Below, one piece after another: positions 1-64,000 of a stretch of 64,000 nucleotides of DNA. The notes under the pieces were generated by a model, which saw only the letters and a program-made list of their open reading frames with translations, did no database searches and was not told where the DNA came from. Origin of the DNA: Phaeocystidibacter marisrubri (GTDB lineage Bacteria > Bacteroidota > Bacteroidia > Flavobacteriales > Schleiferiaceae); assembly GCF_008933165.1 (NCBI RefSeq), contig NZ_WBVQ01000002.1, positions 395,569 to 459,568 on the forward strand. Reading direction: 5' to 3'. The translations under genes and the position numbers were made by a program. Numbering within the stretch: the stretch's first letter is position 1; each line of letters opens with the position of its first letter.

Positions 1-1
1 A

Positions 2-286
2 TCCGATGAAGGAGTGAAAGAAGCCATCAAATGGTCCTTGCCCGTATTTGCCCTACACAACAAGCAATGGATCTATTTAAATCCGCTCAAATCAGGAGGA
101 CTGGAGGTTTCCTTTATGAATGGCGCTATAGAACCCGTACTTGCCAGTAAACTGCGAGTTGACGGCAGGAAATTAGTGGGAAGTTTCGTCATCCCTTCCC
201 TAGACGAATACAATGAAAATGATTTGCTAAAGATCATGCAAATCAGCAAAGATGCCTTACTCAAGAAGATGAAGAAGCGCTCATAG
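2..286 (+). CDS. DUF1801 family protein, 5' truncated
   Basis: This is the C-terminal part of a small cytoplasmic protein. The frame is open back to base 2, so the GTG at 14 is probably internal and the true start lies before the window. The visible part has the pattern of DUF1801 (YdhG-like) proteins: an early 'IKWSLPVF' segment, an aromatic 'WIYLNP' strand, and a Lys-rich helical end. Members are small alpha/beta proteins, and no enzymatic role is established. The last 26 bases overlap the 3' end of the convergent PAP2 gene. No function beyond the family is inferred. Confidence 0.65.
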   Translation, partial: SDEGVKEAIKWSLPVFALHNKQWIYLNPLKSGGLEVSFMNGAIEPVLASKLRVDGRKLVGSFVIPSLDEYNENDLLKIMQISKDALLKKMKKRS

Positions 287-842
287 CTCTATTGGCCACC
301 ATCAATAAAAAGCGGGCGATGACGGTGCCTAGAATGGCGCCTCCAAGAATATCCAGTGGATAGTGAACGCCCAGCCAGATTCTACTATACGACACCAAAG
401 CAGCCCAGAGCAATAAGGCAACCGGTAGCCACTTAACTTTTGACCCGAGTAGTCCTCCTAAGAAAACGGCTAAACCGAATGTATTGGTAGCATGTGAAGA
501 AACAAATCCAAACTGTCCGCCACACGACTCCTTCACCAATCGAACTTGGCCTGCCAGCAATGGTTCATGACAAGGTCTTAATCGTTCAAAGACCTCCTTA
601 AAGGCATGAACAGAAAGCTGATCGCATAGGAAAATCAACACAACAACCCACGCTAATCCAACGATGGCATTCTTAGTGGGAAACTTCTTGAAAAGAAGAA
701 AGATTAGGTAAGCGTACAACGGAATCCACAGGAGTGTTCCCGAAACGAGGAGCATGAAGCCGTCTAAAGCCTCAAAGCCCGCGTTGTTCAGGGTAACAAA
801 AAGTTGTCGATCAAACTCCCAAATAGGTCCGTCAAACGTCAT
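261..842 (-). CDS. PAP2 superfamily membrane phosphatase
   Basis: A 193-residue integral membrane protein with about five hydrophobic segments and the three PAP2 phosphatase signatures in order: K(x)6RP as KEVFERLRP (about residue 82), SSHATNT in place of the usual PSGH, and SRIWLGVHYPLD near the C-terminus containing the catalytic Arg, His and Asp. Family members remove phosphate from undecaprenyl pyrophosphate, phosphatidate or lipid A at the membrane; the substrate here cannot be read from sequence. It lies one base after obg on the same strand, so it is probably the last gene of an adk-obg-PAP2 operon. Its 3' end overlaps the neighbouring rightward gene. Confidence 0.85.
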   Translation of the reverse strand: MTFDGPIWEFDRQLFVTLNNAGFEALDGFMLLVSGTLLWIPLYAYLIFLLFKKFPTKNAIVGLAWVVVLIFLCDQLSVHAFKEVFERLRPCHEPLLAGQVRLVKESCGGQFGFVSSHATNTFGLAVFLGGLLGSKVKWLPVALLLWAALVSYSRIWLGVHYPLDILGGAILGTVIARFLLMVANRAMSASSSS

Positions 843-843
843 A

Positions 844-1845
844 TTACTCTGGAGATTCGTTCAGCTTCTGCCAGAGTAGATCCTTCAAAGACTGAATGTT
901 CTTGCCCGTAACTGAGGAAATAAAGATCACCGGAATATCAGATGGCAGTTCCTTTTGGATCTCCTCTTCCAACTCTTCATCGAGAAGGTCGGCTTTGGAA
1001 ACCGCGAGAACTCTTGACTTATCCAGCAATTCAGGATTGTATTTGCGAAGTTCTTCAAGTAAAATCTCGTAGGACTTTGCATGATCTTCTGCATCGGCTG
1101 GAATCATGAATAACAAGAGCGCGTTTCGCTCGATGTGACGAAGGAATCGGTGTCCGAGACCTTTACCTTCACTGGCACCTTCAATAATTCCTGGGATATC
1201 TGCAATTGCAAATGATTGATAATCGCGATACGCCACCATGCCCAAGTTTGGAACAAGTGTAGTGAATGGATAATCTGCAATTTCAGGCTTGGCCGCACTA
1301 ACCGCACTAAGCAGCGTTGATTTTCCAGCATTTGGAAAACCGACCAACCCTACATCAGCAAGAACTTTCAATTCGAGAATTCTCCATCCTTCTTCACCTT
1401 CTTCACCAGGCTGGGCATAACGTGGTGTTTGATTGGTAGACGATTTGAAGTGGGTATTCCCCATTCCTCCACGTCCACCTTTCATCAAGACCACTTCCTG
1501 ACCGTGCTCAGTGATTTCGAAAAGAGTCTCTCCCGTTTCTGGATCCTTCGCAATGGTTCCCAATGGCACTTCGATGTACTTATCTTCACCATTGGCACCA
1601 TGACGGTCCATTCTACTTCCTGCAAAACCGTGTTCAGCACGAATATGCTTGTGATACTTCAAGTGAAGGAGCGTCCACATATTGGAGTTTCCTCTCACTA
1701 TAACATGACCTCCACGTCCACCGTCTCCGCCATCAGGTCCGCCTTTGGCGTTCCCTCTGGTTCGAAGCAGGTGCATAGAACCTTGTCCACCTTTACCTGA
1801 GGTACAGTGAATCTTAACGTAGTCGATGAAATTGGATCCGGCCAT
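844..1845 (-). CDS. obg: GTPase Obg (ribosome assembly)
   Basis: A 333-residue Obg/CgtA GTPase needed for large-subunit ribosome assembly and the stress response. The N-terminal glycine-rich Obg fold (residues 1-158) contains runs such as GGDGGRGGH. The G domain follows with G1 GFPNAGKS, switch [14 protein letters not shown]3 DIPGIIEGA and G4 SKAD. Length and domain order match the short Obg form without a C-terminal OCT domain. Its ATG overlaps the adk stop by one base (TAATG), which implies translational coupling in an adk-obg-PAP2 operon. Confidence 0.97.
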
Positions 1846-2417
1846 TATAATGTATCAATCACAGAAGTGAGTCGCGATGTAATATCGTCGATAGAACCCA
1901 CGCCGTCAATGCCGTGGAATTTATTTTGAGCAATGTAGAAGTCCTTAACTGGAGCAGTTTCTGCATTGTAAACGTCAATACGATTTTGGATGATTGCTGG
2001 GTCAGCATCGTCTGCACGACCACTGCTCAACGCTCTTTCCTTCAAACGAGCCTTCAACTCATCCTCTGGAACTTCAAGTGCAACCATGGCACTAATCGAG
2101 GTATTCATAGAATGAAGCAACTCATCAAGAGCACCCGCTTGTGGCTTCGTGCGAGGAAAACCGTCGAAGATAAATCCCTTCGCCTCTGGGTGCTTCTCTA
2201 CTTCTGCTGCCAACATATTAATGGTCACCTCATCTGGAACCAACTGACCTTTCTCGATATACTGCTTGGCGAGTTGCCCCAAGTCCGTATCGTTCTTCAT
2301 ATTAAAGCGAAAGATATCGCCGGTAGACAAGTGAACTAAGTTATATCGGTCAATGAGTCGCTCAGACTGCGTTCCTTTGCCGGCCCCCGGAGGTCCGAAT
2401 AGAACAAGATTCAACAT
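1845..2417 (-). CDS. adk: adenylate kinase
   Basis: A 190-residue adenylate kinase (ATP + AMP to 2 ADP), cytoplasmic. It begins with the P-loop GPPGAGKGT, followed by the AMP-binding segments 'LSTGDIFR' and 'DGFPRT'. The LID is the short form with no zinc-finger cysteines, as usual for Bacteroidota adenylate kinases of about 190 residues. It is the first gene of the leftward operon. The region between its start and divergent manC is about 150 bases, and no clear -7 box for adk was recognised there. Confidence 0.97.
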
Positions 2418-2535
2418 GCTGTTTTATTTTATGCTCGCCAAGACTGGCGAAAAAAGACTGTCTTTGTGGCGCGAAGATAGCCAAAATTGACGTTGCCTAA
2501 ATGGACGATTGTCTCACTGAAGTGGCTTGAAATTT

Positions 2536-2543
2536 TATCTTTG
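2536..2543 (+). promoter_or_regulatory. -7 promoter element of manC
   Basis: TATCTTTG matches the Bacteroidota sigma factor -7 consensus TAnnTTTG exactly. It lies 22 bases before the ATG at 2566, and this rules out the upstream TTG at 2527 as the start, because that codon precedes the promoter box. A TTG at 2509-2511 could be the -33 element, but the spacing (24) is longer than ideal. Confidence 0.7.
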
Positions 2544-2565
2544 CCATACCCTGAAAGAAAATCAC

Positions 2566-3651
2566 ATGAATCATACATATTGCGTAATCATGGCCGGCGG
2601 TGTTGGCAGTCGTTTTTGGCCAGCTAGCACATCCAAGAAACCCAAGCAATTTTTGGACGTCCTTGGCACTGGAGAGACTTTGATTCAACAAACTTTCCGC
2701 CGATTTGCGAAAATCTGTGGAGCTGAAAACATCTACGTGATTACCAATACGCAATATGTAGATGTGACTGCGGCACAATTGCCAGACATCAACCCAGATA
2801 ACATCATTGCAGAGCCCGCGCGCCGAAACACTGCACCTTGCATTGCCTACACTTCCTTCAAAATCAAGAAGCGAGATCCTTTGGCCAATATGATTATCAC
2901 CCCAGCGGACCATTTGGTGACGGATGAAGATTCACTGAAAGAGATTTTGGACGTCGCACTTACAACCACTAAGGACAACAACATCCTTCTCACTTTGGGA
3001 ATTGAACCACATCGACCAGAAACGGGATATGGTTACATTCAATACAAGGAACACGACAAGAACTATCACCCGAATATCAAAAAGGTAAAGACCTTTACTG
3101 AAAAACCGGAGCTAGAGATGGCCGAGTCATTTATAGAAAGCGGCGATTTCCTCTGGAACTCTGGCATTTTTATCTGGAATGCCAATGCGATTATGAACGC
3201 GTTTGACAAGTATTTGCCAGATATGTATCAGGCCTTTGAACAAGGATGGGATACCTTGAATACCGATGCAGAAACAGAATACATCAGCGAGATCTATCCG
3301 AGTTGTGAGAATGAAAGCATCGACTATGGGATCTTGGAAAAGGCGAAAAACGTCTATGTTATTCCGAGTTCATTTGGTTGGAGCGACCTCGGTTCTTGGG
3401 GATCCGTTCACGATGAAAGCAAAAAGGACGAGCACGGCAATAGTGTGAATTCAAAAAAGGTGTTACTTTATAATAGCCGAAACAACATCGTTCGCATCGA
3501 CTCAGATAAGATGGCGGTTATAAGTGATATGGAAGATTTCATCGTCATTCAAGATGATAACCGACTTCTCATTTGTCCGCGATCCCAAGAGCAGGAAATT
3601 AAAATGTTTGTGAGTGACGTTAAAGTAGAGTTCGGCGATTTATACACTTGA
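2566..3651 (+). CDS. manC: mannose-1-phosphate guanylyltransferase
   Basis: A 361-residue nucleotidyltransferase making GDP-mannose from mannose-1-phosphate and GTP, a precursor of LPS and exopolysaccharide mannose/fucose units. The N-terminal signature MAGGVGSRFWPAS with downstream KPKQFL binds nucleotide and phosphate. 'EPARRNTAPC', 'PADHLV' and 'FTEKP' are characteristic of the family. The short form lacks the phosphomannose isomerase domain found in bifunctional ManC-ManA proteins. The start at 2566 (MNHTYCVIMAGG) follows the promoter box. The DUF389 gene starts 7 bases downstream, so the two are probably cotranscribed. Confidence 0.95.
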   Translation: MNHTYCVIMAGGVGSRFWPASTSKKPKQFLDVLGTGETLIQQTFRRFAKICGAENIYVITNTQYVDVTAAQLPDINPDNIIAEPARRNTAPCIAYTSFKIKKRDPLANMIITPADHLVTDEDSLKEILDVALTTTKDNNILLTLGIEPHRPETGYGYIQYKEHDKNYHPNIKKVKTFTEKPELEMAESFIESGDFLWNSGIFIWNANAIMNAFDKYLPDMYQAFEQGWDTLNTDAETEYISEIYPSCENESIDYGILEKAKNVYVIPSSFGWSDLGSWGSVHDESKKDEHGNSVNSKKVLLYNSRNNIVRIDSDKMAVISDMEDFIVIQDDNRLLICPRSQEQEIKMFVSDVKVEFGDLYT

Positions 3652-3658
3652 TTGGTTT

Positions 3659-5140
3659 ATGGCTGAGCAAAACGACGACACCTCGAACACCCCAAAAGAT
3701 CCCAATAAGGATAACGCAGCAGATCCGCATGTAGAAGAACATGTTAAGGAGGAAGAGCACGCGAGACAGCAATCGAGATTTTACTTTCGCATCTTCCTTC
3801 AAACTTTTACTCGTTTCCTTAGGCAGAGATTGAGCATTATTGACAATGCTGATCCATCTTCTACCATAGAAGGCATAGAAAAGGATGTGGAATTTAGAGG
3901 GTTTAACCTGTGGATTCTCATCTTCTCCATTATCATCTGTTCCATTGGCCTGAACACCAACTCAACACCCGTTGTGATTGGAGCCATGCTTATTTCACCA
4001 CTTATGGGTCCCATCATGGGTACGGGGCTCGCGATTGGTGTAAATGATGTTGAGCTTCTCAAACGATCGCTTCGAAACTTAGGGATTGCTGTCGGCATGG
4101 CGATTATAGCTTCCACCACGTACTTTCTAATCATGCCTTTTGGCAATGAATCTGACGAACTCCTAGCGCGAACTCAACCTACCTTACTGGATGTATTAAT
4201 CGCCATTTTTGGTGGTGCTACTGGTATCCTGGCGGGTTCGCGAAGAGAGAAGAGCAATGTAATTCCAGGGGTTGCGATTGCAACGGCTTTGATGCCGCCA
4301 TTGTGTACAGCTGGGTACGGTATAGCCACTGGTGAACTGAGCTATTTCTTTGGAGCGATTTATCTCTTTTTGATCAACTCAATTTTCATTGGCTTAACAA
4401 CTACCCTTGTCGTTCGTTACTTGAAGTACCCGGTTCGCAAACTTCCCGATCCAGAGAAAGAGCGCAAGACCAAGCGCATCGTTGGTGTTACTATTTTCAT
4501 CTTCGTTCTTCCAAGTATTTACATTTTCTACAACTTGGTGATGGGGGCATTTTATGAACAAAGAGTTCGAGAATTCATCGACAATGAACTCCACTACAAA
4601 GAGACTTCTCTTGTGCGCGAGCAGTTTGTTTTTGACAAGGATAGCAGTTACCTATCCGTAGTCTTTTTGGGAAAAACCATTCCCGTAGAAGTCATTGAAT
4701 CTTGGAAAGGGAAACTCCCGAAATACAAATTAGACAAACTCGATTTTCACGTATTCCAAGGCGCGGAAGTAGCCAATGAAGACGGCGGGAACTCTGCGCG
4801 TATGGCAGAGATTGTCGTGAATAGTCAGTCGCTACTCTCCGAAAAAGACAGAGAGATCCAGGCCTTAAACAATCGAATAGAGTTCATGGAAGAGCGGGGA
4901 ATTCCAAAGTCGTTGATTGCTGAAATTCTCGCTCAATACGACGATGTACTTTCCAATGCTTATGCCGGTCAGTTGACGCAATCTGCGTTGAGCAACGACA
5001 CCATCTGCACGGTTTTCTTGCAATTCAAGAACGATATTTCCATCCCAGAAGAACGCGTGGAAGAATACACCAACCGAATCAGTCGATGGCTAGAAACACG
5101 TGGCCTATCCGACAGCGTGTGGGTTAGCTCCATCAATTGA
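3659..5140 (+). CDS. DUF389 (TIGR00341-type) membrane protein
   Basis: A 493-residue inner-membrane protein. A polar, acidic N-terminus (residues 1-50) is followed by the DUF389 membrane core at about 80-285, with hydrophobic helices and the conserved 'GAMLISPLMGPIMG' and 'GVAIATALMPPLC' segments. The C-terminal half (about 290-493) is soluble, with a coiled-coil-like stretch around residues 385-420. DUF389 proteins have no established function. It follows manC closely and is ended by a strong hairpin terminator. The ATG at 3659 is the first start in frame. Confidence 0.85.
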   Translation: MAEQNDDTSNTPKDPNKDNAADPHVEEHVKEEEHARQQSRFYFRIFLQTFTRFLRQRLSIIDNADPSSTIEGIEKDVEFRGFNLWILIFSIIICSIGLNTNSTPVVIGAMLISPLMGPIMGTGLAIGVNDVELLKRSLRNLGIAVGMAIIASTTYFLIMPFGNESDELLARTQPTLLDVLIAIFGGATGILAGSRREKSNVIPGVAIATALMPPLCTAGYGIATGELSYFFGAIYLFLINSIFIGLTTTLVVRYLKYPVRKLPDPEKERKTKRIVGVTIFIFVLPSIYIFYNLVMGAFYEQRVREFIDNELHYKETSLVREQFVFDKDSSYLSVVFLGKTIPVEVIESWKGKLPKYKLDKLDFHVFQGAEVANEDGGNSARMAEIVVNSQSLLSEKDREIQALNNRIEFMEERGIPKSLIAEILAQYDDVLSNAYAGQLTQSALSNDTICTVFLQFKNDISIPEERVEEYTNRISRWLETRGLSDSVWVSSIN

Positions 5141-5156
5141 TCTCAAAGTACTCCAA

Positions 5157-5191
5157 TAAAAAAAGGGCCCCGAAATTCGGAGCCCTTTTTC
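5157..5191. terminator. bidirectional rho-independent terminator
   Basis: An inverted repeat (GGGC-CCGAA / TTCGG-GCCC with one mismatch) is flanked by A5 on the left and T5 on the right. It lies between two convergent genes, the DUF389 gene and the small membrane protein gene, and can serve both. Confidence 0.85.
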
Positions 5192-5209
5192 ATATCTATG
5201 TTAGAGGAA

Positions 5210-5377
5210 TTACTTCTCCTCTTCCTTATAGCCTACCATGCGGTTCGCCATTTCTGGATTGAAACGCTCGATTGTAGTCAGTGTAATCCAATAGCCAACA
5301 AACAAGGCCAGGAAAACCAACATTGAAAATCCCATTAGGGCTACTAGCAAGAAGATTAGAAAACCTAGAAACTTCAT
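5210..5377 (-). CDS. small hydrophobic protein, unknown
   Basis: A 55-residue protein. Residues 1-33 form one long or two short membrane segments (MKFLGFLIFLLVAL...), followed by a short charged tail ending KEEEK. I do not recognise a family. The ATG at 5377 is preferred over an in-frame start at 5431, because a TATATTTA box (rough -7 match) lies between the two on the minus strand, and because the shorter form begins directly with the hydrophobic segment. The gene ends at the shared terminator. Confidence 0.55.
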   Translation of the reverse strand: MKFLGFLIFLLVALMGFSMLVFLALFVGYWITLTTIERFNPEMANRMVGYKEEEK

Positions 5378-5491
5378 ATCTAAAATGATTAACGGCGCTA
5401 AATTAAATATAAAAGACGTGTCTCGCCACAACTTTTTCGGGATAAAATTCAGAAATGAGCAATTTAGCTCTGTGAACCCATCCTCGCGTTG

Positions 5492-5499
5492 TAAATTTG
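5492..5499 (+). promoter_or_regulatory. -7 promoter element upstream of membrane protein-fumC
   Basis: TAAATTTG is an exact TAnnTTTG match, 16 bases before the ATG at 5516. It probably drives the two-gene transcript that includes fumC. Confidence 0.6.
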
Positions 5500-5515
5500 T
5501 CCGTAAATCAACGTG

Positions 5516-5842
5516 ATGTTCAAGAAGGCATTTTCCATCGCATTTATCACTGCATCAGTGCTTATCATAGCATTGGGCTTTCCGCTTTTTTCTGGGATGA
5601 TTGAGCAAAACGCCTTAATTGGCTTTAATGGAAATGTACCACTTGAGCCCGAAGAGTGGATTCAATTGAACCGTGCCTATGGAGCTGGAGCCTTTGCCTA
5701 CGGCGGCTTTCTTCTCTCCTATCACACCATGGCACTTCGCCGACTAAAAGAATCGTCTACAGGAACATTTGTAAAGCAAGGACTCCTCGCTTCTGTATTG
5801 AGCTTGATTCCCGCTTTCTTGATTATGCTAATTCTACAATAA
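5516..5842 (+). CDS. small integral membrane protein, unknown
   Basis: A 108-residue protein with three predicted membrane segments (about residues 5-27, 52-68 and 88-107). A polar loop between the first two contains 'NVPLEPEEW'. I do not recognise a family. The ATG at 5516 directly follows an in-frame GTG and sits 16 bases after a good -7 box. It ends 23 bases before fumC on the same strand, so the two are likely cotranscribed; no functional link is evident. Confidence 0.65.
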
Positions 5843-5865
5843 TCTCACAGATAAACCCAATAAAA

Positions 5866-7263
5866 ATGGACTATCGCATTGAGCACGACACCATGGGCCA
5901 GGTAAATGTACCTGCCGACGCCTACTGGGGTGCGCAAACCGAAAGAAGTAGAAACAACTTCAAAATTGGCCCAGAGGCTTCCATGCCACGTGAAGTAATT
6001 CACGCCTTCGCTTACCTAAAAAAAGCTGCCGCTCAAGCGAATAATGAGTTAGGCGTTCTATCCACCGAAAAATCTGAATTGATTGGAAAGGCCTGTGACG
6101 AAATTCTCGCAGGTAAACTCGAAGATCACTTCCCTTTGGTGATTTGGCAAACCGGTTCAGGAACTCAAAGCAATATGAACGTCAACGAAGTGGTGGCAAA
6201 TCGCGGACACGTTATCAGTGGAGGTTCGTTGACTGATGAAAGTAAGGCTCTTCACCCGAATGATGATGTGAACAAGTCGCAGTCTTCCAACGACACTTTC
6301 CCTACGGCCATGCACATTGCTGCCTACAAATTGACAGTAGAGAATACCATTCCGGGCATCAAGACGCTTCGCGACACCCTTCAGGCCAAGAGCACTGAAT
6401 TTGCGAACATCGTTAAGACAGGTAGAACCCACTTCATGGATGCTACCCCACTTACACTGGGTCAGGAATTTTCAGGGTATGTTCAACAGTTGAACAATGG
6501 TATTCGCGCGATTGAAAACGCACTTGAAATGGTACGTGAACTCGCATTGGGTGGTACAGCTGTAGGAACTGGCTTGAACACACCTGCTGGATACGACGTA
6601 TTAGTTGCCAAGAAAATCGCTGACCTTACCGGACTTCCATTCGTAACAGCTCCTAACAAGTTCGAAGCCTTGGCTGCTCACGATGCAATGGTAGAATTGA
6701 GTGGTGCACTAAAGCGCGTTGCTGTTAGTTTGATGAAGATTGGCAACGACATTCGCATGCTCAGCTCAGGTCCGCGTTGTGGTATTGGTGAATTGATCAT
6801 TCCAGACAACGAGCCAGGGTCTAGCATCATGCCAGGCAAAGTGAACCCGACTCAACCTGAAGCTTTAACCATGGTTGCCGCTCAAGTAATGGGCAACGAT
6901 GTTGCAGTTTCTATGGGTGGTGCAACGGGTCATTTTGAATTGAATGTATTCAAACCACTGATTGCATTTAATGTATTGATGAGCGCTCGTTTGATTGGAG
7001 ACGCATGTGTATCTTTCAACGATAAGTGTGCTGCTGGCATTCAACCCAATCACGAAATGATTGGTCAACATTTGGAAAACAGCCTCATGTTGGTAACCGC
7101 TTTGAACACGCACATTGGCTACGAAAACGCTGCCAAAATCGCCAAGAAGGCACATAAAGAAGGAAAGACACTTCGCGAAGCTGCGGTAGAGCTAGAGCTC
7201 CTCACTAGCGAACAATTCGACGAATGGGTAAAACCGGAAGATATGGTTGGAAGTTTGAAGTAA
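5866..7263 (+). CDS. fumC: class II fumarate hydratase
   Basis: A 465-residue iron-independent fumarase (fumarate to malate, TCA cycle), cytoplasmic homotetramer. N-terminal '[23 protein letters not shown]', 'GSGTQSNMN' and the superfamily signature [11 protein letters not shown] (about residue 318) are present, as is the catalytic His segment '[11 protein letters not shown]'. The reading frame is open 210 bases further upstream, but that stretch lies inside the preceding gene and lacks family similarity; the ATG at 5866 gives the standard N-terminus. The gene ends at a good hairpin terminator. Confidence 0.97.
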
Positions 7264-7284
7264 TTCAACTCCACCCCCTCCTTT

Positions 7285-7318
7285 GAAAGCCAGCAGAACT
7301 GCTGGCTTTTTCTTTTTA
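7285..7318 (+). terminator. rho-independent terminator of fumC
   Basis: Perfect stem AAAGCCAGCA / TGCTGGCTTT with a 3-base loop, followed by a T-rich tract, 22 bases after the fumC stop. Confidence 0.9.
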
Positions 7319-7396
7319 ATCACATCAGAGTTGAAATGTATACAGGTGGTAAAGGATAATTTTTACTATTTTGATAGTATAAAAGCCTAACTATCT

Positions 7397-8449
7397 ATGT
7401 GCTACGGACAATTACCCAAGATCGCACTTGTCGGTGGAGTGACGCTTGCTCTGGCATCTTGTCAGCCGCGAGGCACCATTACTCGAACGGTTCCAAAAGT
7501 TGAACTCAGGGAACGAACAGTAGATTATCGAAACCTTACCGTACCTGAAGAAGGTGGAATTCGATTCACCAAATTCACGGAAGAAAATGAAGATGTAGTA
7601 GGACCTTACATCCGATCAACAGAAGGTGTAATCACGTGGTACACACCTGGGATGATTGCCGTCTCTCCTAATGGGGAAAAGGTAGCCTATGTCGCTGAAC
7701 GCGACTCTAAGCGCAATATCTTCATCAAGAATACCGGAGGAGGTAGAACAACCATTCAAAGAACGTTTAGAAACAACGTTTTGGATATGTCGTATTCACC
7801 AGATGGCGAATACATCGTCTTCACAGAAGAGCAGAATAACGACTACAACATCCTGCAAATTCGAGCGAATCAGGGTGCCGCCATTCAGCAAATCTCTGCG
7901 ACCAGCTACCGCGAATCCAGCCCCGTTTACAGTCATGATGGAGAACTCATCTTCTACACCCAAGGTGAAACGGTGAGCAGCATTAACGACTACCGGTACT
8001 ACATCTGGAGTGTGAATCGCAGTACGGCTCTAAAGACACAGTACTCAGAGGGTTTCAATCCATCGCTTAGCAAAGGAGGTAATGATGTGATTGCAGTGTG
8101 TAGAAACAATCGTGAGACTGGGCGAGGTGAGATTTACACCATCAACCTATTGACCGGACAAGAGACCCTTATCTTAAGCGATCCTGAAGTTGGATACTCC
8201 TCCCCTTCCCTTTCACCAGACGGAAAAACGCTGGCGATTGTAGGAACGACCATTGCGACAGAGAATCGCAAAGAAAACTTAGACATCTACACCGTGGGGA
8301 TTGACGGAACCAACGTCACACAACTCACCTTTCATCCTGGCCATGACGTGAGTCCGATTTGGGATCCAACCGGAAAAGAACTGTACTTCCTTGCACAAAG
8401 AGGAAATACAGATGGCTCTTGGGATGTCTGGAAAATGACCATCAACTAA
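7397..8449 (+). CDS. TolB-like beta-propeller lipoprotein
   Basis: A 350-residue lipoprotein. The N-terminus is a lipoprotein signal with lipobox LASC and Cys at residue 22. The body consists of about five WD40-like/PD40 blades recognisable from recurring 'SPNGEKVAYV', 'SPDGEYIVF', 'SHDGELIFY', 'SPDGKTLAIV' and 'DPTGKELYFL'. Proteins of this type are periplasmic or outer-membrane-attached interaction scaffolds; this one is shorter than TolB and lacks a recognisable TolB N-terminal domain. It lies 12 bases upstream of an outer membrane protein gene, so the two probably act together at the outer membrane (inference). Confidence 0.8.
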   Translation: MCYGQLPKIALVGGVTLALASCQPRGTITRTVPKVELRERTVDYRNLTVPEEGGIRFTKFTEENEDVVGPYIRSTEGVITWYTPGMIAVSPNGEKVAYVAERDSKRNIFIKNTGGGRTTIQRTFRNNVLDMSYSPDGEYIVFTEEQNNDYNILQIRANQGAAIQQISATSYRESSPVYSHDGELIFYTQGETVSSINDYRYYIWSVNRSTALKTQYSEGFNPSLSKGGNDVIAVCRNNRETGRGEIYTINLLTGQETLILSDPEVGYSSPSLSPDGKTLAIVGTTIATENRKENLDIYTVGIDGTNVTQLTFHPGHDVSPIWDPTGKELYFLAQRGNTDGSWDVWKMTIN

Positions 8450-8461
8450 CCTGCGGAACAC

Positions 8462-9298
8462 ATGAGAAAATATTTACTCCTACTCTTTACTATCGGAATT
8501 GTTTCACCTGTTTTCGCGCAGCGGACCAGCGGAGGATCAACCCAATCTTGGCGTCGGTATGATGTTCAGTACGACACCACCTACACACAGATTACCGAAA
8601 ACGTTAGCTACCCGACAACATCAACCACCTATTTTAGAGCTGGACTCATTCAGGGACGTGGACTGTGGTCGGAAGCTTCGCGCCTTGGCTGGCCAGAAGA
8701 TGGATTCAAGGGAGAACGTGGAAATGACATGACAGGTGGTTACGAATTCTTTTTTGGTGGATGGACCAATATGACGGAAACAAACAAGAATTTGCATCCT
8801 GCCATTGACTTGAGTGGCATATTTGAAATGGGCCTGCAAATTTACAACTACGAATTATCTGCAGATTCTGCAGCTTTGGGTTACGAAGTTGACTACGGAA
8901 CAACCATTGGACTAAGTACGCGATTGGGTGTTGGGGCAACCATCAAACCTATGCTCTTTACAAGTGATGCCGTACCTACCAAGAATGGTCTTCTCGTTGA
9001 CGTTGGAGCTAATATTGGTCTTGATTTCTGGGGAACTGGAGAAACTACTTATCAGAATCCATCCAACACAGGAGACTTCTCCTATGACGATGAAAGCTTC
9101 TTAGGCGTGCGTGTGAACCTCAACCTTCATCTCGGAGTTCGATATGGCTTTGTGGGAATATATGTGGAATATGGAAACGACTTAACACATCTCCTCAACC
9201 CAACATACGTTCACGAGAACAACGGACAATACTATGAAGAGTTCGAAGAAAACGTAGAGTATAACACCTTAACCTATGGTATCTCACTTCACTTCTAA
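8462..9298 (+). CDS. secreted outer-membrane beta-barrel-like protein, unknown
   Basis: A 278-residue protein with a Sec signal peptide (MRKYLLLLFTIGIVSPVFA, cleavage before QRT). The mature part has alternating-hydrophobicity, glycine- and aromatic-rich strands and ends 'YNTLTYGISLHF', the terminal aromatic typical of outer membrane barrels. I recognise no specific family. It follows the propeller lipoprotein by 12 bases and is ended by a perfect hairpin terminator, so the two form an operon. Confidence 0.7.
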   Translation: MRKYLLLLFTIGIVSPVFAQRTSGGSTQSWRRYDVQYDTTYTQITENVSYPTTSTTYFRAGLIQGRGLWSEASRLGWPEDGFKGERGNDMTGGYEFFFGGWTNMTETNKNLHPAIDLSGIFEMGLQIYNYELSADSAALGYEVDYGTTIGLSTRLGVGATIKPMLFTSDAVPTKNGLLVDVGANIGLDFWGTGETTYQNPSNTGDFSYDDESFLGVRVNLNLHLGVRYGFVGIYVEYGNDLTHLLNPTYVHENNGQYYEEFEENVEYNTLTYGISLHF

Positions 9299-9310
9299 GT
9301 AAATAAAACT

Positions 9311-9342
9311 AAAATGCCCCTTCACGTGAAGGGGCATTTTTA
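9311..9342. terminator. bidirectional rho-independent terminator
   Basis: A perfect 14-bp stem (AAAATGCCCCTTCA / TGAAGGGGCATTTT) with a CG loop lies between convergent genes. The A and T runs on both sides let it stop transcription in both directions. Confidence 0.92.
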
Positions 9343-9357
9343 GTAAAGATTGTTCAG

Positions 9358-9699
9358 TTAAAGCACTTTCTCTATTTCTTCAGCAGGTCTTGCCACAACA
9401 GCCTTTCCGGCATTTAACACGATGGGGCGTTGCATCAATTTTGGATGCTCGATCATGGCTAAGATCAATTCATCTTCATCTAGTTCCTTCCCTTTGAAAT
9501 CGTCTTTCCAAACGCTTTCATTGGTTCGAATCAAATCCTCAGCCGACATATCCAAGGCTTCAAGAACACTTTCCAAATCCATTGGAGTTAGGGGTTCTTT
9601 CATGTATTCCACCACCTCGTACTCCAATCCTTTCTCATCCAAATAAGCAAGGGCTTCTCTCGACTTCGTGCAACGTGGGTTATGATAAACGCGAATCAT
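9358..9699 (-). CDS. ArsC/Spx-family glutaredoxin-like reductase (YfgD type)
   Basis: A 113-residue thioredoxin-fold protein of the ArsC family. It has the N-terminal NPRCTKSREAL motif (Cys at residue 10, single active-site cysteine) and the C-terminal 'LMQRPIV' segment with the conserved Arg-Pro. This subfamily is annotated as arsenate reductase (glutaredoxin-dependent), but many members are not linked to arsenic, and no ars genes are nearby. Its ATG overlaps the stop of the large T9SS gene (ATGA), so translation is coupled to that gene, an unexpected partner. Confidence 0.85.
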   Translation of the reverse strand: MIRVYHNPRCTKSREALAYLDEKGLEYEVVEYMKEPLTPMDLESVLEALDMSAEDLIRTNESVWKDDFKGKELDEDELILAMIEHPKLMQRPIVLNAGKAVVARPAEEIEKVL

Positions 9700-12600
9700 T
9701 CTTCTGATTTCAAAATGTGAACGGTTCCATTCTGTTCAACGCCAGAACCGCAATATGAGCTTGAACTAATGACCCAAAAGTACACACCTTCTGTCAAACC
9801 TCTACCATTGTACTTTCCATCCCATGCAAAATCAATATCAGAAGACTCGAACAGCAATTGTCCCCAACGATCGTACACTTTGATTGTGAATTGAGTAAGG
9901 CTCGATCCATTCACTCCTGGTCGCAATTTGAAGAAGTCGTTTAAGCCATCGCCGTCTGGAGTAAACACATTTGGAACGGCACCTTCAAAGGACGCCGATA
10001 ACTCAACCACATCCACGGTTTCGGTCACCGTAACCATTCTATTGCAAATGGTATCTGTTGCCGAAAGTGTTATTGTTAACTGTCCCTCATCTACATTAGT
10101 CTCCACAAAAGGTCCTGAAAAAGTTTGTCCATCGCTCAGGGTCCAGTTATACAGCTGCCACCCGGCCCCAACGGCATAAATTCGAGCCACACCATTGCCT
10201 GCGCAACCGTCGTACGAAAACTCAATTCTCGGTTGTGGCATGGGCGTCACAAAGGTCACTTCCTGATAGCTCGTATCGTTAACAGCTCCAAAACAGTTGG
10301 AAGAAGTAGCCACTACGGTGATGGTATAGGTCCCCGGGTTTCTGTACGAATGCGAAGTCGTTTGGTTTGTCGTATCTCTATTCCCATCTCCAAAATCCCA
10401 ATAATACGTTGATCCAGAACCTTGAAGTGGGTTCACGGTCACCGTCATGCTCGTATCACATCGGTCATAGGCAATTCCAAAACTCGCATCTACACTTGGG
10501 TTAACGACCTCAAATTCTATGATAGCTGTATCTGCTGTATTGCAATTTGTATCTAGGGCAATGATCGTAAGACTATACGTTCCTGGAGTTGAGTACGTCC
10601 TGTTTGGAACCGTAAAAGAAGTATCAATATCACCTCCGCCAAAATCCCAAATCAACCAATCCGCTCCCGACACACTCTCGTTCAACACTAGCTGAAAAGG
10701 GGAGCAAACCGTATCTGGAACGCTGGCCTGGACTTGCGCTTGCTGCTGATCAAAGGCGATAACCGTTACGGCAAGATTACAATTCGAGCTGTGGTTCACC
10801 CTAGAAACAACATTCGCAGGAAACGTTGGATAGTTTGACCTTCCCCCGCAACCTGCGCAAATCGCCTGATACATTACACCATTTGGATCAAAACGAGAGG
10901 TTCCACCATCCACGTGCTCCCGTGCAGAGTTATCGTTCGCACCAAAGAATGTTGCGTAATTAAACTTGGTAAAACTCGCATCAATTACTGCAAAATAGAG
11001 ATCATTCCCATCGGTGGAATCCTTGTAAGCATCTGGGGTAACGTACATCCCTGTAGTTGTGCTCGGGGAAATCCCATTGAGACTCCCCCCCCAACCACTC
11101 AAGTAAACATCACCACAATGATCAACAGCAAAAGCGGTGGGGGCTATGGCCGTATTGTTTGGCAATCCATTCCCGAAACACAAGCTGCGCTTCGAAACGG
11201 CCAAGGTAGAATCAAATTGATGAATAAAAACCGAACTATTCAATTCGTGAATTGCTCCCGGCGTGTATGGATAAGTCGTGTCGCATTGCCCAAACACATA
11301 TACATCTCCATCGTCATTCAAATCGATCAAGAAATTATAATCTGCTCTAGAAGTACCATTATAAGTGGTTGCTAAAGGAACGCGAGATGTTGCATCAAAG
11401 ACTGTGATGAAGCCATCTCTCCCACCTTGAGAAACAGAGTGAAATCCATTTGCGCTACCCGGTAATCCCGCACTGTTCGTGGCACCACAAGTGTAAACTT
11501 TTCCCGCCGGATTCATTCTTACGGCAAAGGTTACATCGTGTTGTGCTCCACCAAAATACGTGCTCCATAACAGGTTCTCGCACTGGTTATCCATCTCGAT
11601 CATCCACCCATCCTGCATTCCTCCAATACTTGTTTGAAAGGCATTGGCGAGAGGTATATCAGAGGAAAAAGTAGTTGACGACACTAAAATGGATCCACTA
11701 TTGCCCAAGATAATTTCACCGCGCATTCTATCGCCTAGGTTATTCTGGACAACGTTCAACCCATCATTCGCAGATCCGCCTAAATAGGTACTACCTTCCA
11801 AAGAAGTCCCGTCTGCGGAAAGAACAGAAACAAATAAATCAGATCCTGCGCTGTAGCTGAAGTTATTTACTGAGATAGGGGTTCCAGAATTAAAAGTGGA
11901 ATCTATTGCATTGCTTGTACAGGGAAAATCAAAAGAGCCTGTCGTTCCCATGACATACAATCTACCTTGGTCATCTGCAATACAACTACTGGGCTGTTCG
12001 GATGAACCACCTCCTAAATAGGTGGAATAGATCAAAGTTGAACCGTCACTGCTAAATCGTGAAATCGTAACGTCATTATCGCCTGCGAAGGAGGAATCCA
12101 AAGCACCGGGCGTAATGGGATAAACGCCACTACCCAAACCTACACCCACTCCATAAACCGTAGAATCTAATGGGTGATATGTTGCCGAATACCCCCAGTT
12201 ATCTTGAAAAGACCCTGTATAAGAAGAGAAAATGAAAATAGGATCCAAGACTATTGGTCCATTGTATTCTTCAACTACGATAAATGAGACGGTATCTCCA
12301 CTTACTTCAAATCGAGCTTGAATGGGTTTTCTCGTGTTGGGGTGATAAGCATAAGGTCGTGCTTCGATTACTTCTCCCACACTAGTACTCATGTGCAGTC
12401 GCCCTTCTACGACTCTCAAATCTTCTACCCCTTCGTAGTAAAATTTCACATGAGATAAGTTTGCCGCGTCATCCGACAACAGGTCGTACTTGAGCTGACC
12501 ATGCTTGAAATAGACTTTCAAATCAACGTTGGGATAGAGATCATTCAAGATAACCTCATCACGGCCCCGAAGTCCGGAACGCCAACGATTTCTTTTCCCT

Positions 12601-12935
12601 AAAAAATAGTTGAGTGTATGCGAAGTTTCTCCCACCGTAGTGATAGAAGGAGATTGAGCATTTAAAAATTGGATTCGGTAGTGATGTCCACCTACATAGT
12701 GAATATGGGAATGCTCCGATTCGTCCTCTGGCTCACCCTCTTCTAACATGGTGAACGCCATATGCGTGTCGTCGAGGAAGAAGGTGGTATTGCCCATTAC
12801 TGAGCGATAGATGAAGTCTCCATCCCATTGCCCTTCGTTGGGGACAAAGTAACCCTGCCCTTTCATCAAAATAGAAGAACAGAAAAGCATAGCCGACATC
12901 GCGAAGATTCGGAAGGAGTCCTGGAGTTTCAACAT
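9696..12935 (-). CDS. large secreted protein with SBBP-like repeats, PKD-like domains and T9SS type B sorting domain
   Basis: A 1079-residue secreted protein. Residues 1-28 form a signal peptide. The N-terminal domain (about 30-235) begins 'YFVPNEGQWDGDF', typical of proteins that carry SBBP beta-propeller repeats. Residues about 240-720 hold repeated 'STYLGG' strands of that propeller. Two or three PKD-like modules follow at about 735-985 ('WIWDFGG'-like 'IWDFGGGDIDTSF', 'YYWDFGDGNRDTT'). The end (about 990-1079) is the gliding-motility-type C-terminal domain: 'VPNVFTPDGDGLNDFF', 'IKVYDRWGQLLFES', 'WDGKYNGRGL', 'EGVYFWVI'. Family knowledge assigns export by the type IX system and surface attachment. 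A TATATTCG box lies 5 bases before the ATG. Confidence 0.9.
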   Translation of the reverse strand: MLKLQDSFRIFAMSAMLFCSSILMKGQGYFVPNEGQWDGDFIYRSVMGNTTFFLDDTHMAFTMLEEGEPEDESEHSHIHYVGGHHYRIQFLNAQSPSITTVGETSHTLNYFLGKRNRWRSGLRGRDEVILNDLYPNVDLKVYFKHGQLKYDLLSDDAANLSHVKFYYEGVEDLRVVEGRLHMSTSVGEVIEARPYAYHPNTRKPIQARFEVSGDTVSFIVVEEYNGPIVLDPIFIFSSYTGSFQDNWGYSATYHPLDSTVYGVGVGLGSGVYPITPGALDSSFAGDNDVTISRFSSDGSTLIYSTYLGGGSSEQPSSCIADDQGRLYVMGTTGSFDFPCTSNAIDSTFNSGTPISVNNFSYSAGSDLFVSVLSADGTSLEGSTYLGGSANDGLNVVQNNLGDRMRGEIILGNSGSILVSSTTFSSDIPLANAFQTSIGGMQDGWMIEMDNQCENLLWSTYFGGAQHDVTFAVRMNPAGKVYTCGATNSAGLPGSANGFHSVSQGGRDGFITVFDATSRVPLATTYNGTSRADYNFLIDLNDDGDVYVFGQCDTTYPYTPGAIHELNSSVFIHQFDSTLAVSKRSLCFGNGLPNNTAIAPTAFAVDHCGDVYLSGWGGSLNGISPSTTTGMYVTPDAYKDSTDGNDLYFAVIDASFTKFNYATFFGANDNSAREHVDGGTSRFDPNGVMYQAICAGCGGRSNYPTFPANVVSRVNHSSNCNLAVTVIAFDQQQAQVQASVPDTVCSPFQLVLNESVSGADWLIWDFGGGDIDTSFTVPNRTYSTPGTYSLTIIALDTNCNTADTAIIEFEVVNPSVDASFGIAYDRCDTSMTVTVNPLQGSGSTYYWDFGDGNRDTTNQTTSHSYRNPGTYTITVVATSSNCFGAVNDTSYQEVTFVTPMPQPRIEFSYDGCAGNGVARIYAVGAGWQLYNWTLSDGQTFSGPFVETNVDEGQLTITLSATDTICNRMVTVTETVDVVELSASFEGAVPNVFTPDGDGLNDFFKLRPGVNGSSLTQFTIKVYDRWGQLLFESSDIDFAWDGKYNGRGLTEGVYFWVISSSSYCGSGVEQNGTVHILKSEE

Positions 12936-12940
12936 CGTAT

Positions 12941-12948
12941 CGAATATA
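12941..12948 (-). promoter_or_regulatory. possible -7 element very close to the start of the T9SS gene
   Basis: On the minus strand TATATTCG (one mismatch to TAnnTTTG) ends 5 bases before the ATG. If used, the transcript would begin at about the start codon. Confidence 0.4.
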
Positions 12949-12990
12949 CGAATAGAAGACGCTCTAGGTTGTATGGAATGAACGAACGGA

Positions 12991-14106
12991 TTATTCGAAC
13001 GCGTCTTCGTCCACTTCTACCCCTTGTCCTTCCGACATGAGGTAAGCCTTCAAGAAAGCATCAATATCCCCGTCAAGCACGTGATCCGTTTGAGAAGTCT
13101 CTTTCCCCGTGCGGACATCCTTCACCAACTTGTATGGGTGGAGTACGTAGTTACGGATCTGAGATCCCCATTCAATCTTCTTTTTACCAGCTTCAATTTC
13201 AGCACGCTTTGCGTTGCGTTCTTCAATCACTTTCTCATAGAGTCGTGATTTCAAAAGCTGAATCGCCTTTTCACGGTTTTGATGTTGAGATCGCGTTTCC
13301 GTGTTTTCAATCACAATCCCTGAAGGTTCGTGATGCAAACGCACACCAGTCTCAACTTTGTTCACGTTCTGTCCACCTGCACCCGAAGAACGGAAGGTGT
13401 CCCAGCGAATATCTGAAGGGTTGACTTCGATTTCGATACTGTCATCCACCAGTGGATACACATAAACCGAAACGAAAGAAGTATGTCTCTTGGCGTTGGA
13501 ATCAAAAGGAGAAATTCGAACCAGGCGGTGTACACCGTTCTCCCCTTTTAGATACCCGAAGGCATATTCACCATCGATCTCCAAGGTTACTGTTTTCACC
13601 CCTGCAACATCGCCTTCTTGGAAGTTGAGCTCACGTACTTTATGTCCGCTGCGTTCGGCCCATCTCAAGTACATACGCATGAGCATTCCGGCCCAATCAC
13701 ACGACTCGGTACCGCCTGCTCCTGCCGTAATCTGAAGTACAGCTGATAGCTTATCCTCTTCACCCGACAACATATTGCGGAATTCAAGGTCTTCCAACTG
13801 AGTAAGAATTCGGTCGTAGATGTCTTGAACTTCCTCTTCGGTCATTCCACCTTCTTTATAGAATTCCAGTCCGAGTTCCAACTCATCTACAAGATTGGAT
13901 ACAGAATCGTATCCATTCACCCAAAACTTGAGTTCGCGGATAAAGCGCATCGTTTTCTCCGCCTCCTTGGGATCATCCCAGAAGCTCGGATCACCCGTTC
14001 TTTCCTCTTCATTAGCGATTTGAATTTTCTTCTCTTCTAAACGGAGATAGCCTTTGAGGGCCTTCAATCGCTCTTGTACTTCACGAAGTTGCTCTTGTCC
14101 AACCAT
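12991..14106 (-). CDS. prfB: peptide chain release factor 2, without frameshift site
   Basis: A 371-residue release factor recognising UGA and UAA. Domain 1 helices (about 1-100) are followed by 'ITAGAGGTESCDWA', the codon-recognition SPF motif in 'RISPFDSNAKRHTSF', and the catalytic GGQ in 'SSGAGGQNVNK'. Many bacteria carry an in-frame UGA and a +1 frameshift around codon 25; here the corresponding stretch 'KGYLRLEEKK' is read as CTC-CGT-TTA in one continuous frame, so no frameshift is required. The ATG at 14106 is chosen over the TTG three codons upstream. Confidence 0.95.
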   Translation of the reverse strand: MVGQEQLREVQERLKALKGYLRLEEKKIQIANEEERTGDPSFWDDPKEAEKTMRFIRELKFWVNGYDSVSNLVDELELGLEFYKEGGMTEEEVQDIYDRILTQLEDLEFRNMLSGEEDKLSAVLQITAGAGGTESCDWAGMLMRMYLRWAERSGHKVRELNFQEGDVAGVKTVTLEIDGEYAFGYLKGENGVHRLVRISPFDSNAKRHTSFVSVYVYPLVDDSIEIEVNPSDIRWDTFRSSGAGGQNVNKVETGVRLHHEPSGIVIENTETRSQHQNREKAIQLLKSRLYEKVIEERNAKRAEIEAGKKKIEWGSQIRNYVLHPYKLVKDVRTGKETSQTDHVLDGDIDAFLKAYLMSEGQGVEVDEDAFE

Positions 14107-14141
14107 AGTCCGCAAAAGTAAGCAAAGTTAGCAGGATGTGG

Positions 14142-14184
14142 AACGGGGTAATAAAAGCTTATTACGCGTTGATAACTACCCGTT
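14142..14184. other. nested inverted repeat in the prfB-ltaE intergenic region
   Basis: An inner hairpin with a perfect 7-bp stem (GTAATAA / TTATTAC, 4-base loop) lies inside an outer pairing AACGGGGTA / TACCCGTT (one bulged G). The 248-base region also holds CGGGG / CCCCG and GTGG / CCAC pairings at about 14235-14280. It may be a structured leader of the threonine aldolase gene or an orphan structure; no known riboswitch class was recognised. A TATATTTC at 14282-14289 is the best -7-like box for the aldolase gene. Confidence 0.35.
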
Positions 14185-14354
14185 AGTATACGTTTATCCT
14201 ACGACTATTCGCGGAGTGTTTCGTACCTTAATTCGGGGAGGAGGCTTGGTGGCCCCGGATAGAATGGGTGGGAAATCCACTTATATTTCGCACTTGCCCT
14301 CATTGATTTTCCCTTCACCTTCACTACTTTCATTCTCCACAATCTTCCATTACT

Positions 14355-15374
14355 ATGATCGATCTCAGAAGCGACACTGTTACCGTACCTACTGCAGAAA
14401 TGCTGGAAAAAATGTTCTCCGCTAAAGTGGGCGATAATGTACTTGGACATGATCCAACGGTTAGAGAATTAGAGCTCAAAGCAGCAGAGATGTTCGGGAT
14501 GGAAGATGCACTTTTCTGTCCTTCTGGAACAATGACGAATCAGATTGCATTGAATGTGCACACCGTTCCTGGCAATGAAGTGATTTGCCACAAGCATGCA
14601 CATATCTATAATTACGAAGGAGGTGGAGCAGCATTTAACTCTGGACTACAAATACGCACGGCGGGTGATGATTACGGAAAAATCACTGCGAGTGAAATTG
14701 AACCTCTCATCAACGGGTATGGAGATGTTCATGCAGCACCAACTGGATTGATTTCCATGGAAAACACCAGCAATAAAGGAGGTGGAACTTGTATGGACTT
14801 AGAGGAGCTCAAACGCATAGGACAGTTGGCCGCAGAGAACGGAATTCCCTATCACCTTGACGGTGCTCGATTATTCAACGCATTGGTAGCTAAAGGAGAA
14901 AGTCCAAAAGACTACGGAGCTATCTTCGACAATATTTCAATCTGTCTTTCAAAAGGATTGGGCTGTCCTGTTGGCTCACTTTTACTGGGGTCCAGTGATT
15001 TCATCATTGCTGCCAACAGAGTTCGAAAGCGATTTGGAGGAGGAATGCGACAAGCGGGTTATTTAGCAGCGGCGGGTATTTACGCCCTCGACCACCACAT
15101 TGAACGATTGGCGGACGACCATTCTAATGCAAAGCTCTTAGAAGCGGCACTTAGCAAACACCCTGCGGTTAAGTCCATCAAACCCGTAGAAACCAACATT
15201 GTCATTTTTGAACTGAAGGAAGGGTACGATGCACAGCAGTGGATGGCTACTTTGGCGGATAATGGAATTCAGATCATTGCGATGAGTAAAACCTTACTTC
15301 GCATGGTTACCCATCTCAATGTATCATTAGACGACATTGAAAAAATCATTCATCAGATTCAGGGGATTGATTAA
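14355..15374 (+). CDS. ltaE: low-specificity threonine aldolase
   Basis: A 339-residue PLP enzyme (beta-eliminating lyase fold) cleaving L-threonine or L-allo-threonine to glycine and acetaldehyde. It begins 'MIDLRSDTVTVPT', has 'GDNVLGHDPTV', 'FCPSGTMTNQIA', the PLP-phosphate and ring contacts around 'HLDGARLFNA', and the Schiff-base lysine in 'SICLSKGLGCPVGS' (about residue 200). The start is the only ATG that gives the family N-terminus. Its last 29 bases overlap convergent recX. Confidence 0.95.
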   Translation: MIDLRSDTVTVPTAEMLEKMFSAKVGDNVLGHDPTVRELELKAAEMFGMEDALFCPSGTMTNQIALNVHTVPGNEVICHKHAHIYNYEGGGAAFNSGLQIRTAGDDYGKITASEIEPLINGYGDVHAAPTGLISMENTSNKGGGTCMDLEELKRIGQLAAENGIPYHLDGARLFNALVAKGESPKDYGAIFDNISICLSKGLGCPVGSLLLGSSDFIIAANRVRKRFGGGMRQAGYLAAAGIYALDHHIERLADDHSNAKLLEAALSKHPAVKSIKPVETNIVIFELKEGYDAQQWMATLADNGIQIIAMSKTLLRMVTHLNVSLDDIEKIIHQIQGID

Positions 15375-15834
15375 TGAAAGAATGAACCACTTCCCAGACA
15401 GCAGAACTTTCATATCCTCTTCGCAGCAAGTAATCCACAACCTTCTTCCCTTTCTTGAAGCGATTGGGTTCCGTGACGGAGTTCCAGCGTTTTTCAGCAA
15501 GCTCTTGCAGCTGATCGTCGTAAGAGTCATCGTCAATCTCAGACATCGCCTTGCGCATCACATAATCGCTGACTTCATGCTTCTTGAGCTCCAACTCCAA
15601 GCGCTTTCTACCCCATTTCTTGATTTTGTGTTTCCCACGTACAAAGGCTCGGGCAAAACGCTCTTCGTTCAAGTAGTTCTCCTGAATACACTCGGAGATT
15701 AGGAGGTTGATAGCATCCTCAATCAACCCCATTTTTTGCAAGCGTTCACGCACTTGCTTCTGACTCCGTTCTTGATACGCACAGAACTTCTTGATGGTAT
15801 TGCGGGCGATATCTAAATCGTAAATTTTATCCAT
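15346..15834 (-). CDS. recX: recombination regulator RecX
   Basis: A 162-residue RecX protein, a modulator that binds inside the RecA filament groove. It consists mainly of charged helical repeats of the RecX type: 'CAYQERSQKQVRERLQKMG', 'YLNEERFARAFVRGKHKIKKWG' and a C-terminal 'KVVDYLLRRGYESSAVWEVV'. It is not adjacent to recA, which lies about 45 kb away in this window. A terminator-like hairpin separates it from rng, so it probably has its own promoter close to 15840, though no clear box was seen. Confidence 0.9.
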   Translation of the reverse strand: MDKIYDLDIARNTIKKFCAYQERSQKQVRERLQKMGLIEDAINLLISECIQENYLNEERFARAFVRGKHKIKKWGRKRLELELKKHEVSDYVMRKAMSEIDDDSYDDQLQELAEKRWNSVTEPNRFKKGKKVVDYLLRRGYESSAVWEVVHSFINQSPESDE

Positions 15835-15895
15835 TTCACAACAATTGAAGTAAAAGTAACGCAGATGGTGGACTTCAACTCAATTCTCAAGACAC

Positions 15896-15931
15896 AAAAA
15901 AAGTCCCTAACCAATAAGCTAGGGACTTCTC
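15896..15931 (-). terminator. rho-independent terminator of rng
   Basis: On the minus strand, stem GTCCCTA / TAGGGAC with a 10-base loop is followed by a T7 run. It lies 18 bases after the rng stop and before recX. Confidence 0.85.
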
Positions 15932-15948
15932 TCGGGTTCAATGAAGAG

Positions 15949-17490
15949 TTAGGCTTTCCCTATCTCTTCGTTCTTTTCGTTGAAGAAATGATACTCCAGT
16001 GTTTTGTAGGCATCTCTTGGGATAACCTTCAACTTCACTTTGTACTGTTTTTGCCACTTTCGGCGTAGTGACGACAAAATTCCTTTGGTGAGATAGGCAT
16101 GAATAAACGGATGAACGTGTATCAAGATGCTATTCGCTACCTTCTCTTTCGCCAATCGTTGAATGGCATGTTCAATGTCGTTGATAATCAAGATTGGTGC
16201 TTCTACCAACGAGTCTGGGTCTTCTTCCCTAGTTGGGATATTCATCTCCGGACGAACGCGTTGTCGAGTGATTTCAACCAATCCAAATCTTGAAGGAGGA
16301 AGGATTTTGTGCTTGGCACGATCATCTTTCATGATCTCTTTCATCTTCTCGTGCAAGATCTTCCTATTCTCTCCTTTGTGCATATCGATGAAATCAACGA
16401 CAATGATTCCACCCATATCACGCAAGCGCAATTGACGAGCCACTTCTTGAGCAGCAATAAGGTTAACCGCTAAGGCATTATCCTCTTGAGATTCCCCTTG
16501 ATTTGAACGGTTTCCACTGTTCACATCAATTACGTGCATCGCTTCTGTATGTTCAATGACGAGGTACGTTCCTTTCGTCATCGATACAGAGCGCCCAAAA
16601 CTCGACTTGATCTGACGATCGATGCCGAAATGTTGGAATATTGGAGTCTTCCCTCCGAAATGCTGAACGATGTCCAACTTATCAGGAGCAATTTCCTCCA
16701 TGTACTCTCTGATCTCATTGTAGAGATCAACATCGTCTACAACAATACGCTCATACGTACTATTGAAAACATCGCGCAAAAATGCCGAAGCGCGATTCAT
16801 CTCGCTTAAGGCGCGAGCCGGTGCCTTGGCACGACGCATCTGACGATGCAAAGTGCGCCACTTCTTCAACAGATTCTTCAAATCAGTTTCCAACTCCGCC
16901 GTTGTGCGGCCTTCCGCAACTGTACGTACAATGAGTCCGAAACCCTTCGGTAAAATGTCGATCGCAAGCTTCTTGAGCCTGTCCTTCTCCTTTCGGTCAC
17001 GGATTTTCTGCGAAACAGAAACCCGACTGGTAAACGGCACCAATACGATAAACCTTCCCGCTAGGGAGATGTCCGACGTAATTCTTGGCCCCTTCGTTGA
17101 GATTGGTTCTTTGGCAATCTGAACGATAATATTTTGACCGGGCTTAAGCACTTCATCAATACTTCCATCTTTCTCAATTAGAGGTTGAAGTTGGAAGTTG
17201 GTGATGTTGCTTTGCTGTTTACCCGTTTGGGTGCGCTTTGTAAACAAATGCCATGACTTGACCTGTGGTCCTAAGTCATGGTAATGCAAAAACGCATCTT
17301 TTTCATAACCCACGTCAACGAAGGCCGCATTCAAACCTTTAGCCAGTTTGCGAACACGTCCCACGTAAACATCGCCCACAGAAAAGCGATCATCATCGCT
17401 TTCTGTGTGCAATTCAGTGAGTTTACCATCCTGGAGAAGTGCGATCACCGCCTCGTTTTCACGAGTGTGGATGATTAATTCATTACGCAC
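15949..17490 (-). CDS. rng: ribonuclease E/G family protein (RNase G type)
   Basis: A 513-residue endoribonuclease of the RNase G class, acting in 5' rRNA maturation and mRNA turnover. The N-terminal S1-like domain is 'SVGDVYVGRVRKLAKGLNAAFVDVGYEKDAFLHYHDL'. The catalytic core includes 'HVIDVNSGNRSN' and 'GGIIVVDFIDM', whose aspartates bind the metal. Compared with E. coli RNase G it carries a charged insertion near residues 75-125. The start is GTG at 17490, since the next residues (RNELIIH) match the family N-terminus and no ATG is available. Confidence 0.93.
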   Translation of the reverse strand: MRNELIIHTRENEAVIALLQDGKLTELHTESDDDRFSVGDVYVGRVRKLAKGLNAAFVDVGYEKDAFLHYHDLGPQVKSWHLFTKRTQTGKQQSNITNFQLQPLIEKDGSIDEVLKPGQNIIVQIAKEPISTKGPRITSDISLAGRFIVLVPFTSRVSVSQKIRDRKEKDRLKKLAIDILPKGFGLIVRTVAEGRTTAELETDLKNLLKKWRTLHRQMRRAKAPARALSEMNRASAFLRDVFNSTYERIVVDDVDLYNEIREYMEEIAPDKLDIVQHFGGKTPIFQHFGIDRQIKSSFGRSVSMTKGTYLVIEHTEAMHVIDVNSGNRSNQGESQEDNALAVNLIAAQEVARQLRLRDMGGIIVVDFIDMHKGENRKILHEKMKEIMKDDRAKHKILPPSRFGLVEITRQRVRPEMNIPTREEDPDSLVEAPILIINDIEHAIQRLAKEKVANSILIHVHPFIHAYLTKGILSSLRRKWQKQYKVKLKVIPRDAYKTLEYHFFNEKNEEIGKA

Positions 17491-17549
17491 TTCCTAAAAT
17501 TTTAAACCAACATAGCGGGCCTGCACATGCAGACCAACATGAAACACCA

Positions 17550-17574
17550 AAAGCACCCTCTAAGAGGTGCTTCG
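17550..17574 (-). terminator. hairpin after the COX24-like gene
   Basis: On the minus strand, AAGCACCTCTTAGAGGGTGCTT forms a stem with one bulge and a 3-base loop and is followed by TTTTGGTGTTT. It is a weak rho-independent terminator just downstream of the 29-codon gene. Confidence 0.55.
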
Positions 17575-17597
17575 GTTAAATCGTTACGATAGAAGAA

Positions 17598-17687
17598 TTA
17601 CTTCTTCTTGTGACGGTTTTTGCGCAAACGCTTTTTACGCTTGTGCGTAGCCATCTTATGACGTTTTCTCTTTTTTCCGCTAGGCAT
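17598..17687 (-). CDS. 29-residue AURKAIP1/COX24-domain basic protein
   Basis: A very short gene encoding 29 residues, of which about two thirds are Lys, Arg or His. It begins MPSGKKRKRHKM, continues with ATHKRKKRLRKN and ends RHKKK. This matches the tiny Bacteroidota proteins carrying the AURKAIP1/COX24 C-terminal domain, the domain of mitochondrial small-subunit protein mS38. Composition and homology suggest a ribosomal or RNA-binding role (inference). It has its own hairpin downstream and sits between rng and a TPR gene. It is below the size threshold of most gene finders. Confidence 0.85.
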   Translation of the reverse strand: MPSGKKRKRHKMATHKRKKRLRKNRHKKK

Positions 17688-17713
17688 AGCTGAAATGTTT
17701 TTAATTGTACAAT

Positions 17714-18220
17714 TTATTTTTCCTGAAGTAGAGACAAGCGCTCTTCGAGCTCCGCTCTCTCCGGGTGTCTTTCATTCTTTTCCAAGAATTCCTGAATCGC
17801 TCCTTTTGCCTGGTCTACCTTTCCAGTAGCATCATACACCTGAAGCAACTTCTCCAAAGCCTCAAAGTTATCCGGCTCAATGGCAAGAATGGTAATATAC
17901 CGCCCTTCCGCTCTATCCAACTGATTAGACATCACCGAAAGGTCGCCTAAGGTCATCAGAGCACCAATGTGCTGTGGATCTTCTTCCAACACCTCTCGTA
18001 GCATACCAACAGCTACCATCGGTGGTTGTTCTTGACTTTGAATAATCTCGACTGCCTGAGCAACTTTAGCATCTAAAGGCGACATTCCCTCATGAGAATG
18101 ATCGTGCACGGCTTCCTCCTCCTGTGCTACCTCAACAGTTTGAGGCGTACGGGGTGCAATGAACAACAACGTCGTAAGTACGGCGGCGCTGGCTACTGCT
18201 ATGATTGGGCCTGTCTTCAT
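17714..18220 (-). CDS. membrane-anchored TPR protein
   Basis: A 168-residue protein with an N-terminal membrane anchor (about residues 4-22), a His/acidic linker 'EEEAVHDHSHEG', and two to three TPR helices pairs at about 70-160 ('GALMTLGDLSVMSNQLDRAEGRY', 'FEALEKLLQVYDATGKVDQA'). It resembles small periplasm-facing TPR proteins found in Flavobacteriales next to HU genes. The function is unknown; TPRs mediate protein contacts. It lies 35 bases after HU on the same strand and may be cotranscribed. Confidence 0.8.
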   Translation of the reverse strand: MKTGPIIAVASAAVLTTLLFIAPRTPQTVEVAQEEEAVHDHSHEGMSPLDAKVAQAVEIIQSQEQPPMVAVGMLREVLEEDPQHIGALMTLGDLSVMSNQLDRAEGRYITILAIEPDNFEALEKLLQVYDATGKVDQAKGAIQEFLEKNERHPERAELEERLSLLQEK

Positions 18221-18255
18221 TTGTGTTTTAGCTCTGTTGCTCTACAATAGAGAGT

Positions 18256-18549
18256 TTAGTCGTTTACAGGAACTTTATCTTTTACACTTTCAGCAAATAC
18301 TTTCGCTGGCTTGAATGCCGGAATGTAGTGCGCTGGAATTACCAAAGTAGTGTTCTTGGAGATATTGCGACCAGTTTTCTTTGCGCGCTTCTTGATAATG
18401 AAGCTACCGAAACCGCGCAGGTATACATTGTCTCCGGATTCTAGACCAGTTTTCACTTCGCGCATGAAACCCTCTACTACAGCTTGCACATCAGCCTTTT
18501 CCATGCCGGTCTTATCTGAGATCCGTGCAACGATATCCGCTTTCGTCAT
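18256..18549 (-). CDS. HU/IHF family DNA-binding protein
   Basis: A 97-residue nucleoid protein of the HU/IHF fold. It begins 'MTKADIVARISDKTGM', has the beta-arm segment 'GDNVYLRGFGSFIIKKR' and the 'NTTLVIPAHYIPAFKPAK' tail. Length and motifs fit an HU-beta type dimer that bends DNA without strong sequence preference. An exact -7 box is present upstream on the minus strand. Confidence 0.95.
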   Translation of the reverse strand: MTKADIVARISDKTGMEKADVQAVVEGFMREVKTGLESGDNVYLRGFGSFIIKKRAKKTGRNISKNTTLVIPAHYIPAFKPAKVFAESVKDKVPVND

Positions 18550-18604
18550 CGTTCCTGTGAATTAAGTGATTAGAGACAGTCTGAACTGCTTATTTTTGAG
18601 GGCG

Positions 18605-18612
18605 CAAATATA
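18605..18612 (-). promoter_or_regulatory. -7 promoter element of the HU gene
   Basis: On the minus strand TATATTTG, an exact TAnnTTTG match, lies 55 bases before the HU ATG. Confidence 0.6.
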
Positions 18613-18687
18613 GACCCTTTTTTTCTAATTCCTAAACCGAATTGCGCTTTTTTACAAGTCGTAATTCCTTCAAATACAAAACTTTCC

Positions 18688-19710
18688 ATGGATCTTTCTA
18701 CAAAACTTAGAGCCTGGTATCGCTTCAATGCACGCAAGCTGCCTTGGAGAGAAACAACCGATCCATACGCAATTTGGTTGTCGGAAGTAATTCTTCAACA
18801 AACGAGAGTTACACAAGGTTTACCCTACTTTGACCGATTTCTAGAGACTTTTCCAAATGTTGAATCACTCGCCGCTTCTTCTGAGGATAAGTTGATGAAA
18901 CTGTGGGAAGGGCTGGGCTACTATTCTCGAGCACGAAATCTGCACAAGGGAGCAAAATACATTGTTGAAAACGGATTCCCAACCTCCTATGATGAATGGC
19001 TAAAGGTACCCGGGGTGGGACCTTACACCGCTGCTGCGATCGCTTCGTTTGCCCTTCATGAAGAAAAGGCCGTGGTGGATGGAAATGTGAATCGCGTAAT
19101 CGCCCGACTATTCGCCATTCATGAACCCGTTAACAGCACGGCAGGTCGCAAAATCATAGAAGAAAAAGCCTCCGCCCTGATTCGGAAAAACCCACCTGCC
19201 GAACACAATCAAGCCATCATGGAACTCGGCGCCTTGGTGTGTTCACCCAAATCGCCCGATTGCTCTATTTGTCCTTGGAACACGGAATGCCTTGCATTGG
19301 CTACGGGACTCGTCAACACGCTTCCAGTCAAGATCAAGAAAACAAAAGTCATGGAGGAGGATCTTTACTACACGGCCATCTATAGCCTCAATGGGCTCTA
19401 TGTTCAAAAGAGAGGCGTTGATGGAATCTGGAAAAGCCTGTATGAACTGATTCCAATATCCGGTAACTCTCTTTCACTCGAACCCGATATGAAACTTTCT
19501 AGCGAACGCTTTAATACCACTCACTTGCTTTCACATCGCAAACTCAATCTCCATATTGACGTGATAGAATGGCCGATCCAATCACCTGAATTGTGGGAGG
19601 GATACACCTTAGTGAGATGGAATGATATCGACAACTTAGCGTTTCCAAAACCTATTCGTCACTGGCTGGATAATAATCTACTACCTTTGCGACTTGGCAG
19701 CGAAGATTGA
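18688..19710 (+). CDS. mutY: A/G-specific adenine glycosylase
   Basis: A 340-residue base-excision repair glycosylase removing adenine opposite 8-oxoguanine. The catalytic Glu is in 'WLSEVILQQTRV', the helix-hairpin-helix is 'VPGVGPYTAAAIASFA' and the catalytic Asp is in 'VVDGNVNRV'. The [4Fe-4S] ligands C-x6-C-x2-C-x5-C are complete in CSPKSPDCSICPWNTEC. A C-terminal NUDIX-like MutT domain (about 230-335) recognises oxoG. It heads the block mutY-ssb-gldE-gldD, an order familiar from Flavobacteriales. Confidence 0.96.
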   Translation: MDLSTKLRAWYRFNARKLPWRETTDPYAIWLSEVILQQTRVTQGLPYFDRFLETFPNVESLAASSEDKLMKLWEGLGYYSRARNLHKGAKYIVENGFPTSYDEWLKVPGVGPYTAAAIASFALHEEKAVVDGNVNRVIARLFAIHEPVNSTAGRKIIEEKASALIRKNPPAEHNQAIMELGALVCSPKSPDCSICPWNTECLALATGLVNTLPVKIKKTKVMEEDLYYTAIYSLNGLYVQKRGVDGIWKSLYELIPISGNSLSLEPDMKLSSERFNTTHLLSHRKLNLHIDVIEWPIQSPELWEGYTLVRWNDIDNLAFPKPIRHWLDNNLLPLRLGSED

Positions 19711-19723
19711 TTTGCTACCTTTG
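19694..19723 (+). promoter_or_regulatory. ssb promoter (-33 TTG, N19, -7 TACCTTTG)
   Basis: TTG at 19694-19696 and TACCTTTG at 19716-19723 are separated by exactly 19 bases, the canonical Bacteroidota arrangement. The -33 part overlaps the end of mutY. The ssb ATG follows 28 bases after the box. Confidence 0.8.
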
Positions 19724-19751
19724 ATTAAATCACTTCGAAACTGCGACACCT

Positions 19752-20225
19752 ATGTCTGGTACTCTGAATAAAGTAATGCTCATCGGAAACCTTGGAAAAG
19801 ACCCAGAGGCTCGTCACTTTGAAGGTGGAGGCATGCTGGTGAAATTCCCAATTGCCACTACGGAACGTTACAAGAATCGCGAGGGTAATCAGGTTGAGAA
19901 TACCGAATGGCACAACATTGTTGTGGGCAGAAGAGGTCTCGCCGAGATCTGTGAAAAGTATTTGAGCAAAGGCGACAAAGTTTATATCGAAGGCCGATTG
20001 AAAACACGCTCGTGGCAAGACCAAGATGGTCAGACGAAGTACGCCACTGAAGTACAAGCAGACAACATGACCATGCTTACTCCAAAAGGAGAAGGCGGAA
20101 GCATGAACACTACTGCTCCGACTCCATCATCACCTCAACCAAAAGCTGAACCTGCACCAAGCTCGTCAGAATCAAATGCAGGTGATTTTCCGGTAGGGTC
20201 AGATGATGACGATTTACCATTCTGA
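19752..20225 (+). CDS. ssb: single-stranded DNA-binding protein
   Basis: A 157-residue SSB. The N-terminal OB fold (about 1-107) begins 'SGTLNKVMLIGNLGKDPEAR' and contains 'WHNIVVGRRGLAEICEKYLSKGDKVYIEGRL'. A Pro/Ser-rich linker follows, and the acidic tip DDDDLPF recruits replication and repair partners. It has its own promoter inside the mutY-gldE block, so ssb can be expressed independently of mutY. Confidence 0.96.
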   Translation: MSGTLNKVMLIGNLGKDPEARHFEGGGMLVKFPIATTERYKNREGNQVENTEWHNIVVGRRGLAEICEKYLSKGDKVYIEGRLKTRSWQDQDGQTKYATEVQADNMTMLTPKGEGGSMNTTAPTPSSPQPKAEPAPSSSESNAGDFPVGSDDDDLPF

Positions 20226-20253
20226 TCCCATTCGTTAACCAAAACCATCCAGA

Positions 20254-21582
20254 TTGGATCCCGACCCGAGTTCCCTTTTAGCTTCTTCGATAGTCAGTTT
20301 TGACCCGACTCTCATTATCCCATTAATTATTCTGGGCCTACTCCTCTTGGCTTCAGCAATGGTTTCAGGTTCAGAAGTAGCATTCTTCTCACTTACGCCA
20401 ACCGACAAGCAAAACTTGGAGCAAAGTGAAGATTCTCGCGACCGTGTAATCCTTCAATTACTCGATGACCCAGAGTCTCTTCTGGCTACCATCTTGGTCA
20501 ATAATAACTTTATCAATATCGGTATCGTTCTTTTGTCGTCCTTCATCGTAGACAAAGTATTCGACTTTACCGGTTTTGAGAGCATCGGATTAATGATTGA
20601 ATTGGTGGTTATCACCTTTTTGATCTTACTCTTTGGCGAGATTCTCCCAAAGGTTTACGCCAATACGAACAATCTAGGGTTTGCCCGTTGGATGGCTCGA
20701 CCAATGCTCACCACTCGGAAAGGACTTAAACCCCTTATCGCCGTGCTAAAAGCTACGGGGCATTTGCTTTCTAAACCCAAGAAATCCAGCGGCATTTCTA
20801 TGGATGAATTAGAGCAGGCTCTGGATCTCACCGACGGAGAATCAACTACAGCCGATGAGCAGAAAATCCTTCGAGGAATCGTCCGCTTTGGCTCTACAAC
20901 TGTAAAGCAAATCATGAAGCCTCGAATGGACATCGTTGCCTTCGATGTGAATGAATCCTTCCCTTCTGTAATGAAGCAGTTACTGGAGTGCGGATACTCG
21001 CGAATCCCCGTCTATCGGGACAACTCCGATGTGATTGTAGGAGTTCTGTACATCAAGGACCTACTTCCCCACATTGACGCTCCAGAAAACTTCGCTTGGC
21101 AAGATTTGCTGCGCGATCCTTTCTTCGTACCAGGCAGTAAGAAAATTGATGACCTCCTGAAGGAATTCCAAGAAAAGAAAATTCACCTTGCCGTGGTTGT
21201 AGATGAATTTGGTGGAACCGATGGAATTGTCACTTTGGAAGATGTCATCGAGGAAATTGTAGGTGACATCTCGGATGAGTTCGATGTAGAACAATTGGTT
21301 TACTCGAAACTCGACGAAAAGAATTACGTGTTCGAAGGAAAAACCCAGATCACCGATTTCTACAAGGTATTGGAGATTAGCAATGATCCATTCGACAAGG
21401 TAAAAGGCGAAGCCGATACACTTGCTGGACTTCTTTTAGAATTATCTGGACAATTCCCTACTAAGGGTCACGTAGAACAGTATGATCGCTACACTTTCGT
21501 TGTTGAAGCCGTAGACCAACGAAGAATTAAACGCATTAAGGTTACGATTGAAGACATAGAGGAAAATGATGAGGATGCATAA
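20254..21582 (+). CDS. gldE: gliding motility protein GldE (CBS-domain transporter family)
   Basis: A 442-residue membrane protein of the CorC/HlyC family: a DUF21 membrane domain (about 15-190, three or four helices including 'LIIPLIILGLLLLASAMVSG'), a CBS pair (about 205-330, with 'VVVDEFGGTDGIVTLEDVIEEIVGDI') and a CorC-type C-terminal domain (about 345-430). Immediately followed by gldD, it fits GldE, required for gliding/T9SS function in Flavobacterium. The start is TTG at 20254, giving 'MDPDPSSLL', the expected N-terminus. It overlaps gldD. Confidence 0.92.
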   Translation: MDPDPSSLLASSIVSFDPTLIIPLIILGLLLLASAMVSGSEVAFFSLTPTDKQNLEQSEDSRDRVILQLLDDPESLLATILVNNNFINIGIVLLSSFIVDKVFDFTGFESIGLMIELVVITFLILLFGEILPKVYANTNNLGFARWMARPMLTTRKGLKPLIAVLKATGHLLSKPKKSSGISMDELEQALDLTDGESTTADEQKILRGIVRFGSTTVKQIMKPRMDIVAFDVNESFPSVMKQLLECGYSRIPVYRDNSDVIVGVLYIKDLLPHIDAPENFAWQDLLRDPFFVPGSKKIDDLLKEFQEKKIHLAVVVDEFGGTDGIVTLEDVIEEIVGDISDEFDVEQLVYSKLDEKNYVFEGKTQITDFYKVLEISNDPFDKVKGEADTLAGLLLELSGQFPTKGHVEQYDRYTFVVEAVDQRRIKRIKVTIEDIEENDEDA

Positions 21583-22147
21583 ACTAACCTTAGCCGTTCT
21601 GGCGATTCTAGGTTTCGCTTCATGTGACAATGAAAGCACACCGCGCCCATTTGGCTACATGCGAATCGACCTTCCTTCTACGGAATACGCTCCGGTTCAA
21701 ATGGCATCAGACTGTCCGTATACTTTTGACATGAACACAGAAGCTGAATGGGCGGAAGACAAGGGCGGAACGTGTTGGGGCGACGTCAATTATCCAAGCA
21801 TCAAAGCTCAGATTCAACTCACCTACAAAGACTTGAACACTGTGGATTTTGGCGAACTTCTAGATGAAGTACACGATCTTGCCTACAAACATTCCGTACG
21901 TGCAGACGGCATCCGCGACGAAGTGTTTTCAAACGCTAAACACGATGTATACGGTCTTCTCTACCGCATGAAGGGAGAGGCCGCTACCACCACCCAATTC
22001 TTTGTCACCGATAGCACCGACCATTTCCTGCGAGGAGTTGTGTACTTTTATGCAAGTCCTAATCCCGACTCCTTAAAGCCCGTAGATGAATTTATGGCGA
22101 ATGAAGTCGTTAAAATGATGGAATCTACCCGTTGGAAAAACAAGTAA
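21566..22147 (+). CDS. gldD: gliding motility lipoprotein GldD
   Basis: A 193-residue lipoprotein with lipobox FASC (Cys at residue 20) and the family opening 'TPRPFGYMRIDLPSTEY', then 'YPSIKAQIQLTYK' and 'SNAKHDVYGLLYRMKG'. GldD is a component needed for gliding and type IX secretion in Flavobacterium. Its start overlaps the end of gldE. Three in-frame ATGs (21566, 21569, 21575) are possible; the last gives the most typical signal peptide. The gene is coupled to a DUF2007 gene downstream. Confidence 0.93.
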   Translation: MMRMHKLTLAVLAILGFASCDNESTPRPFGYMRIDLPSTEYAPVQMASDCPYTFDMNTEAEWAEDKGGTCWGDVNYPSIKAQIQLTYKDLNTVDFGELLDEVHDLAYKHSVRADGIRDEVFSNAKHDVYGLLYRMKGEAATTTQFFVTDSTDHFLRGVVYFYASPNPDSLKPVDEFMANEVVKMMESTRWKNK

Positions 22148-22362
22148 CCATAGCTGAATATTCAAGTTGGTCGAGCGCCCAAATCGCACGAGGTAAGCTT
22201 GAGTCTGAAGGTATACCTTGTGTCTTGCTAAACACTGCGATGAACTCCCTGTACGGAGGATCGTTTACTACTATTGTAATTCGCGTTCCAGAAGAAGCTG
22301 CTCCTCATGCTATGGCCATTCTCGCCGATATAGATTTAGGCGACGGCCCGATGTATCTCTAG
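22132..22362 (+). CDS. DUF2007 family protein
   Basis: A 76-residue protein of the DUF2007 ('putative signal transducing protein') family, with the ferredoxin-like pattern 'SSWSSAQIARGKLESEGIPCVLLN' and 'IVIRVPEEAAPHAMAIL'. Its start is a TTG at 22132 inside the gldD end, because no ATG occurs before residue 33. The overlap suggests coupling to gldD. No biochemical role is established. Confidence 0.8.
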   Translation: MEKQVTIAEYSSWSSAQIARGKLESEGIPCVLLNTAMNSLYGGSFTTIVIRVPEEAAPHAMAILADIDLGDGPMYL

Positions 22363-22396
22363 TATTTTTCTAACTCGCTCGAGTCGCGAACCCCTA

Positions 22397-22418
22397 GGGG
22401 CCTTCACCCTCAGGCCCC
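22397..22418. other. GC-rich hairpin downstream of DUF2007
   Basis: GGGGCCT and AGGCCCC form a 7-bp stem with an 8-base loop; the preceding CCCCTAGGGG at 22391-22400 is an overlapping palindrome. No T run follows, so this is not a standard terminator. The remaining 22420-22500 stretch holds no gene. Confidence 0.4.
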
Positions 22419-22496
22419 AGTTTCAAGTTACGCATTCTTGTAGCTCGGAGTCGTATGACATCCATCTAAAAACGAATACACACGTTTACAAACGAG

Positions 22497-22525
22497 AAAA
22501 AAAAGGGGACGCAGTACGCTTCCCC
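22497..22525 (-). terminator. rho-independent terminator of the SRPBCC gene
   Basis: On the minus strand GGGGA / TCCCC (with inner GC pairs) is followed by T8, 13 bases after the stop of the SRPBCC gene. Confidence 0.8.
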
Positions 22526-22537
22526 TCTTACTTATTC

Positions 22538-23032
22538 TCAGATTCTACCTTCCTCAAGGAGCGCCTCTAACTGGTCTTGAGCCATGGTAAGTCCTTCCTT
22601 CATGCCCATCTTTATCACTTGCTGCAGAGCTTCAACCGTTCCGAAATCAGACACCATCACTACTTCACAATGCCCGTCTATTTCCATAAATGTGACCACA
22701 TTGTTGCTACTAGGCATGTCGTCTTTGATCTCGAAATGATCATCACAGAAGTAATCAGCACCTGTATACTTTTCATGTAGCACGATTTCGCCATAATTCA
22801 TTCTACACGCATGGCGCTCACCTTCTGGACCATTCATGGAATATTTCCAATAACCTCCATTCTCAAATTTCATCTCATGAGTTTTGGCTTTCCAAGGTTT
22901 AGGAGCCCACCATTGGTCGAGAATCTCTGGCTGGGTAAACGCATCCCATACTTTGGTCAATGGTGCACGAAAACTTCTTGTAATAGTGAGCGTTGCGTTC
23001 TCCAAATCTTCAATAAATACAGTCTTACTCAT
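22538..23032 (-). CDS. SRPBCC (AHSA1-like) domain protein
   Basis: A 164-residue protein with the START-like fold of the Aha1/CalC family: 'TLTITRSFRAPLTKVWDAFTQPEILDQWWAPKPW', a central 'EIVLHEKYTGADYF' and the C-terminal helix 'MKEGLTMAQDQLEALLEE'. The fold binds hydrophobic ligands; no specific ligand can be named. It is the second gene of an ArsR-regulator operon (12-base gap), a common pairing in bacteria in which the regulator controls both genes. Confidence 0.88.
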   Translation of the reverse strand: MSKTVFIEDLENATLTITRSFRAPLTKVWDAFTQPEILDQWWAPKPWKAKTHEMKFENGGYWKYSMNGPEGERHACRMNYGEIVLHEKYTGADYFCDDHFEIKDDMPSSNNVVTFMEIDGHCEVVMVSDFGTVEALQQVIKMGMKEGLTMAQDQLEALLEEGRI

Positions 23033-23044
23033 ACTAGCTTAGCT

Positions 23045-23350
23045 TTAAAGTTTCTTCAAAAGATCATCGAGCTGATCAAAGCGAGATTCCCACATTTGCT
23101 TGAATGGCTCCAACCACTCCACTACCTCCGCCATCTTCTGTGGCTCTAAGGTGCAAATGCGCTCCCGCCCCTCTTTCTCAACAGAGATCACAGCACATTC
23201 CTGCAATATCTTGACGTGTAATGAGACCGCCTGACGAGTCATGTCAAAATGCTCAGCCAACGTATTCACGTTCTTAGGCTCCTCCAATAAGGCCGCTAAA
23301 ATGCCCCTACGTGTAGGATCCGCTATCGCTTGAAATACATCTCTTCTCAT
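23045..23350 (-). CDS. ArsR-family winged-helix repressor
   Basis: A 101-residue transcriptional regulator. It begins 'RRDVFQAIADPTRRGILAAL', has the recognition helix 'MTRQAVSLHVKIL' (about 45-57) and the wing 'ISVEKEGRERICTL'. No metal-binding cysteine pair in the usual alpha-3 position is present (the motif DxCxC is absent), so it probably senses something other than a metal. The ATG at 23350 is preferred over the TTG three codons upstream. A cluster of inverted and direct repeats lies immediately upstream and overlaps the promoter region. Confidence 0.88.
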   Translation of the reverse strand: MRRDVFQAIADPTRRGILAALLEEPKNVNTLAEHFDMTRQAVSLHVKILQECAVISVEKEGRERICTLEPQKMAEVVEWLEPFKQMWESRFDQLDDLLKKL

Positions 23351-23365
23351 GATAAGCAAGAATTC

Positions 23366-23406
23366 ACTTGCGTAAATATATATGCAAGTTATTACTTGCG
23401 CAAATA
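23366..23406. promoter_or_regulatory. putative ArsR operator: repeated ACTTGCGyAAATA
   Basis: ACTTGCGTAAATA (23366-23378) and ACTTGCGCAAATA (23394-23406) are direct repeats 28 bases apart. Between them GCAAGT (23384-23389) forms an inverted repeat with the first ACTTGC. On the minus strand a TATATTTA (rough -7 box) sits inside the cluster, 21 bases before the repressor start. The arrangement suggests autorepression of the ArsR-SRPBCC operon. Confidence 0.6.
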
Positions 23407-23443
23407 ACCAAAAGAAAAGTTGATCCTACGATCAACTTTGGAC

Positions 23444-24454
23444 TCAATGAGCCTTTCTTCTAAAAACTCCCCACGACAACGTAGCCACCATTCCTGCCGA
23501 TAGCATCAGATGGACGGGCTGGAGAATTCGAGGTAAATCAAAATAGAAGAGTAAGGCTCCAGATGTAGTTGCACAGAGTACCATCACAACAGTCCATGTG
23601 GTAAAAGCATAGCTCTTTCCTTCTTTTTTCAATCGGTACCAAAGCCATAAAATAGCGGCACTCACTAAAAGGGAAAGTGAACGATGGACGTAAATCAACG
23701 TGTCAATTTGATCTACCCAACCTACTCTTCCCGCTTCATGACCAAACTGCTTAGTTAGTGCATCTACTTGCTCTCTAACCTGTGTTCCAAGTACCGTTTG
23801 TGCAAGTAACAAGATGAGAATAGGTAAGAACCACTTGTCGAAGCGCGTTCTCTCCCCAGTGTGGTCCGAAAGTCTACTCAAGAAGAAAACGAGCACCATG
23901 ACAATGGCAAAGGCGCCCATCATATGATAGGTGATTTGCCCAGGGATCAGGTGACCATCAACCACCTCTTTACCCAGCCAAGCTTCAAATCCCAACAGGA
24001 ATAAACCAAGTGCAGACAGGACAAAGTATAGCGGCTTCTTTCGGATGGAAATCAAACTCATTACAAAGAGCAACAACATCGGCACGCCACTCAGAGCACC
24101 AAACAATCTATTCACGTATTCCACCCATGTATGTACGGGATTGAAAATGGCATAATCGTGTTTTGTGTATTTCACCCAGTTCGAATCGTCATACACCTCT
24201 CCTGCCACAAAATCACTCGCCGCAGAATACAATGCCTCGTCGTGTACAATGATTTGACCTTTGTGATACTCTCTTCCAGCGGTCCAGAGCACTTGCCCCT
24301 CTTCCGTTGGTGGCACGATGTAGCCGAAACACTTTGGCCAATCGGGACAACCCATTCCGGAACCCGTCATTCGAACCACACTTCCCGCTAAGATCACGAG
24401 GAAAATAAGAACGATTTCAATCCGAACTAATCGGCGGAACCACAGAGATTTCAT
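23444..24454 (-). CDS. ctaA: heme A synthase (COX15/CtaA family)
   Basis: A 336-residue inner-membrane protein with about eight membrane segments. It converts haem O to haem A for cytochrome oxidase. 'LAGSVVRMTGSGMGCPDWPKCFG' is the family N-terminus. Four helix histidines that ligate haem are seen in 'PVHTWVEYVNRLFG', 'ITYHMMGAF', 'IYVHRSLS' and 'LQPVHLMLSA'. A periplasmic insertion (about 60-110) is larger than in Bacillus CtaA. The ATG at 24454 is chosen because a complete promoter lies just upstream of it. Confidence 0.92.
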   Translation of the reverse strand: MKSLWFRRLVRIEIVLIFLVILAGSVVRMTGSGMGCPDWPKCFGYIVPPTEEGQVLWTAGREYHKGQIIVHDEALYSAASDFVAGEVYDDSNWVKYTKHDYAIFNPVHTWVEYVNRLFGALSGVPMLLLFVMSLISIRKKPLYFVLSALGLFLLGFEAWLGKEVVDGHLIPGQITYHMMGAFAIVMVLVFFLSRLSDHTGERTRFDKWFLPILILLLAQTVLGTQVREQVDALTKQFGHEAGRVGWVDQIDTLIYVHRSLSLLVSAAILWLWYRLKKEGKSYAFTTWTVVMVLCATTSGALLFYFDLPRILQPVHLMLSAGMVATLSWGVFRRKAH

Positions 24455-24473
24455 GTGTCTAATTTTGGAGTAG

Positions 24474-24502
24474 CAAAGGTACAAAGTAAGTCTCTAGAAC
24501 AA
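24474..24502 (-). promoter_or_regulatory. ctaA promoter (TTG, N18, TACCTTTG)
   Basis: On the minus strand TTG (24502-24500) and TACCTTTG (24481-24474) are spaced by 18 bases; the ATG follows 19 bases later. This excludes the upstream in-frame codons as the start. Confidence 0.75.
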
Positions 24503-24551
24503 GGTGGTGAAATTGAAATTAGAAGCTCATCTCTTCAAAAGGGAATCCAAC

Positions 24552-24559
24552 TATCTTTG
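24552..24559 (+). promoter_or_regulatory. -7 element 4 bases before the EamA start
   Basis: TATCTTTG is an exact -7 match that ends 4 bases before the GTG at 24564. Transcription would start at about the codon itself. Confidence 0.5.
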
Positions 24560-24563
24560 CGCA

Positions 24564-25454
24564 GTGAAAGCCAACCAACCCATTATTAATGCAGGAATTT
24601 TCGTCCTGCTCGCCCTAACCTGGGGCAGCTCTTTTATCTTGATGAAATTCGGCTTGAAGTCGTTTAATGGTGTGGAAGTCGCCCTTATGCGCATCTCCTT
24701 CGCCATGCTCTTCATTTTGATGATTGGATACAAATCATTCAAAAAACTCCGTCGCGCCGACCTTCCGGCCATTGTACTGGTGGGGTTCTTTGGAAATGGA
24801 ATCCCCTATGCACTTTTCGCGTGGGCGATCATGCACATTCCGAGTTCAGTAGCGGGAATTATGAACTCACTCACTCCACTCTTCACGCTGATTGTTGGGG
24901 TAATCCTTTACAAAAATCCTATTCGCAAATTCCAAGTTATCGGTGTGCTCCTTGGCCTCTTTGGTGCGATTTATCTCATTCAATCCTCGAATAGTCAAGC
25001 TATTGACGGAGAGGCCATTTACGCTATTCTGCCCATCATTGCATCTATGATGTATGCCATTGGTGTAAACACCATCAGCGCTAAGCTGCAACACTTGGAT
25101 TCAGTGACCATCACGACGTTTGCGCTGACGGTAGTCGGCATACCAGCACTCCTCTCCATCTTCCTGTTTACAGATATTACAGACACACTTCAATCGGATC
25201 CACAAGCACTGGCAAGCACAGGTTACATTGCTATTTTGGGTTTGATGGGAACTGGAATCGCAATCATTCTCTTCAATTACCTTATCAAAAACGCCTCTAC
25301 ACTCTATGCTGTTTCCATCACCTATGCCGTTCCTATTATTGCAGTAGGCATGGGGGCAATGGATAACGAACCGATTACTTGGAGTCACTTGATTGGCATT
25401 GTCACTATTCTCATCGGTGTCTTCCTCATCAACTACAAGAAGTATAGAAAATAA
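24564..25454 (+). CDS. EamA/DMT family transporter
   Basis: A 296-residue inner-membrane protein with ten predicted helices in two EamA repeats (about 8-135 and 150-290). The first begins 'FVLLALTWGSSFILMKFGL', the classic DMT motif; the second ends 'IGIVTILIGVFLINYKKYRK'. Family members export amino acids, metabolites or drugs; the substrate is unknown. The GTG at 24564 is preferred because the open frame upstream (to 24504) is polar, precedes the -7 box and has no family similarity. Convergent with the M16 gene. Confidence 0.85.
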   Translation: MKANQPIINAGIFVLLALTWGSSFILMKFGLKSFNGVEVALMRISFAMLFILMIGYKSFKKLRRADLPAIVLVGFFGNGIPYALFAWAIMHIPSSVAGIMNSLTPLFTLIVGVILYKNPIRKFQVIGVLLGLFGAIYLIQSSNSQAIDGEAIYAILPIIASMMYAIGVNTISAKLQHLDSVTITTFALTVVGIPALLSIFLFTDITDTLQSDPQALASTGYIAILGLMGTGIAIILFNYLIKNASTLYAVSITYAVPIIAVGMGAMDNEPITWSHLIGIVTILIGVFLINYKKYRK

Positions 25455-25490
25455 GAAAGGCCACCAAATGGCAGCCTTTCTCTATTTCCT
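25455..25490. terminator. hairpin between convergent EamA and M16 genes
   Basis: GAAAGGC / GCCTTTC with an inner CC-AAAT-GG forms a stem-loop directly after the EamA stop. T-rich tracts on both sides (TCTATTTCC, TTATTTTC) are modest. Confidence 0.6.
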
Positions 25491-25502
25491 GTAGGTGAAA
25501 AT

Positions 25503-27539
25503 TTAGAAGTCAGAAGCAGAAACTCCTGAGTTCACTTTAATTTCACTCACACTCATATCTATCGTCATACTCCCCCCTAATGGGAAGGTGTAAGCATGTG
25601 GGAATACAATGCCATTTACTTCCTTAAAGTTGGAGTAGTCTTGATTGCTAGTTACAGATCCCTGCGGCCCCTCTTCTGTGCTTGATTCACGGATCAACAA
25701 TCCAGATTCTACAGCGAAGTAGTATGTTGTTTCGCCTTCTGAAACGGCATAAGCATTCACGCCATTTATTACAGCAACTTCATTAGAAAGTACGCCTTCA
25801 AAGTTTGAGAAGTCACGGAACATGAAGATAGGATCGTCAGCAAGAATTTCTGCTTTTGCCTCTTCTGGAATCGGTTGTTCCGAACCATTCGCAATCACTT
25901 TCACGTCAGAGCCATTGAGTACCATAGACTGAGCACCCATTGGAGACTGAATATCTGAGCGATACATGCCACCCTTCATCCATTTCTCCCCAATGCTGAG
26001 GGTTTGTCCCATAATACTACCGGAAGACTGCATAGAATACGACTTAACACCTGCCAATGCTTCCGCTCCTCCAAGAGCCTCAACGTAATTGTTCAACACC
26101 GCATCAACGGTAAGACCTTCTGGAATCATTTCAGCATCAGAAGCTGGCTGACCGAAGGCATCGAACATCTTCACCTCACCAAACTGAGCGAGACTTGGCT
26201 TGATATCCGAAGCCTTTCCAACGACAGCAATCAACAAGTTGCCATCTGCAAAGTACTTCTGAGCAGCTTTCTGAACATCTTCAGCAGTAACGGCTTGCAA
26301 GCGCTGGAGGTAGTCATTGTAGTAATCTTCATCTAAACCATAGCGCTCAATATTGTAAGCAAAACGAGCAACGGTTTCTGGACTTTCCAATGAACGACCA
26401 AAAGAACCCGCCAAGTAGTTTTTCGCTCCTTGAAGTTCTTCTTCCGTTACCAAAGTGGTACGAATGCGATCAATCTCAAACAAGAACTGAGTAATTGCAC
26501 TGTCTGTAACTTCCGTACGAACAGCACCGTTAGCCGTGAACGCCGTCACATGCTCACTCGTTCCTATAGAAGAATACGCTCCATAAGTGTACCCTTTGTC
26601 TTCGCGAAGATTCAGGTACAAACGAGCTAATGAACCTCCACCTAGAATCATGTTCGCGATACGAGCTGCTTCCAAGTCTTCGTCACCCACACTCAACACC
26701 ACTCGGTTTCCAATTCTGATTTCAGATTGAACAGATGCGGGGCGGTTGATCAACGCAACGTAATCTGCAGATGGAAGTTCAGGAACAGGAACAGAGTGCG
26801 TTGGAACCTCACCAGGCGTCCAACCTTCAAAATACTCATTCACCAACTTCTTAGCAGCACGTGGTTTAATATCACCAACAATGGTAATGTAAGCTACATT
26901 CGGCTTGAAGTAAGTGCTCCAATAGTTCACACAATCTTCAAGAGTAACATTCTCAATAGTCGACTCGGTTACGATCTCACCAAAGGCGTGATCCAACCCG
27001 TAGATTTGAGAACCGTAAAGGTTGCTCATCATTGCACCTGGATCATCTTGATTGGCACGAATGCCGGAGATGCTCTGTTGCTTCAGTTTATCAAAAGACT
27101 CTTGTGGGAATGAAGGATGCAACACCACGTCGGCGAGAAGTTCCATCAAGTCCTCACTGTACTTAGAAAGACCAGAAGCAAAAGCTCCTGAAGAGTACGT
27201 ACTCAAACGAGCTCCCATAAAGTCAACAGACTCGTCGAGCACTTCTTTGGTGCGGTTAGCAGTCCCCTCACCGAGCAAATCGCCTGCAAGGCTAATCATA
27301 CCCGCTTTATCACCTTCTACAATTGGATCGATATCCAAAGAAAGTTGAATAGAAAGTCGAGGAAGCTTGTGATCTTCAACAACAATCAGCGTAATGCCGT
27401 TGTCGAGTTCATACTTCTTGTATTCTGCGATTTCAGGCTCGCGTGCCTCGCCCGGTTGTGGACGTACAGATCTATCGAGCTGAGCTACAGCTGGCAATGC
27501 CACCATAGTCAACAAGAGTGAATAGATAATTCGTTTCAT
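25503..27539 (-). CDS. inactive-type M16 peptidase homologue with C-terminal lipoprotein-carrier-like domain
   Basis: A 678-residue periplasmic protein: signal peptide 1-19, M16 N-domain (about 45-235), M16 C-domain (about 240-455), and an extra C-terminal region (about 485-678) resembling outer membrane lipoprotein-sorting folds ('LNNYVEALGGAEALAG'). The zinc motif HxxEH is absent: the aligned stretch reads ISLAGDLLGEGT. The C-domain keeps the 'NLREDKGYTYGAYS' Arg-Tyr segment. It directly follows the active M16 gene (26-base gap), so the two probably form a heterodimer, as known for two-subunit M16 proteases. The ATG at 27539 starts the signal peptide. Confidence 0.88.
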   Translation of the reverse strand: MKRIIYSLLLTMVALPAVAQLDRSVRPQPGEAREPEIAEYKKYELDNGITLIVVEDHKLPRLSIQLSLDIDPIVEGDKAGMISLAGDLLGEGTANRTKEVLDESVDFMGARLSTYSSGAFASGLSKYSEDLMELLADVVLHPSFPQESFDKLKQQSISGIRANQDDPGAMMSNLYGSQIYGLDHAFGEIVTESTIENVTLEDCVNYWSTYFKPNVAYITIVGDIKPRAAKKLVNEYFEGWTPGEVPTHSVPVPELPSADYVALINRPASVQSEIRIGNRVVLSVGDEDLEAARIANMILGGGSLARLYLNLREDKGYTYGAYSSIGTSEHVTAFTANGAVRTEVTDSAITQFLFEIDRIRTTLVTEEELQGAKNYLAGSFGRSLESPETVARFAYNIERYGLDEDYYNDYLQRLQAVTAEDVQKAAQKYFADGNLLIAVVGKASDIKPSLAQFGEVKMFDAFGQPASDAEMIPEGLTVDAVLNNYVEALGGAEALAGVKSYSMQSSGSIMGQTLSIGEKWMKGGMYRSDIQSPMGAQSMVLNGSDVKVIANGSEQPIPEEAKAEILADDPIFMFRDFSNFEGVLSNEVAVINGVNAYAVSEGETTYYFAVESGLLIRESSTEEGPQGSVTSNQDYSNFKEVNGIVFPHAYTFPLGGSMTIDMSVSEIKVNSGVSASDF

Positions 27540-27565
27540 GCTATTTCCTTTTGACGATGGGACCA

Positions 27566-28891
27566 TTATTCTTCAGACGGCTTAGCAGACATCGGCAAGT
27601 AGTGAAGAACCACTCGGTTATCTGCATTCAAATACTTCTTAGCAACACGCTGAATATCCTCGCGAGTCACCTTGCGGTAGCGCTCAATTTCCGTGTTGAT
27701 AAGGTTTGCATCACCATAGTAAACATGGTAGTTTGCCAAGCTCTCGGCAATACCTGCCATACTAGAGTTGCTCTGAATGAATGAGCTTTCCATTTGATTA
27801 AGAGCACGTGTGTGAACTTCTTCCTCGATCAAGCCATTCTTCAATTTGGCAATCTCTTCATCCATCACTCTTAGGAGGTCAGCGGTTGTGCTTTCTCCAT
27901 TCACTAGAGCTAGGTTGATGAACAAACCGTAATCTTCTAGGGTATATGGGAAACTCACCACTTGTAGAGCAATCTGATCTTGATCCACCATTCTGCGGTT
28001 CAACATAGAAGAACCACCTCTTGAAAGAACGTTGTTCAACATTTCAAGCGCATAGGCATCTTCACTGGTTTGCGCTGGGATGCGGTAACCCACAAACACG
28101 GCAGGAAGTTGAATATTATCGTAGATGGTATCCACATACTCAGCAGTCATGGCTGGCTCAACCACTTTTGGATGAACAACCTCAGCGCCGGATGGAATAT
28201 CACCAAAGTACATTTCGATCATCTCTTTGGTATCATCGATATCCAGATCACCTGCAATACTCAAAGTAGCATTGTTGGGAACGTAGAATTTCTTGTAGAA
28301 ATCGATAAACTCAGAAAGCATCGCAGAATTCAAATCTGCCATAGACCCAATTGGTGTCCAATGATAAGGGTGAACCTTAAAAGCATTTCCAAACATCTCA
28401 GCCTGAAAAGAACCATAAGGCTGATTGTCTACACGCATGCGCTTCTCCTCCTTTACCACTTCACGTTGAGTGTCCACACCTTCTTGTGTGATTTTAGCGT
28501 GAAGCATACGCTCCGACTCTAGCCAAAGACCGAGTTCCAGTTGATTAGCGGGAAGTACTTCGTAGTAGAAAGTTCTATCCTGAGTAGTGTTCGCATTTAA
28601 AGCACCACCATTAGATTGCACAATCTTCATGTACTCTCCTCTTTCAATATGCTCAGAGCCTTCAAAGAGCAAGTGCTCAAAGAAGTGGGCAAAACCTGTT
28701 CTACCAGTAACTTCATCTTTTGAACCTACGTGGTAAAGCACAGTTACGGCAACAATTGGAGTTGAATGATCTTCATGTAAAATGACATGCAGACCATTGT
28801 CTAGGTCGAATTCCGTAAATTCGACTTCGCTACGCTGAGCTTGAAGACCAATGGTCCCAAGCAAGGCAGCTCCGACAATGATTTTCTTCAT
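27566..28891 (-). CDS. M16 zinc peptidase, active subunit
   Basis: A 441-residue periplasmic protease with signal peptide (MKKIIVGAALLGTIGLQAQ). The zinc site is H69-FFE-H73 in 'GFAHFFEHLLFEGSEH', with the distal Glu in the 'EEKRMRVDNQ' region. A second M16 domain follows (about 205-430). The first domain therefore carries catalysis, while the partner gene downstream carries the substrate-binding Arg-Tyr pair. The substrate is unknown; family members degrade peptides in the periplasm. It is the first gene of the pair, with about 170 bases upstream before divergent rplU. Confidence 0.92.
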   Translation of the reverse strand: MKKIIVGAALLGTIGLQAQRSEVEFTEFDLDNGLHVILHEDHSTPIVAVTVLYHVGSKDEVTGRTGFAHFFEHLLFEGSEHIERGEYMKIVQSNGGALNANTTQDRTFYYEVLPANQLELGLWLESERMLHAKITQEGVDTQREVVKEEKRMRVDNQPYGSFQAEMFGNAFKVHPYHWTPIGSMADLNSAMLSEFIDFYKKFYVPNNATLSIAGDLDIDDTKEMIEMYFGDIPSGAEVVHPKVVEPAMTAEYVDTIYDNIQLPAVFVGYRIPAQTSEDAYALEMLNNVLSRGGSSMLNRRMVDQDQIALQVVSFPYTLEDYGLFINLALVNGESTTADLLRVMDEEIAKLKNGLIEEEVHTRALNQMESSFIQSNSSMAGIAESLANYHVYYGDANLINTEIERYRKVTREDIQRVAKKYLNADNRVVLHYLPMSAKPSEE

Positions 28892-29041
28892 TACGGATGG
28901 GTTTAATAATTTGAATACTATTCAAGCAGCGAGCCCAAAATTAGGCTTTTGTATACTCATGAACAAAAGCCTGATACAGAGTGAATTCAATCGGAGAGAA
29001 AATTCTTCGTAATGCATTAGCACTCTTTCAATTAAAAAATT

Positions 29042-29049
29042 TACATTTG
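29042..29049 (+). promoter_or_regulatory. -7 promoter element of rplU-rpmA
   Basis: TACATTTG, an exact match, 39 bases before the L21 ATG. Confidence 0.65.
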
Positions 29050-29088
29050 CAGCCCTTATTCTGAATGTTAAACATTAGTACGGAATAC

Positions 29089-29571
29089 ATGTACGCAATT
29101 GTAGAAATAGCAGGGCACCAGTACAAAGTACAGAAAGACCAGCGCATCTACGTTAACCGTTTGCAAGGAAACGAAGGCGACAAAGTAAGCTTTGATCGCG
29201 TTCTTTTGACTGATGACAACGGTAAAGTAGAAGTTGGCGCCCCAGTTATCGAAGGTGTTGCAGTTAACGCAACCATCCTTGAGCATCTCAAGGCAGACAA
29301 GGTTATCATCTTCAAGAAGAAGCGCCGTAAGGGCTACCGCGTGAAGAATGGTCACCGCCAAGCCATCACTTCAATTAAGATTGAAGGTATCGGTAAAGGA
29401 ACCGCTAAGAAAGCTGCAGCGAAAGTGGAAGCAACTGAAGCAGCTCCAGCCGCCGAAAAGAAAACTGCAGCTAAGAAGCCGGCCGCCAAAAAAGCAGCTC
29501 CTAAGAAAGAAGGAGACGCTGCTAAGAAGCCAGCCGCTAAGAAAGCAGCTCCAAAGAAAACTGAAGAATAA
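29089..29571 (+). CDS. rplU: ribosomal protein bL21 with Ala/Lys-rich C-terminal extension
   Basis: A 160-residue protein of the large subunit. Residues 1-105 are a standard bL21: '[18 protein letters not shown]', '[16 protein letters not shown]', '[16 protein letters not shown]'. Residues about 106-160 are a low-complexity tail of Lys, Ala and Pro with repeated [10 protein letters not shown] units, resembling histone H1 tails and extensions known on some Bacteroidota L21 proteins. The ATG at 29089 gives the normal N-terminus; the frame is open 24 bases further back. L27 follows 20 bases downstream. Confidence 0.95.
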
Positions 29572-29591
29572 ACAAATAAAGACAATCAACC

Positions 29592-29852
29592 ATGGCACAC
29601 AAGAAAGGGGTTGGTAGTTCCAAGAACGGACGCGAATCAGAAAGTAAGCGCCTTGGCGTTAAAATTTTCGGTGGCCAAGATGCGATTGCCGGAAATATCA
29701 TCGTTCGCCAACGTGGAACTAAGCACCACCCAGGAAAGAATGTAGGTATTGGTAAAGATCACACGCTTTTCGCGTTGGTAGATGGTACTGTTGTCTTCAC
29801 CAAGAAGAGAGACAACAGATCATTTGTATCGGTTGAGCCTATCGAGGCCTAA
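29592..29852 (+). CDS. rpmA: ribosomal protein bL27
   Basis: An 86-residue large-subunit protein near the peptidyl transferase centre: '[24 protein letters not shown]', '[25 protein letters not shown]'. It starts directly with MAHKKG, so there is no Firmicutes-type N-terminal cleavage sequence. It is cotranscribed with rplU, the usual pairing, and is followed by a strong terminator. Confidence 0.97.
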
Positions 29853-29873
29853 CCCGAGCATACCTTATCGTAT

Positions 29874-29907
29874 AAAAGGCTTTCCGCTTCGGGAAGCCTT
29901 TTTTTAT
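29874..29907 (+). terminator. rho-independent terminator of rplU-rpmA
   Basis: AAAAGGCTTTCC / GGGAAGCCTTTT with a 5-base loop, followed by T7, 21 bases after the L27 stop. Confidence 0.92.
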
Positions 29908-29957
29908 TTACACCAATGGAAGTGCTTCGGACGTTTCTCCAATAACACTTCAAAACT

Positions 29958-29965
29958 TACCTTTG
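29958..29965 (+). promoter_or_regulatory. -7 promoter element of the serS operon
   Basis: TACCTTTG, an exact match, 28 bases before the serS ATG. Confidence 0.65.
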
Positions 29966-29993
29966 ATTTCGATTAACATTACGACTTCCAATC

Positions 29994-31268
29994 ATGCTTG
30001 AAATACAACGCATAAGAGAAGATAAAGAGGCTATTGCTGCTGCTCTCGATAAACGCAATATCGATGCTACTGAGACCTTGAACGAAATCCTCAAGGCAGA
30101 CGAAGAGCGTCGCAAAACACAAGTTGAACTCGACAATACACTTGCCGAGAGCAACAAATTGGCGAAAGAAATTGGTCAGCTTTTCCGCGAAGGCAAAGTA
30201 GAAGAAGCCAACGCCGCTAAAGCGAGAACCGCCGACTTAAAAGTGAAGGGCAAGGAGTTGAACGACGCTCTTCAAATTGCGGAAGAAAAACAACGCGAAC
30301 TCATCGTTAGCCTTCCCAATACTCCACACGAAAGCGTGGTAAAAGGCGCCGTTGCCGAAGATAACGTAGAAGTGAGCCGCGAAGGCGACTTCCCTACCCT
30401 TCACGCCAATGCCAAGCCTCACTGGGAACTCACTTCTGAGTATGATCTTATCGATTTTGAACTAGGTGTAAAAGTAACCGGAGCTGGTTTTCCCGTTTAC
30501 ACTAATAAAGGAGCGCGTCTTCAACGTGCCCTCATCAACTACTTCCTAGACAAGAATACATCCGCAGGTTACCGCGAATTCATCCCGCCTTTCTTCGTGA
30601 ATGAGGACAGCGGTTTTGGGACTGGACAGTTGCCCGACAAAGAAGGTCAGATGTACCACATGACAGAGGATAACTTGTACGCTATCCCTACTGCTGAAGT
30701 ACCGCTCACCAATATGTTCCGCGATGAGATTGTGGACGAGGCTGCCCTTCCTATTAAGTGTACCGCTTATACCCCTTGTTTCCGCAGAGAAGCCGGGTCT
30801 TACGGAAAAGACGTTCGCGGACTCAACCGCCTTCATCAATTCGACAAAGTAGAAATTGTGGTTCTCAGCAAACCTGAGGAATCGTACACTCGTCTTGATG
30901 AGATGGTAGAGCATGTAGCTGGATTGCTCCGCGACCTCAAACTTCCTTTCCGCGTGCTTCGCCTTTGTGGAGGCGACATGGGCTTTACTAGCGCATTGAC
31001 GTACGACTTTGAAGTTTGGAGTGCCGCTCAAGAGAGATGGTTGGAAGTAAGTAGCGTTTCTAACTTTGAAACCTTCCAAGCCAATCGCCTCAAGTTGCGT
31101 TACCGCGACAGCGATAGAAAGACTCAACTCTGCCATACCCTCAATGGTTCTTCATTGGCACTGCCTCGAATTGTAGCGGCCTTGCTCGAGAATCATCAAG
31201 ACGAAAATGGCATCAATATCCCTGAAGTTCTACACACTTACACAGGGTTTGAAAGAATTGAAAAATGA
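29994..31268 (+). CDS. serS: seryl-tRNA synthetase
   Basis: A 424-residue class II aminoacyl-tRNA synthetase charging tRNA-Ser. The N-terminal coiled-coil arm (about 25-100) is followed by the catalytic core with motif 2 'TACFRREAG'-like 'TPCFRREAGSYGKDVRGL' and motif 3 'LNGSSLALPRIVAALLEN'. Serine-binding 'PTAEVPLTN' is present. Length is normal. Its stop overlaps the next start (ATGA), making it the head of a five-gene operon in which every junction overlaps. Confidence 0.97.
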   Translation: MLEIQRIREDKEAIAAALDKRNIDATETLNEILKADEERRKTQVELDNTLAESNKLAKEIGQLFREGKVEEANAAKARTADLKVKGKELNDALQIAEEKQRELIVSLPNTPHESVVKGAVAEDNVEVSREGDFPTLHANAKPHWELTSEYDLIDFELGVKVTGAGFPVYTNKGARLQRALINYFLDKNTSAGYREFIPPFFVNEDSGFGTGQLPDKEGQMYHMTEDNLYAIPTAEVPLTNMFRDEIVDEAALPIKCTAYTPCFRREAGSYGKDVRGLNRLHQFDKVEIVVLSKPEESYTRLDEMVEHVAGLLRDLKLPFRVLRLCGGDMGFTSALTYDFEVWSAAQERWLEVSSVSNFETFQANRLKLRYRDSDRKTQLCHTLNGSSLALPRIVAALLENHQDENGINIPEVLHTYTGFERIEK

Positions 31269-31789
31269 AAAACGTAGTAATCGCAGTATTAACCGGACTC
31301 ACCCTTGCATCGTGTTCTAAAAGCGAAGTGCCTGAATCATTGACCACACTTCAAAGTGAAGTCACGGAAGCAATGGATATGTTGTCGAACCTCGACAGTG
31401 CTTCGATTGCCGAGCAATACAACAAGGTTAAGCCCTACTTCGAATACTTGTCGACTACTGATTACGACAGCACATTAAAGGATGTTTACATCAAAGATCT
31501 CACTTGGTTAGATCGTTATCAACGGGCCATTTTCAAGTGGCAAGGAAAGCACCGCTCCCACCTGATGGAGTTGGAAGAATCTGCTTCTCAGTTGAAGGAT
31601 CTTACTCACGATGCGATTTATAATCAAATAGACACCAACGAGCTTCGTATCTTCATCAAACAAGAACGCAACGCCATTGAAGGAGTTTTGCGCAATATCC
31701 GCACAAGAGGCGGTGAAATCCTGTTCTACGGGAATGGCGCCGACTCCATGGCCACTCGTCTCGATTCTATCTTTCCCGATATTCAATGA
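31265..31789 (+). CDS. lipoprotein, unknown
   Basis: A 174-residue lipoprotein with lipobox LASC and Cys at residue 17. The mature part is mostly helical and charged ('AEQYNKVKPYFEYLSTT', 'LMELEESASQLKDL') with no recognised domain. Both ends overlap neighbours (ATGA with serS and with the TPR gene), so it is translated as part of the serS operon. The next gene encodes a secreted TPR protein, and the two may form an envelope complex (inference). Confidence 0.8.
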   Translation: MKNVVIAVLTGLTLASCSKSEVPESLTTLQSEVTEAMDMLSNLDSASIAEQYNKVKPYFEYLSTTDYDSTLKDVYIKDLTWLDRYQRAIFKWQGKHRSHLMELEESASQLKDLTHDAIYNQIDTNELRIFIKQERNAIEGVLRNIRTRGGEILFYGNGADSMATRLDSIFPDIQ

Positions 31790-33600
31790 GATACTTGACT
31801 ATAGCCATATTCAGCCTACTCTCCCTGCTCTCTTCAGCGCAGGTGAAACTCGAGTTGGCCGAACAGGCTATGGAAGAGGGACGTTTTGAAGATGCGATTA
31901 AAGATTATCTCGACCTCTACAAGAGTCATAGCGACGATGTAAACTACAATTATGTATTGGATTGTTACATCGCCCTGAAAGACTGGCGTTCAGGAGAAAG
32001 ATTTATTGAAAAACACATCGACAATTCGCGAAACCGTTTGGGTTTCTACAAGATCGACCGTGCGTTTTTTCTTCAAAACATTCCAGACACCTCAAAGGCA
32101 GAGAAGGTGTACAACGAGGTTCTGGAAGAAGTAAATTCCCAACCTGGCATTGCCTACCAGTATAGCGAAAGAGCTAAAAAATGGGGAGTCTATCGGTTTG
32201 CGCTTGCCGTTCTAGAAACGGCAGAACAGTCAGACCCTCGCATGCAGTTCAGCAACCAAAAAGCGAGTATTTATGCCGAATTGGGGATGCTCGAAGAGAT
32301 GTATTCAGCCTACCTCGACGTACTGGAACGCACCCCGAACTTTTTGCTCCAACTTCAAAACATCATTCGGTTCAACATGAATCGCGAGGGAGAGATTCCC
32401 ATCTCAGATGTCCTCAAACGCGATGTTCTGGTTCGAATTCGAGAAGGGGGACCGGTTGAATTAAACAAGTTCCTCATTTGGATTCTCACCCAAGAAGGAC
32501 AGTACACCCAAGCTTTTACACAGGCAAAAGCGCTCTACCTCAGAGGGTCATATCGAGCTATCGATCTTCTTCAATTGGGTAATCAAGCTGTTACGGCAAA
32601 GGATTTTCGAGGAGCCAACCGTGTATTTGACTACATTATTCAAGAAGGTGATAAGACGCCATTTGAACAAAATGCACGTTATGCATTGCTCAAATCAAAA
32701 TTCACTCAACTTCAGGCCGAACGCGCTGACACAACACAGTTCGAAGAACTCCTAGCTACGTGTTATGACAATATTGATGCACTTAGAGGTAGTCAACTGC
32801 TAGCGGACACCTACCTCTTAATGGCTGAAGTTCAATACGGATATCTTCACAAAAATGAGGATGCTCTAGAGAGTATAGCAAAGTGTGAAAATTCCGCGTC
32901 CCCCAATAACTCGAGTGTAGTGAGTGCTCAACTTTTGAAAGGCGACATTCAACTGGCAATGGGGCTTCCTTACGATGCCATCCTCACTTACGCACAGGTA
33001 GAATCCAATCACGATTCATCGCCCATGGGGCAAGAGGCTCGCTTCCGCAAGGGACGAGTGGCCTTTTATACTGGAAAATTCGAGTGGGCTGAAAATACCT
33101 TCTACGTATTAAAGCACTCCACATCAAAGTTGATTGCCAACGACGCCATGCGCTACAGCCTACTGATCAAGGACAATGCGGCGCTCGACACCACTTATGT
33201 TCTATTGGAGCGCTATGCAAAGGTCCTTCTGCTTCAAGCTCAAAACCGGTATTCCGATGCATTGCTCGCGCTAGACACTTTAGACGGGAGATTGAGTTTA
33301 GCTGTTTCCGATCATCCACTTAAGGATGAAGCCTTGTTCACCCGAGCAGAATTGCTATCCAACCTAAACAAAAACGAGGAAGCCGCAACACTCTATGAAA
33401 GAGTAGCTGCTAATTTCCCGAAAGATCTCCTCGCGGATCAAGCACTCATTAGAGCAGCAAGAATCTGCCTTTACACTCTGAAAGATGAGACACGTGCCAA
33501 GAACCTTTATGAAAAGGTTTTGTTGGAACACAGCAATAGTATTTACGCCGAAGAGGCGCGACAAGAGTACCGCAAACTTCGCGGTGACACGAACACTTGA
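31786..33600 (+). CDS. secreted tetratricopeptide-repeat protein
   Basis: A 604-residue protein with a signal peptide (residues 1-18, ending SSAQ) and TPR-type helical repeats throughout: 'AEQAMEEGRFEDAIKDYLDLYKSH', 'LLKGDIQLAMGLPYDAILTYAQVE', 'KGRVAFYTGKFEWAENTFYVL', 'AELLSNLNKNEEAATLYERVA'. Proteins of this type are periplasmic scaffolds. It overlaps both neighbours by 1-4 bases. Its specific partner is unknown, but the tight coupling with the preceding lipoprotein suggests a shared role. Confidence 0.85.
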   Translation: MRYLTIAIFSLLSLLSSAQVKLELAEQAMEEGRFEDAIKDYLDLYKSHSDDVNYNYVLDCYIALKDWRSGERFIEKHIDNSRNRLGFYKIDRAFFLQNIPDTSKAEKVYNEVLEEVNSQPGIAYQYSERAKKWGVYRFALAVLETAEQSDPRMQFSNQKASIYAELGMLEEMYSAYLDVLERTPNFLLQLQNIIRFNMNREGEIPISDVLKRDVLVRIREGGPVELNKFLIWILTQEGQYTQAFTQAKALYLRGSYRAIDLLQLGNQAVTAKDFRGANRVFDYIIQEGDKTPFEQNARYALLKSKFTQLQAERADTTQFEELLATCYDNIDALRGSQLLADTYLLMAEVQYGYLHKNEDALESIAKCENSASPNNSSVVSAQLLKGDIQLAMGLPYDAILTYAQVESNHDSSPMGQEARFRKGRVAFYTGKFEWAENTFYVLKHSTSKLIANDAMRYSLLIKDNAALDTTYVLLERYAKVLLLQAQNRYSDALLALDTLDGRLSLAVSDHPLKDEALFTRAELLSNLNKNEEAATLYERVAANFPKDLLADQALIRAARICLYTLKDETRAKNLYEKVLLEHSNSIYAEEARQEYRKLRGDTNT

Positions 33601-33932
33601 TGAAGATGTATATCTACAACGTTACGGTAAACGTCGATGATTCGGCTATCAATCAATGGACTACATGGATGCGTGAAACGCACATCCCAGATGTACTGCA
33701 AACCGGACTGTTCCTCGGTGCGACGATGTCTAGATTGATGGTTGAAGAAGAATCAGGCACTACCTTTTCCATTCAATACAAACTGAAGGACGAAGAGTCG
33801 TTTCGTCTTTACCAGGAGATGTACGCTCCAGCCTTACAAGCCGATCACAAAAAGCGATTTGAAGAAAAGACAGTAGCCTTCCGCACGATGATGGAGGTAC
33901 TTGCTGAGTTCACCGCTGAACGTCTCGACTAA
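33600..33932 (+). CDS. DUF4286 family protein
   Basis: A 110-residue cytoplasmic protein matching DUF4286: 'MYIYNVTVNVDDSAINQWTTWMRETHIPDVL', 'SIQYKLKDEESFRLYQE'. The ferredoxin-like pattern resembles dimeric alpha-beta barrel proteins. No function is known. Start choices are ATG 33600 (TGATG overlap with the TPR stop) or ATG 33606, which gives the common MYIYN start. It shares a TAATG overlap with the next gene. Confidence 0.82.
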   Translation: MKMYIYNVTVNVDDSAINQWTTWMRETHIPDVLQTGLFLGATMSRLMVEEESGTTFSIQYKLKDEESFRLYQEMYAPALQADHKKRFEEKTVAFRTMMEVLAEFTAERLD

Positions 33933-34993
33933 TGGATGTTCTTCGTGGACTTCGTGTGGTTGAACTCGCATCGGTTTTAGCCGGCCCAGAAGTGGGACGC
34001 TTCTTGGCCGAATTGGGTGCAACCGTAGTGAAGTACGAAGCGCCAAGTGGGGATGTCACTCGGGGCTGGCGCCTTCAGAATGAAGACCGCTCTTCTTCTA
34101 TCTCTGCTTATTTCGCAGCCATTAACGCAGGTAAGAGCTACGAAACGATCAACCTAAAAACGGAAGAAGGCAAGGCTGCTATTCACGAAATCCTTGAAAA
34201 CACCGACATCCTTCTCACCAACTTCAAAGAAGGGGATGACGAACAGTTCGGTCTGTCAAGCCGTGAACTCAAATCTCAATTCCCAAGATTGATATGGGGG
34301 AAAATTGGAGGCTTTGCTTCTGAACCCTCTCGTCCTGCATTTGACGTGGTATTGCAAGCTGAAACAGGATGGATGAGCATGACGGGACAGCCCGATTCAC
34401 TTCCCACCAAAATGCCAGTCGCACTGATTGATGTTTTAGCCGCCCATCAATTGAAAGAAGCCATATTGCTCGCTCTATACGAGAGAGAGAAAACGGGAAA
34501 AGGATCACATTGGCTTGTCACCTTAGAGGAGGCCTCCCTTTCTGGACTTGCTAATCAAGCCACAAACTATTGGATGAATGATGTGGTTGCTCAACAAATG
34601 GGCACGGCACATCCCAATATCGCTCCCTACGGAGATTTGCTTCCAACGTACGATAAAAAGTGGGCCGTACCTGCCATTGGAAGTCATGCTCAATTCCAAA
34701 GCTTCTGTAGTATTCTCGGGATTCCCGACCTCGCTTCAGATCTGCGCTTCAGAAGTAACATCGACCGTGTGTCTCATCGATCCTCACTGATCAAAGAATT
34801 GTCAGCCGCATCGAGTAAGCTCCATTCTGAAGTACTATCACAAAAATGCCATGACCTCAGGGTTCCTTTGGGCATCGTAAAAGATTTGGGAAAGGTTCTT
34901 TCGGAACCAACGGCCAATTCCATCGCTGTAGAAGAAGAGATGGATGGAAGAGCAACGAAACGGGTAAAGAGCTTTGTAGCTCGCAAACTCTAG
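33932..34993 (+). CDS. CaiB/BaiF family CoA-transferase
   Basis: A 353-residue type III CoA-transferase. It begins 'LRGLRVVELASVLAGPEVGRFLAELGATVVKYE', typical of the family; the likely catalytic Asp lies in 'RPAFDVVLQAETG' (about residue 138). Members move CoA between carboxylic acids; the substrate here is not identifiable. It is the last gene of the serS operon, joined by a TAATG overlap, and is functionally unrelated to translation. Confidence 0.9.
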   Translation: MDVLRGLRVVELASVLAGPEVGRFLAELGATVVKYEAPSGDVTRGWRLQNEDRSSSISAYFAAINAGKSYETINLKTEEGKAAIHEILENTDILLTNFKEGDDEQFGLSSRELKSQFPRLIWGKIGGFASEPSRPAFDVVLQAETGWMSMTGQPDSLPTKMPVALIDVLAAHQLKEAILLALYEREKTGKGSHWLVTLEEASLSGLANQATNYWMNDVVAQQMGTAHPNIAPYGDLLPTYDKKWAVPAIGSHAQFQSFCSILGIPDLASDLRFRSNIDRVSHRSSLIKELSAASSKLHSEVLSQKCHDLRVPLGIVKDLGKVLSEPTANSIAVEEEMDGRATKRVKSFVARKL

Positions 34994-35081
34994 TCCTCCC
35001 CACTTTCCTAAAACCTAAAACTCATGACGGTCATATAGGCCTACATTGAGTATCTTCACATTCGCAAAATCAACAAGGAAT

Positions 35082-37139
35082 ATGAAGAAGTTTATCCTAT
35101 CGGTCATGACGACATCTGCCGTACTGGGTGCCTCTGCTCAACAGCAGATCATGACACCCGACCTACTATGGGCTCTTGGCAGAGTTCATATGGAAGACGT
35201 GAATAAAGACGGAACCAAAGTTCTTTATGGCGTTACGCGCTATTCACTAGAAGAAAACAAAGGCGAACGAGACCTTTACATCTACGATACCGAATCGGGT
35301 ACCCCTAATTTGGTGATCGACCTTCCGGGCAGTGAAAGCTCTGCCGTATTTTTTGACGACACCCACATTGGCTATGCCAAAGACGGTCAATATTGGATTA
35401 CTGAAGTAGGTGGAACGCCTCAACCTCTCACTCAGCTTCCAGAAGGCAGTGGCAACTTTAAACCAGTTCAATTAAAGGACGGATCTTGGATGCTTCTCTT
35501 CAGCGTACGTGAGAAAGTAAGCGAGACGCCAGGTGAAATGTACCCTTCCCTTCCTAAAGCGGAATTCAAGGTTATCGATGACTTGATGTACCGTCATTGG
35601 GACCATTGGAATGACGAATTTGTCAACCATCCAGCATTTGGAAAACTAGACATCTCTGGTGCCCATCAACTCACTACAGGTGGATTTACCCACATCATGC
35701 AAGGAGAACCCTTTGAATCTCCAATTCCTCCATTTTCAGGAAGCGAAAGTTTCGCGGTGAGTCCAGATGGAAAGTACGTGGCATACAACACCAAGTTAAC
35801 CACTGGAAAGGAATTTGCTCAAAGTACAAATAGCATCATCTTCCTCTACGATACCGAAAATGGCGATGTAATTGAAGTTCCGGGAAGAAGCGGTTATGAC
35901 AGTTCGCCAAAATTCTCTCCAGACGGAAGATACCTGGCCTTTACCAGCATGGAGCACGATGGATATGAGTCGGATGAAAGCCGCCTTGCCATATATGATG
36001 TTCGCAAGAAGTTCACCGTAATTGTAGGTGCAGCCGAAGATCAGGTTGTTGAATACATCAACGATTTCCAGTGGACCTCAAAGGATGAACTCATTGTAAA
36101 TGTTCCTTTCCACGCTACTCAAAGATTGGCAAAAATTGAATTAGGCCGACTTCGTGAAGGGGAAGCGTTGAGCTATGAATTGGAATACCTAACGGATGGG
36201 GATTACAACTACCAAGGTTTCCATTATGCGAAGGGCAATCTTTTTGCCGAGCGTCAGGATATGAATCACGCTACAGAAATCTACTCGGTTACCGAAGATG
36301 CTGTTACTCCAATCACTCATGTGAACGATGGCATCTACGAGCATGTAGATATGAGCAATGTGGAGAAGAGAATGGTTCCAACATCGGATGGAAAAGAGAT
36401 GCTTACCTGGGTGATTTATCCACCAGATTTTGATCCGAACAAAAAGTACCCAACCCTACTCTATTGTCAAGGTGGGCCGCAAAGTCCTGTGAGTCAATTC
36501 TACAGCTTCCGCTGGAACTTCCAATTGATGGCCGCACAAGGCTACATTGTAGTTGCTCCAAACCGAAGAGGCGTTCAAGGCTTCGGTTCTGAATGGAACG
36601 AAGAAATCTCTAAAGATTGGGGTGGCCAGGCCATGCGCGATTATCTCGCAGCCATTGATGATGTAGCGAAAGAGCCTTACGTTGACACTGAAAACCTCGG
36701 CGCTGTTGGCGCGAGTTACGGTGGCTATAGTGTGTACATGCTCGCTGGTATCCACGAAGGAAGATTCAGTGCGTTCATCAGTCACTGTGGCCTGTTCAAC
36801 CTTGAAAGCTGGTACGGTGTAACCGAAGAATTGTTCTTTGCGAACTGGGATATCGGTGGACCGTATTGGACGAATCCAGCTCCAGAAAGTTATGCAGAAT
36901 TTAGTCCGCATAAGTATGTGCAAAACTGGGATACACCAATCTTGGTAATCCACGGTGGAAATGACTTCCGCGTTCCTGAAAACCAAGGTATGGAAGCTTT
37001 CCAAGCTGCTCAACTTCAAGGTATCGATTCTAAATTTCTTTACTTCCCTAACGAAGGTCACTGGGTACTGAGTCCGCAAAACGGCATGGTATGGCACAGT
37101 GAGTTCTTTGGGTGGTTAGCGAAACATTTGAAGGAGTAG
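35082..37139 (+). CDS. S9 family peptidase (acylaminoacyl-peptidase/DPP-like)
   Basis: A 685-residue secreted serine peptidase. The signal peptide (MKKFILSVMTTSAVLGASAQ) is followed by a beta-propeller (about 30-420, with 'SPDGKYVAYN' and 'SPDGRYLAFTSMEHD') and an alpha/beta-hydrolase domain (about 430-685). The nucleophile is in GASYGG, the Asp in 'IHGGNDFRVP' and the His in 'NEGHWVL'. It resembles S9B/S9C enzymes that release dipeptides or acyl-amino acids in the periplasm. The ATG at 35082 is the one that starts the signal peptide. The 3' UTR runs into GC-rich repeat array A. Confidence 0.92.
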   Translation: MKKFILSVMTTSAVLGASAQQQIMTPDLLWALGRVHMEDVNKDGTKVLYGVTRYSLEENKGERDLYIYDTESGTPNLVIDLPGSESSAVFFDDTHIGYAKDGQYWITEVGGTPQPLTQLPEGSGNFKPVQLKDGSWMLLFSVREKVSETPGEMYPSLPKAEFKVIDDLMYRHWDHWNDEFVNHPAFGKLDISGAHQLTTGGFTHIMQGEPFESPIPPFSGSESFAVSPDGKYVAYNTKLTTGKEFAQSTNSIIFLYDTENGDVIEVPGRSGYDSSPKFSPDGRYLAFTSMEHDGYESDESRLAIYDVRKKFTVIVGAAEDQVVEYINDFQWTSKDELIVNVPFHATQRLAKIELGRLREGEALSYELEYLTDGDYNYQGFHYAKGNLFAERQDMNHATEIYSVTEDAVTPITHVNDGIYEHVDMSNVEKRMVPTSDGKEMLTWVIYPPDFDPNKKYPTLLYCQGGPQSPVSQFYSFRWNFQLMAAQGYIVVAPNRRGVQGFGSEWNEEISKDWGGQAMRDYLAAIDDVAKEPYVDTENLGAVGASYGGYSVYMLAGIHEGRFSAFISHCGLFNLESWYGVTEELFFANWDIGGPYWTNPAPESYAEFSPHKYVQNWDTPILVIHGGNDFRVPENQGMEAFQAAQLQGIDSKFLYFPNEGHWVLSPQNGMVWHSEFFGWLAKHLKE

Positions 37140-37302
37140 GGCTGCGCAGGGGCTTTGCATTGGCTTCGCAAGGGCCTGCGGTAGGGGCGTGGCAAGGGCT
37201 TGAGGCAGGGGCTAGCGCAGGGGCATAGCAAGGACCTACGGTAGGGGCGTGGCAAGGGCTAGCGCAAGGGCCTGCGGCAGGGGCTGATGCAAGAGCCATC
37301 AA
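37139..37302. repeat. GC-rich repeat array A
   Basis: A GC-rich, non-coding stretch built from degenerate units around GCAAGGGC and yAGGGGC. A 22-nt segment is repeated exactly at 37179-37200 and 37239-37260 (60 bases apart); GCAAGGGCCTGCGG recurs at 37168 and 37264. Its first 33 bases are the reverse complement of part of array B (30 of 34 aligned positions, one 1-base gap). It lies between the S9 peptidase stop and a hairpin. Confidence 0.85.
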
Positions 37303-37314
37303 TAAAAAATATGG

Positions 37315-37358
37315 AAAGACACGGATTACTTCGAAAAGAAAAGATTCGTGTCTTTTTT
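37315..37358. terminator. hairpin terminator between array A and the four-helix gene
   Basis: AAAGACACG / CGTGTCTTT with a loop of about 20 bases; T6 follows on the plus strand and T6 lies a few bases beyond on the minus strand. It can end the S9 peptidase transcript and that of the four-helix gene. Confidence 0.7.
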
Positions 37359-37360
37359 AT

Positions 37361-37708
37361 TTAACGCCTTTTTCGCCAGTACTGGATCATTCTATAAAGC
37401 TGCAAATCAATCATTTGAAGCACTTCTACCAAACGCACTCTCCTCTGGCTATCACACCATTTAATAAACCACTTTTCATCCATCATGGCCATAACTTCTC
37501 GGCATGATCTCTTCGAGTAGTCAAAGAATTTTAGTTTCTCTCCAATCATTCGGGTCCCAAATCCTTCGTTGAAATTATTAGAAATGCTTCTTGATGCTCG
37601 TATAACCTGATCTACAAAATCTCGTTTACTAGGAGTATTCTCAAGAGGAGCGATAAGCTCAATAAGCTCATCCAATTGGATTTTAACCAGTTGTTTTAAT
37701 TCGTTCAT
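37361..37708 (-). CDS. four-helix-bundle protein (23S rRNA IVP / Avd-like)
   Basis: A 115-residue, basic, all-helical protein. The central stretch 'QVIRASRSISNNFNEGFGTR' and 'FFDYSKRSCREV' align with the four-helix-bundle family first described from intervening sequences in 23S rRNA and related to Avd of diversity-generating retroelements. The N-terminus is shorter and less typical than the usual 'LKVWQKA' opening. No reverse transcriptase or rRNA gene lies in the window. The gene is flanked on both sides by GC-rich repeat arrays of related sequence in inverted orientation, and ends 3 bases before a hairpin. Function unknown. Confidence 0.75.
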   Translation of the reverse strand: MNELKQLVKIQLDELIELIAPLENTPSKRDFVDQVIRASRSISNNFNEGFGTRMIGEKLKFFDYSKRSCREVMAMMDEKWFIKWCDSQRRVRLVEVLQMIDLQLYRMIQYWRKRR

Positions 37709-37805
37709 TCCTCAAAGCAAACCGATTCTTCATTAAAACACCTTATTGTAAATGGATACAAACGTTTACGAATGGATAATCACTCTCCCAACCTACCCAA
37801 CCGCC

Positions 37806-37965
37806 GCGAAGCCACTGCGCTAGCCACTGGCGAAGCCCAATGCGAAGCCCTTGCCTACAGCCCTTACCCCCAGCCACTGGCGAAGCCCAATGCAAAGCCC
37901 TTGCGAAGCCCTTGCCTACAGCCCTTGCCCCCAGCCACTGGCGCAGCCCCTACCCTACCCATTTT
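37806..37965. repeat. GC-rich repeat array B, inverted relative to array A
   Basis: Composed of degenerate units AGCCACTGGCGAAGCCC, AATGCrAAGCCCTTGC and CTACAGCCCTTrCCCCC. AGCCACTGGCGAAGCC starts at 37822 and 37872 (50 bases apart), and a shorter copy starts at 37933. The part 37878-37911 matches the reverse complement of 37139-37171 in array A. The array ends just before the -7-like box of the following M16 gene. Open frames through the array are read as coincidental. Confidence 0.85.
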
Positions 37966-37970
37966 CTCCC

Positions 37971-37978
37971 TATCTTCG
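37971..37978 (+). promoter_or_regulatory. possible -7 element of the M16 gene
   Basis: TATCTTCG (one mismatch to TAnnTTTG) ends 8 bases before the ATG at 37987 and lies directly after array B, so the array occupies the -33 region. Confidence 0.45.
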
Positions 37979-37986
37979 CCCCCCAA

Positions 37987-39219
37987 ATGGAGTCACCACT
38001 TAACATCTTTTCTCTACCTAACGGATTGCGTGTCATTCACAAGCCTGTGAATAGTCCTGTTGCGCATTGCGGACTCATCATTAATGCGGGGTCTCGCGAT
38101 GAAAACGACAACGAACAGGGTATGGCGCATTTCATTGAGCACGTTCTTTTTAAGGGAACCAAGAAGCGAAAAGCCTATCACATTTTAAGTCGGCTTGAAG
38201 ATGTAGGTGGTGAGCTAAATGCGTACACAGGCAAAGAGGAAACCGTTCTTTATGCCTCCGTACTCAAGCGTCACCTTCCAAGGGCCATTGAATTACTGTT
38301 CGAAATTGCCTTTGAATCGGTTTATCCAGAAAAGGAGATCAAGAAAGAAAAGGATGTCATCAATGATGAAATTGCTTCTTACCTCGATTCACCGAGTGAG
38401 TTGATCTTTGACGATTTCGAAGATGTGCTTTTTAAGGGACACCCGATTGGCAGAAATATTCTGGGAACACCAGAGAGCTTAGCTGCCATCAACCGCCCGC
38501 GATTGATGGACTGGGTAGCTAAGCACTATTCCCCAGAAAGAATGGTGTTTAGTATTGTGGGTGATTATTCAGAGAAAGATATCCGCAAGTACATCGACAA
38601 ATACACTTCGGAACTACCTTCTGGAGACCCTCGCTACCACAGACGACCGATCAATGGGTACGAGCCCGTGTTCCAAGTGGAAGACAAATCGACCTATCAA
38701 ACCCATGCCATTGTTGGCAACCGTGGCTACGACATGCATCATCACGATTTAACAGCGATGATTTTGTTGAACAACCTCTTGGGTGGGCCTGGAATGAATT
38801 CACGCTTGAACCTCAATATTCGAGAGAAATACGGATTTGCCTACAACCTCGAATCCTTCTATACGGCCTACACCGATACGGGTACGTTTGGTGTGTATGT
38901 CGGAACCGATAAGGGAACCATCGATCGAAGCTTGAAACTCATCCATCGCGAACTACGCATGCTGCGTGAAAAAAAGCTTGGCGTGGTTCAGCTCAAGAAG
39001 GCTAAGCAGCAATTACTAGGACAATTTGCGCTTGGACAAGAGAGCAACTCAAGCTCAATGATTGGAATTGGTAGAACGCTGTTGCATTATGACAAGGTGG
39101 AAACTTTTGAAGAAGTGACGAAAAGAGTGGAATCGGTTTCTTCGGATGCTATCATGCGCGTTGCCAATGAAGTATTCGACCCATCTCAACTTACTACCTT
39201 GATCTACAAGGCGAAGTAA
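37987..39219 (+). CDS. M16 family zinc peptidase, cytoplasmic type
   Basis: A 410-residue protease with the inverzincin motif H48-FIE-H52 ('GMAHFIEHVLFKG') and a second M16 domain (about 165-405, with 'NLNIREKYGFAYNLES' carrying the Arg-Tyr pair). No signal peptide is seen, unlike the other M16 genes in the window. It resembles the processing-peptidase-like single-chain family found widely in Bacteroidota. The frame is open upstream through array B, but the ATG at 37987 gives the family N-terminus (PLNIFSLPNGLRV) and follows the -7 box. Confidence 0.93.
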   Translation: MESPLNIFSLPNGLRVIHKPVNSPVAHCGLIINAGSRDENDNEQGMAHFIEHVLFKGTKKRKAYHILSRLEDVGGELNAYTGKEETVLYASVLKRHLPRAIELLFEIAFESVYPEKEIKKEKDVINDEIASYLDSPSELIFDDFEDVLFKGHPIGRNILGTPESLAAINRPRLMDWVAKHYSPERMVFSIVGDYSEKDIRKYIDKYTSELPSGDPRYHRRPINGYEPVFQVEDKSTYQTHAIVGNRGYDMHHHDLTAMILLNNLLGGPGMNSRLNLNIREKYGFAYNLESFYTAYTDTGTFGVYVGTDKGTIDRSLKLIHRELRMLREKKLGVVQLKKAKQQLLGQFALGQESNSSSMIGIGRTLLHYDKVETFEEVTKRVESVSSDAIMRVANEVFDPSQLTTLIYKAK

Positions 39220-39223
39220 TTGT

Positions 39224-39658
39224 TTATTTCCAAAACTCTTCATCCAAGAGGTTCTCATCCTCCTCTACTTTTTGCAAATCTCTTGGAGGGTAAACGATGG
39301 CTGATGTTTGTACAAAGGCATTACCAACGGAAAGAAGGAAGACCATTCCAGCTATGGATTCATCTAAGGCAAATAGCGCTGCCAAAACACCGATCAAACA
39401 AGTTAGCACCCATGCTGAGGTGAGTACCAGACTAACGAGATAAGCAGGACCTTTGATGAACAGGCTCTGAATGATCGTTCGATTAGCCAAATACAACATT
39501 ACTGCTACAAGAGTTGAAGCCCCTAGGAGTAAGCCGACTCCTTCAAGCGATAAGTCATTCAGAAAGAAACTAACATAAATGGGTATGGAAACGGGGGATG
39601 AATACACCAACCATCGGTACCCTTTTACCCACTTGGAATCAGATTGATCAACAAACAT
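39224..39658 (-). CDS. integral membrane protein, unknown
   Basis: A 144-residue protein with four predicted membrane segments (about residues 17-33, 38-60, 68-92 and 95-118) and an acidic C-terminus (EEDENLLDEEF). No family recognised. Its ATG overlaps the upstream gene's stop by one base (TGATG), and an alternative ATG at 39664 is equally possible. It forms a pair with the next membrane protein gene. Confidence 0.65.
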   Translation of the reverse strand: MFVDQSDSKWVKGYRWLVYSSPVSIPIYVSFFLNDLSLEGVGLLLGASTLVAVMLYLANRTIIQSLFIKGPAYLVSLVLTSAWVLTCLIGVLAALFALDESIAGMVFLLSVGNAFVQTSAIVYPPRDLQKVEEDENLLDEEFWK

Positions 39659-40152
39659 CACCATGGATTATCGATGACTTCCATATCTGAGTCTTCTTCG
39701 ATACGATTCATATGAATATGATGTGGTCGCCGTGAAATCAACCAAATCTCCGAAAAACCATGCACTAAAAGTATGATTAAGAAGGTCAGTACCTCTATTA
39801 TTTCACGGACTGATCGATATGGATTATCCAGCGTCTCTAGGAGAACGTCTGTTGTAAATGAGTACGCAAACCAGAGTAATCCCAATCCATACAATGTCAG
39901 CAATATCCTCATCAAAACAATCAAGAACTTCAGCTTATTTCTCAACCCCAATACAAAGAGGTAATTGAAAGTCAAATCTCCTATAAGCCCTAATCCAATT
40001 ATCTTAAGTTCAAACTCTATCAACTCCAAATCTTCTGGAACACCATAAGACCAAATCAAATATGATATGAAAAGAAAAAAAGCCGTAAAACTGATCAGGG
40101 GTATGAAATGAGGACGTTTTTTCAAGGTGAGCGAAAACATACAATCGTACAT
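39658..40152 (-). CDS. integral membrane protein, unknown
   Basis: A 164-residue protein with about four membrane segments and a charged C-terminal tail (MNRIEEDSDMEV). No family recognised. In-frame ATGs at 40182, 40152 and 40140 are possible; 40152 is preferred because 40182 overlaps the start of the divergent methyltransferase gene, and a TATTTTCA box (40173-40166, minus strand) lies between. It is the first gene of the pair. Confidence 0.6.
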   Translation of the reverse strand: MYDCMFSLTLKKRPHFIPLISFTAFFLFISYLIWSYGVPEDLELIEFELKIIGLGLIGDLTFNYLFVLGLRNKLKFLIVLMRILLTLYGLGLLWFAYSFTTDVLLETLDNPYRSVREIIEVLTFLIILLVHGFSEIWLISRRPHHIHMNRIEEDSDMEVIDNPW

Positions 40153-40155
40153 TTG
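40148..40155 (+). promoter_or_regulatory. -7 promoter element of the O-methyltransferase gene
   Basis: TACATTTG, an exact match, 25 bases before the ATG at 40181; it overlaps the start region of the divergent membrane protein gene. Confidence 0.6.
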
Positions 40156-40180
40156 AGTTAGTACCTGAAAATACAACATC

Positions 40181-40819
40181 ATGGAATTCCTCCCCGAAAG
40201 TATCGATCAATATGTTCACAATCACACCAAAGCGGAAAGTGATTTACTGGCGCGACTCAATCGAGAAACGCATGTGAAGATCATGAGTCCGCGTATGCTA
40301 AGTGGACATCTACAAGGAAGAGTTCTATCCTTACTCGCCAAGCTTCATCGGCCCAAGCGAATACTAGAAATTGGAACGTACACGGGATACTCCGCCCTGT
40401 GCTTGGCCGAAGGGCTAGTGAATGGCGGAGAATTGCACACCATCGACATCAACGAAGAACTGGAGGACTTTGCCAGAAAGTACTTTGACGAAAGTGACTT
40501 TGGCGACTCCATTCACCAACACATTGGAAAAGCCTTAGACGTCATTCCTACACTAAAAGATGGATGGGATATTGTGTTTATTGATGCCGACAAATCGAAC
40601 TACGTTAATTACTACAACGACATCGTACCTCGCATGAATCCAGGAGGCTTGATCTTATGTGACAATGTGTTGTGGAGTGGGAAGATTGTGGATGAAAATG
40701 CGAATGATAAAGACACCGTTGTTCTCCGCGAGTTAAACGAGCTCATTACACAAGATGACCGAGTGGAGAATGTACTGCTACCAATTCGCGACGGTTTGAT
40801 GGCTGCTCGCATAAAGTGA
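40181..40819 (+). CDS. caffeoyl-CoA-type O-methyltransferase
   Basis: A 212-residue SAM-dependent methyltransferase of the COMT-like/CCoAOMT family. SAM-binding motif I is 'RILEIGTYTGYSALCLAEGL'; the metal-binding acids are in 'VFIDADKSNYVNYY' and 'LILCDNVLWSGKI'. The family methylates catechol-type hydroxyls on a divalent metal site; the substrate is unknown. It begins with a good -7 box upstream and ends with a small hairpin. Confidence 0.92.
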   Translation: MEFLPESIDQYVHNHTKAESDLLARLNRETHVKIMSPRMLSGHLQGRVLSLLAKLHRPKRILEIGTYTGYSALCLAEGLVNGGELHTIDINEELEDFARKYFDESDFGDSIHQHIGKALDVIPTLKDGWDIVFIDADKSNYVNYYNDIVPRMNPGGLILCDNVLWSGKIVDENANDKDTVVLRELNELITQDDRVENVLLPIRDGLMAARIK

Positions 40820-40825
40820 CAATTA

Positions 40826-40856
40826 TCAGTTTAAAAACTGACTTTTAGCATTTTTT
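40826..40856 (+). terminator. weak hairpin downstream of the O-methyltransferase gene
   Basis: TCAGTT / AACTGA (6 bp, 4-base loop) followed after a gap by T-rich sequence. Confidence 0.4.
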
Positions 40857-40873
40857 GCCACATGAAATACAGA

Positions 40874-40881
40874 CATCTTTG
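40874..40881 (+). promoter_or_regulatory. -7-like element of hemN
   Basis: CATCTTTG differs from TAnnTTTG at the first base only; the ATG at 40906 follows 24 bases later. Confidence 0.45.
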
Positions 40882-40905
40882 TTAGGCTGAAAAGACCAAG
40901 CAGGG

Positions 40906-42252
40906 ATGCCAAATTCTATTAGTCGATATAATCTAGCTGTACCTCGTTACACCTCGTACCCTCCCGTTCCGCATTGGAAGGTGGAGGGATTTGACATAGC
41001 TGATGCTCACTCGCGCTTTGTGGACGAGGTGAAAAAAAGAGGAGAACTCAGCCTCTATTTGCACTTGCCGTTTTGCGAAGCTCTTTGTACCTACTGCGGT
41101 TGCAACAAGCGCATCACTAAAAACCACAAGGTAGAAACGCCTTACATCGACACCCTCCTAAAAGAGTGGCAGATGTATCTCGACCTTCTAGTAGGTGTTG
41201 ATTTTAAGATCAGCGGCATCCACTTAGGTGGAGGAACACCTACCTTCTTTAGTCCAAAAAACTTAGATGACCTCCTCAGCAAAATGCTAGAAGGTCAGCA
41301 GCTTGTAAAGGATTACGCCTTTAGTTTTGAAGGTCACCCCGCCAACACAACATCGGAACACCTTCGAGTTCTATACAAGCACGGCTTTAGACGAATGAGT
41401 TTGGGAATTCAAGATTTTGACCCCGTAGTTCAGAAGGCCATTCACCGTTGGCAAAGTGTTGAGCAGGTTGAAAAATGTGTTCGCGAAGCTCGAGAAATCG
41501 GTTATACCTCTATCAATTTTGATTTGATCTACGGTCTCCCCTTCCAAAACATGGAAGGCTTGGACAATACGTTTACGGAGGTAACACGCATGCTTCCAGA
41601 TCGCATTGCATTCTACAGTTACGCGCATGTGCCATGGGTCAGCAAGAGTCAGCGGGCTTATGATGAAAACGATCTACCTTCTCCAGAGGCCAAAACCCTA
41701 CTTTATCAATGGGGGTGCCGACTCTTAGAGCGAGCTGGTTATGTGGATGTGGGGATGGATCACTTCGTACTTCCAGGCGATGAGCTGTTTACCGCCAGAG
41801 AGCATCATCACTTGCACAGAAATTTTATGGGCTACACCCATGATAGGGAAACCCTTCAACTTGGTCTCGGCGTCTCTTCAATTTCAGATGGAGTGGGCGC
41901 GTATTGGCAAAATGAAAAAGTGGTTGAAGATTGGTCGGAGCGAGTGAACCGCGGAGAGCTTCCCATTTTCAAAGGTCATTTGATGACCGACATTGAAAAA
42001 TCTATACGTCGACGAATTATAGAATTGAGTTGCTACTTCCGCTTGTCCGAAAGCGAACTTCTGCAAGCCATGCACCTCGATCACGAGCTTCAACACAAGC
42101 TGTATGCCTTTGTAGAAGACGGATTAATCGACATTAAACCCAATGGATTAATCGTTACTGCCAAAGGTAAATCCATTGTAAGAGTTGTCTGTGCAGCCTT
42201 TGACCCTAACATGAAGGTGATTCAAGACGGCGTGTTCTCTCGAGCAGTTTAA
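40906..42252 (+). CDS. hemN: oxygen-independent coproporphyrinogen III oxidase
   Basis: A 448-residue radical-SAM enzyme converting coproporphyrinogen III to protoporphyrinogen IX without oxygen. The N-terminal 'YNLAVPRYTSYPPVPHW' and cluster motif C-EAL-C-TY-C ('CEALCTYCGCNKR') are diagnostic for true HemN rather than HemW; 'GIHLGGGTPTFF' follows. The C-terminal domain has the usual winged-helix-like end. With hemJ later in the window it gives two late haem steps. The ATG is the first in frame. Confidence 0.95.
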   Translation: MPNSISRYNLAVPRYTSYPPVPHWKVEGFDIADAHSRFVDEVKKRGELSLYLHLPFCEALCTYCGCNKRITKNHKVETPYIDTLLKEWQMYLDLLVGVDFKISGIHLGGGTPTFFSPKNLDDLLSKMLEGQQLVKDYAFSFEGHPANTTSEHLRVLYKHGFRRMSLGIQDFDPVVQKAIHRWQSVEQVEKCVREAREIGYTSINFDLIYGLPFQNMEGLDNTFTEVTRMLPDRIAFYSYAHVPWVSKSQRAYDENDLPSPEAKTLLYQWGCRLLERAGYVDVGMDHFVLPGDELFTAREHHHLHRNFMGYTHDRETLQLGLGVSSISDGVGAYWQNEKVVEDWSERVNRGELPIFKGHLMTDIEKSIRRRIIELSCYFRLSESELLQAMHLDHELQHKLYAFVEDGLIDIKPNGLIVTAKGKSIVRVVCAAFDPNMKVIQDGVFSRAV

Positions 42253-42274
42253 CGGTTATTCGCTTATCCCTTCT

Positions 42275-42282
42275 TATCTTTC
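42275..42282 (+). promoter_or_regulatory. -7-like element of the acyltransferase gene
   Basis: TATCTTTC, one mismatch to TAnnTTTG, 14 bases before the ATG at 42297. Confidence 0.45.
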
Positions 42283-42296
42283 GTCCCTCTAAGGAC

Positions 42297-43385
42297 ATGG
42301 GATACTCTACTCGAATTTTTGGATTAGACCTATTGAGGGCCTTTGCCATATTAACGGTGGTATATGGTCATGGGAATATTTTGCTCGAACACGAGTTCGA
42401 CAAAGCCAAAATGAATTGGTTTACATTCGACGGTGTCTCCATCTTTTTCGTGCTCAGTGGATTTCTGATTGGCGGTATTCTCATCAAACAAATCGAGACG
42501 GGAAGAACGCAATGGTCGGATTTATTCCGATTTTGGAGAAGGAGATGGTTTCGAACATTGCCCAACTATTTCTTAGTACTAACGGTTCTCACCTGCTACT
42601 ACGTATGGGTCACGAACAGGCCGTTTTCAGAGCTACTGCCTTACTTCGGATTTTTACAGAATTTCGCGTGGGACCATCCCATTCACTTCAATGAAGCCTG
42701 GAGTTTGTCGGTTGAAGAATGGTTCTATCTAGGAGTACCTCTGTTGATGTGGAGCTCTTTTCACCTTTTCGCACTTACTCCTAGACACACCCTTATCCTC
42801 GTTGCACTCATCATCTTAACCATCAGTGGAACTGTCCGAATTTGGCGGTTTCTAGATGGAGATATCGACAGTGTACACGCTTGGGATCTTTCCCTTAGAA
42901 AGCAAGTTGTAACTCGCCTTGATTCTATTATGATAGGGGTAATTGCTGCCTACATCAAGTTCTACCGACTCAACTCTTGGTTTGCTAATCAGAAGAAAAA
43001 ACTCTTTGCAGGTATCGGTTTGATCATTGCCCATAAGGTGTTTATTGCAAGCATGTTGGCCGAAGAAGTGGTGAGTACCTACGACGCCATTTTCTCATTT
43101 TGGGTCATTGCATTGGGAACGGCCCTCACTCTGCCTTACTTGTCGAATTGGAAGGTATCACGCTCAACTTGGTCGGCAGCCATTACCAAGATTAGCTTGA
43201 TCTCCTACTCCATGTACTTGATTCACCTCAGTGGTGTTTTGAGGATACTCGTTCAAGACTTTGGCATCGCGGATTTCTCAACTGCCCTTGGTTACTTAGC
43301 CTATTGGTTCTTCACCTTTACCATTTCTTGGTTGATGTATCGCTTTTACGAGAAACCAACCACGGCTCTCCGCGAAAAATTCTAA
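42297..43385 (+). CDS. membrane acyltransferase 3 family protein (OafA/YrhL-like)
   Basis: A 362-residue multi-pass membrane acyltransferase (about ten helices). It has 'IFGLDLLRAFAILTVVYGH', with the catalytic-type His in the first helix, and 'FDGVSIFFVLSGFLIGGIL', both characteristic of the family, which transfers acetyl or other acyl groups onto LPS, exopolysaccharide or peptidoglycan sugars. No SGNH domain is attached. It follows hemN at 44 bases and has its own -7 box. The sugar-nucleotide operon further along may supply its acceptor (inference). Confidence 0.9.
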   Translation: MGYSTRIFGLDLLRAFAILTVVYGHGNILLEHEFDKAKMNWFTFDGVSIFFVLSGFLIGGILIKQIETGRTQWSDLFRFWRRRWFRTLPNYFLVLTVLTCYYVWVTNRPFSELLPYFGFLQNFAWDHPIHFNEAWSLSVEEWFYLGVPLLMWSSFHLFALTPRHTLILVALIILTISGTVRIWRFLDGDIDSVHAWDLSLRKQVVTRLDSIMIGVIAAYIKFYRLNSWFANQKKKLFAGIGLIIAHKVFIASMLAEEVVSTYDAIFSFWVIALGTALTLPYLSNWKVSRSTWSAAITKISLISYSMYLIHLSGVLRILVQDFGIADFSTALGYLAYWFFTFTISWLMYRFYEKPTTALREKF

Positions 43386-43431
43386 CCGCAAACACCGCAC
43401 AAGTCCTTACCTTGTTGAAAATTTTCTCAAC

Positions 43432-44049
43432 ATGCGTACGATTCAATTCATCACGCTTGCACTCGCAACTGCCCTATCTTCCATCTCCTATGGGCAAGAT
43501 ATTAACGATCAAATTAGAGCCTCCCTACAAGCCCAAGCTGAACTGGACTCTAGCTTCGCCGATCGCAGCGAATCTCCACTCACAGAATCCGATTTTAAAA
43601 ACTTTACTAGTCTTCCTTTTTTTCCAGTAGATACGAATTGGATTGTGGAATGTACTTTGATCCGCACCCCTGATTCCGAACCATTTGAAATGCCGACCTC
43701 CACCAACCGACGTCCGGTTTATCGCGTATTTGGAGAGCTTCATTTCACCTATGGAGATTCGAGCCTAGTTTTGAATGTTTACCAGAACTTGGACCTGATA
43801 AAGCGTCCAGGTTTTGAAGACTACCTCTTCCTGCCTTTTGGCGATGAAACGAATGGAAATAGTACCTATGGCGGAGGAAGATACCTCGATCTCCGCATCC
43901 CTGAAGGCGATACCATCGTAGTGGATTTCAACCGATGTTATCACCCATTATGTGCGTACAACAATCGGTACTCGTGCCCTAAAATCCCCTTCGAGAACAT
44001 CCTGAATGTTCCCATCAAAGCTGGCGTTAAATACGAAGGACACCATTGA
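43432..44049 (+). CDS. DUF1684 family secreted protein
   Basis: A 205-residue protein with signal peptide (MRTIQFITLALATALSSISYG). The C-terminal part has the DUF1684 signature: 'FLPFGDETNGNSTYGGGRYLDLRIPEGD', 'VVDFNRCYHPLCAYNNRYSCPKIPFENILNVPIKAG'. The two Cys pairs and the conserved Asp-Phe-Asn segment are intact. Function unknown; the family is common in Bacteroidota. Confidence 0.88.
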   Translation: MRTIQFITLALATALSSISYGQDINDQIRASLQAQAELDSSFADRSESPLTESDFKNFTSLPFFPVDTNWIVECTLIRTPDSEPFEMPTSTNRRPVYRVFGELHFTYGDSSLVLNVYQNLDLIKRPGFEDYLFLPFGDETNGNSTYGGGRYLDLRIPEGDTIVVDFNRCYHPLCAYNNRYSCPKIPFENILNVPIKAGVKYEGHH

Positions 44050-44094
44050 TGAACACTTTCCAATTTTAAGTGTCTTAAGAGTAAACATTTTATC

Positions 44095-44952
44095 ATGAGC
44101 GATAGAAAAATCATCGATATACATCCAGCCATGGCCGCGCACATGCCTGGCTTGAGCACGTGGCGCGCGATGCCTACGGCACGAATTGAATGGCTTGATC
44201 CCTTTCTATTCTTGAATCATCATGGACCGGATGTTTTCCGTCCCAACAACCGTGGACTTCCTTTTGGACCGCATCCTCACCGTGGGTTTGAAACACTAAC
44301 CTACATTCTTGAAGGTGAGTTGATTCACAAAGACACCACCGGCTACAACAGCAACATCAAGACAGGTGGGGTTCAATGGATGACTGCTGGAAGTGGCCTT
44401 CTTCATTCGGAGACTTCTTCCGAAGAATTCAAAAAAGAAGGTGGAGCAGTTGAACTCATTCAACTATGGCTGAACTTGCCATCCAAACTCAAAATGACTC
44501 CTCCGTCCTACACTGGGCTTCAAGAAAATGAACTGGTGCATTTTGATGCAGTGGAAGGAGTACGTGTTCATCTCTTAAGTGGTGAATTCTTGGATCATAA
44601 AGGTCCCATTGATTCCATTACCAACCTCACAATGACTTGGATGGAATTGAGGGAGAATTCCAAGTTGGATCTTCAAGTAGATCCCGAAAATCAAATCTTG
44701 CTGTATGTAGTAAGCGGCAAACTCGACGTAAACGGACGCGAGGCCGGTGAGCGATCATTGGTTCAATTCGATCACGAAGGCACAGACATTCACTTACAAG
44801 CACAAGCGGACACACGCATCTTATTCGGTTACGGCAAGCCGTTCAACGAACCTATTGCCGCTTACGGACCATTCGTTATGAATTCAGAAGCAGAGCTTCA
44901 GGAAGCGTTTAACGACTATCAAAATGGTAAATTAGGAGTGTGGAAAGATTAA
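44095..44952 (+). CDS. pirin family protein
   Basis: A 285-residue bicupin. The metal site is the N-terminal 'FGPHPHRGFETLTYILEGEL' with the two His and the further 'GLLHSE' His-Glu pair. The C-terminal 'GYGKPFNEPIAAYGPFVMN' is typical. Some pirins have quercetinase activity or act as redox-sensitive cofactors; the role here is unknown. It is followed by a coupled small secreted protein (TAATG). Confidence 0.93.
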   Translation: MSDRKIIDIHPAMAAHMPGLSTWRAMPTARIEWLDPFLFLNHHGPDVFRPNNRGLPFGPHPHRGFETLTYILEGELIHKDTTGYNSNIKTGGVQWMTAGSGLLHSETSSEEFKKEGGAVELIQLWLNLPSKLKMTPPSYTGLQENELVHFDAVEGVRVHLLSGEFLDHKGPIDSITNLTMTWMELRENSKLDLQVDPENQILLYVVSGKLDVNGREAGERSLVQFDHEGTDIHLQAQADTRILFGYGKPFNEPIAAYGPFVMNSEAELQEAFNDYQNGKLGVWKD

Positions 44953-45377
44953 TGCACTCTCGGTTACTCTTGCCCATTCTACTGTTCTCAGCTCATTGTT
45001 GGGGACAAGTAGAATGGTCGATAGACACCTTAATGCTGTGGTCAAAACCTGAGTTCGTCTTTGAGACTAGCGAAATAGATGCCGTTGAAGATTTTGCCAG
45101 TGAAATTAGCTATCGCGCTTCTACTGTTGCTGAACGAACCGTCATTGGACCTTATCAGTCTTGGCATTGGAAGAAAATGGAAGTGAGTGACAATTTGCTA
45201 CACCCCATTGACTTACAGATGCTCTTCAACCCTGAAGACTCTGCTCATGTCTTCTTCTTATTTCGTCATTATGAATCCTCAGTGAATTTGAACTCCGCCG
45301 TTCTATCGGGGCACTATCCAGCCATAGAAAATTGGCTACTCGATTTAGATGTAATCCTACCGAAAGAACCCGAATAA
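44952..45377 (+). CDS. small secreted protein, unknown
   Basis: A 141-residue protein with signal peptide (about 1-18). The mature part has no recognised domain and ends with acidic residues. Its ATG overlaps the pirin stop (TAATG), so it is translationally coupled. It precedes another small secreted protein 13 bases later. Confidence 0.65.
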   Translation: MHSRLLLPILLFSAHCWGQVEWSIDTLMLWSKPEFVFETSEIDAVEDFASEISYRASTVAERTVIGPYQSWHWKKMEVSDNLLHPIDLQMLFNPEDSAHVFFLFRHYESSVNLNSAVLSGHYPAIENWLLDLDVILPKEPE

Positions 45378-45390
45378 TCTTCGTGCCAAC

Positions 45391-45840
45391 ATGCGCAAAA
45401 CGGTATTCCTCTTTGCTCTAATTCTGCTAACTGCCGTTTTACGCGGACAGGAGAGAGATACTTTGCTGTATGTCAACCACAAAAATACCGAGCTGAACAA
45501 AGCTCTTATCTACTACACGGGAAATATAGACTCCTTGATTGCTTCTATATCCCATCAAGTAAACGCAGATCCAAAAGTTGAAGTTACTGGAAAGGGAGTG
45601 CGATATCGCTATTTAGAATCTCACTTACCTAAACCCATCTTCGAAAGGATCTATTTCGATATTGTCGTTTCGAAATTCAATACCGCAGCATCCGAAGATA
45701 CTCAAATAGTGTACGTTACCTTTACTTCAGCATCGGGAAGCAACCTCACTGAATTGATGTTTGATTTTGCAGAAGATGAGTTATTCGAACTCTTCACAAA
45801 AGCGATAGACTACGGCTTTACGGGCGCTTCTGGGGGCTAG
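45391..45840 (+). CDS. small secreted protein, unknown
   Basis: A 149-residue protein with signal peptide (MRKTVFLFALILLTAVLRG, cleavage near QER). The mature part is alpha/beta-like with no known domain. It follows the previous secreted protein by 13 bases, and its 3' end overlaps convergent hemJ by 23 bases. Confidence 0.65.
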   Translation: MRKTVFLFALILLTAVLRGQERDTLLYVNHKNTELNKALIYYTGNIDSLIASISHQVNADPKVEVTGKGVRYRYLESHLPKPIFERIYFDIVVSKFNTAASEDTQIVYVTFTSASGSNLTELMFDFAEDELFELFTKAIDYGFTGASGG

Positions 45841-46363
45841 TGCGAATCTTCTTGTACACCTTGATAGCTGTCATCAACACCGCGATAAACACGAAAAGTC
45901 CAACAATTCCCCACAACATATCGATGGTGTTTCTCAACTCCACCAAGAAAACAATGGCAATGAGGAAGATGGTTGCTACTTCATTCCAAACTCGCATTTG
46001 GTTTCCCGAATAGCGGAAATCGCCTTTTTGTTGAAGTTTGAAGATGTAATGAAGGCTGAAGAAATACGCGTATAGTCCAAGGACAAACCCCAACTTCACC
46101 CATAACCATCCTTGGATATACCACCCAATGGTATCGAGCATCCAAAGGCCAAAAATCAGGGTGAGAACAGCAGATGGCCATGTGATACCATACCACAATC
46201 TACGCTGCATCAATGAATACTGCTCCAACAAAATTGACCGTCTCTCTCCCTTTTCTGTACTAGCCTCACTGGCATACACAAAGAGTCGGGGCATATAAAA
46301 CAACCCGGCAAACCAGGTTACTACAAAGATGATGTGCAGGGCTCTTACGTAAAGGGCTTCCAT
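45818..46363 (-). CDS. hemJ: protoporphyrinogen IX oxidase HemJ (CopD-like)
   Basis: A 181-residue four-helix membrane protein matching HemJ/UPF0093: 'YVRALHIIFVVTWFAGLFYMPRLFVY', with the haem-ligand His at residue 10, 'LWVKLGFVLGLYAYFFSLHYIFK' and 'RVWNEVATIFLIAIVFLVELR'. HemJ oxidises protoporphyrinogen IX to protoporphyrin IX in bacteria lacking HemG or HemY. It is joined to rfbB by a TAATG overlap at the end of the sugar-nucleotide operon, an unexpected genomic partner. Confidence 0.85.
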   Translation of the reverse strand: MEALYVRALHIIFVVTWFAGLFYMPRLFVYASEASTEKGERRSILLEQYSLMQRRLWYGITWPSAVLTLIFGLWMLDTIGWYIQGWLWVKLGFVLGLYAYFFSLHYIFKLQQKGDFRYSGNQMRVWNEVATIFLIAIVFLVELRNTIDMLWGIVGLFVFIAVLMTAIKVYKKIRTSPQKRP

Positions 46364-47415
46364 TAGCGTTTGTCGTATTGCTCTTCGTAGTAGGATTGAT
46401 AATCACCGCTGGTCACATTGCGCAGCCAGTCTTCATTCTCCATGTACCAATCAATAGTTTCTGCCAAGCCCTGTTCAAAAGTCACGCTTGGTTCCCATCC
46501 CAATTCATTCTTGATTTTGGTAGAATCAATGGCGTATCTCCTATCGTGGCCTGGACGATCTTTTACGTAGGTAATCAGTCCTTCGCTGGTTCCTTCTGGT
46601 CTGCCCAGTTTAGAATCCATAAGGTTACAGAGAAGTTTCACCAAGTCGATGTTCTTCCACTCGTTGAACCCTCCGATATTGTAGGTTTCACCAATAACCC
46701 CTTCATGAAACACGGTATCAATGGCGCGGGCGTGATCAATCACATACAGCCAATCGCGGGTGTAATTACCATCGCCATAAACAGGTAATGGTTTCATGTT
46801 CACAATGTTATTGATGAAAAGTGGAATCAACTTTTCTGGGAAGTGATTAGGACCGTAGTTGTTGCTACAGTTGGTCACTACAATAGGCATTTCATAGGTT
46901 TCCCCATACGCTCTCACAAAGTGATCGGAACTCGCTTTGGAGGCTGAATATGGAGAGTTTGGATCGTAGGCTGTAGTTTCTGTAAAGAGTCCTGTATCGC
47001 CCAAGCTTCCGTAGACTTCATCGGTAGAAATATGGTAGAAGCGCTTCTCGGACATATTATCTCCCCAAAGTGCTTTAGCTTCATCGAGCAAGTTCACCGT
47101 ACCCAACACGTTCGTGCGAACAAAGGCTAAAGGATCAGTGATCGATCGGTCTACGTGACTCTCAGCTGCTAGGTGGATGATACCATCGGGTCTGTGCTTC
47201 TCAAACACCTTTCGAACAGCAGCGGCATCCACGATGTCAGCTTTTTCAAAGTGATAGTTCGGTCGGTTCTCGATATCCTTCAGATTCTCCAAATTCCCCG
47301 CGTAAGTAAGCGCGTCTAAATTGACAATGTGATAATCTGCGTACCTCTTAACGAAACGACGTACGACGTGAGAACCGATAAACCCAGCTCCACCTGTGAT
47401 GAGAATGCTTTTCAT
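46363..47415 (-). CDS. rfbB: dTDP-glucose 4,6-dehydratase
   Basis: A 350-residue SDR enzyme converting dTDP-glucose to dTDP-4-keto-6-deoxyglucose, first step to rhamnose and related sugars. NAD-binding '[16 protein letters not shown]', active-site 'STDEVYGSL' with Asp-Glu, and catalytic '[15 protein letters not shown]' are all present. Neither rfbA nor rfbC/D lies in the window. Gap to the preceding small membrane protein is 4 bases. Confidence 0.95.
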
Positions 47416-47419
47416 GATC

Positions 47420-47851
47420 TTATTCTTCTACCTTGATTCCGTTCTCTGTTGCCCACGCCTTAATGGCATCAACAACTTCTCCCGTAATTGGGCCTTTATC
47501 AAAGTTAGCAAGTGAAAGTTCTACAGTTCCCATTTTTGTCACAAAATCAACAGAAAGGGCATAGATATCAACCACTTCTACGTCTTTGGCCAAAATCTTC
47601 TCGCTGTTGGAGCGAGTGACTTTCCACTCAATTCTGTCATTGTGAATACGGACATAAAACTTACTGGTCATTCGAGTATACCACAGTAGGATAACCACTC
47701 CAAGACCAAAGGCAATTGACGACCATTGAGGTTCTTCACCTTCGGCCATTGCATTGTAAACCATGGAACCCGACACGACGAGAGCGAGTACCGTAAACCC
47801 AATCATAAAGATGGGTTTAGACGCCATCTTTCCGGGATTAAATTCTACCAT
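47420..47851 (-). CDS. small membrane protein in the sugar-nucleotide operon, unknown
   Basis: A 143-residue protein with two N-terminal membrane segments (about 14-35 and 43-60) and a cytoplasmic alpha/beta part ('[36 protein letters not shown]') that looks like a PH-like domain. No family named with confidence. Its ATG overlaps the galE stop (TAATG), and rfbB follows after 4 bases, so it is firmly part of the operon. Confidence 0.7.
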
Positions 47852-48861
47852 TACGAAAGTGATTGTTCAAATTCCCATGCGGAAGACAGCATGTCTTCTA
47901 AGGTGTGAATAGGCTTCCAATTCAAGACGGAAGCAGCCTTTTTAATGTCGGCATAAACGGCAGGAACGTCTCCTTCTCTTCTTGCTACCACTTCATGAGG
48001 CACTTCCATTCCTGTGGCACGTTGAAAGGCGTGAATCATTTCAAGAACGGTAGATCCAGTACCTGAACCGAGATTAATGACATCAAATGCCGGACGATCT
48101 TCATGGAGTGAAACCTCAACCGCACGAACATGAGCGCGGGCAATATCTACCACATGAATATAATCGCGAACGCAGGTGCCATCTCTCGTTTCATAATCAC
48201 CACCAAATACTTTGAGTGACTTGCGCTTTCCGATGGCTGTTTCCGTAATGTAGGGAACCAAGTGATGCGGTTCACCATCTTGAAACTCCCCAATGTGACC
48301 GCTAGAGTGCGCCCCAATGGGATTGAAATAGCGAAGTGCCAAGGTTCTCAACCCGTAGGCCAGCGAAGAATCGCGAAGGATGTCTTCTCCCATTTTCTTG
48401 GTATTCCCATACGGCGATTCGGCCGGTTGAAGAGGGGCCGTTTCATCAACGGGTAAAGTTGCAGGTGTTCCATACACCGTACATGAGGAGCTGAATACTA
48501 CCGGTTTCACCCCGTGCTTTACCATGGAATCAATCAGATTCATGGTAGAGACTAAGTTGTTCTGATAGTATTTCAGAGGATGTTCAACGGATTCATTCAC
48601 CAACAGAAAAGCGGCAAAATGAATAACTCCAACCATTTCAGGATGCGAAGCAAAAACGCCATCTAGCGCTTTTGCATCACACATATTTACTTCTTCAAAA
48701 ATGATCTTGCGATTGACAATGCGCTCAATTCGCTCCACCACCTCTATATCAGACTCTGACAAATCATCCAGTACTACAGGCTCATACCCTGCGCTGATCA
48801 ACTCAACAACAGTGTGACTACCGATGTAGCCCAATCCTCCAGTTACTAGAATCTTTTGCAC
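47851..48861 (-). CDS. galE: UDP-glucose 4-epimerase
   Basis: A 336-residue SDR epimerase interconverting UDP-glucose and UDP-galactose. NAD site 'VTGGLGYIGSHTVVELI', catalytic Ser in 'SSSCTVYG' and Tyr-Lys in 'SPYGNTKKMGEDIL', then the GalE-type 'YRDYIHVVDIARAH'-like 'CVRDYIHVVD'. It starts with GTG at 48861 (the preceding bases contain no ATG). It is 4 bases downstream of the UDP-xylose synthase gene. Confidence 0.94.
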   Translation of the reverse strand: MQKILVTGGLGYIGSHTVVELISAGYEPVVLDDLSESDIEVVERIERIVNRKIIFEEVNMCDAKALDGVFASHPEMVGVIHFAAFLLVNESVEHPLKYYQNNLVSTMNLIDSMVKHGVKPVVFSSSCTVYGTPATLPVDETAPLQPAESPYGNTKKMGEDILRDSSLAYGLRTLALRYFNPIGAHSSGHIGEFQDGEPHHLVPYITETAIGKRKSLKVFGGDYETRDGTCVRDYIHVVDIARAHVRAVEVSLHEDRPAFDVINLGSGTGSTVLEMIHAFQRATGMEVPHEVVARREGDVPAVYADIKKAASVLNWKPIHTLEDMLSSAWEFEQSLS

Positions 48862-48865
48862 AGAA

Positions 48866-49852
48866 TTAATGTCTTGAATACTTCTTAAAATCCTTGTGCT
48901 CTTTCTTGTAAAGCTCGTCTTCTGGAAGTGATTTGAAATACTCGTAAGTGAGTTTCAACCCTTCGGCTCTTGAAAATTTAGGTTCCCAACCCAGAATTTC
49001 GCGGGCTTTGGTAATATCAGGCTGACGTTGTGTAGGATCGTCTTTTGGCAAGTCTTTGTAAATCACCTTCTGGTTCGTCCCGGTCAACTTAATGATCTCT
49101 TCAGCAAAATCTCCAATGGTAATTTCGTCTGGATTTCCCACGTTCACTGGCTGGGCATAATCGCTCATCAACAAGCGGTAAATACCTTCCACCAAATCGT
49201 CAACATAGCAAAAAGAGCGCGTCTGACTTCCATCGCCGAACACTGTTAGATCTTCTCCTCTCAATGCTTGTCCGATGAATGCTGGCAAAACGCGACCATC
49301 ATTGAGGCGCATACGCGGTCCATAAGTATTGAAGATACGAACGATACGCGTCTCCAATCCGTGGAACGTGTGATACGCCATGGTCATCGCCTCTTGAAAA
49401 CGCTTGGCTTCATCGTATACACCACGTGGTCCAACCGGGTTTACATTTCCCCAATACTCCTCGGTTTGTGGGTGAACGTGCGGATCACCGTACACTTCAG
49501 ACGTAGAAGCCACCAAGATTCTGGCACCCTTCTCAAGCGCTAGTCCGAGACAATTGTGTGTTCCCAAAGATCCCACTTTCAGCGTTTGGATAGGGATTTT
49601 GAGATAATCGATGGGACTTGCAGGTGAAGCAAAGTGAAGGATATAATCCAACTTACCTGGTACGTGAATAAACTTTGATACATCGTGCTCATAAAACTCA
49701 AACTGCTTGAGCTTGAACAAGTGTTCAATGTTCTTCAAATCACCCGTGATAAGATTATCCATACCAACCACATCGAAGCCTTCGGCAATGAAGCGATCGC
49801 ACAAGTGTGACCCTAAAAATCCGGCTGCTCCGGTGATGAGTACTCTGGCCAT
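48866..49852 (-). CDS. UDP-glucuronate decarboxylase (UDP-xylose synthase type)
   Basis: A 328-residue SDR enzyme. NAD site '[17 protein letters not shown]', '[26 protein letters not shown]', catalytic '[10 protein letters not shown]' and '[13 protein letters not shown]' are characteristic of UXS, which converts UDP-glucuronate to UDP-xylose. This fits the upstream ugd gene, whose product is its substrate: UDP-glucose to UDP-glucuronate to UDP-xylose. The gap to ugd is 14 bases. Confidence 0.92.
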
Positions 49853-49866
49853 AATCTTTGTCTTAT

Positions 49867-51183
49867 TTATTGAACACCAATTCCGTAATACGTAAATCCG
49901 TCTTTGCGCAATTGCTCGCGATTGTAGAGGTTACGACCATCGAATACAACGGGTGTAGAAAGTTCTGATTTCACTTTTTTCCAATCTGGAACACGGAATT
50001 CGCTCCATTCCGTTACTAACAACAATGCGTCCGCTCCTTTCAAAGCGTCGTACTCGTTTTCTGCGTAGCGAATGGTCTCTCCCAAGTGAAGGTGCTTTGC
50101 CTCTTCCATTGCCACAGGATCATAAGCACTTACAGTACCTCCCGCTGCTAGGATTTGGTTGATAATTACCACACTTGGCGCTTCACGCATATCGTCGGTT
50201 TGTGGCTTAAAGCTCAATCCCCAGATGGCAAAGTGCTTGCCTTTTAGATCGCCGAAGTGTTTCTTCAATTTCGCGAACATCACTTCTTTCTGACCTTCGT
50301 TCACATCCTCAACCGATTGAAGAATGCGCATCTCATGACCGTTCTCACGAGCGGTGCGAATTAAGGCCTTCACGTCTTTCGGAAAACAACTGCCACCATA
50401 TCCAATTCCGGGGTAGATGAATTTGTTGCCAATTCGCGGATCTGAACCAATTCCTGTACGAACCGCGTTCACATCAGCTCCCATGATTTCACATAGGTTC
50501 GCAATATCGTTCATGAAGGAAATCTTGGTTGCCAACATGGCGTTTGCCGCATACTTGGTCATTTCTGCAGAAGGAATGTCCATGAAAATCACAGGATGAC
50601 CATTCAATGTAAACGGACGGTAAAGACGCTCCATGATTTCTTTTGAACGTTCCGATTCCACACCTACAACGATGCGATCTGGACGCATGAAATCATCAAC
50701 TGCAGCACCTTCCTTCAAGAACTCCGGATTAGAAGCAACGTCGAATTCTAAATCGGAACTGCGCTCTGCCAATGCAGACGACAATTGGTTGCGAACCTTC
50801 TCGGCAGTTCCAACAGGTACGGTCGACTTCGTTACAACCACAATGTAGTCATTCATGCTCTCACCAATACCTTGAGCCACTTGAAGAACGTACTTCAAGT
50901 CGGCTGACCCATCTTCACCCGGAGGGGTTCCAACAGCAATAAAAGCAACCTCCGCATCTTGAATGCTCGAGGCCAAATCTGTAGAAAACTGCAATCTCCC
51001 TTTTTTGAAGTTGCGCTCTACGATCTCTTCCAAACCTGGTTCGTAAATCGGGAGGATTCCCTTTTTCAGGTTTTCAATCTTCTTTTCATCAACATCAATG
51101 CAGGTTACATTGATACCAACTTCACTTAAACATGCTCCGGTTACTAGGCCTACGTAACCTGTACCTACAATGGCAATTTTCAT
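49867..51183 (-). CDS. ugd: UDP-glucose 6-dehydrogenase
   Basis: A 438-residue NAD-dependent dehydrogenase oxidising UDP-glucose to UDP-glucuronate. N-terminal '[21 protein letters not shown]', 'STVPVGTAE', the catalytic Cys in '[17 protein letters not shown]' and a C-terminal UDP-binding domain are all present. It supplies the UXS encoded next. The DegT stop lies two bases before its start, so the two are coupled. Confidence 0.96.
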
Positions 51184-51185
51184 GA

Positions 51186-52316
51186 TTATCTATTGATGTA
51201 TTCCAACACGCTAGAGGTGATGAAATCAAGTTGTTCTTTATCGAGTTCCGTGTGCATTGGCAATGAAAGTACCTCATCTACCAAGCTCTCCGTGATTGGG
51301 AAATGTCCCACGCCATAACGCTCATCTTTGTAAGCTTCTTGCATGTGCAAAGGCACGGGGTAATAAATCATGCTCGGGATTCCCTTCTCCCCTAAATAAG
51401 CTCTTAATTCATCGCGTTTTCCATTCTTGACCTTCAGCGTGTACTGATGGAAGACATGGGTGCTATTCTCGGCTCTTGCAGGAGTTTCCAAATCCTCGCA
51501 ATTCGCGAAAGCGGTATCATACGCAGCTGCCGCAGCATTTCTCGCACTGTTATAAACATCGAGTTTTCTCAACTTTATGCGAAGTACCGCTGCTTGAATA
51601 CTGTCGAGGCGAGAGTTTACACCGATGTGATCGTGGTAGTACTGGCGTACCATACCGTGATTCACAATCATGCGCATTTTGGAAGCCAAATCATCGTCAT
51701 TGGTGAAAATTGCTCCACCATCTCCCATACAACCAAGGTTCTTACTTGGGAAGAATGATGTACAACCTACATGTCCAATCGTTCCAGCCTTCGCAGAAAC
51801 ACCGTCTTTATTAGTAAAGGAAGCACCGATGGCCTGTGCATTGTCTTCAATCACAAACAAATCATGCGCTTTGGCAATACGCTGTATCTCGTCCATGTTC
51901 GCCACCTGTCCAAAGAGGTGAACAGGAACAATGGCCTTTGTTTTTGGAGTAATAGCCGCTTCAATAGCAGCAGGATCAATTAAGAAGGTGTCTGGATCTA
52001 CGTCCACCAAAACTGGAGTAAGTTGAAGCAGGGCGATCACCTCAGCTGTAGCAACAAAAGTGAAGGTAGCTGTGATGACTTCATCCCCGGGTTTCAAGCC
52101 TAATCCCATCATGGCAATCTGAAGAGCATCGGTGCCATTTGCACATGGAATCACGTGTTTCACACCGAGATAATCCTCTAATTCAGCCTGAAAAGACTTA
52201 ACTTCTGGACCGTTTATATAAGCGCTAGAGCGGATAACGTCTAGTACTGATTTATCGACTTCTTCTTGGATACCCTCATATTGGGTAACCAGATCCACCA
52301 TGCGGATCTCTTTCAT
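51186..52316 (-). CDS. DegT/DnrJ/EryC1/StrS family sugar aminotransferase
   Basis: A 376-residue PLP enzyme of the sugar aminotransferase family. It begins 'KEIRMVDLVTQYEGIQEEVD'; 'CANGTDALQIAM' binds PLP phosphate, 'VIEDNAQAIGA' stacks on PLP, and the Schiff-base Lys is in 'TSFFPSKNLGCMGDGGA'. Members aminate keto sugars on nucleotide carriers for LPS or exopolysaccharide. It heads the leftward operon. The ATG at 52316 follows the -7 box, so the longer frame to 52349 is excluded. Confidence 0.92.
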   Translation of the reverse strand: MKEIRMVDLVTQYEGIQEEVDKSVLDVIRSSAYINGPEVKSFQAELEDYLGVKHVIPCANGTDALQIAMMGLGLKPGDEVITATFTFVATAEVIALLQLTPVLVDVDPDTFLIDPAAIEAAITPKTKAIVPVHLFGQVANMDEIQRIAKAHDLFVIEDNAQAIGASFTNKDGVSAKAGTIGHVGCTSFFPSKNLGCMGDGGAIFTNDDDLASKMRMIVNHGMVRQYYHDHIGVNSRLDSIQAAVLRIKLRKLDVYNSARNAAAAAYDTAFANCEDLETPARAENSTHVFHQYTLKVKNGKRDELRAYLGEKGIPSMIYYPVPLHMQEAYKDERYGVGHFPITESLVDEVLSLPMHTELDKEQLDFITSSVLEYINR

Positions 52317-52333
52317 GGGTATAAATTTGCTTC

Positions 52334-52341
52334 CAAAAGTA
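52334..52341 (-). promoter_or_regulatory. -7 promoter element of the sugar-nucleotide operon
   Basis: On the minus strand TACTTTTG, an exact TAnnTTTG match, 17 bases before the DegT ATG; a second match (TACGTTTG) lies 20 bases further upstream (52354-52361). Confidence 0.6.
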
Positions 52342-52410
52342 AGGAACACAGAGCAAACGTAGGCCGAATATTCATCGTTTCCTTACATACATAGACCGAA
52401 TGAAAAATCA

Positions 52411-52418
52411 TATTTTCG
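52411..52418 (+). promoter_or_regulatory. possible -7 element 4 bases before the outer membrane protein start
   Basis: TATTTTCG (one mismatch to TAnnTTTG) ends 4 bases before the ATG at 52423, another case of a near-leaderless arrangement. Confidence 0.4.
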
Positions 52419-52422
52419 CAAC

Positions 52423-53175
52423 ATGCGTAAGGTACTCCTGATTATAGCCATTGCTCTGTCTGCCACCAGTTTTGGTCAGCTCAACATTCAAGATTCAGCC
52501 ACACAGGGAATTCTAGTGAATATCAATGTAGGTTACTTCCTGAAAGGGGGCGACTTTGCGGAGGTTTTCAACCCTAATTTTTCCGGTGGATTAGATCTAC
52601 AATACAAGACTCGATCGAACTGGATTTTCTCCATTGGTGCGCGGTATCACTTTGCAGATGGCCTGAAGGATCCAACGGCAATTTTTGGTGGCTTGGTGAC
52701 TCGACAAGGAGAAATATTGGGATTAAATGGAGAATACGCTCCTGTTACTTTTCGCGAACGAGGATGGGATATGGGGTTTGATGTAGGTAAAATATTTACC
52801 AGTCTAGGTCACAATGCCAACAGTGGACCACTATTTACCCTAGGCGTAGGTTACAACAACTATTACATCGACATCCGAAATCAACTGAACAATACCCCAC
52901 AGATACAAGGTGAGTATTTGAAGGGGTACGACCGTTTTTCACAGGGGTTGATGACGAAACAGTTCTTGGGGTATTTCTTTTCGGGAAGCCGTAAGCGCCT
53001 TAATTTCACAGCGGGATTTGAGTTCATGCAAGGTTTTAACACCAGTCTTAGAGAATTCAATTACGACACCCGCTCCTACGAAACGGAGCGCAAGCTCGAT
53101 CTTTACTACGGCATTCGAATCAGCTGGTTCCTACCGTTCTACGACGAAAATGCTCAGAAGTATTACTATTACTAA
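52423..53175 (+). CDS. outer membrane beta-barrel-like protein
   Basis: A 250-residue protein with signal peptide (MRKVLLIIAIALSATSFG, cleavage before QLN). The mature part shows alternating strands ('GILVNINVGYFLKGGDF', 'NWIFSIGARYHFADG', 'LFTLGVGYNNYYIDI') and the final segment 'LDLYYGIRISWFLPFYD' is barrel-like. No enzymatic domain is seen. It is joined to waaA with no gap (stop 53175, ATG 53176), suggesting a role in LPS or outer membrane maintenance (inference). Confidence 0.75.
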   Translation: MRKVLLIIAIALSATSFGQLNIQDSATQGILVNINVGYFLKGGDFAEVFNPNFSGGLDLQYKTRSNWIFSIGARYHFADGLKDPTAIFGGLVTRQGEILGLNGEYAPVTFRERGWDMGFDVGKIFTSLGHNANSGPLFTLGVGYNNYYIDIRNQLNNTPQIQGEYLKGYDRFSQGLMTKQFLGYFFSGSRKRLNFTAGFEFMQGFNTSLREFNYDTRSYETERKLDLYYGIRISWFLPFYDENAQKYYYY

Positions 53176-54414
53176 ATGACCATCTTCTATTCCATAGGTT
53201 ACACGGCCTATAAGTGGGCTGTGCAACTTGCTTCCATTGTCAATCCAAAAGCGAAAAAGTGGGTAGAAGGTCGATCGCACATCTTCTCAGATTTGGAAGG
53301 AATTTCTACATCTGACAAGATTATTTGGATCCACGCGGCCAGCATGGGAGAGTATGAAATGGCTCGTCCGGTTATGGAAAGGTTGAAAGTGGAAGCACCA
53401 GATCACAAAATATTGGTGAGTTTCTTTTCACCTAGTGGTTATGAATCGCGCAAAGCAGATCCAGCACATGATTACGCGTGCTACCTGCCACACGACTACC
53501 GCCGAAATGCCGCGGAATTCATCCAGTACGTCCAACCGGTCTTGGCCGTTTTTGTGAAGTACGAGTTTTGGCCTAACATCCTTACGGCTTGCTTTGAAAA
53601 CGACATCCCTGTCAACTTGATTTCGGCGACCTTCCGAAAAGACCACTTCATTTTCTCCGCATTTGGAAAGCCTATTCAGAAGCTACTTAAGAAGTTCACT
53701 GTCATTTCCGTTCAAGACGAAACATCGGAATCTCTTTTGTTAGAAAAGGGTTTTGCGAATGTGACACGAACGGGAGATGGAAGATTCGACAATGTTTTAA
53801 AGCTTGCTGAAATAGAATACAATCGACCAGAACTGGAAGCGTTCATTGACTATCGACAAAGTCTGATTGCAGGAAGCTGCTGGCGCGAGGACGAAGATGC
53901 TGTTCTTCCTCAAATCATGGCACATACTTCACTGGCCGTCATCTTAGTTCCACACGATGTTTCAGAATCCAATATTGCGCGATTGATGAAGCGACTGCCA
54001 GCTCCGGCCTATCGGTGGTCGCAGCGAAGCCAAATTGAGAACCCTGGAGAGTATCGAGTACTTGTAGTGGATACCATTGGCGAACTTCGCGCCATGTATT
54101 CACATGCATCTATAGCATTTGTTGGCGGTGGATACAAAACGGGGCTTCACAACATTCTAGAACCGGCCAGTTATTCGGTTCCTGTTTTCTTCGGGCCTGT
54201 ACACTATAAATTTTGGGAAGCTCAAGCAATGATAGACGCAGGTGGAGCTCAAGAGATAGAGAACCCCAAGACGTTCACGAAAGCATTGAATACGTTGGTC
54301 ATGTATCCTCAGAAGGCTACCGAAATGGGAGCACGCGCTAGAAATTTCGTAGAAAAGCACGCTGGTGCAGGAAGAGCCATTACTGAACTCCTCCTACCTC
54401 AATTGCGTTCATAG
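53176..54414 (+). CDS. waaA: Kdo transferase (lipid IVA Kdo transferase)
   Basis: A 412-residue GT30 glycosyltransferase adding 3-deoxy-D-manno-octulosonate from CMP-Kdo to lipid IVA. An N-terminal membrane-anchor region is followed by 'IWIHAASMGEYEMARPVMERL', with the catalytic Glu, 'KYEFWPN' and 'ISATFR', all GT30 hallmarks. The second Rossmann domain has 'FVGGGYKTGLHNILEPASYSVPVFFGPVHYKFWEA'. It abuts convergent oligopeptidase B with zero intergenic bases. Confidence 0.95.
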   Translation: MTIFYSIGYTAYKWAVQLASIVNPKAKKWVEGRSHIFSDLEGISTSDKIIWIHAASMGEYEMARPVMERLKVEAPDHKILVSFFSPSGYESRKADPAHDYACYLPHDYRRNAAEFIQYVQPVLAVFVKYEFWPNILTACFENDIPVNLISATFRKDHFIFSAFGKPIQKLLKKFTVISVQDETSESLLLEKGFANVTRTGDGRFDNVLKLAEIEYNRPELEAFIDYRQSLIAGSCWREDEDAVLPQIMAHTSLAVILVPHDVSESNIARLMKRLPAPAYRWSQRSQIENPGEYRVLVVDTIGELRAMYSHASIAFVGGGYKTGLHNILEPASYSVPVFFGPVHYKFWEAQAMIDAGGAQEIENPKTFTKALNTLVMYPQKATEMGARARNFVEKHAGAGRAITELLLPQLRS

Positions 54415-56535
54415 TTATTTCGAAATACCCTCTAAATCTAGGAAGAAGGCATATTCCATCGCCACTTCTTTATAGGCTTCAAATCGGCCTGATGCACCAC
54501 CGTGTCCCGTATCCATATTGCAATACATCAGCAGAGGTCTATCGCGATTGGTGCGTTTCTCTCTCAACTTGGCAATCCATTTAGCAGGCTCCCAATATTG
54601 CACCTGACTATCGTGAAGTCCGGTAGTAATCAACAGCGCTGGGTAGTCTTTGGTCTCCACGTTATCGTAAGGAGAATACGACAACATGTAGTCATAGTAT
54701 TCCTTCTCATTTGGATTGCCCCATTCATCGTATTCGCCCGTGGTAAGAGGAATGCTCTCGTCCAACATGGTCGTCATCACATCCACAAAAGGAACGGCAG
54801 CAATCACTCCGTTGAATAAACTCGGACGCATATTGATTACGGCCCCCATCAGCAGACCTCCAGCACTACCGCCCATGGCATAAAGATGGCCTTTGGAAGT
54901 CATTCCCGACTCAATCAAGAAATCGCCGCAGGCAATGAAATCTGTAAAAGTGTTGCGCTTATTGAGCAACTTGCCGTCTTCATACCAAGGTCTACCTAAG
55001 TATTCACCACCACGAACGTGGGCGATGGCGTAGATAAAACCTCTATCTAATAAAGAAAGACGAGTAGATGAGAAAGACGGATCAATAGTATGTCCGTACG
55101 AACCATATCCATACAACAGCAGTGGATTCCCGCCTTCGCGTTTCATATCAACTCGATACACGAGAGAAATAGGAACCTTGGTCCCATCATCCGCAGTCGC
55201 CCAAACTCGCTCAGACTTGTATTGAGACTTGTCATATCCACCAACTACTTCTTGCTCCTTCAACACCACTTTATCACGTGAGGTCATGTTGTATTCAATC
55301 ACAGAAGCTGGTGTCGTCATAGACGAATAGCCGTATCGAAGTAGTTCGGTATCATATTGTGGATTGTTCCCTACATAGGCCGTGTACGTCTCTTCATCAA
55401 ATTCGATATAGTGCTCTTCACTTCCATCCCATCGTTGAATGTGAATTTGATTGAGGCCGTTTGATCTCTCGTCAACCACCAAGAAATCTCTAAAAATTTC
55501 AACGCCTTCCAAGAGAACGTCTTCACGATGAGGAATAACATCCACCCAATTTTCAACGCCTGGAGCATCAATAGGTGTCTTCATCAATTTGAAGTTTGTC
55601 GCCCCATTGTGATTGGTTCGGATGTACCAGTAATCCTCAAAATGTGCCACCCCATATTCAAGTCCGCGTGTTCGAGGTTGAATTACGGTAAAATCAGAAT
55701 CAGGTTGATCTGCAGGGATGAATCGATACTCCGTGGTAAGTGTACTGTGAGAGCCGATTAGGATGAATTTCTTGCTCTTCGACTTTCCTACAAACGTGAT
55801 GTACGTATCGTCTTCCTCGTAATACACCTCAACGTCCACACCGTAGTTTGTACCTAGCTCATGACGATGAACGCGGTCTTGACGTAGCGTTTCTCGGTCT
55901 TTGGTGCAATAGAAAACCGTCTTGCTGTCCTCTGCCCAGGTTGCGCTACCGGATGTATTCGGAATAACCTCTTCTAGAATCTCTCCAGTTTCGAGGTCTT
56001 TGAAGTGAATCGTATAAATTCTTCGAGAAACGGTATCCACGCCAAAGGCGATCATCTTCGAATCTGGTCGAACAGAAATACCGCTCACTTGGTAATACGA
56101 GTGATCTTTTGCGAGTTCATTCACATTCAATAGAATCTCCTCATCCGCATCCATACTTCCCTTCTTTCTACAATAAATAGGATACTGATCCCCCTTATTG
56201 AAGCGAGAGTAATAGAAATAGCCATCTAGCTCGTAGGGAACGGAAGAATCATCCTGCTTAATGCGTCCTACCATTTCATCGTACAGCGAAGATTGGAGCT
56301 CTTCCGTACCTTTCATAATGGCCTCTCGGTAGGCGTTCTCACTATTTAAATACTCAATTACTTCTTCGTCTTCACGCTGATTCAACCAGTAGTAATTGTC
56401 AATTCGAATGTCGCCGTGCTTCTCTAATTGCACAGGAACTCTCTTAGCTTGAGGCTCTTGAGGCATATTTGTAGTGTGATTTGAACAACTAAGGATGGCA
56501 AAGGTGCTAAGAACCGCGAAAATAGTACGTCTCAT
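54415..56535 (-). CDS. ptrB: oligopeptidase B-type S9A peptidase, lipoprotein
   Basis: A 706-residue S9A serine peptidase with beta-propeller and alpha/beta-hydrolase domains. The nucleophile is in GGSAGG, the Asp near 'LLITTGLHDSQV' and the His in 'DTGHGGASGR'; 'YGSYGHTIDPSF' and 'HVRGGEYLGRPWYEDGK' match oligopeptidase B, which cleaves after Lys or Arg. The ATG at 56535 begins a lipoprotein signal with Cys at residue 17, so the enzyme is probably membrane-anchored in the periplasm. The upstream open frame to 56592 overlaps the divergent SDR gene. Confidence 0.92.
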   Translation of the reverse strand: MRRTIFAVLSTFAILSCSNHTTNMPQEPQAKRVPVQLEKHGDIRIDNYYWLNQREDEEVIEYLNSENAYREAIMKGTEELQSSLYDEMVGRIKQDDSSVPYELDGYFYYSRFNKGDQYPIYCRKKGSMDADEEILLNVNELAKDHSYYQVSGISVRPDSKMIAFGVDTVSRRIYTIHFKDLETGEILEEVIPNTSGSATWAEDSKTVFYCTKDRETLRQDRVHRHELGTNYGVDVEVYYEEDDTYITFVGKSKSKKFILIGSHSTLTTEYRFIPADQPDSDFTVIQPRTRGLEYGVAHFEDYWYIRTNHNGATNFKLMKTPIDAPGVENWVDVIPHREDVLLEGVEIFRDFLVVDERSNGLNQIHIQRWDGSEEHYIEFDEETYTAYVGNNPQYDTELLRYGYSSMTTPASVIEYNMTSRDKVVLKEQEVVGGYDKSQYKSERVWATADDGTKVPISLVYRVDMKREGGNPLLLYGYGSYGHTIDPSFSSTRLSLLDRGFIYAIAHVRGGEYLGRPWYEDGKLLNKRNTFTDFIACGDFLIESGMTSKGHLYAMGGSAGGLLMGAVINMRPSLFNGVIAAVPFVDVMTTMLDESIPLTTGEYDEWGNPNEKEYYDYMLSYSPYDNVETKDYPALLITTGLHDSQVQYWEPAKWIAKLREKRTNRDRPLLMYCNMDTGHGGASGRFEAYKEVAMEYAFFLDLEGISK

Positions 56536-56584
56536 AGCAAGGATATTATTGTAATTTGAGGGCTTCATCAGATACTTTTTAAAC

Positions 56585-57466
56585 ATGTCCATTTCTCACA
56601 CCACTCCAATGCTTCCAGAAGGAAGTCTGAAAGATTCTGTCATCCTCGTTACTGGAGGAGGTAGCGGATTGGGTAAATCCATGTCCACTTACTTTTCTCA
56701 ATTAGGAGCCAAGGTAGTGATTGCCAGCAGAAAACAAGAGCGACTTGATGAGGCTGCGAAAGAGATTTCTGATCTATCTGGCAATGAAGTATTTCCAATC
56801 GCATGTGATGTGCGCAGCATTGATGATGTAGAATCGATGTTGGATAAAATTGAAGCCAAATGGGAGCTTCCACATGTAGTGGTGAACAACGCAGCGGGTA
56901 ACTTCATCAGTCCAACAGAACGCCTTTCTGCAAATGCCTTCGATGCGATTATCGACATTGTTCTAAAGGGAACCAAGAACGTAACCCTTGCCACTGGAAA
57001 GCGATGGATCTCGAAGGGACTAAAAGATCGCAACTTCTTGAACATTGTGACCACTTATGCATGGACAGGTTCGGCGTATGTCGTTCCATCGGCTATGTCG
57101 AAAGCAGGAGTACTCGCCATGACTCGCTCCCTAGCGATAGAGTGGGCGAAATACGGAATTCGCTCAAATGCTATTGCACCGGGGCCCTTCCCTACGGAAG
57201 GCGCTTGGTCTAGATTGCTTCCTGGCGACACCTCTGAAAAGTTGAATGTCATCAATCAAATACCACTCCGCAGATCTGGCGAACACCAAGAACTGAACAA
57301 CTTGGCCGCTTACATGATTAGTCCGTTTGCAGCCTACATGAATGGTGAAGTTGTAACCCTAGACGGTGGCGAATGGCTGCAAGACGCAGGTCAGTTGAAC
57401 TTCCTAGATCAAGTAACCGAAGCAGAATGGGACATGCTTGCCGCAATGACAAAACGGGCCAAGTAA
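56585..57466 (+). CDS. SDR oxidoreductase, 2,4-dienoyl-CoA reductase type
   Basis: A 293-residue short-chain dehydrogenase. NADPH-binding 'LVTGGGSGLGKSMSTYF' and 'NNAAGNF' are followed by 'YAWTGSAYVVPSAMSKAGVLAMTRSLAIEW', which matches the catalytic Tyr, Ser and Lys spacing of 2,4-dienoyl-CoA reductase (DECR) rather than the usual Yx3K. 'AIAPGPFPTEGAWSRL' is also typical. It probably reduces unsaturated fatty acyl-CoA during beta-oxidation. It is divergent from the oligopeptidase gene with about 49 bases between starts. Confidence 0.9.
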   Translation: MSISHTTPMLPEGSLKDSVILVTGGGSGLGKSMSTYFSQLGAKVVIASRKQERLDEAAKEISDLSGNEVFPIACDVRSIDDVESMLDKIEAKWELPHVVVNNAAGNFISPTERLSANAFDAIIDIVLKGTKNVTLATGKRWISKGLKDRNFLNIVTTYAWTGSAYVVPSAMSKAGVLAMTRSLAIEWAKYGIRSNAIAPGPFPTEGAWSRLLPGDTSEKLNVINQIPLRRSGEHQELNNLAAYMISPFAAYMNGEVVTLDGGEWLQDAGQLNFLDQVTEAEWDMLAAMTKRAK

Positions 57467-57485
57467 ACTCCATACCTCATACCAC

Positions 57486-57523
57486 AACGGACAATCATTC
57501 ATACGGTTGTCCGTTTTTCTTTT
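57486..57523 (+). terminator. rho-independent terminator of the SDR gene
   Basis: AACGGACAA / TTGTCCGTT with a 12-base loop followed by a T5 run and more T-rich sequence. Confidence 0.88.
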
Positions 57524-57535
57524 AAACTCAACCCG

Positions 57536-58852
57536 ATGAAACTACACGCCTGCCTCCTACCGCTCTTTGCTCTAAGTTCCTTTGTCGCTTTTGGTCAAAC
57601 CGAATACAAGGAGAAGCTCGACAGCCTTTTCGATATTCTCGAAGCAAACAACATGAGCATGAACAGCGTGTCCATTTTTGAGAATGGTTCCGAAGTGTAC
57701 GCTCGATCTATCGGTTTTGAAAATGTGGAAAAGGACATTCAAGCCTCTGGAGAAACGAAATACAGAATTGGTTCGATCTCTAAGACCTTTACAGCCACTA
57801 TGATTGTGAAATTGGCAGACGCGGGGGCACTTTCTCTGGGAGATAAACTGTCTGATTTCTATCCTCAAATTGAGTATGCAGAGGATATATCCATTGAGGA
57901 TCTCCTGCGTCATCAAAGTGGAATATTCAACTTCACCAATGCAGATGATTTCTCCACGTATATGTACACTGAGCAATCCAAAGAACAGCTATTAGAACGC
58001 ATTGCCAAATACGGTTCTGTTTTCAAGCCAAGAGAGAAATCGGAGTATTCAAACTCCAACTACGTACTACTCACTTTTATTCTGGAGGATGTAACGGGAG
58101 AGCGTTATTCAGAACTTCTCAAAGAAGAGATTTGCGAACCCTGCGCACTCCTTAACACCTATTTGGGAAGTGATGTGAGCGAAGTTAACCACGAAGCTTA
58201 TTCCTACTTCTACAGTGGAGAATGGACCCGAATTCCGTCGAGCGACATGTCTATTCCGCTTGGTGCAGGCGCCATCATTTCTACCCCAAAAGAACTCAAT
58301 CAATTTTACACCTGCCTCTTTAAGGGATATGTATTAGAACGCTCTTCGGTTACCCGAATGGCGACCGATGTAAATGGCTATGGAATGGGAATGTTCCCAC
58401 ATACCTATGGAAAGCATGAAGGATATGGCCATACTGGAGGTATTGATGGATTTCAATCTCATGTGGTCTATTTCCCAGAAGACCATACTAGCTTTGCCGT
58501 AACAGTAAACGGCCCAGGTTATGAAGACATCATGGAGGCTATGGTAAAGATTTACCACGGAGAGGAATTCGAGCTTCCGACTATTGCCGAATCTGTCGAA
58601 GTAGATCCTGCGTTATTAGAAGCCTATGCAGGAGCGTACAAAAGTGACAACTTCCCACTAGCCATTTCAGTGAGCTTAAAAGAAGGGGAGTTAGTTGCCC
58701 AAGCTACGGGACAAGGTGCATTCCCATTGCGCGCAGAAAGCAATACCCGCTTTGTCTTCAACGCAGCGGGTATTGTAATGACATTCAATAAAGAGGAGAA
58801 CTCCTTCACGTTAGAACAAGGAGGAGGTACCTACCTCTTCGTAAAACAATAG
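57536..58852 (+). CDS. serine hydrolase (class C beta-lactamase-like)
   Basis: A 438-residue secreted serine hydrolase of the AmpC/DD-peptidase fold. Signal peptide 1-20; catalytic SxxK in 'GSISKTFTATM' (about residue 80), YxN in 'SEYSNSNYVLL', and the third box HTGG near residue 303. A C-terminal lipocalin-like domain (about 360-438) is common in this subfamily. It is more likely an esterase or D-aminopeptidase than a beta-lactamase; no resistance context is present. Confidence 0.9.
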   Translation: MKLHACLLPLFALSSFVAFGQTEYKEKLDSLFDILEANNMSMNSVSIFENGSEVYARSIGFENVEKDIQASGETKYRIGSISKTFTATMIVKLADAGALSLGDKLSDFYPQIEYAEDISIEDLLRHQSGIFNFTNADDFSTYMYTEQSKEQLLERIAKYGSVFKPREKSEYSNSNYVLLTFILEDVTGERYSELLKEEICEPCALLNTYLGSDVSEVNHEAYSYFYSGEWTRIPSSDMSIPLGAGAIISTPKELNQFYTCLFKGYVLERSSVTRMATDVNGYGMGMFPHTYGKHEGYGHTGGIDGFQSHVVYFPEDHTSFAVTVNGPGYEDIMEAMVKIYHGEEFELPTIAESVEVDPALLEAYAGAYKSDNFPLAISVSLKEGELVAQATGQGAFPLRAESNTRFVFNAAGIVMTFNKEENSFTLEQGGGTYLFVKQ

Positions 58853-58854
58853 GC

Positions 58855-59907
58855 TTACTGAGCCATCTTCTCGGCTAAACGTTGAAGTGCAATTCTACTT
58901 GGTTCGTGTTGTGGATTGTAGGCTAACGCTTGCTGGTAATCACTACGCGCGCGAATCAAATCGCCCATTCTCTCGTATACAAATCCCCTTCCGTAATACG
59001 CACGGTGGTTTACTTGACGAGCTTGAATAGACTTATTAAAGTAATCAATGGCAACGTCGTTTACACCCAACTCTAGGTTGATATAACCCAAGTTGTAAAA
59101 GCTCTCAGCGTCAGATGGACGTAGTTGAGTGGCTTTGGTAAACGCTGCGATAGATTCGTTCCACATCTCTTGATCGAGGTAGAACATTCCCATTTTATAG
59201 TAAGTAGGCTGATGATTGGGATCGATCTCCAACATGCGCTTGTAGTACACTTCCGCAGTTGGGTCGTGCATATTGGCGAGCATTACAGCCGCATAATCGA
59301 GTGCAGCCCAATACTCAGGATCTAGTTCAATAGCCTGTTGCACATATCGTACAGCTTGGGCAGTGTCGCCTTTCAAATCGCGGATGTTGTTTCCCTTGAT
59401 GAAGTAGGCCACTGGTTCTGATGGATCGATCTCTAGCACCTTATTCACTAGGCGAAGACTTTCACGGTAGTTCTGTACGATGCTATATAGCTCGGCTAAC
59501 TTTAATCGACAGTCCACATTGTTCGGATCCACCTCAATACACTTCATCCATGCATCGCGAGATTGACGTGTTTGATTCTTGTAGAAATTCACATCTCCCC
59601 AATAGAGAAGGACACGTGGATTCAAACTGTCCAACTCCAATGCTGCTTTTACGTCAGCCTCGGCATAAGGAATGTTCTTGGAGCGAATGAACCGATCCGC
59701 TCTTTCAATCAGTGCATCTACATCAAACGGATTTTCTCGGAGGTACTCGTTCAATGAATCCGAAGGCAAATTCTGATCGGCCACAGCTGCTGCAATGGAG
59801 TCAACGTCTAGCGTCTGGTCTGATGTAGTTGTACTCGTCGAATCACCCTCGCCGCCACAAGCTACGATGGCCGGCAAAAGCAATGTGTATAATCGTGATA
59901 TCCTCAT
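58855..59907 (-). CDS. TPR lipoprotein
   Basis: A 350-residue lipoprotein (lipobox IVAC, Cys at residue 17, followed by GGEGDSTSTTTS linker) carrying seven or more TPR motifs: 'VLLYWGDVNFYKNQTRQSRDAWMKC', 'AYFIKGNNIRDLKGDTAQAVRYV', 'TYYKMGMFYLDQEMWNESIAAF', 'AYYGRGFVYERMGDLIRARSDY'. A protein-interaction scaffold in the periplasm is likely. The ATG at 59907 follows a -7 box by 5 bases. Convergent with the serine hydrolase. Confidence 0.88.
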   Translation of the reverse strand: MRISRLYTLLLPAIVACGGEGDSTSTTTSDQTLDVDSIAAAVADQNLPSDSLNEYLRENPFDVDALIERADRFIRSKNIPYAEADVKAALELDSLNPRVLLYWGDVNFYKNQTRQSRDAWMKCIEVDPNNVDCRLKLAELYSIVQNYRESLRLVNKVLEIDPSEPVAYFIKGNNIRDLKGDTAQAVRYVQQAIELDPEYWAALDYAAVMLANMHDPTAEVYYKRMLEIDPNHQPTYYKMGMFYLDQEMWNESIAAFTKATQLRPSDAESFYNLGYINLELGVNDVAIDYFNKSIQARQVNHRAYYGRGFVYERMGDLIRARSDYQQALAYNPQHEPSRIALQRLAEKMAQ

Positions 59908-59912
59908 GCTTG

Positions 59913-59920
59913 CAAAGCTA
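59913..59920 (-). promoter_or_regulatory. -7 element 5 bases before the TPR lipoprotein start
   Basis: On the minus strand TAGCTTTG, an exact TAnnTTTG match, ends 5 bases before the ATG. Confidence 0.5.
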
Positions 59921-59976
59921 ATGATAAGGTTTGAAGTGATAACGTCGGAATGAGGGAATGGGTTTGAGGTAAAAGG

Positions 59977-60007
59977 AAAAGGTCGCCCCAATGGGAACGA
60001 CCTTTAT
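59977..60007 (-). terminator. rho-independent terminator of recA
   Basis: On the minus strand AAAGGTCG / CGACCTTT with inner CCC-AAT-GGG pairing, followed by a T-rich tract; 18 bases after the recA stop. Confidence 0.85.
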
Positions 60008-60024
60008 ACTATGGAAGCGTGCAA

Positions 60025-61029
60025 TTAATTGCTAGCTTCTTTGATCTTAGCGTGAACCTTCGTTTCAATTTCTTCCGCCAACTCTGGGTTGTCTTTCAGG
60101 AGTTGTTTAACCGCATCCCTACCTTGACCTAACTTGGTAGTGTCGTAGCTAAACCAAGAACCGCTCTTTTGAACAATCTCGTGCTCAACACCTAAGTCGA
60201 TCAACTCACCCACTTTGGAAATTCCTTCACCGTACATGATATCGAATTCAGCCTGACGGAAAGGAGGAGCCACTTTGTTTTTCACCACCTTCACACGTAC
60301 GCGGTTACCCACAACGTTGTCGGAATCTTTGATTTGTGAAGAACGACGGATATCCAAACGCACAGAAGAATAGAACTTCAAAGCATTACCACCTGTTGTG
60401 GTTTCAGGGTTTCCGAACATTACACCAATCTTTTCACGCAACTGGTTGATGAAAATGCAAGTACAGTTTGTTTTCGAGATTGTACCGGTAAGCTTACGAA
60501 GGGCTTGGGACATCAATCGGGCTTGAAGACCCACTTTTGAATCTCCCATCTCTCCTTCAATCTCACTCTTTGGAGTAAGCGCTGCAACGGAGTCGATAAT
60601 TAAGATATCAATCGCACCAGAGCGAATCAAATTGTCGGCAATCTCTAGGGCTTGCTCACCGTTGTCAGGTTGAGAAATGATCAACTCTTCGGTGTTCACT
60701 CCCAATTTCTCTGCATAAGTACGGTCAAATGCATGCTCAGCATCCACAAAGGCAGCAATACCTCCGTTGCGTTGAGCTTCTGCAATGGCATGAAGAGTAA
60801 GCGTTGTTTTACCTGACGATTCAGGACCGTAGATTTCAACCACTCTACCTCGAGGATATCCACCAATACCCAATGCTATATCTAATCCCAATGAACCCGA
60901 TGGAATGACATCCACCTCTACCACAGGGGCGTCGCCCATGCGCATTACAGCACCTTTGCCGTAAGTCTTGTCCATCTTATCCATCGTCAGCTTGAGAGCT
61001 TTCAGACGGGCGTCTTTATCGTTGCTCAT
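60025..61029 (-). CDS. recA: recombinase RecA
   Basis: A 334-residue recombinase and SOS co-protease. Walker A is GPESSGKTT, '[21 protein letters not shown]' carries Walker B, and the L2 region '[24 protein letters not shown]' is present. The C-terminal acidic tail is short. An exact -7 box (TATATTTG) lies upstream on the minus strand. No SOS-like operator could be recognised. recX is distant. Confidence 0.98.
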
Positions 61030-61059
61030 GTAATTCTTTTTTCACTTGGACTTGAGGAA

Positions 61060-61067
61060 CAAATATA
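61060..61067 (-). promoter_or_regulatory. -7 promoter element of recA
   Basis: On the minus strand TATATTTG, an exact match, 30 bases before the recA ATG. Confidence 0.65.
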
Positions 61068-61118
61068 ATCCATCCAAGGCGGGCTAAGCGTTTTCAAACG
61101 ACTAAGTTATCGACAGTC

Positions 61119-61580
61119 TTAAGCGTAGAGTTCTAGAAGTTGAGCGGCAGCTTCTTTGGACTTTACTTTGTGGATCACCTGCTCGATTTTGCCGTTCTCA
61201 TCAATCACAAAAGTTTCGCGGTGAATACCGTCGTACTCCCTTCCCATAAACTTCTTCAAACCCCAAACTCCGTATGCCTTAATGACCTCTTTCTCTGTAT
61301 CTGCAATCAGCGGAAAAGGAAGATTGTACTTCTCGGCAAACTTGGCGTGTTTCTTCTCGGTATCTGCAGAAACGCCTATGATCTCAAATCCCCTTTCCTG
61401 TAATTGAGTGTACTCATCGCGAAAACTACAAGCTTCGGCGGTACAGCCTGGGGTATCATCTTTTGGATAGAAGTATAAAACCACCTTTTTGCCCTTGTAA
61501 TCGCTCAATTTGATTTCTTTGCCAGACTGATCGATTCCTGAAAAATCGGGAGCTGTATCCCCTACCTTTAGATGTGTCAT
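61119..61580 (-). CDS. bcp: thioredoxin-dependent peroxiredoxin (BCP/PrxQ)
   Basis: A 153-residue peroxiredoxin reducing hydroperoxides. The peroxidatic Cys is in '[15 protein letters not shown]', followed five residues later by the resolving Cys, as in atypical PrxQ proteins. N-terminal '[25 protein letters not shown]' is standard. The intergenic region with divergent nth is about 60 bases. Confidence 0.95.
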
Positions 61581-61587
61581 AAGATTC

Positions 61588-61595
61588 TATTTTTG
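61588..61595 (+). promoter_or_regulatory. -7 promoter element of nth
   Basis: TATTTTTG, an exact TAnnTTTG match, 44 bases before the ATG at 61640. Confidence 0.5.
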
Positions 61596-61639
61596 ATGTC
61601 ATATTCGGAACACCTCACGAAGCTAAAAGTTTGCATGCA

Positions 61640-62302
61640 ATGACCAAAGCCGAAAAAGCACAGTTTGTAATTGACACCTTGGAAGATCTCTATCCGGAAA
61701 CTCCAGTTCCTCTAGATCACACCGATGTGTACACACTTCTCATTGCGGTTCTTTTATCTGCACAGTGTACCGATGAAAGAGTGAACAAGGTAACCCCTTC
61801 TCTCTTCCAAGTCGCCCGTACCCCGCAGGAAATGATCAAGCTCTCTCGAGAAGAAATTGCCGACATTATTCGCCCATGCGGCCTGACCCCAATGAAGTCG
61901 AAGGGCATCTACGAGCTCTCTCATATTTTGCTTGATAAATACGATGGTGAAGTTCCACAATCAATGGAGGCATTAGAGGCCTTGCCAGCAGTTGGACATA
62001 AAACAGCAAGCGTTGTGATGAGCCAAGGATTCGGTGTTCCCGCCTTTCCGGTGGACACACATATCCATCGATTAATGTATCGCTGGGGCTTGACTACAGG
62101 TAAAAATGTGGTGCAAACAGAAAAAGATGCGAAACGTCTATTTCCAGAAGAGAAATGGAACAAGCTACATTTACAAATCATCTTTTACGGAAGACAATAT
62201 TGCCCAGCCCGTGGTTGGGATCTCAGAAAGGATATCATCACAAAAACAATTGGAAGAAAATCGGTGATTTCCGAATGGGAAAAGGCCAATGGACCTCTTT
62301 AG
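61640..62302 (+). CDS. nth: endonuclease III-like DNA glycosylase lacking the Fe-S cluster
   Basis: A 220-residue Nth-family base-excision enzyme (thymine glycol and oxidised pyrimidine glycosylase/AP lyase). The helix-hairpin-helix 'LPAVGHKTASVVMSQGFG' carries the catalytic Lys, and the catalytic Asp is in 'PVDTHIHRLMYRWGL'. The C-terminal [4Fe-4S] ligands (C-x6-C-x2-C-x5-C) are missing: only one Cys of that motif remains ('YGRQYCPARGWDLRKDIITKTIGRK'). The MutY in this window keeps its full cluster. The ATG at 61640 is preferred over the TTG at 61631. Stops of this gene and the next interdigitate. Confidence 0.9.
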   Translation: MTKAEKAQFVIDTLEDLYPETPVPLDHTDVYTLLIAVLLSAQCTDERVNKVTPSLFQVARTPQEMIKLSREEIADIIRPCGLTPMKSKGIYELSHILLDKYDGEVPQSMEALEALPAVGHKTASVVMSQGFGVPAFPVDTHIHRLMYRWGLTTGKNVVQTEKDAKRLFPEEKWNKLHLQIIFYGRQYCPARGWDLRKDIITKTIGRKSVISEWEKANGPL

Positions 62303-64000
62303 AAGTCGGTGCTAAGTGAGAAGTAAAAGACGTTGTCCAACATCTTTCCATCTTCAATCCCCCAAGCCCAGTCCACGCGACAGAAATAACCCAGAATACG
62401 ACTTCTCAAGCCGAAGCCCACTCCACCGATAAACGGATCTCTTTGGGTGTCTAGAACCACTGTGTACCCAGGAGTACTAACCGTTCTGGTATTCAACGCA
62501 TTTTCTTCAGAGTACGGATGAAGTCCATTCCACGCGGTACCTACATCCCCAAATCCAATGATCTGAAAGTTCGCGAGGAAATCGTTCTGAACCGGACCAT
62601 TGTACAGGTACTTCACAATGGGAACGCGAAGTTCTGAGTTGATGACTACAAAACTATTTCCGTTACGCGCATTCTGATAGAAACCACGCATATTGGTCAC
62701 CACCGTTTGGAACACGTAGTTTTCGTTGGTTGCAAATGGAGTGTTGTTCTGGAAACCCGGACTAAATTCGTTGTCAACTCCTCCCAAATAGTGCAATAAT
62801 TTTTCACGACCAAAGGAGGTTCCAAAAGCAAATCGATTCGCCCAGATTATCTCTCTGTGAACAGGCGTATAATGTCTCCAATCTATCCCAGCCGTGAACA
62901 GGCCAGAATTTGCCTTACTGAAGTTCTCATAGAATTCAGAGAAGACTTTATACCGCAATCCGTGATACAAGTTTACCCCCTTCTTACGTGTGTCATCATA
63001 CACGTACTCGAATTTCAATATCCCGTAATCGGTAATCGTGATCGGATCCGTTTCTGGTGGAGCAATGGCCCCAGCATTATCCATCAAGATAATCTTTCGC
63101 TGATTTCGATATCCGGCAGAAAACTTGATCGCATCTACTTCACTAAATGGCCAAGTATACTTCTGGTGGGCTTCGTAGGTAATATATCTACCGTTTAAAT
63201 TCAAATCGCTCAAGTACGTCACTTGACTCCTTCGATATAGCGTAGTTTCCTGATTGAGGCGTTTTTTAGAGTTGATGAATCCGACGAAAAATTCTGAATT
63301 AGGACTTAAACTCACTCCAGGAATAGGCTGAAAATCCGTTCTGAATCCGGCGACGGCTCTATAGTCGTTCATCAAGTCGATTACCCCCACTTTGAACATG
63401 GCATTGAAGCCAGTATTGATGAGTCCGCCACTTGGAGACCCCGTGAAAGGCTGATACTGCGGATAATCAAAAACGTTATCGATGGTTACTGTAAACTCAT
63501 CTCGCTGGAAAGTGAGGAAGTAATTTCTCGCCGTGGGAATGGGAAAGTCTTCGCCAAACAAACTGTCGTTATTCGCCAATTGAGTGGTTCGGAGTTGTGG
63601 TACGGATCTCGGCCGAATCAACTCCAAAGCCTTGGGATCAAACTCGTAGTTATGGATATCAATATCTCGACTTGATCGAACATCCGAAATATCTTGAGAG
63701 TCTTCGGTAGGGAAGGCTCCATTCGCATTGCGCGATGCGCGTTTAAATTCACTGGGCCACACAAATTCGGTAACGCCCAAACGATATCGACCATCACGGA
63801 GGTAAATGCGCGCAACTCGTCCCGACTCGGCATTGATGTCATACCCCATAGCACCATAGCCTGGATTGTAAATCTCAGCTTGTTCAATGGAATAGTTATA
63901 ATGGGTAGTTGTATCTACATAGGCGATTGAACTATCCAGTCGCACTAAAAACTCAACAGGAGGTCCCTGAGAAGATGCCAAATAAGCAAAATGACTTTTA
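62299..64000 (-). CDS. C-terminal part of an outer-membrane beta-barrel (BamA/D15-like) protein, 5' truncated
   Basis: The frame is open to the right edge of the window, so the start lies outside. About 567 residues are visible. The N-terminal part has short propeller-like phrases, and residues from about 155 on consist of amphipathic strands with aromatic girdles ('YFLTFQRDEFTVTIDNVFDYPQYQPF', 'LRYKVFSEFYENF', 'GVGFGLRSRILGYFCRVDWAWGIED'), ending with 'VFYFSLSTDF' and its terminal Phe. It resembles Bacteroidota proteins that fuse a TolB-like propeller to an Omp85-type barrel; this identification is tentative. Its end overlaps nth by 4 bases. Confidence 0.65.
   Translation of the reverse strand, partial: KSHFAYLASSQGPPVEFLVRLDSSIAYVDTTTHYNYSIEQAEIYNPGYGAMGYDINAESGRVARIYLRDGRYRLGVTEFVWPSEFKRASRNANGAFPTEDSQDISDVRSSRDIDIHNYEFDPKALELIRPRSVPQLRTTQLANNDSLFGEDFPIPTARNYFLTFQRDEFTVTIDNVFDYPQYQPFTGSPSGGLINTGFNAMFKVGVIDLMNDYRAVAGFRTDFQPIPGVSLSPNSEFFVGFINSKKRLNQETTLYRRSQVTYLSDLNLNGRYITYEAHQKYTWPFSEVDAIKFSAGYRNQRKIILMDNAGAIAPPETDPITITDYGILKFEYVYDDTRKKGVNLYHGLRYKVFSEFYENFSKANSGLFTAGIDWRHYTPVHREIIWANRFAFGTSFGREKLLHYLGGVDNEFSPGFQNNTPFATNENYVFQTVVTNMRGFYQNARNGNSFVVINSELRVPIVKYLYNGPVQNDFLANFQIIGFGDVGTAWNGLHPYSEENALNTRTVSTPGYTVVLDTQRDPFIGGVGFGLRSRILGYFCRVDWAWGIEDGKMLDNVFYFSLSTDF

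What the first reader, a model, noticed from the sequence alone, without database searches (positions are those of the whole stretch)
37139..37965. Four-helix-bundle gene flanked by GC-rich repeat arrays in inverted orientation
Seen in the sequence: the 115-codon gene at 37361-37708 lies between two GC-rich arrays (37139-37302 and 37806-37965). The start of array A, reverse-complemented, matches 37878-37911 of array B at 30 of 34 aligned positions. The window otherwise has no such repeats. Known: this protein family (23S rRNA intervening-sequence protein, related to Avd of diversity-generating retroelements) occurs in Bacteroidota without a defined function. Inference: gene plus arrays may be one cassette, a repeat-borne mobile or structural element, with the arrays acting as its ends or forming a large hairpin in RNA or DNA.
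Basis: partly seen in the sequence, partly recalled or inferred. Interest (0 to 1): 0.78.

Follow-up and report, generated by a model that had tools for sequence, protein, structure and literature searches.

The report
Mystery gene between mirrored repeat arrays
A small gene of unknown function sits between two mirror-image arrays of short repeats, and the same layout recurs around its relatives in many bacterial phyla, which suggests the gene and its repeats form one compact, poorly known genetic element.

Summary
Two degenerate GC-rich arrays lie in inverted orientation around a PF05635 (23S rRNA intervening-sequence protein, IVP) gene. Arm similarity scores 46; 1000 shuffles reached at most 33. 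It is not a local oddity. IVP genes in Bacteroidota and other phyla sit between inverted arrays of short degenerate repeats: 91 of 198 pass a strict test, against 0 of 46 controls. Units are mostly private to a locus, and the inward-pointing strand is G-rich in 124 of 130 loci. At orthologous sites the units change between species while each locus's own arms still match; the window and its congener show this. Mismatches between arms show no G·U preference, so pairing looks maintained in DNA, not RNA. IVP proteins are under purifying selection (median dN/dS 0.11). Copies between co-directional genes are sense at 105 sites, antisense at 10; the window copy is antisense. All eleven copies found inside protein genes lie in antiphage-type DNA methyltransferases, whose reading frame runs unbroken through the element. 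Best reading: an IVS-like element outside rRNA, with arrays as its ends. Mobility and IVP biochemistry are inferred. The window's repeat type also occurs at three loci without an IVP gene.

The parts
37140..37302 (.). Array A: degenerate 11-12 nt GC-rich units (GGGGCTTCGCA-like), G-rich on the + strand, i.e. pointing inward to the gene
37803..37960 (.). Array B: same kind of units in inverted orientation (C-rich on the + strand)
37361..37708 (-). IVP gene (PF05635/TIGR02436), 115 aa, predicted four-helix bundle like 2GSC/2RLD
37315..37355 (.). Hairpin (12-nt arms, 92% complementary) with a T-run on either strand next to the IVP stop; looks like a bidirectional terminator. Not flagged by the consensus scan, perhaps because its loop is long
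   Evidence: (I8)
37709..37802 (-). Leader between array B and the IVP start codon, with TAAACGTTT; a similar stretch precedes the IVP gene in the congener (L094)
   Evidence: inference
35046..37139 (+). Host flank: S9-type peptidase gene, its stop codon abutting array A
37987..39219 (+). Host flank: M16-type peptidase gene

Best explanation
The locus is one copy of a widespread compact element: an IVP gene bounded by two inverted arrays of short degenerate repeats that serve as its ends. Shown: the inverted anatomy recurs at IVP genes across phyla; the G-rich strand points inward; repeat units turn over quickly while the two arms of one copy stay matched; the IVP protein is under purifying selection; copies sit mostly in sense orientation in junctions of co-directional genes; and copies inside protein genes keep the host frame open. 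Inferred: the arms are kept alike by a DNA process (gene conversion or template switching between inverted copies, cruciform or hairpin intermediates) rather than by selection on an RNA stem. The IVP protein, which has the Avd fold, probably binds the arms or their hairpin and helps the element persist or move. The copy is expressed from host transcripts or, in this antisense copy, from its own leader. 23S rRNA intervening sequences would be the same kind of element in a transcript that tolerates cutting.
For: Inverted arm similarity z>4 in 39/91, 10/30 and 42/77 IVP loci (direct orientation 6/91, 2/30, 10/77), against 0/18 ParE and 0/28 HEPN controls (Fisher p 2.6e-11). Own arms outscore arms swapped between divergent orthologous sites (median 15 vs 10, p 1e-17); window/L094 own 48 and 80, swapped 14 and 22. 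Inward G>C in 124 of 130 loci. No G.U excess in arm mismatches, 346 vs 333. IVP tree clusters by site, with window and L094 as sisters. Sense:antisense sites 105:10. Median dN/dS 0.11. Interval 5-35 nt in family members without the gene. All 11 copies embedded in a CDS have a stop-free host frame, against 3 of 209 others. Avd-like fold. Coxiella IVS has the same gene family, inverted ends and heptamer repeats (PMC4990558).
Against: Movement was never seen: no target-site duplication or recent empty/occupied pair was established. The tree shows mainly inheritance in place. About half of IVP loci do not pass the strict arm test, although many show short arms by eye. Arrays of the window's type occur without an IVP gene. 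No experiment shows IVP binding arms. The window protein is divergent (about 20% identity to typical members).
Confidence: 0.62

Rival explanations
1. Transcript-level IVS: the arms are selected to pair in RNA, giving a stem cut by RNase III, so the element is excised from or insulated in host mRNA, as in 23S rRNA.
For: Strong predicted RNA fold (z -6.8). Sense orientation at 105 of 115 sites. rRNA IVSs are cut by RNase III (PMC4990558).
Against: No G.U over A.C preference in 679 arm transitions. Copies inside methyltransferase genes keep the host frame open, which excision would not require. The arm structure is symmetric on both strands.
Confidence: 0.2
2. Arrays are ordinary intergenic repeats that expand and spread by themselves; IVP genes merely tend to sit among them.
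For: Solo arrays of the same type at three other loci of this genome. Array unit differs between congeners at one site.
Against: Inverted orientation and inward G polarity at 124 of 130 loci. None of 46 control genes has such arms. Arms of one locus match each other better than those of orthologous loci.
Confidence: 0.12
3. Invertible switch: recombination between the inverted arrays flips the IVP gene to turn it on or off.
For: Inverted arms with long near-identical stretches. The window copy is antisense to its neighbours.
Against: Strong sense bias (105:10 sites) and the same orientation in the congener G008 argue against frequent flipping. Arms are degenerate.
Confidence: 0.05

Closest known systems
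23S rRNA intervening sequence (IVS) with an S23p/IVP open reading frame (Leptospira, Coxiella, Brucella)
   Same: Same protein family; inverted complementary ends; short tandem repeats (Coxiella GACAGAT heptamers) beside the gene (PMC4990558)
   Different: Lies outside rRNA; arms are long, locus-specific arrays; no RNase III data; here antisense to its neighbours
ShiLan domain: in-frame insertion in a phage DNA methylase with a hidden out-of-frame HNH endonuclease (PMC11855218)
   Same: The embedded IVP copies are likewise stop-free in the methylase frame and hide a gene in another frame
   Different: Hidden gene is IVP, not HNH; bounded by inverted arrays; found in bacterial defence methyltransferases; the window copy itself is intergenic
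REPIN/RAYT and BIME repeats
   Same: Inverted short repeats associated with one small gene family
   Different: IVP is no known transposase; units are degenerate tandem arrays private to a locus, not one genome-wide palindrome
Avd of diversity-generating retroelements
   Same: Related four-helix fold (TM about 0.6)
   Different: No reverse transcriptase, template or variable repeat seen near the window gene
Intergenic heptamer direct repeats such as TAACTGA in Beggiatoaceae (PMC4679880)
   Same: Short tandem intergenic units of the same look
   Different: Reported as direct repeats, mostly upstream of genes; that text does not mention S23/IVP genes

Membership tests
PF05635 / TIGR02436 IVP family | Score above curated cut-offs | tested here: met
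   40.9 vs 33.8 and 44.9 vs 24 bits
PF05635 / TIGR02436 IVP family | Four-helix bundle like 2GSC | tested here: met
   Model pLDDT 92.7; TM about 0.8 to 2GSC and 2RLD
rRNA intervening sequence (IVS) | Inserted in an rRNA gene | tested here: not met
   Lies between two peptidase genes
rRNA intervening sequence (IVS) | Complementary inverted ends around an IVP ORF | tested here: met
rRNA intervening sequence (IVS) | Excision by RNase III | not testable with these tools
   needs RNA data
REPIN/RAYT | Y1 transposase gene | tested here: not met
   Only PF05635 matched in the gene
REPIN/RAYT | One repeat family dispersed genome-wide | tested here: not met
   Units differ among the four IVP loci of the genome; the window's type recurs at only three further places
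DGR Avd | Avd model score and adjacent reverse transcriptase | tested here: not met
   Window protein has no Avd hit; no reverse transcriptase recognised among the neighbouring ORFs by reading
ShiLan-type hidden-ORF insertion | Host frame open through the insert | tested here: not met
   Window copy is intergenic; met only by 11 relatives inside methyltransferase genes

The most novel reading that the evidence does not exclude
IVP genes mark a previously unrecognised class of mobile element found across bacteria. Its ends are private, co-evolving inverted repeat arrays with fixed polarity; IVP acts on them; and the element can nest inside antiphage methyltransferase genes by keeping two overlapping frames open.
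Probability: 0.4. Interest if true: 0.85.

Novelty: new variant of a known kind. Interest (0 to 1): 0.66.

Why it matters
PF05635 is a widespread family with no known function: 116 of 148 sampled Bacteroidota-phylum genomes carry it. Showing that its genes often sit inside polar inverted arrays ties the family to one kind of element, links it to the old puzzle of rRNA intervening sequences, and gives concrete substrates (arms, hairpins) to test. The copies nested in defence methyltransferases are a striking case of overlapping coding. They also appear to have entered a reference profile of a defence protein.

Tried and rejected
Same-repeat family tied to IVP: rejected, because units differ between loci and the window's type occurs without IVP. 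RNA-level selection on the stem by wobble bias: no signal. Invertible switch: orientation bias and the congener argue against it. Chance or composition: shuffles, direct-orientation scores and two control families exclude it. A single lineage for all CDS-embedded copies: not supported, 7 changes on the tree, though the tree is poorly resolved and starred branches force only 2. Several literature searches found no description of this anatomy outside rRNA. The library lacks most subscription papers, so absence there is weak evidence.

Full report
OBSERVATION. Array A (37140-37302) begins directly after the stop codon of an S9 peptidase gene, and array B (about 37803-37960) ends 26 nt before the M16 start codon at 37987. 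Between them, on the minus strand, lies a 115-codon PF05635 gene. A against the reverse complement of B scores 46; dinucleotide shuffles average 19.1 and reached at most 33 in 1000 trials; the direct orientation gives 9. Tandem Repeats Finder sees no comparable array elsewhere in the window.

THE GENE. Its AlphaFold model (pLDDT 92.7) resembles the solved IVP structures 2GSC and 2RLD (TM about 0.8) and, more distantly, Avd of diversity-generating retroelements (TM about 0.6). It is a divergent member, about 20% identical to typical ones.

SAME GENOME. The genome has four PF05635 genes, one degraded by a stop. The flanks of the other three carry short repeats of other sequences, in inverted orientation at two of them: TTGGCA-type at L013 and GTGTTTTAGGGG-type at L014; L015 has GGGATCAGAGATCAA-type repeats. 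The window's repeat type also occurs at C1:685724-686249, C3:6624 and C2:526525, without an IVP gene in the stretches read.

GENERALITY. In 60 genomes of the family, 35 carry PF05635, and their flanks by eye show the same layout with different units. Quantified as local similarity between the upstream flank and the reverse complement of the downstream flank, z exceeds 4 in 39 of 91 loci (direct orientation 6 of 91). The figures are 10 of 30 phylum-wide loci (direct 2) and 42 of 77 named loci from Clostridia, Planctomycetes, Cyanobacteria, Acidobacteria, Alphaproteobacteria, CPR bacteria and others (direct 10). Controls: 0 of 18 ParE loci and 0 of 28 HEPN loci; pooled Fisher p 2.6e-11. Loci are not fully independent, and about half of IVP loci miss this strict cut.

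POLARITY AND ORIENTATION. In 130 loci with clear arms, the strand pointing inward has more G than C in 124. Where both neighbours are co-directional, IVP is sense at 105 distinct sites and antisense at 10; the window copy is one of the antisense kind.

TURNOVER IN PLACE. IVP genes cluster on a tree by genomic site (24 changes, minimum 17, shuffled mean 53), and the window gene and its congener L094 at the same S9-M16 junction are sisters. Their arrays have different units, yet each matches itself: own scores 48 and 80, swapped 14 and 22. Across orthologous sites, own arms have a median of 15 against 10 for arms swapped between divergent species (p 1e-17). A third congener has another gene and no IVP in this interval, and other family members have only 5-35 nt there.

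DNA OR RNA. The 827-nt interval folds better than shuffles as RNA (z -6.8) and as DNA (z -5.7). If an RNA stem were selected, G.U mismatches should exceed A.C mismatches on the sense strand. They do not: 346 against 333, 95% interval 0.47-0.55. I therefore favour maintenance at the DNA level. Repeat register is ambiguous in places, so a weak RNA effect is not excluded.

PROTEIN SELECTION. For 64 pairs of related IVP genes the median dN/dS is 0.11, so the protein is functional in most copies.

COPIES INSIDE GENES. Eleven IVP copies lie inside a longer reading frame that runs unbroken through arrays and gene, always in the +2 frame of IVP. Only 3 of 209 other copies are stop-free in that frame, against a mean of 9.3 stops. 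By synonymous codon choice this frame can always be cleared of stops, which may explain why it is always this one (inference). The seven host proteins scanned with Pfam are DNA methyltransferases; the six also scanned with PADLOC match type III, PglX (BREX) or DrmMI/type IIG models. The other four copies were assigned by reading their similarity to these hosts. Orthologous type III-like methyltransferases without the element mostly have a 14-17 residue linker where two occupied ones have 159-164 residues. Four insert translations match positions 268-410 of the PADLOC PglX model PDLC02522, while most genomic PglX genes match 1-270 and 414-980 with almost nothing between, so that model seems to include such an insert. 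The nearest precedent is the ShiLan domain, a stop-free insertion in a phage methylase hiding an HNH gene (PMC11855218).

KNOWN RELATIVE. The Coxiella 23S rRNA IVS has an IVP-family ORF, complementary ends, RNase III excision and heptamer repeats beside the ORF (PMC4990558). The free-standing loci share gene, inverted ends and short repeats but not the rRNA setting. They work like an IVS in anatomy; membership in the rRNA class is not met.

VERDICT. The window holds one copy of a widespread IVP element with inverted arrays as ends. Anatomy, polarity, in-place turnover and coding constraints are shown; mobility, IVP biochemistry and the homogenising process are inferred.

Noticed in passing
L025, L141, L157, L166, L229, L232, L251, L272, L281, L297, L308: IVP elements nested inside DNA methyltransferase genes, with the host frame open through the whole insert in the +2 frame of IVP.
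   Followed up: partly
PADLOC model PDLC02522, positions about 268-410: Translated IVP inserts match this stretch of a PglX profile, which most genomic PglX genes lack; the model seems built on occupied genes.
   Followed up: partly
G000 C1:685724-686249 (L016 about 3721-4260), C3:6624 (L017), C2:526525 (L018): Solo arrays of the window's repeat type without a nearby IVP gene; the first is over 500 nt long.
   Followed up: partly
L143, L148, L165 and L298, L314: The nuoC-nuoD junction carries IVP elements both in Bacteroidota and in Alphaproteobacteria (genes identified by reading).
   Followed up: no
L281 flanks: Arms contain TCAGTTA-type units, the reverse complement of the TAACTGA repeats described in Beggiatoaceae (PMC4679880).
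   Followed up: no
G000 C1:1211318 (L003/L015): A degraded IVP gene with an in-frame TAG still has GGGATCAGAGATCAA-type repeats on one side.
   Followed up: no
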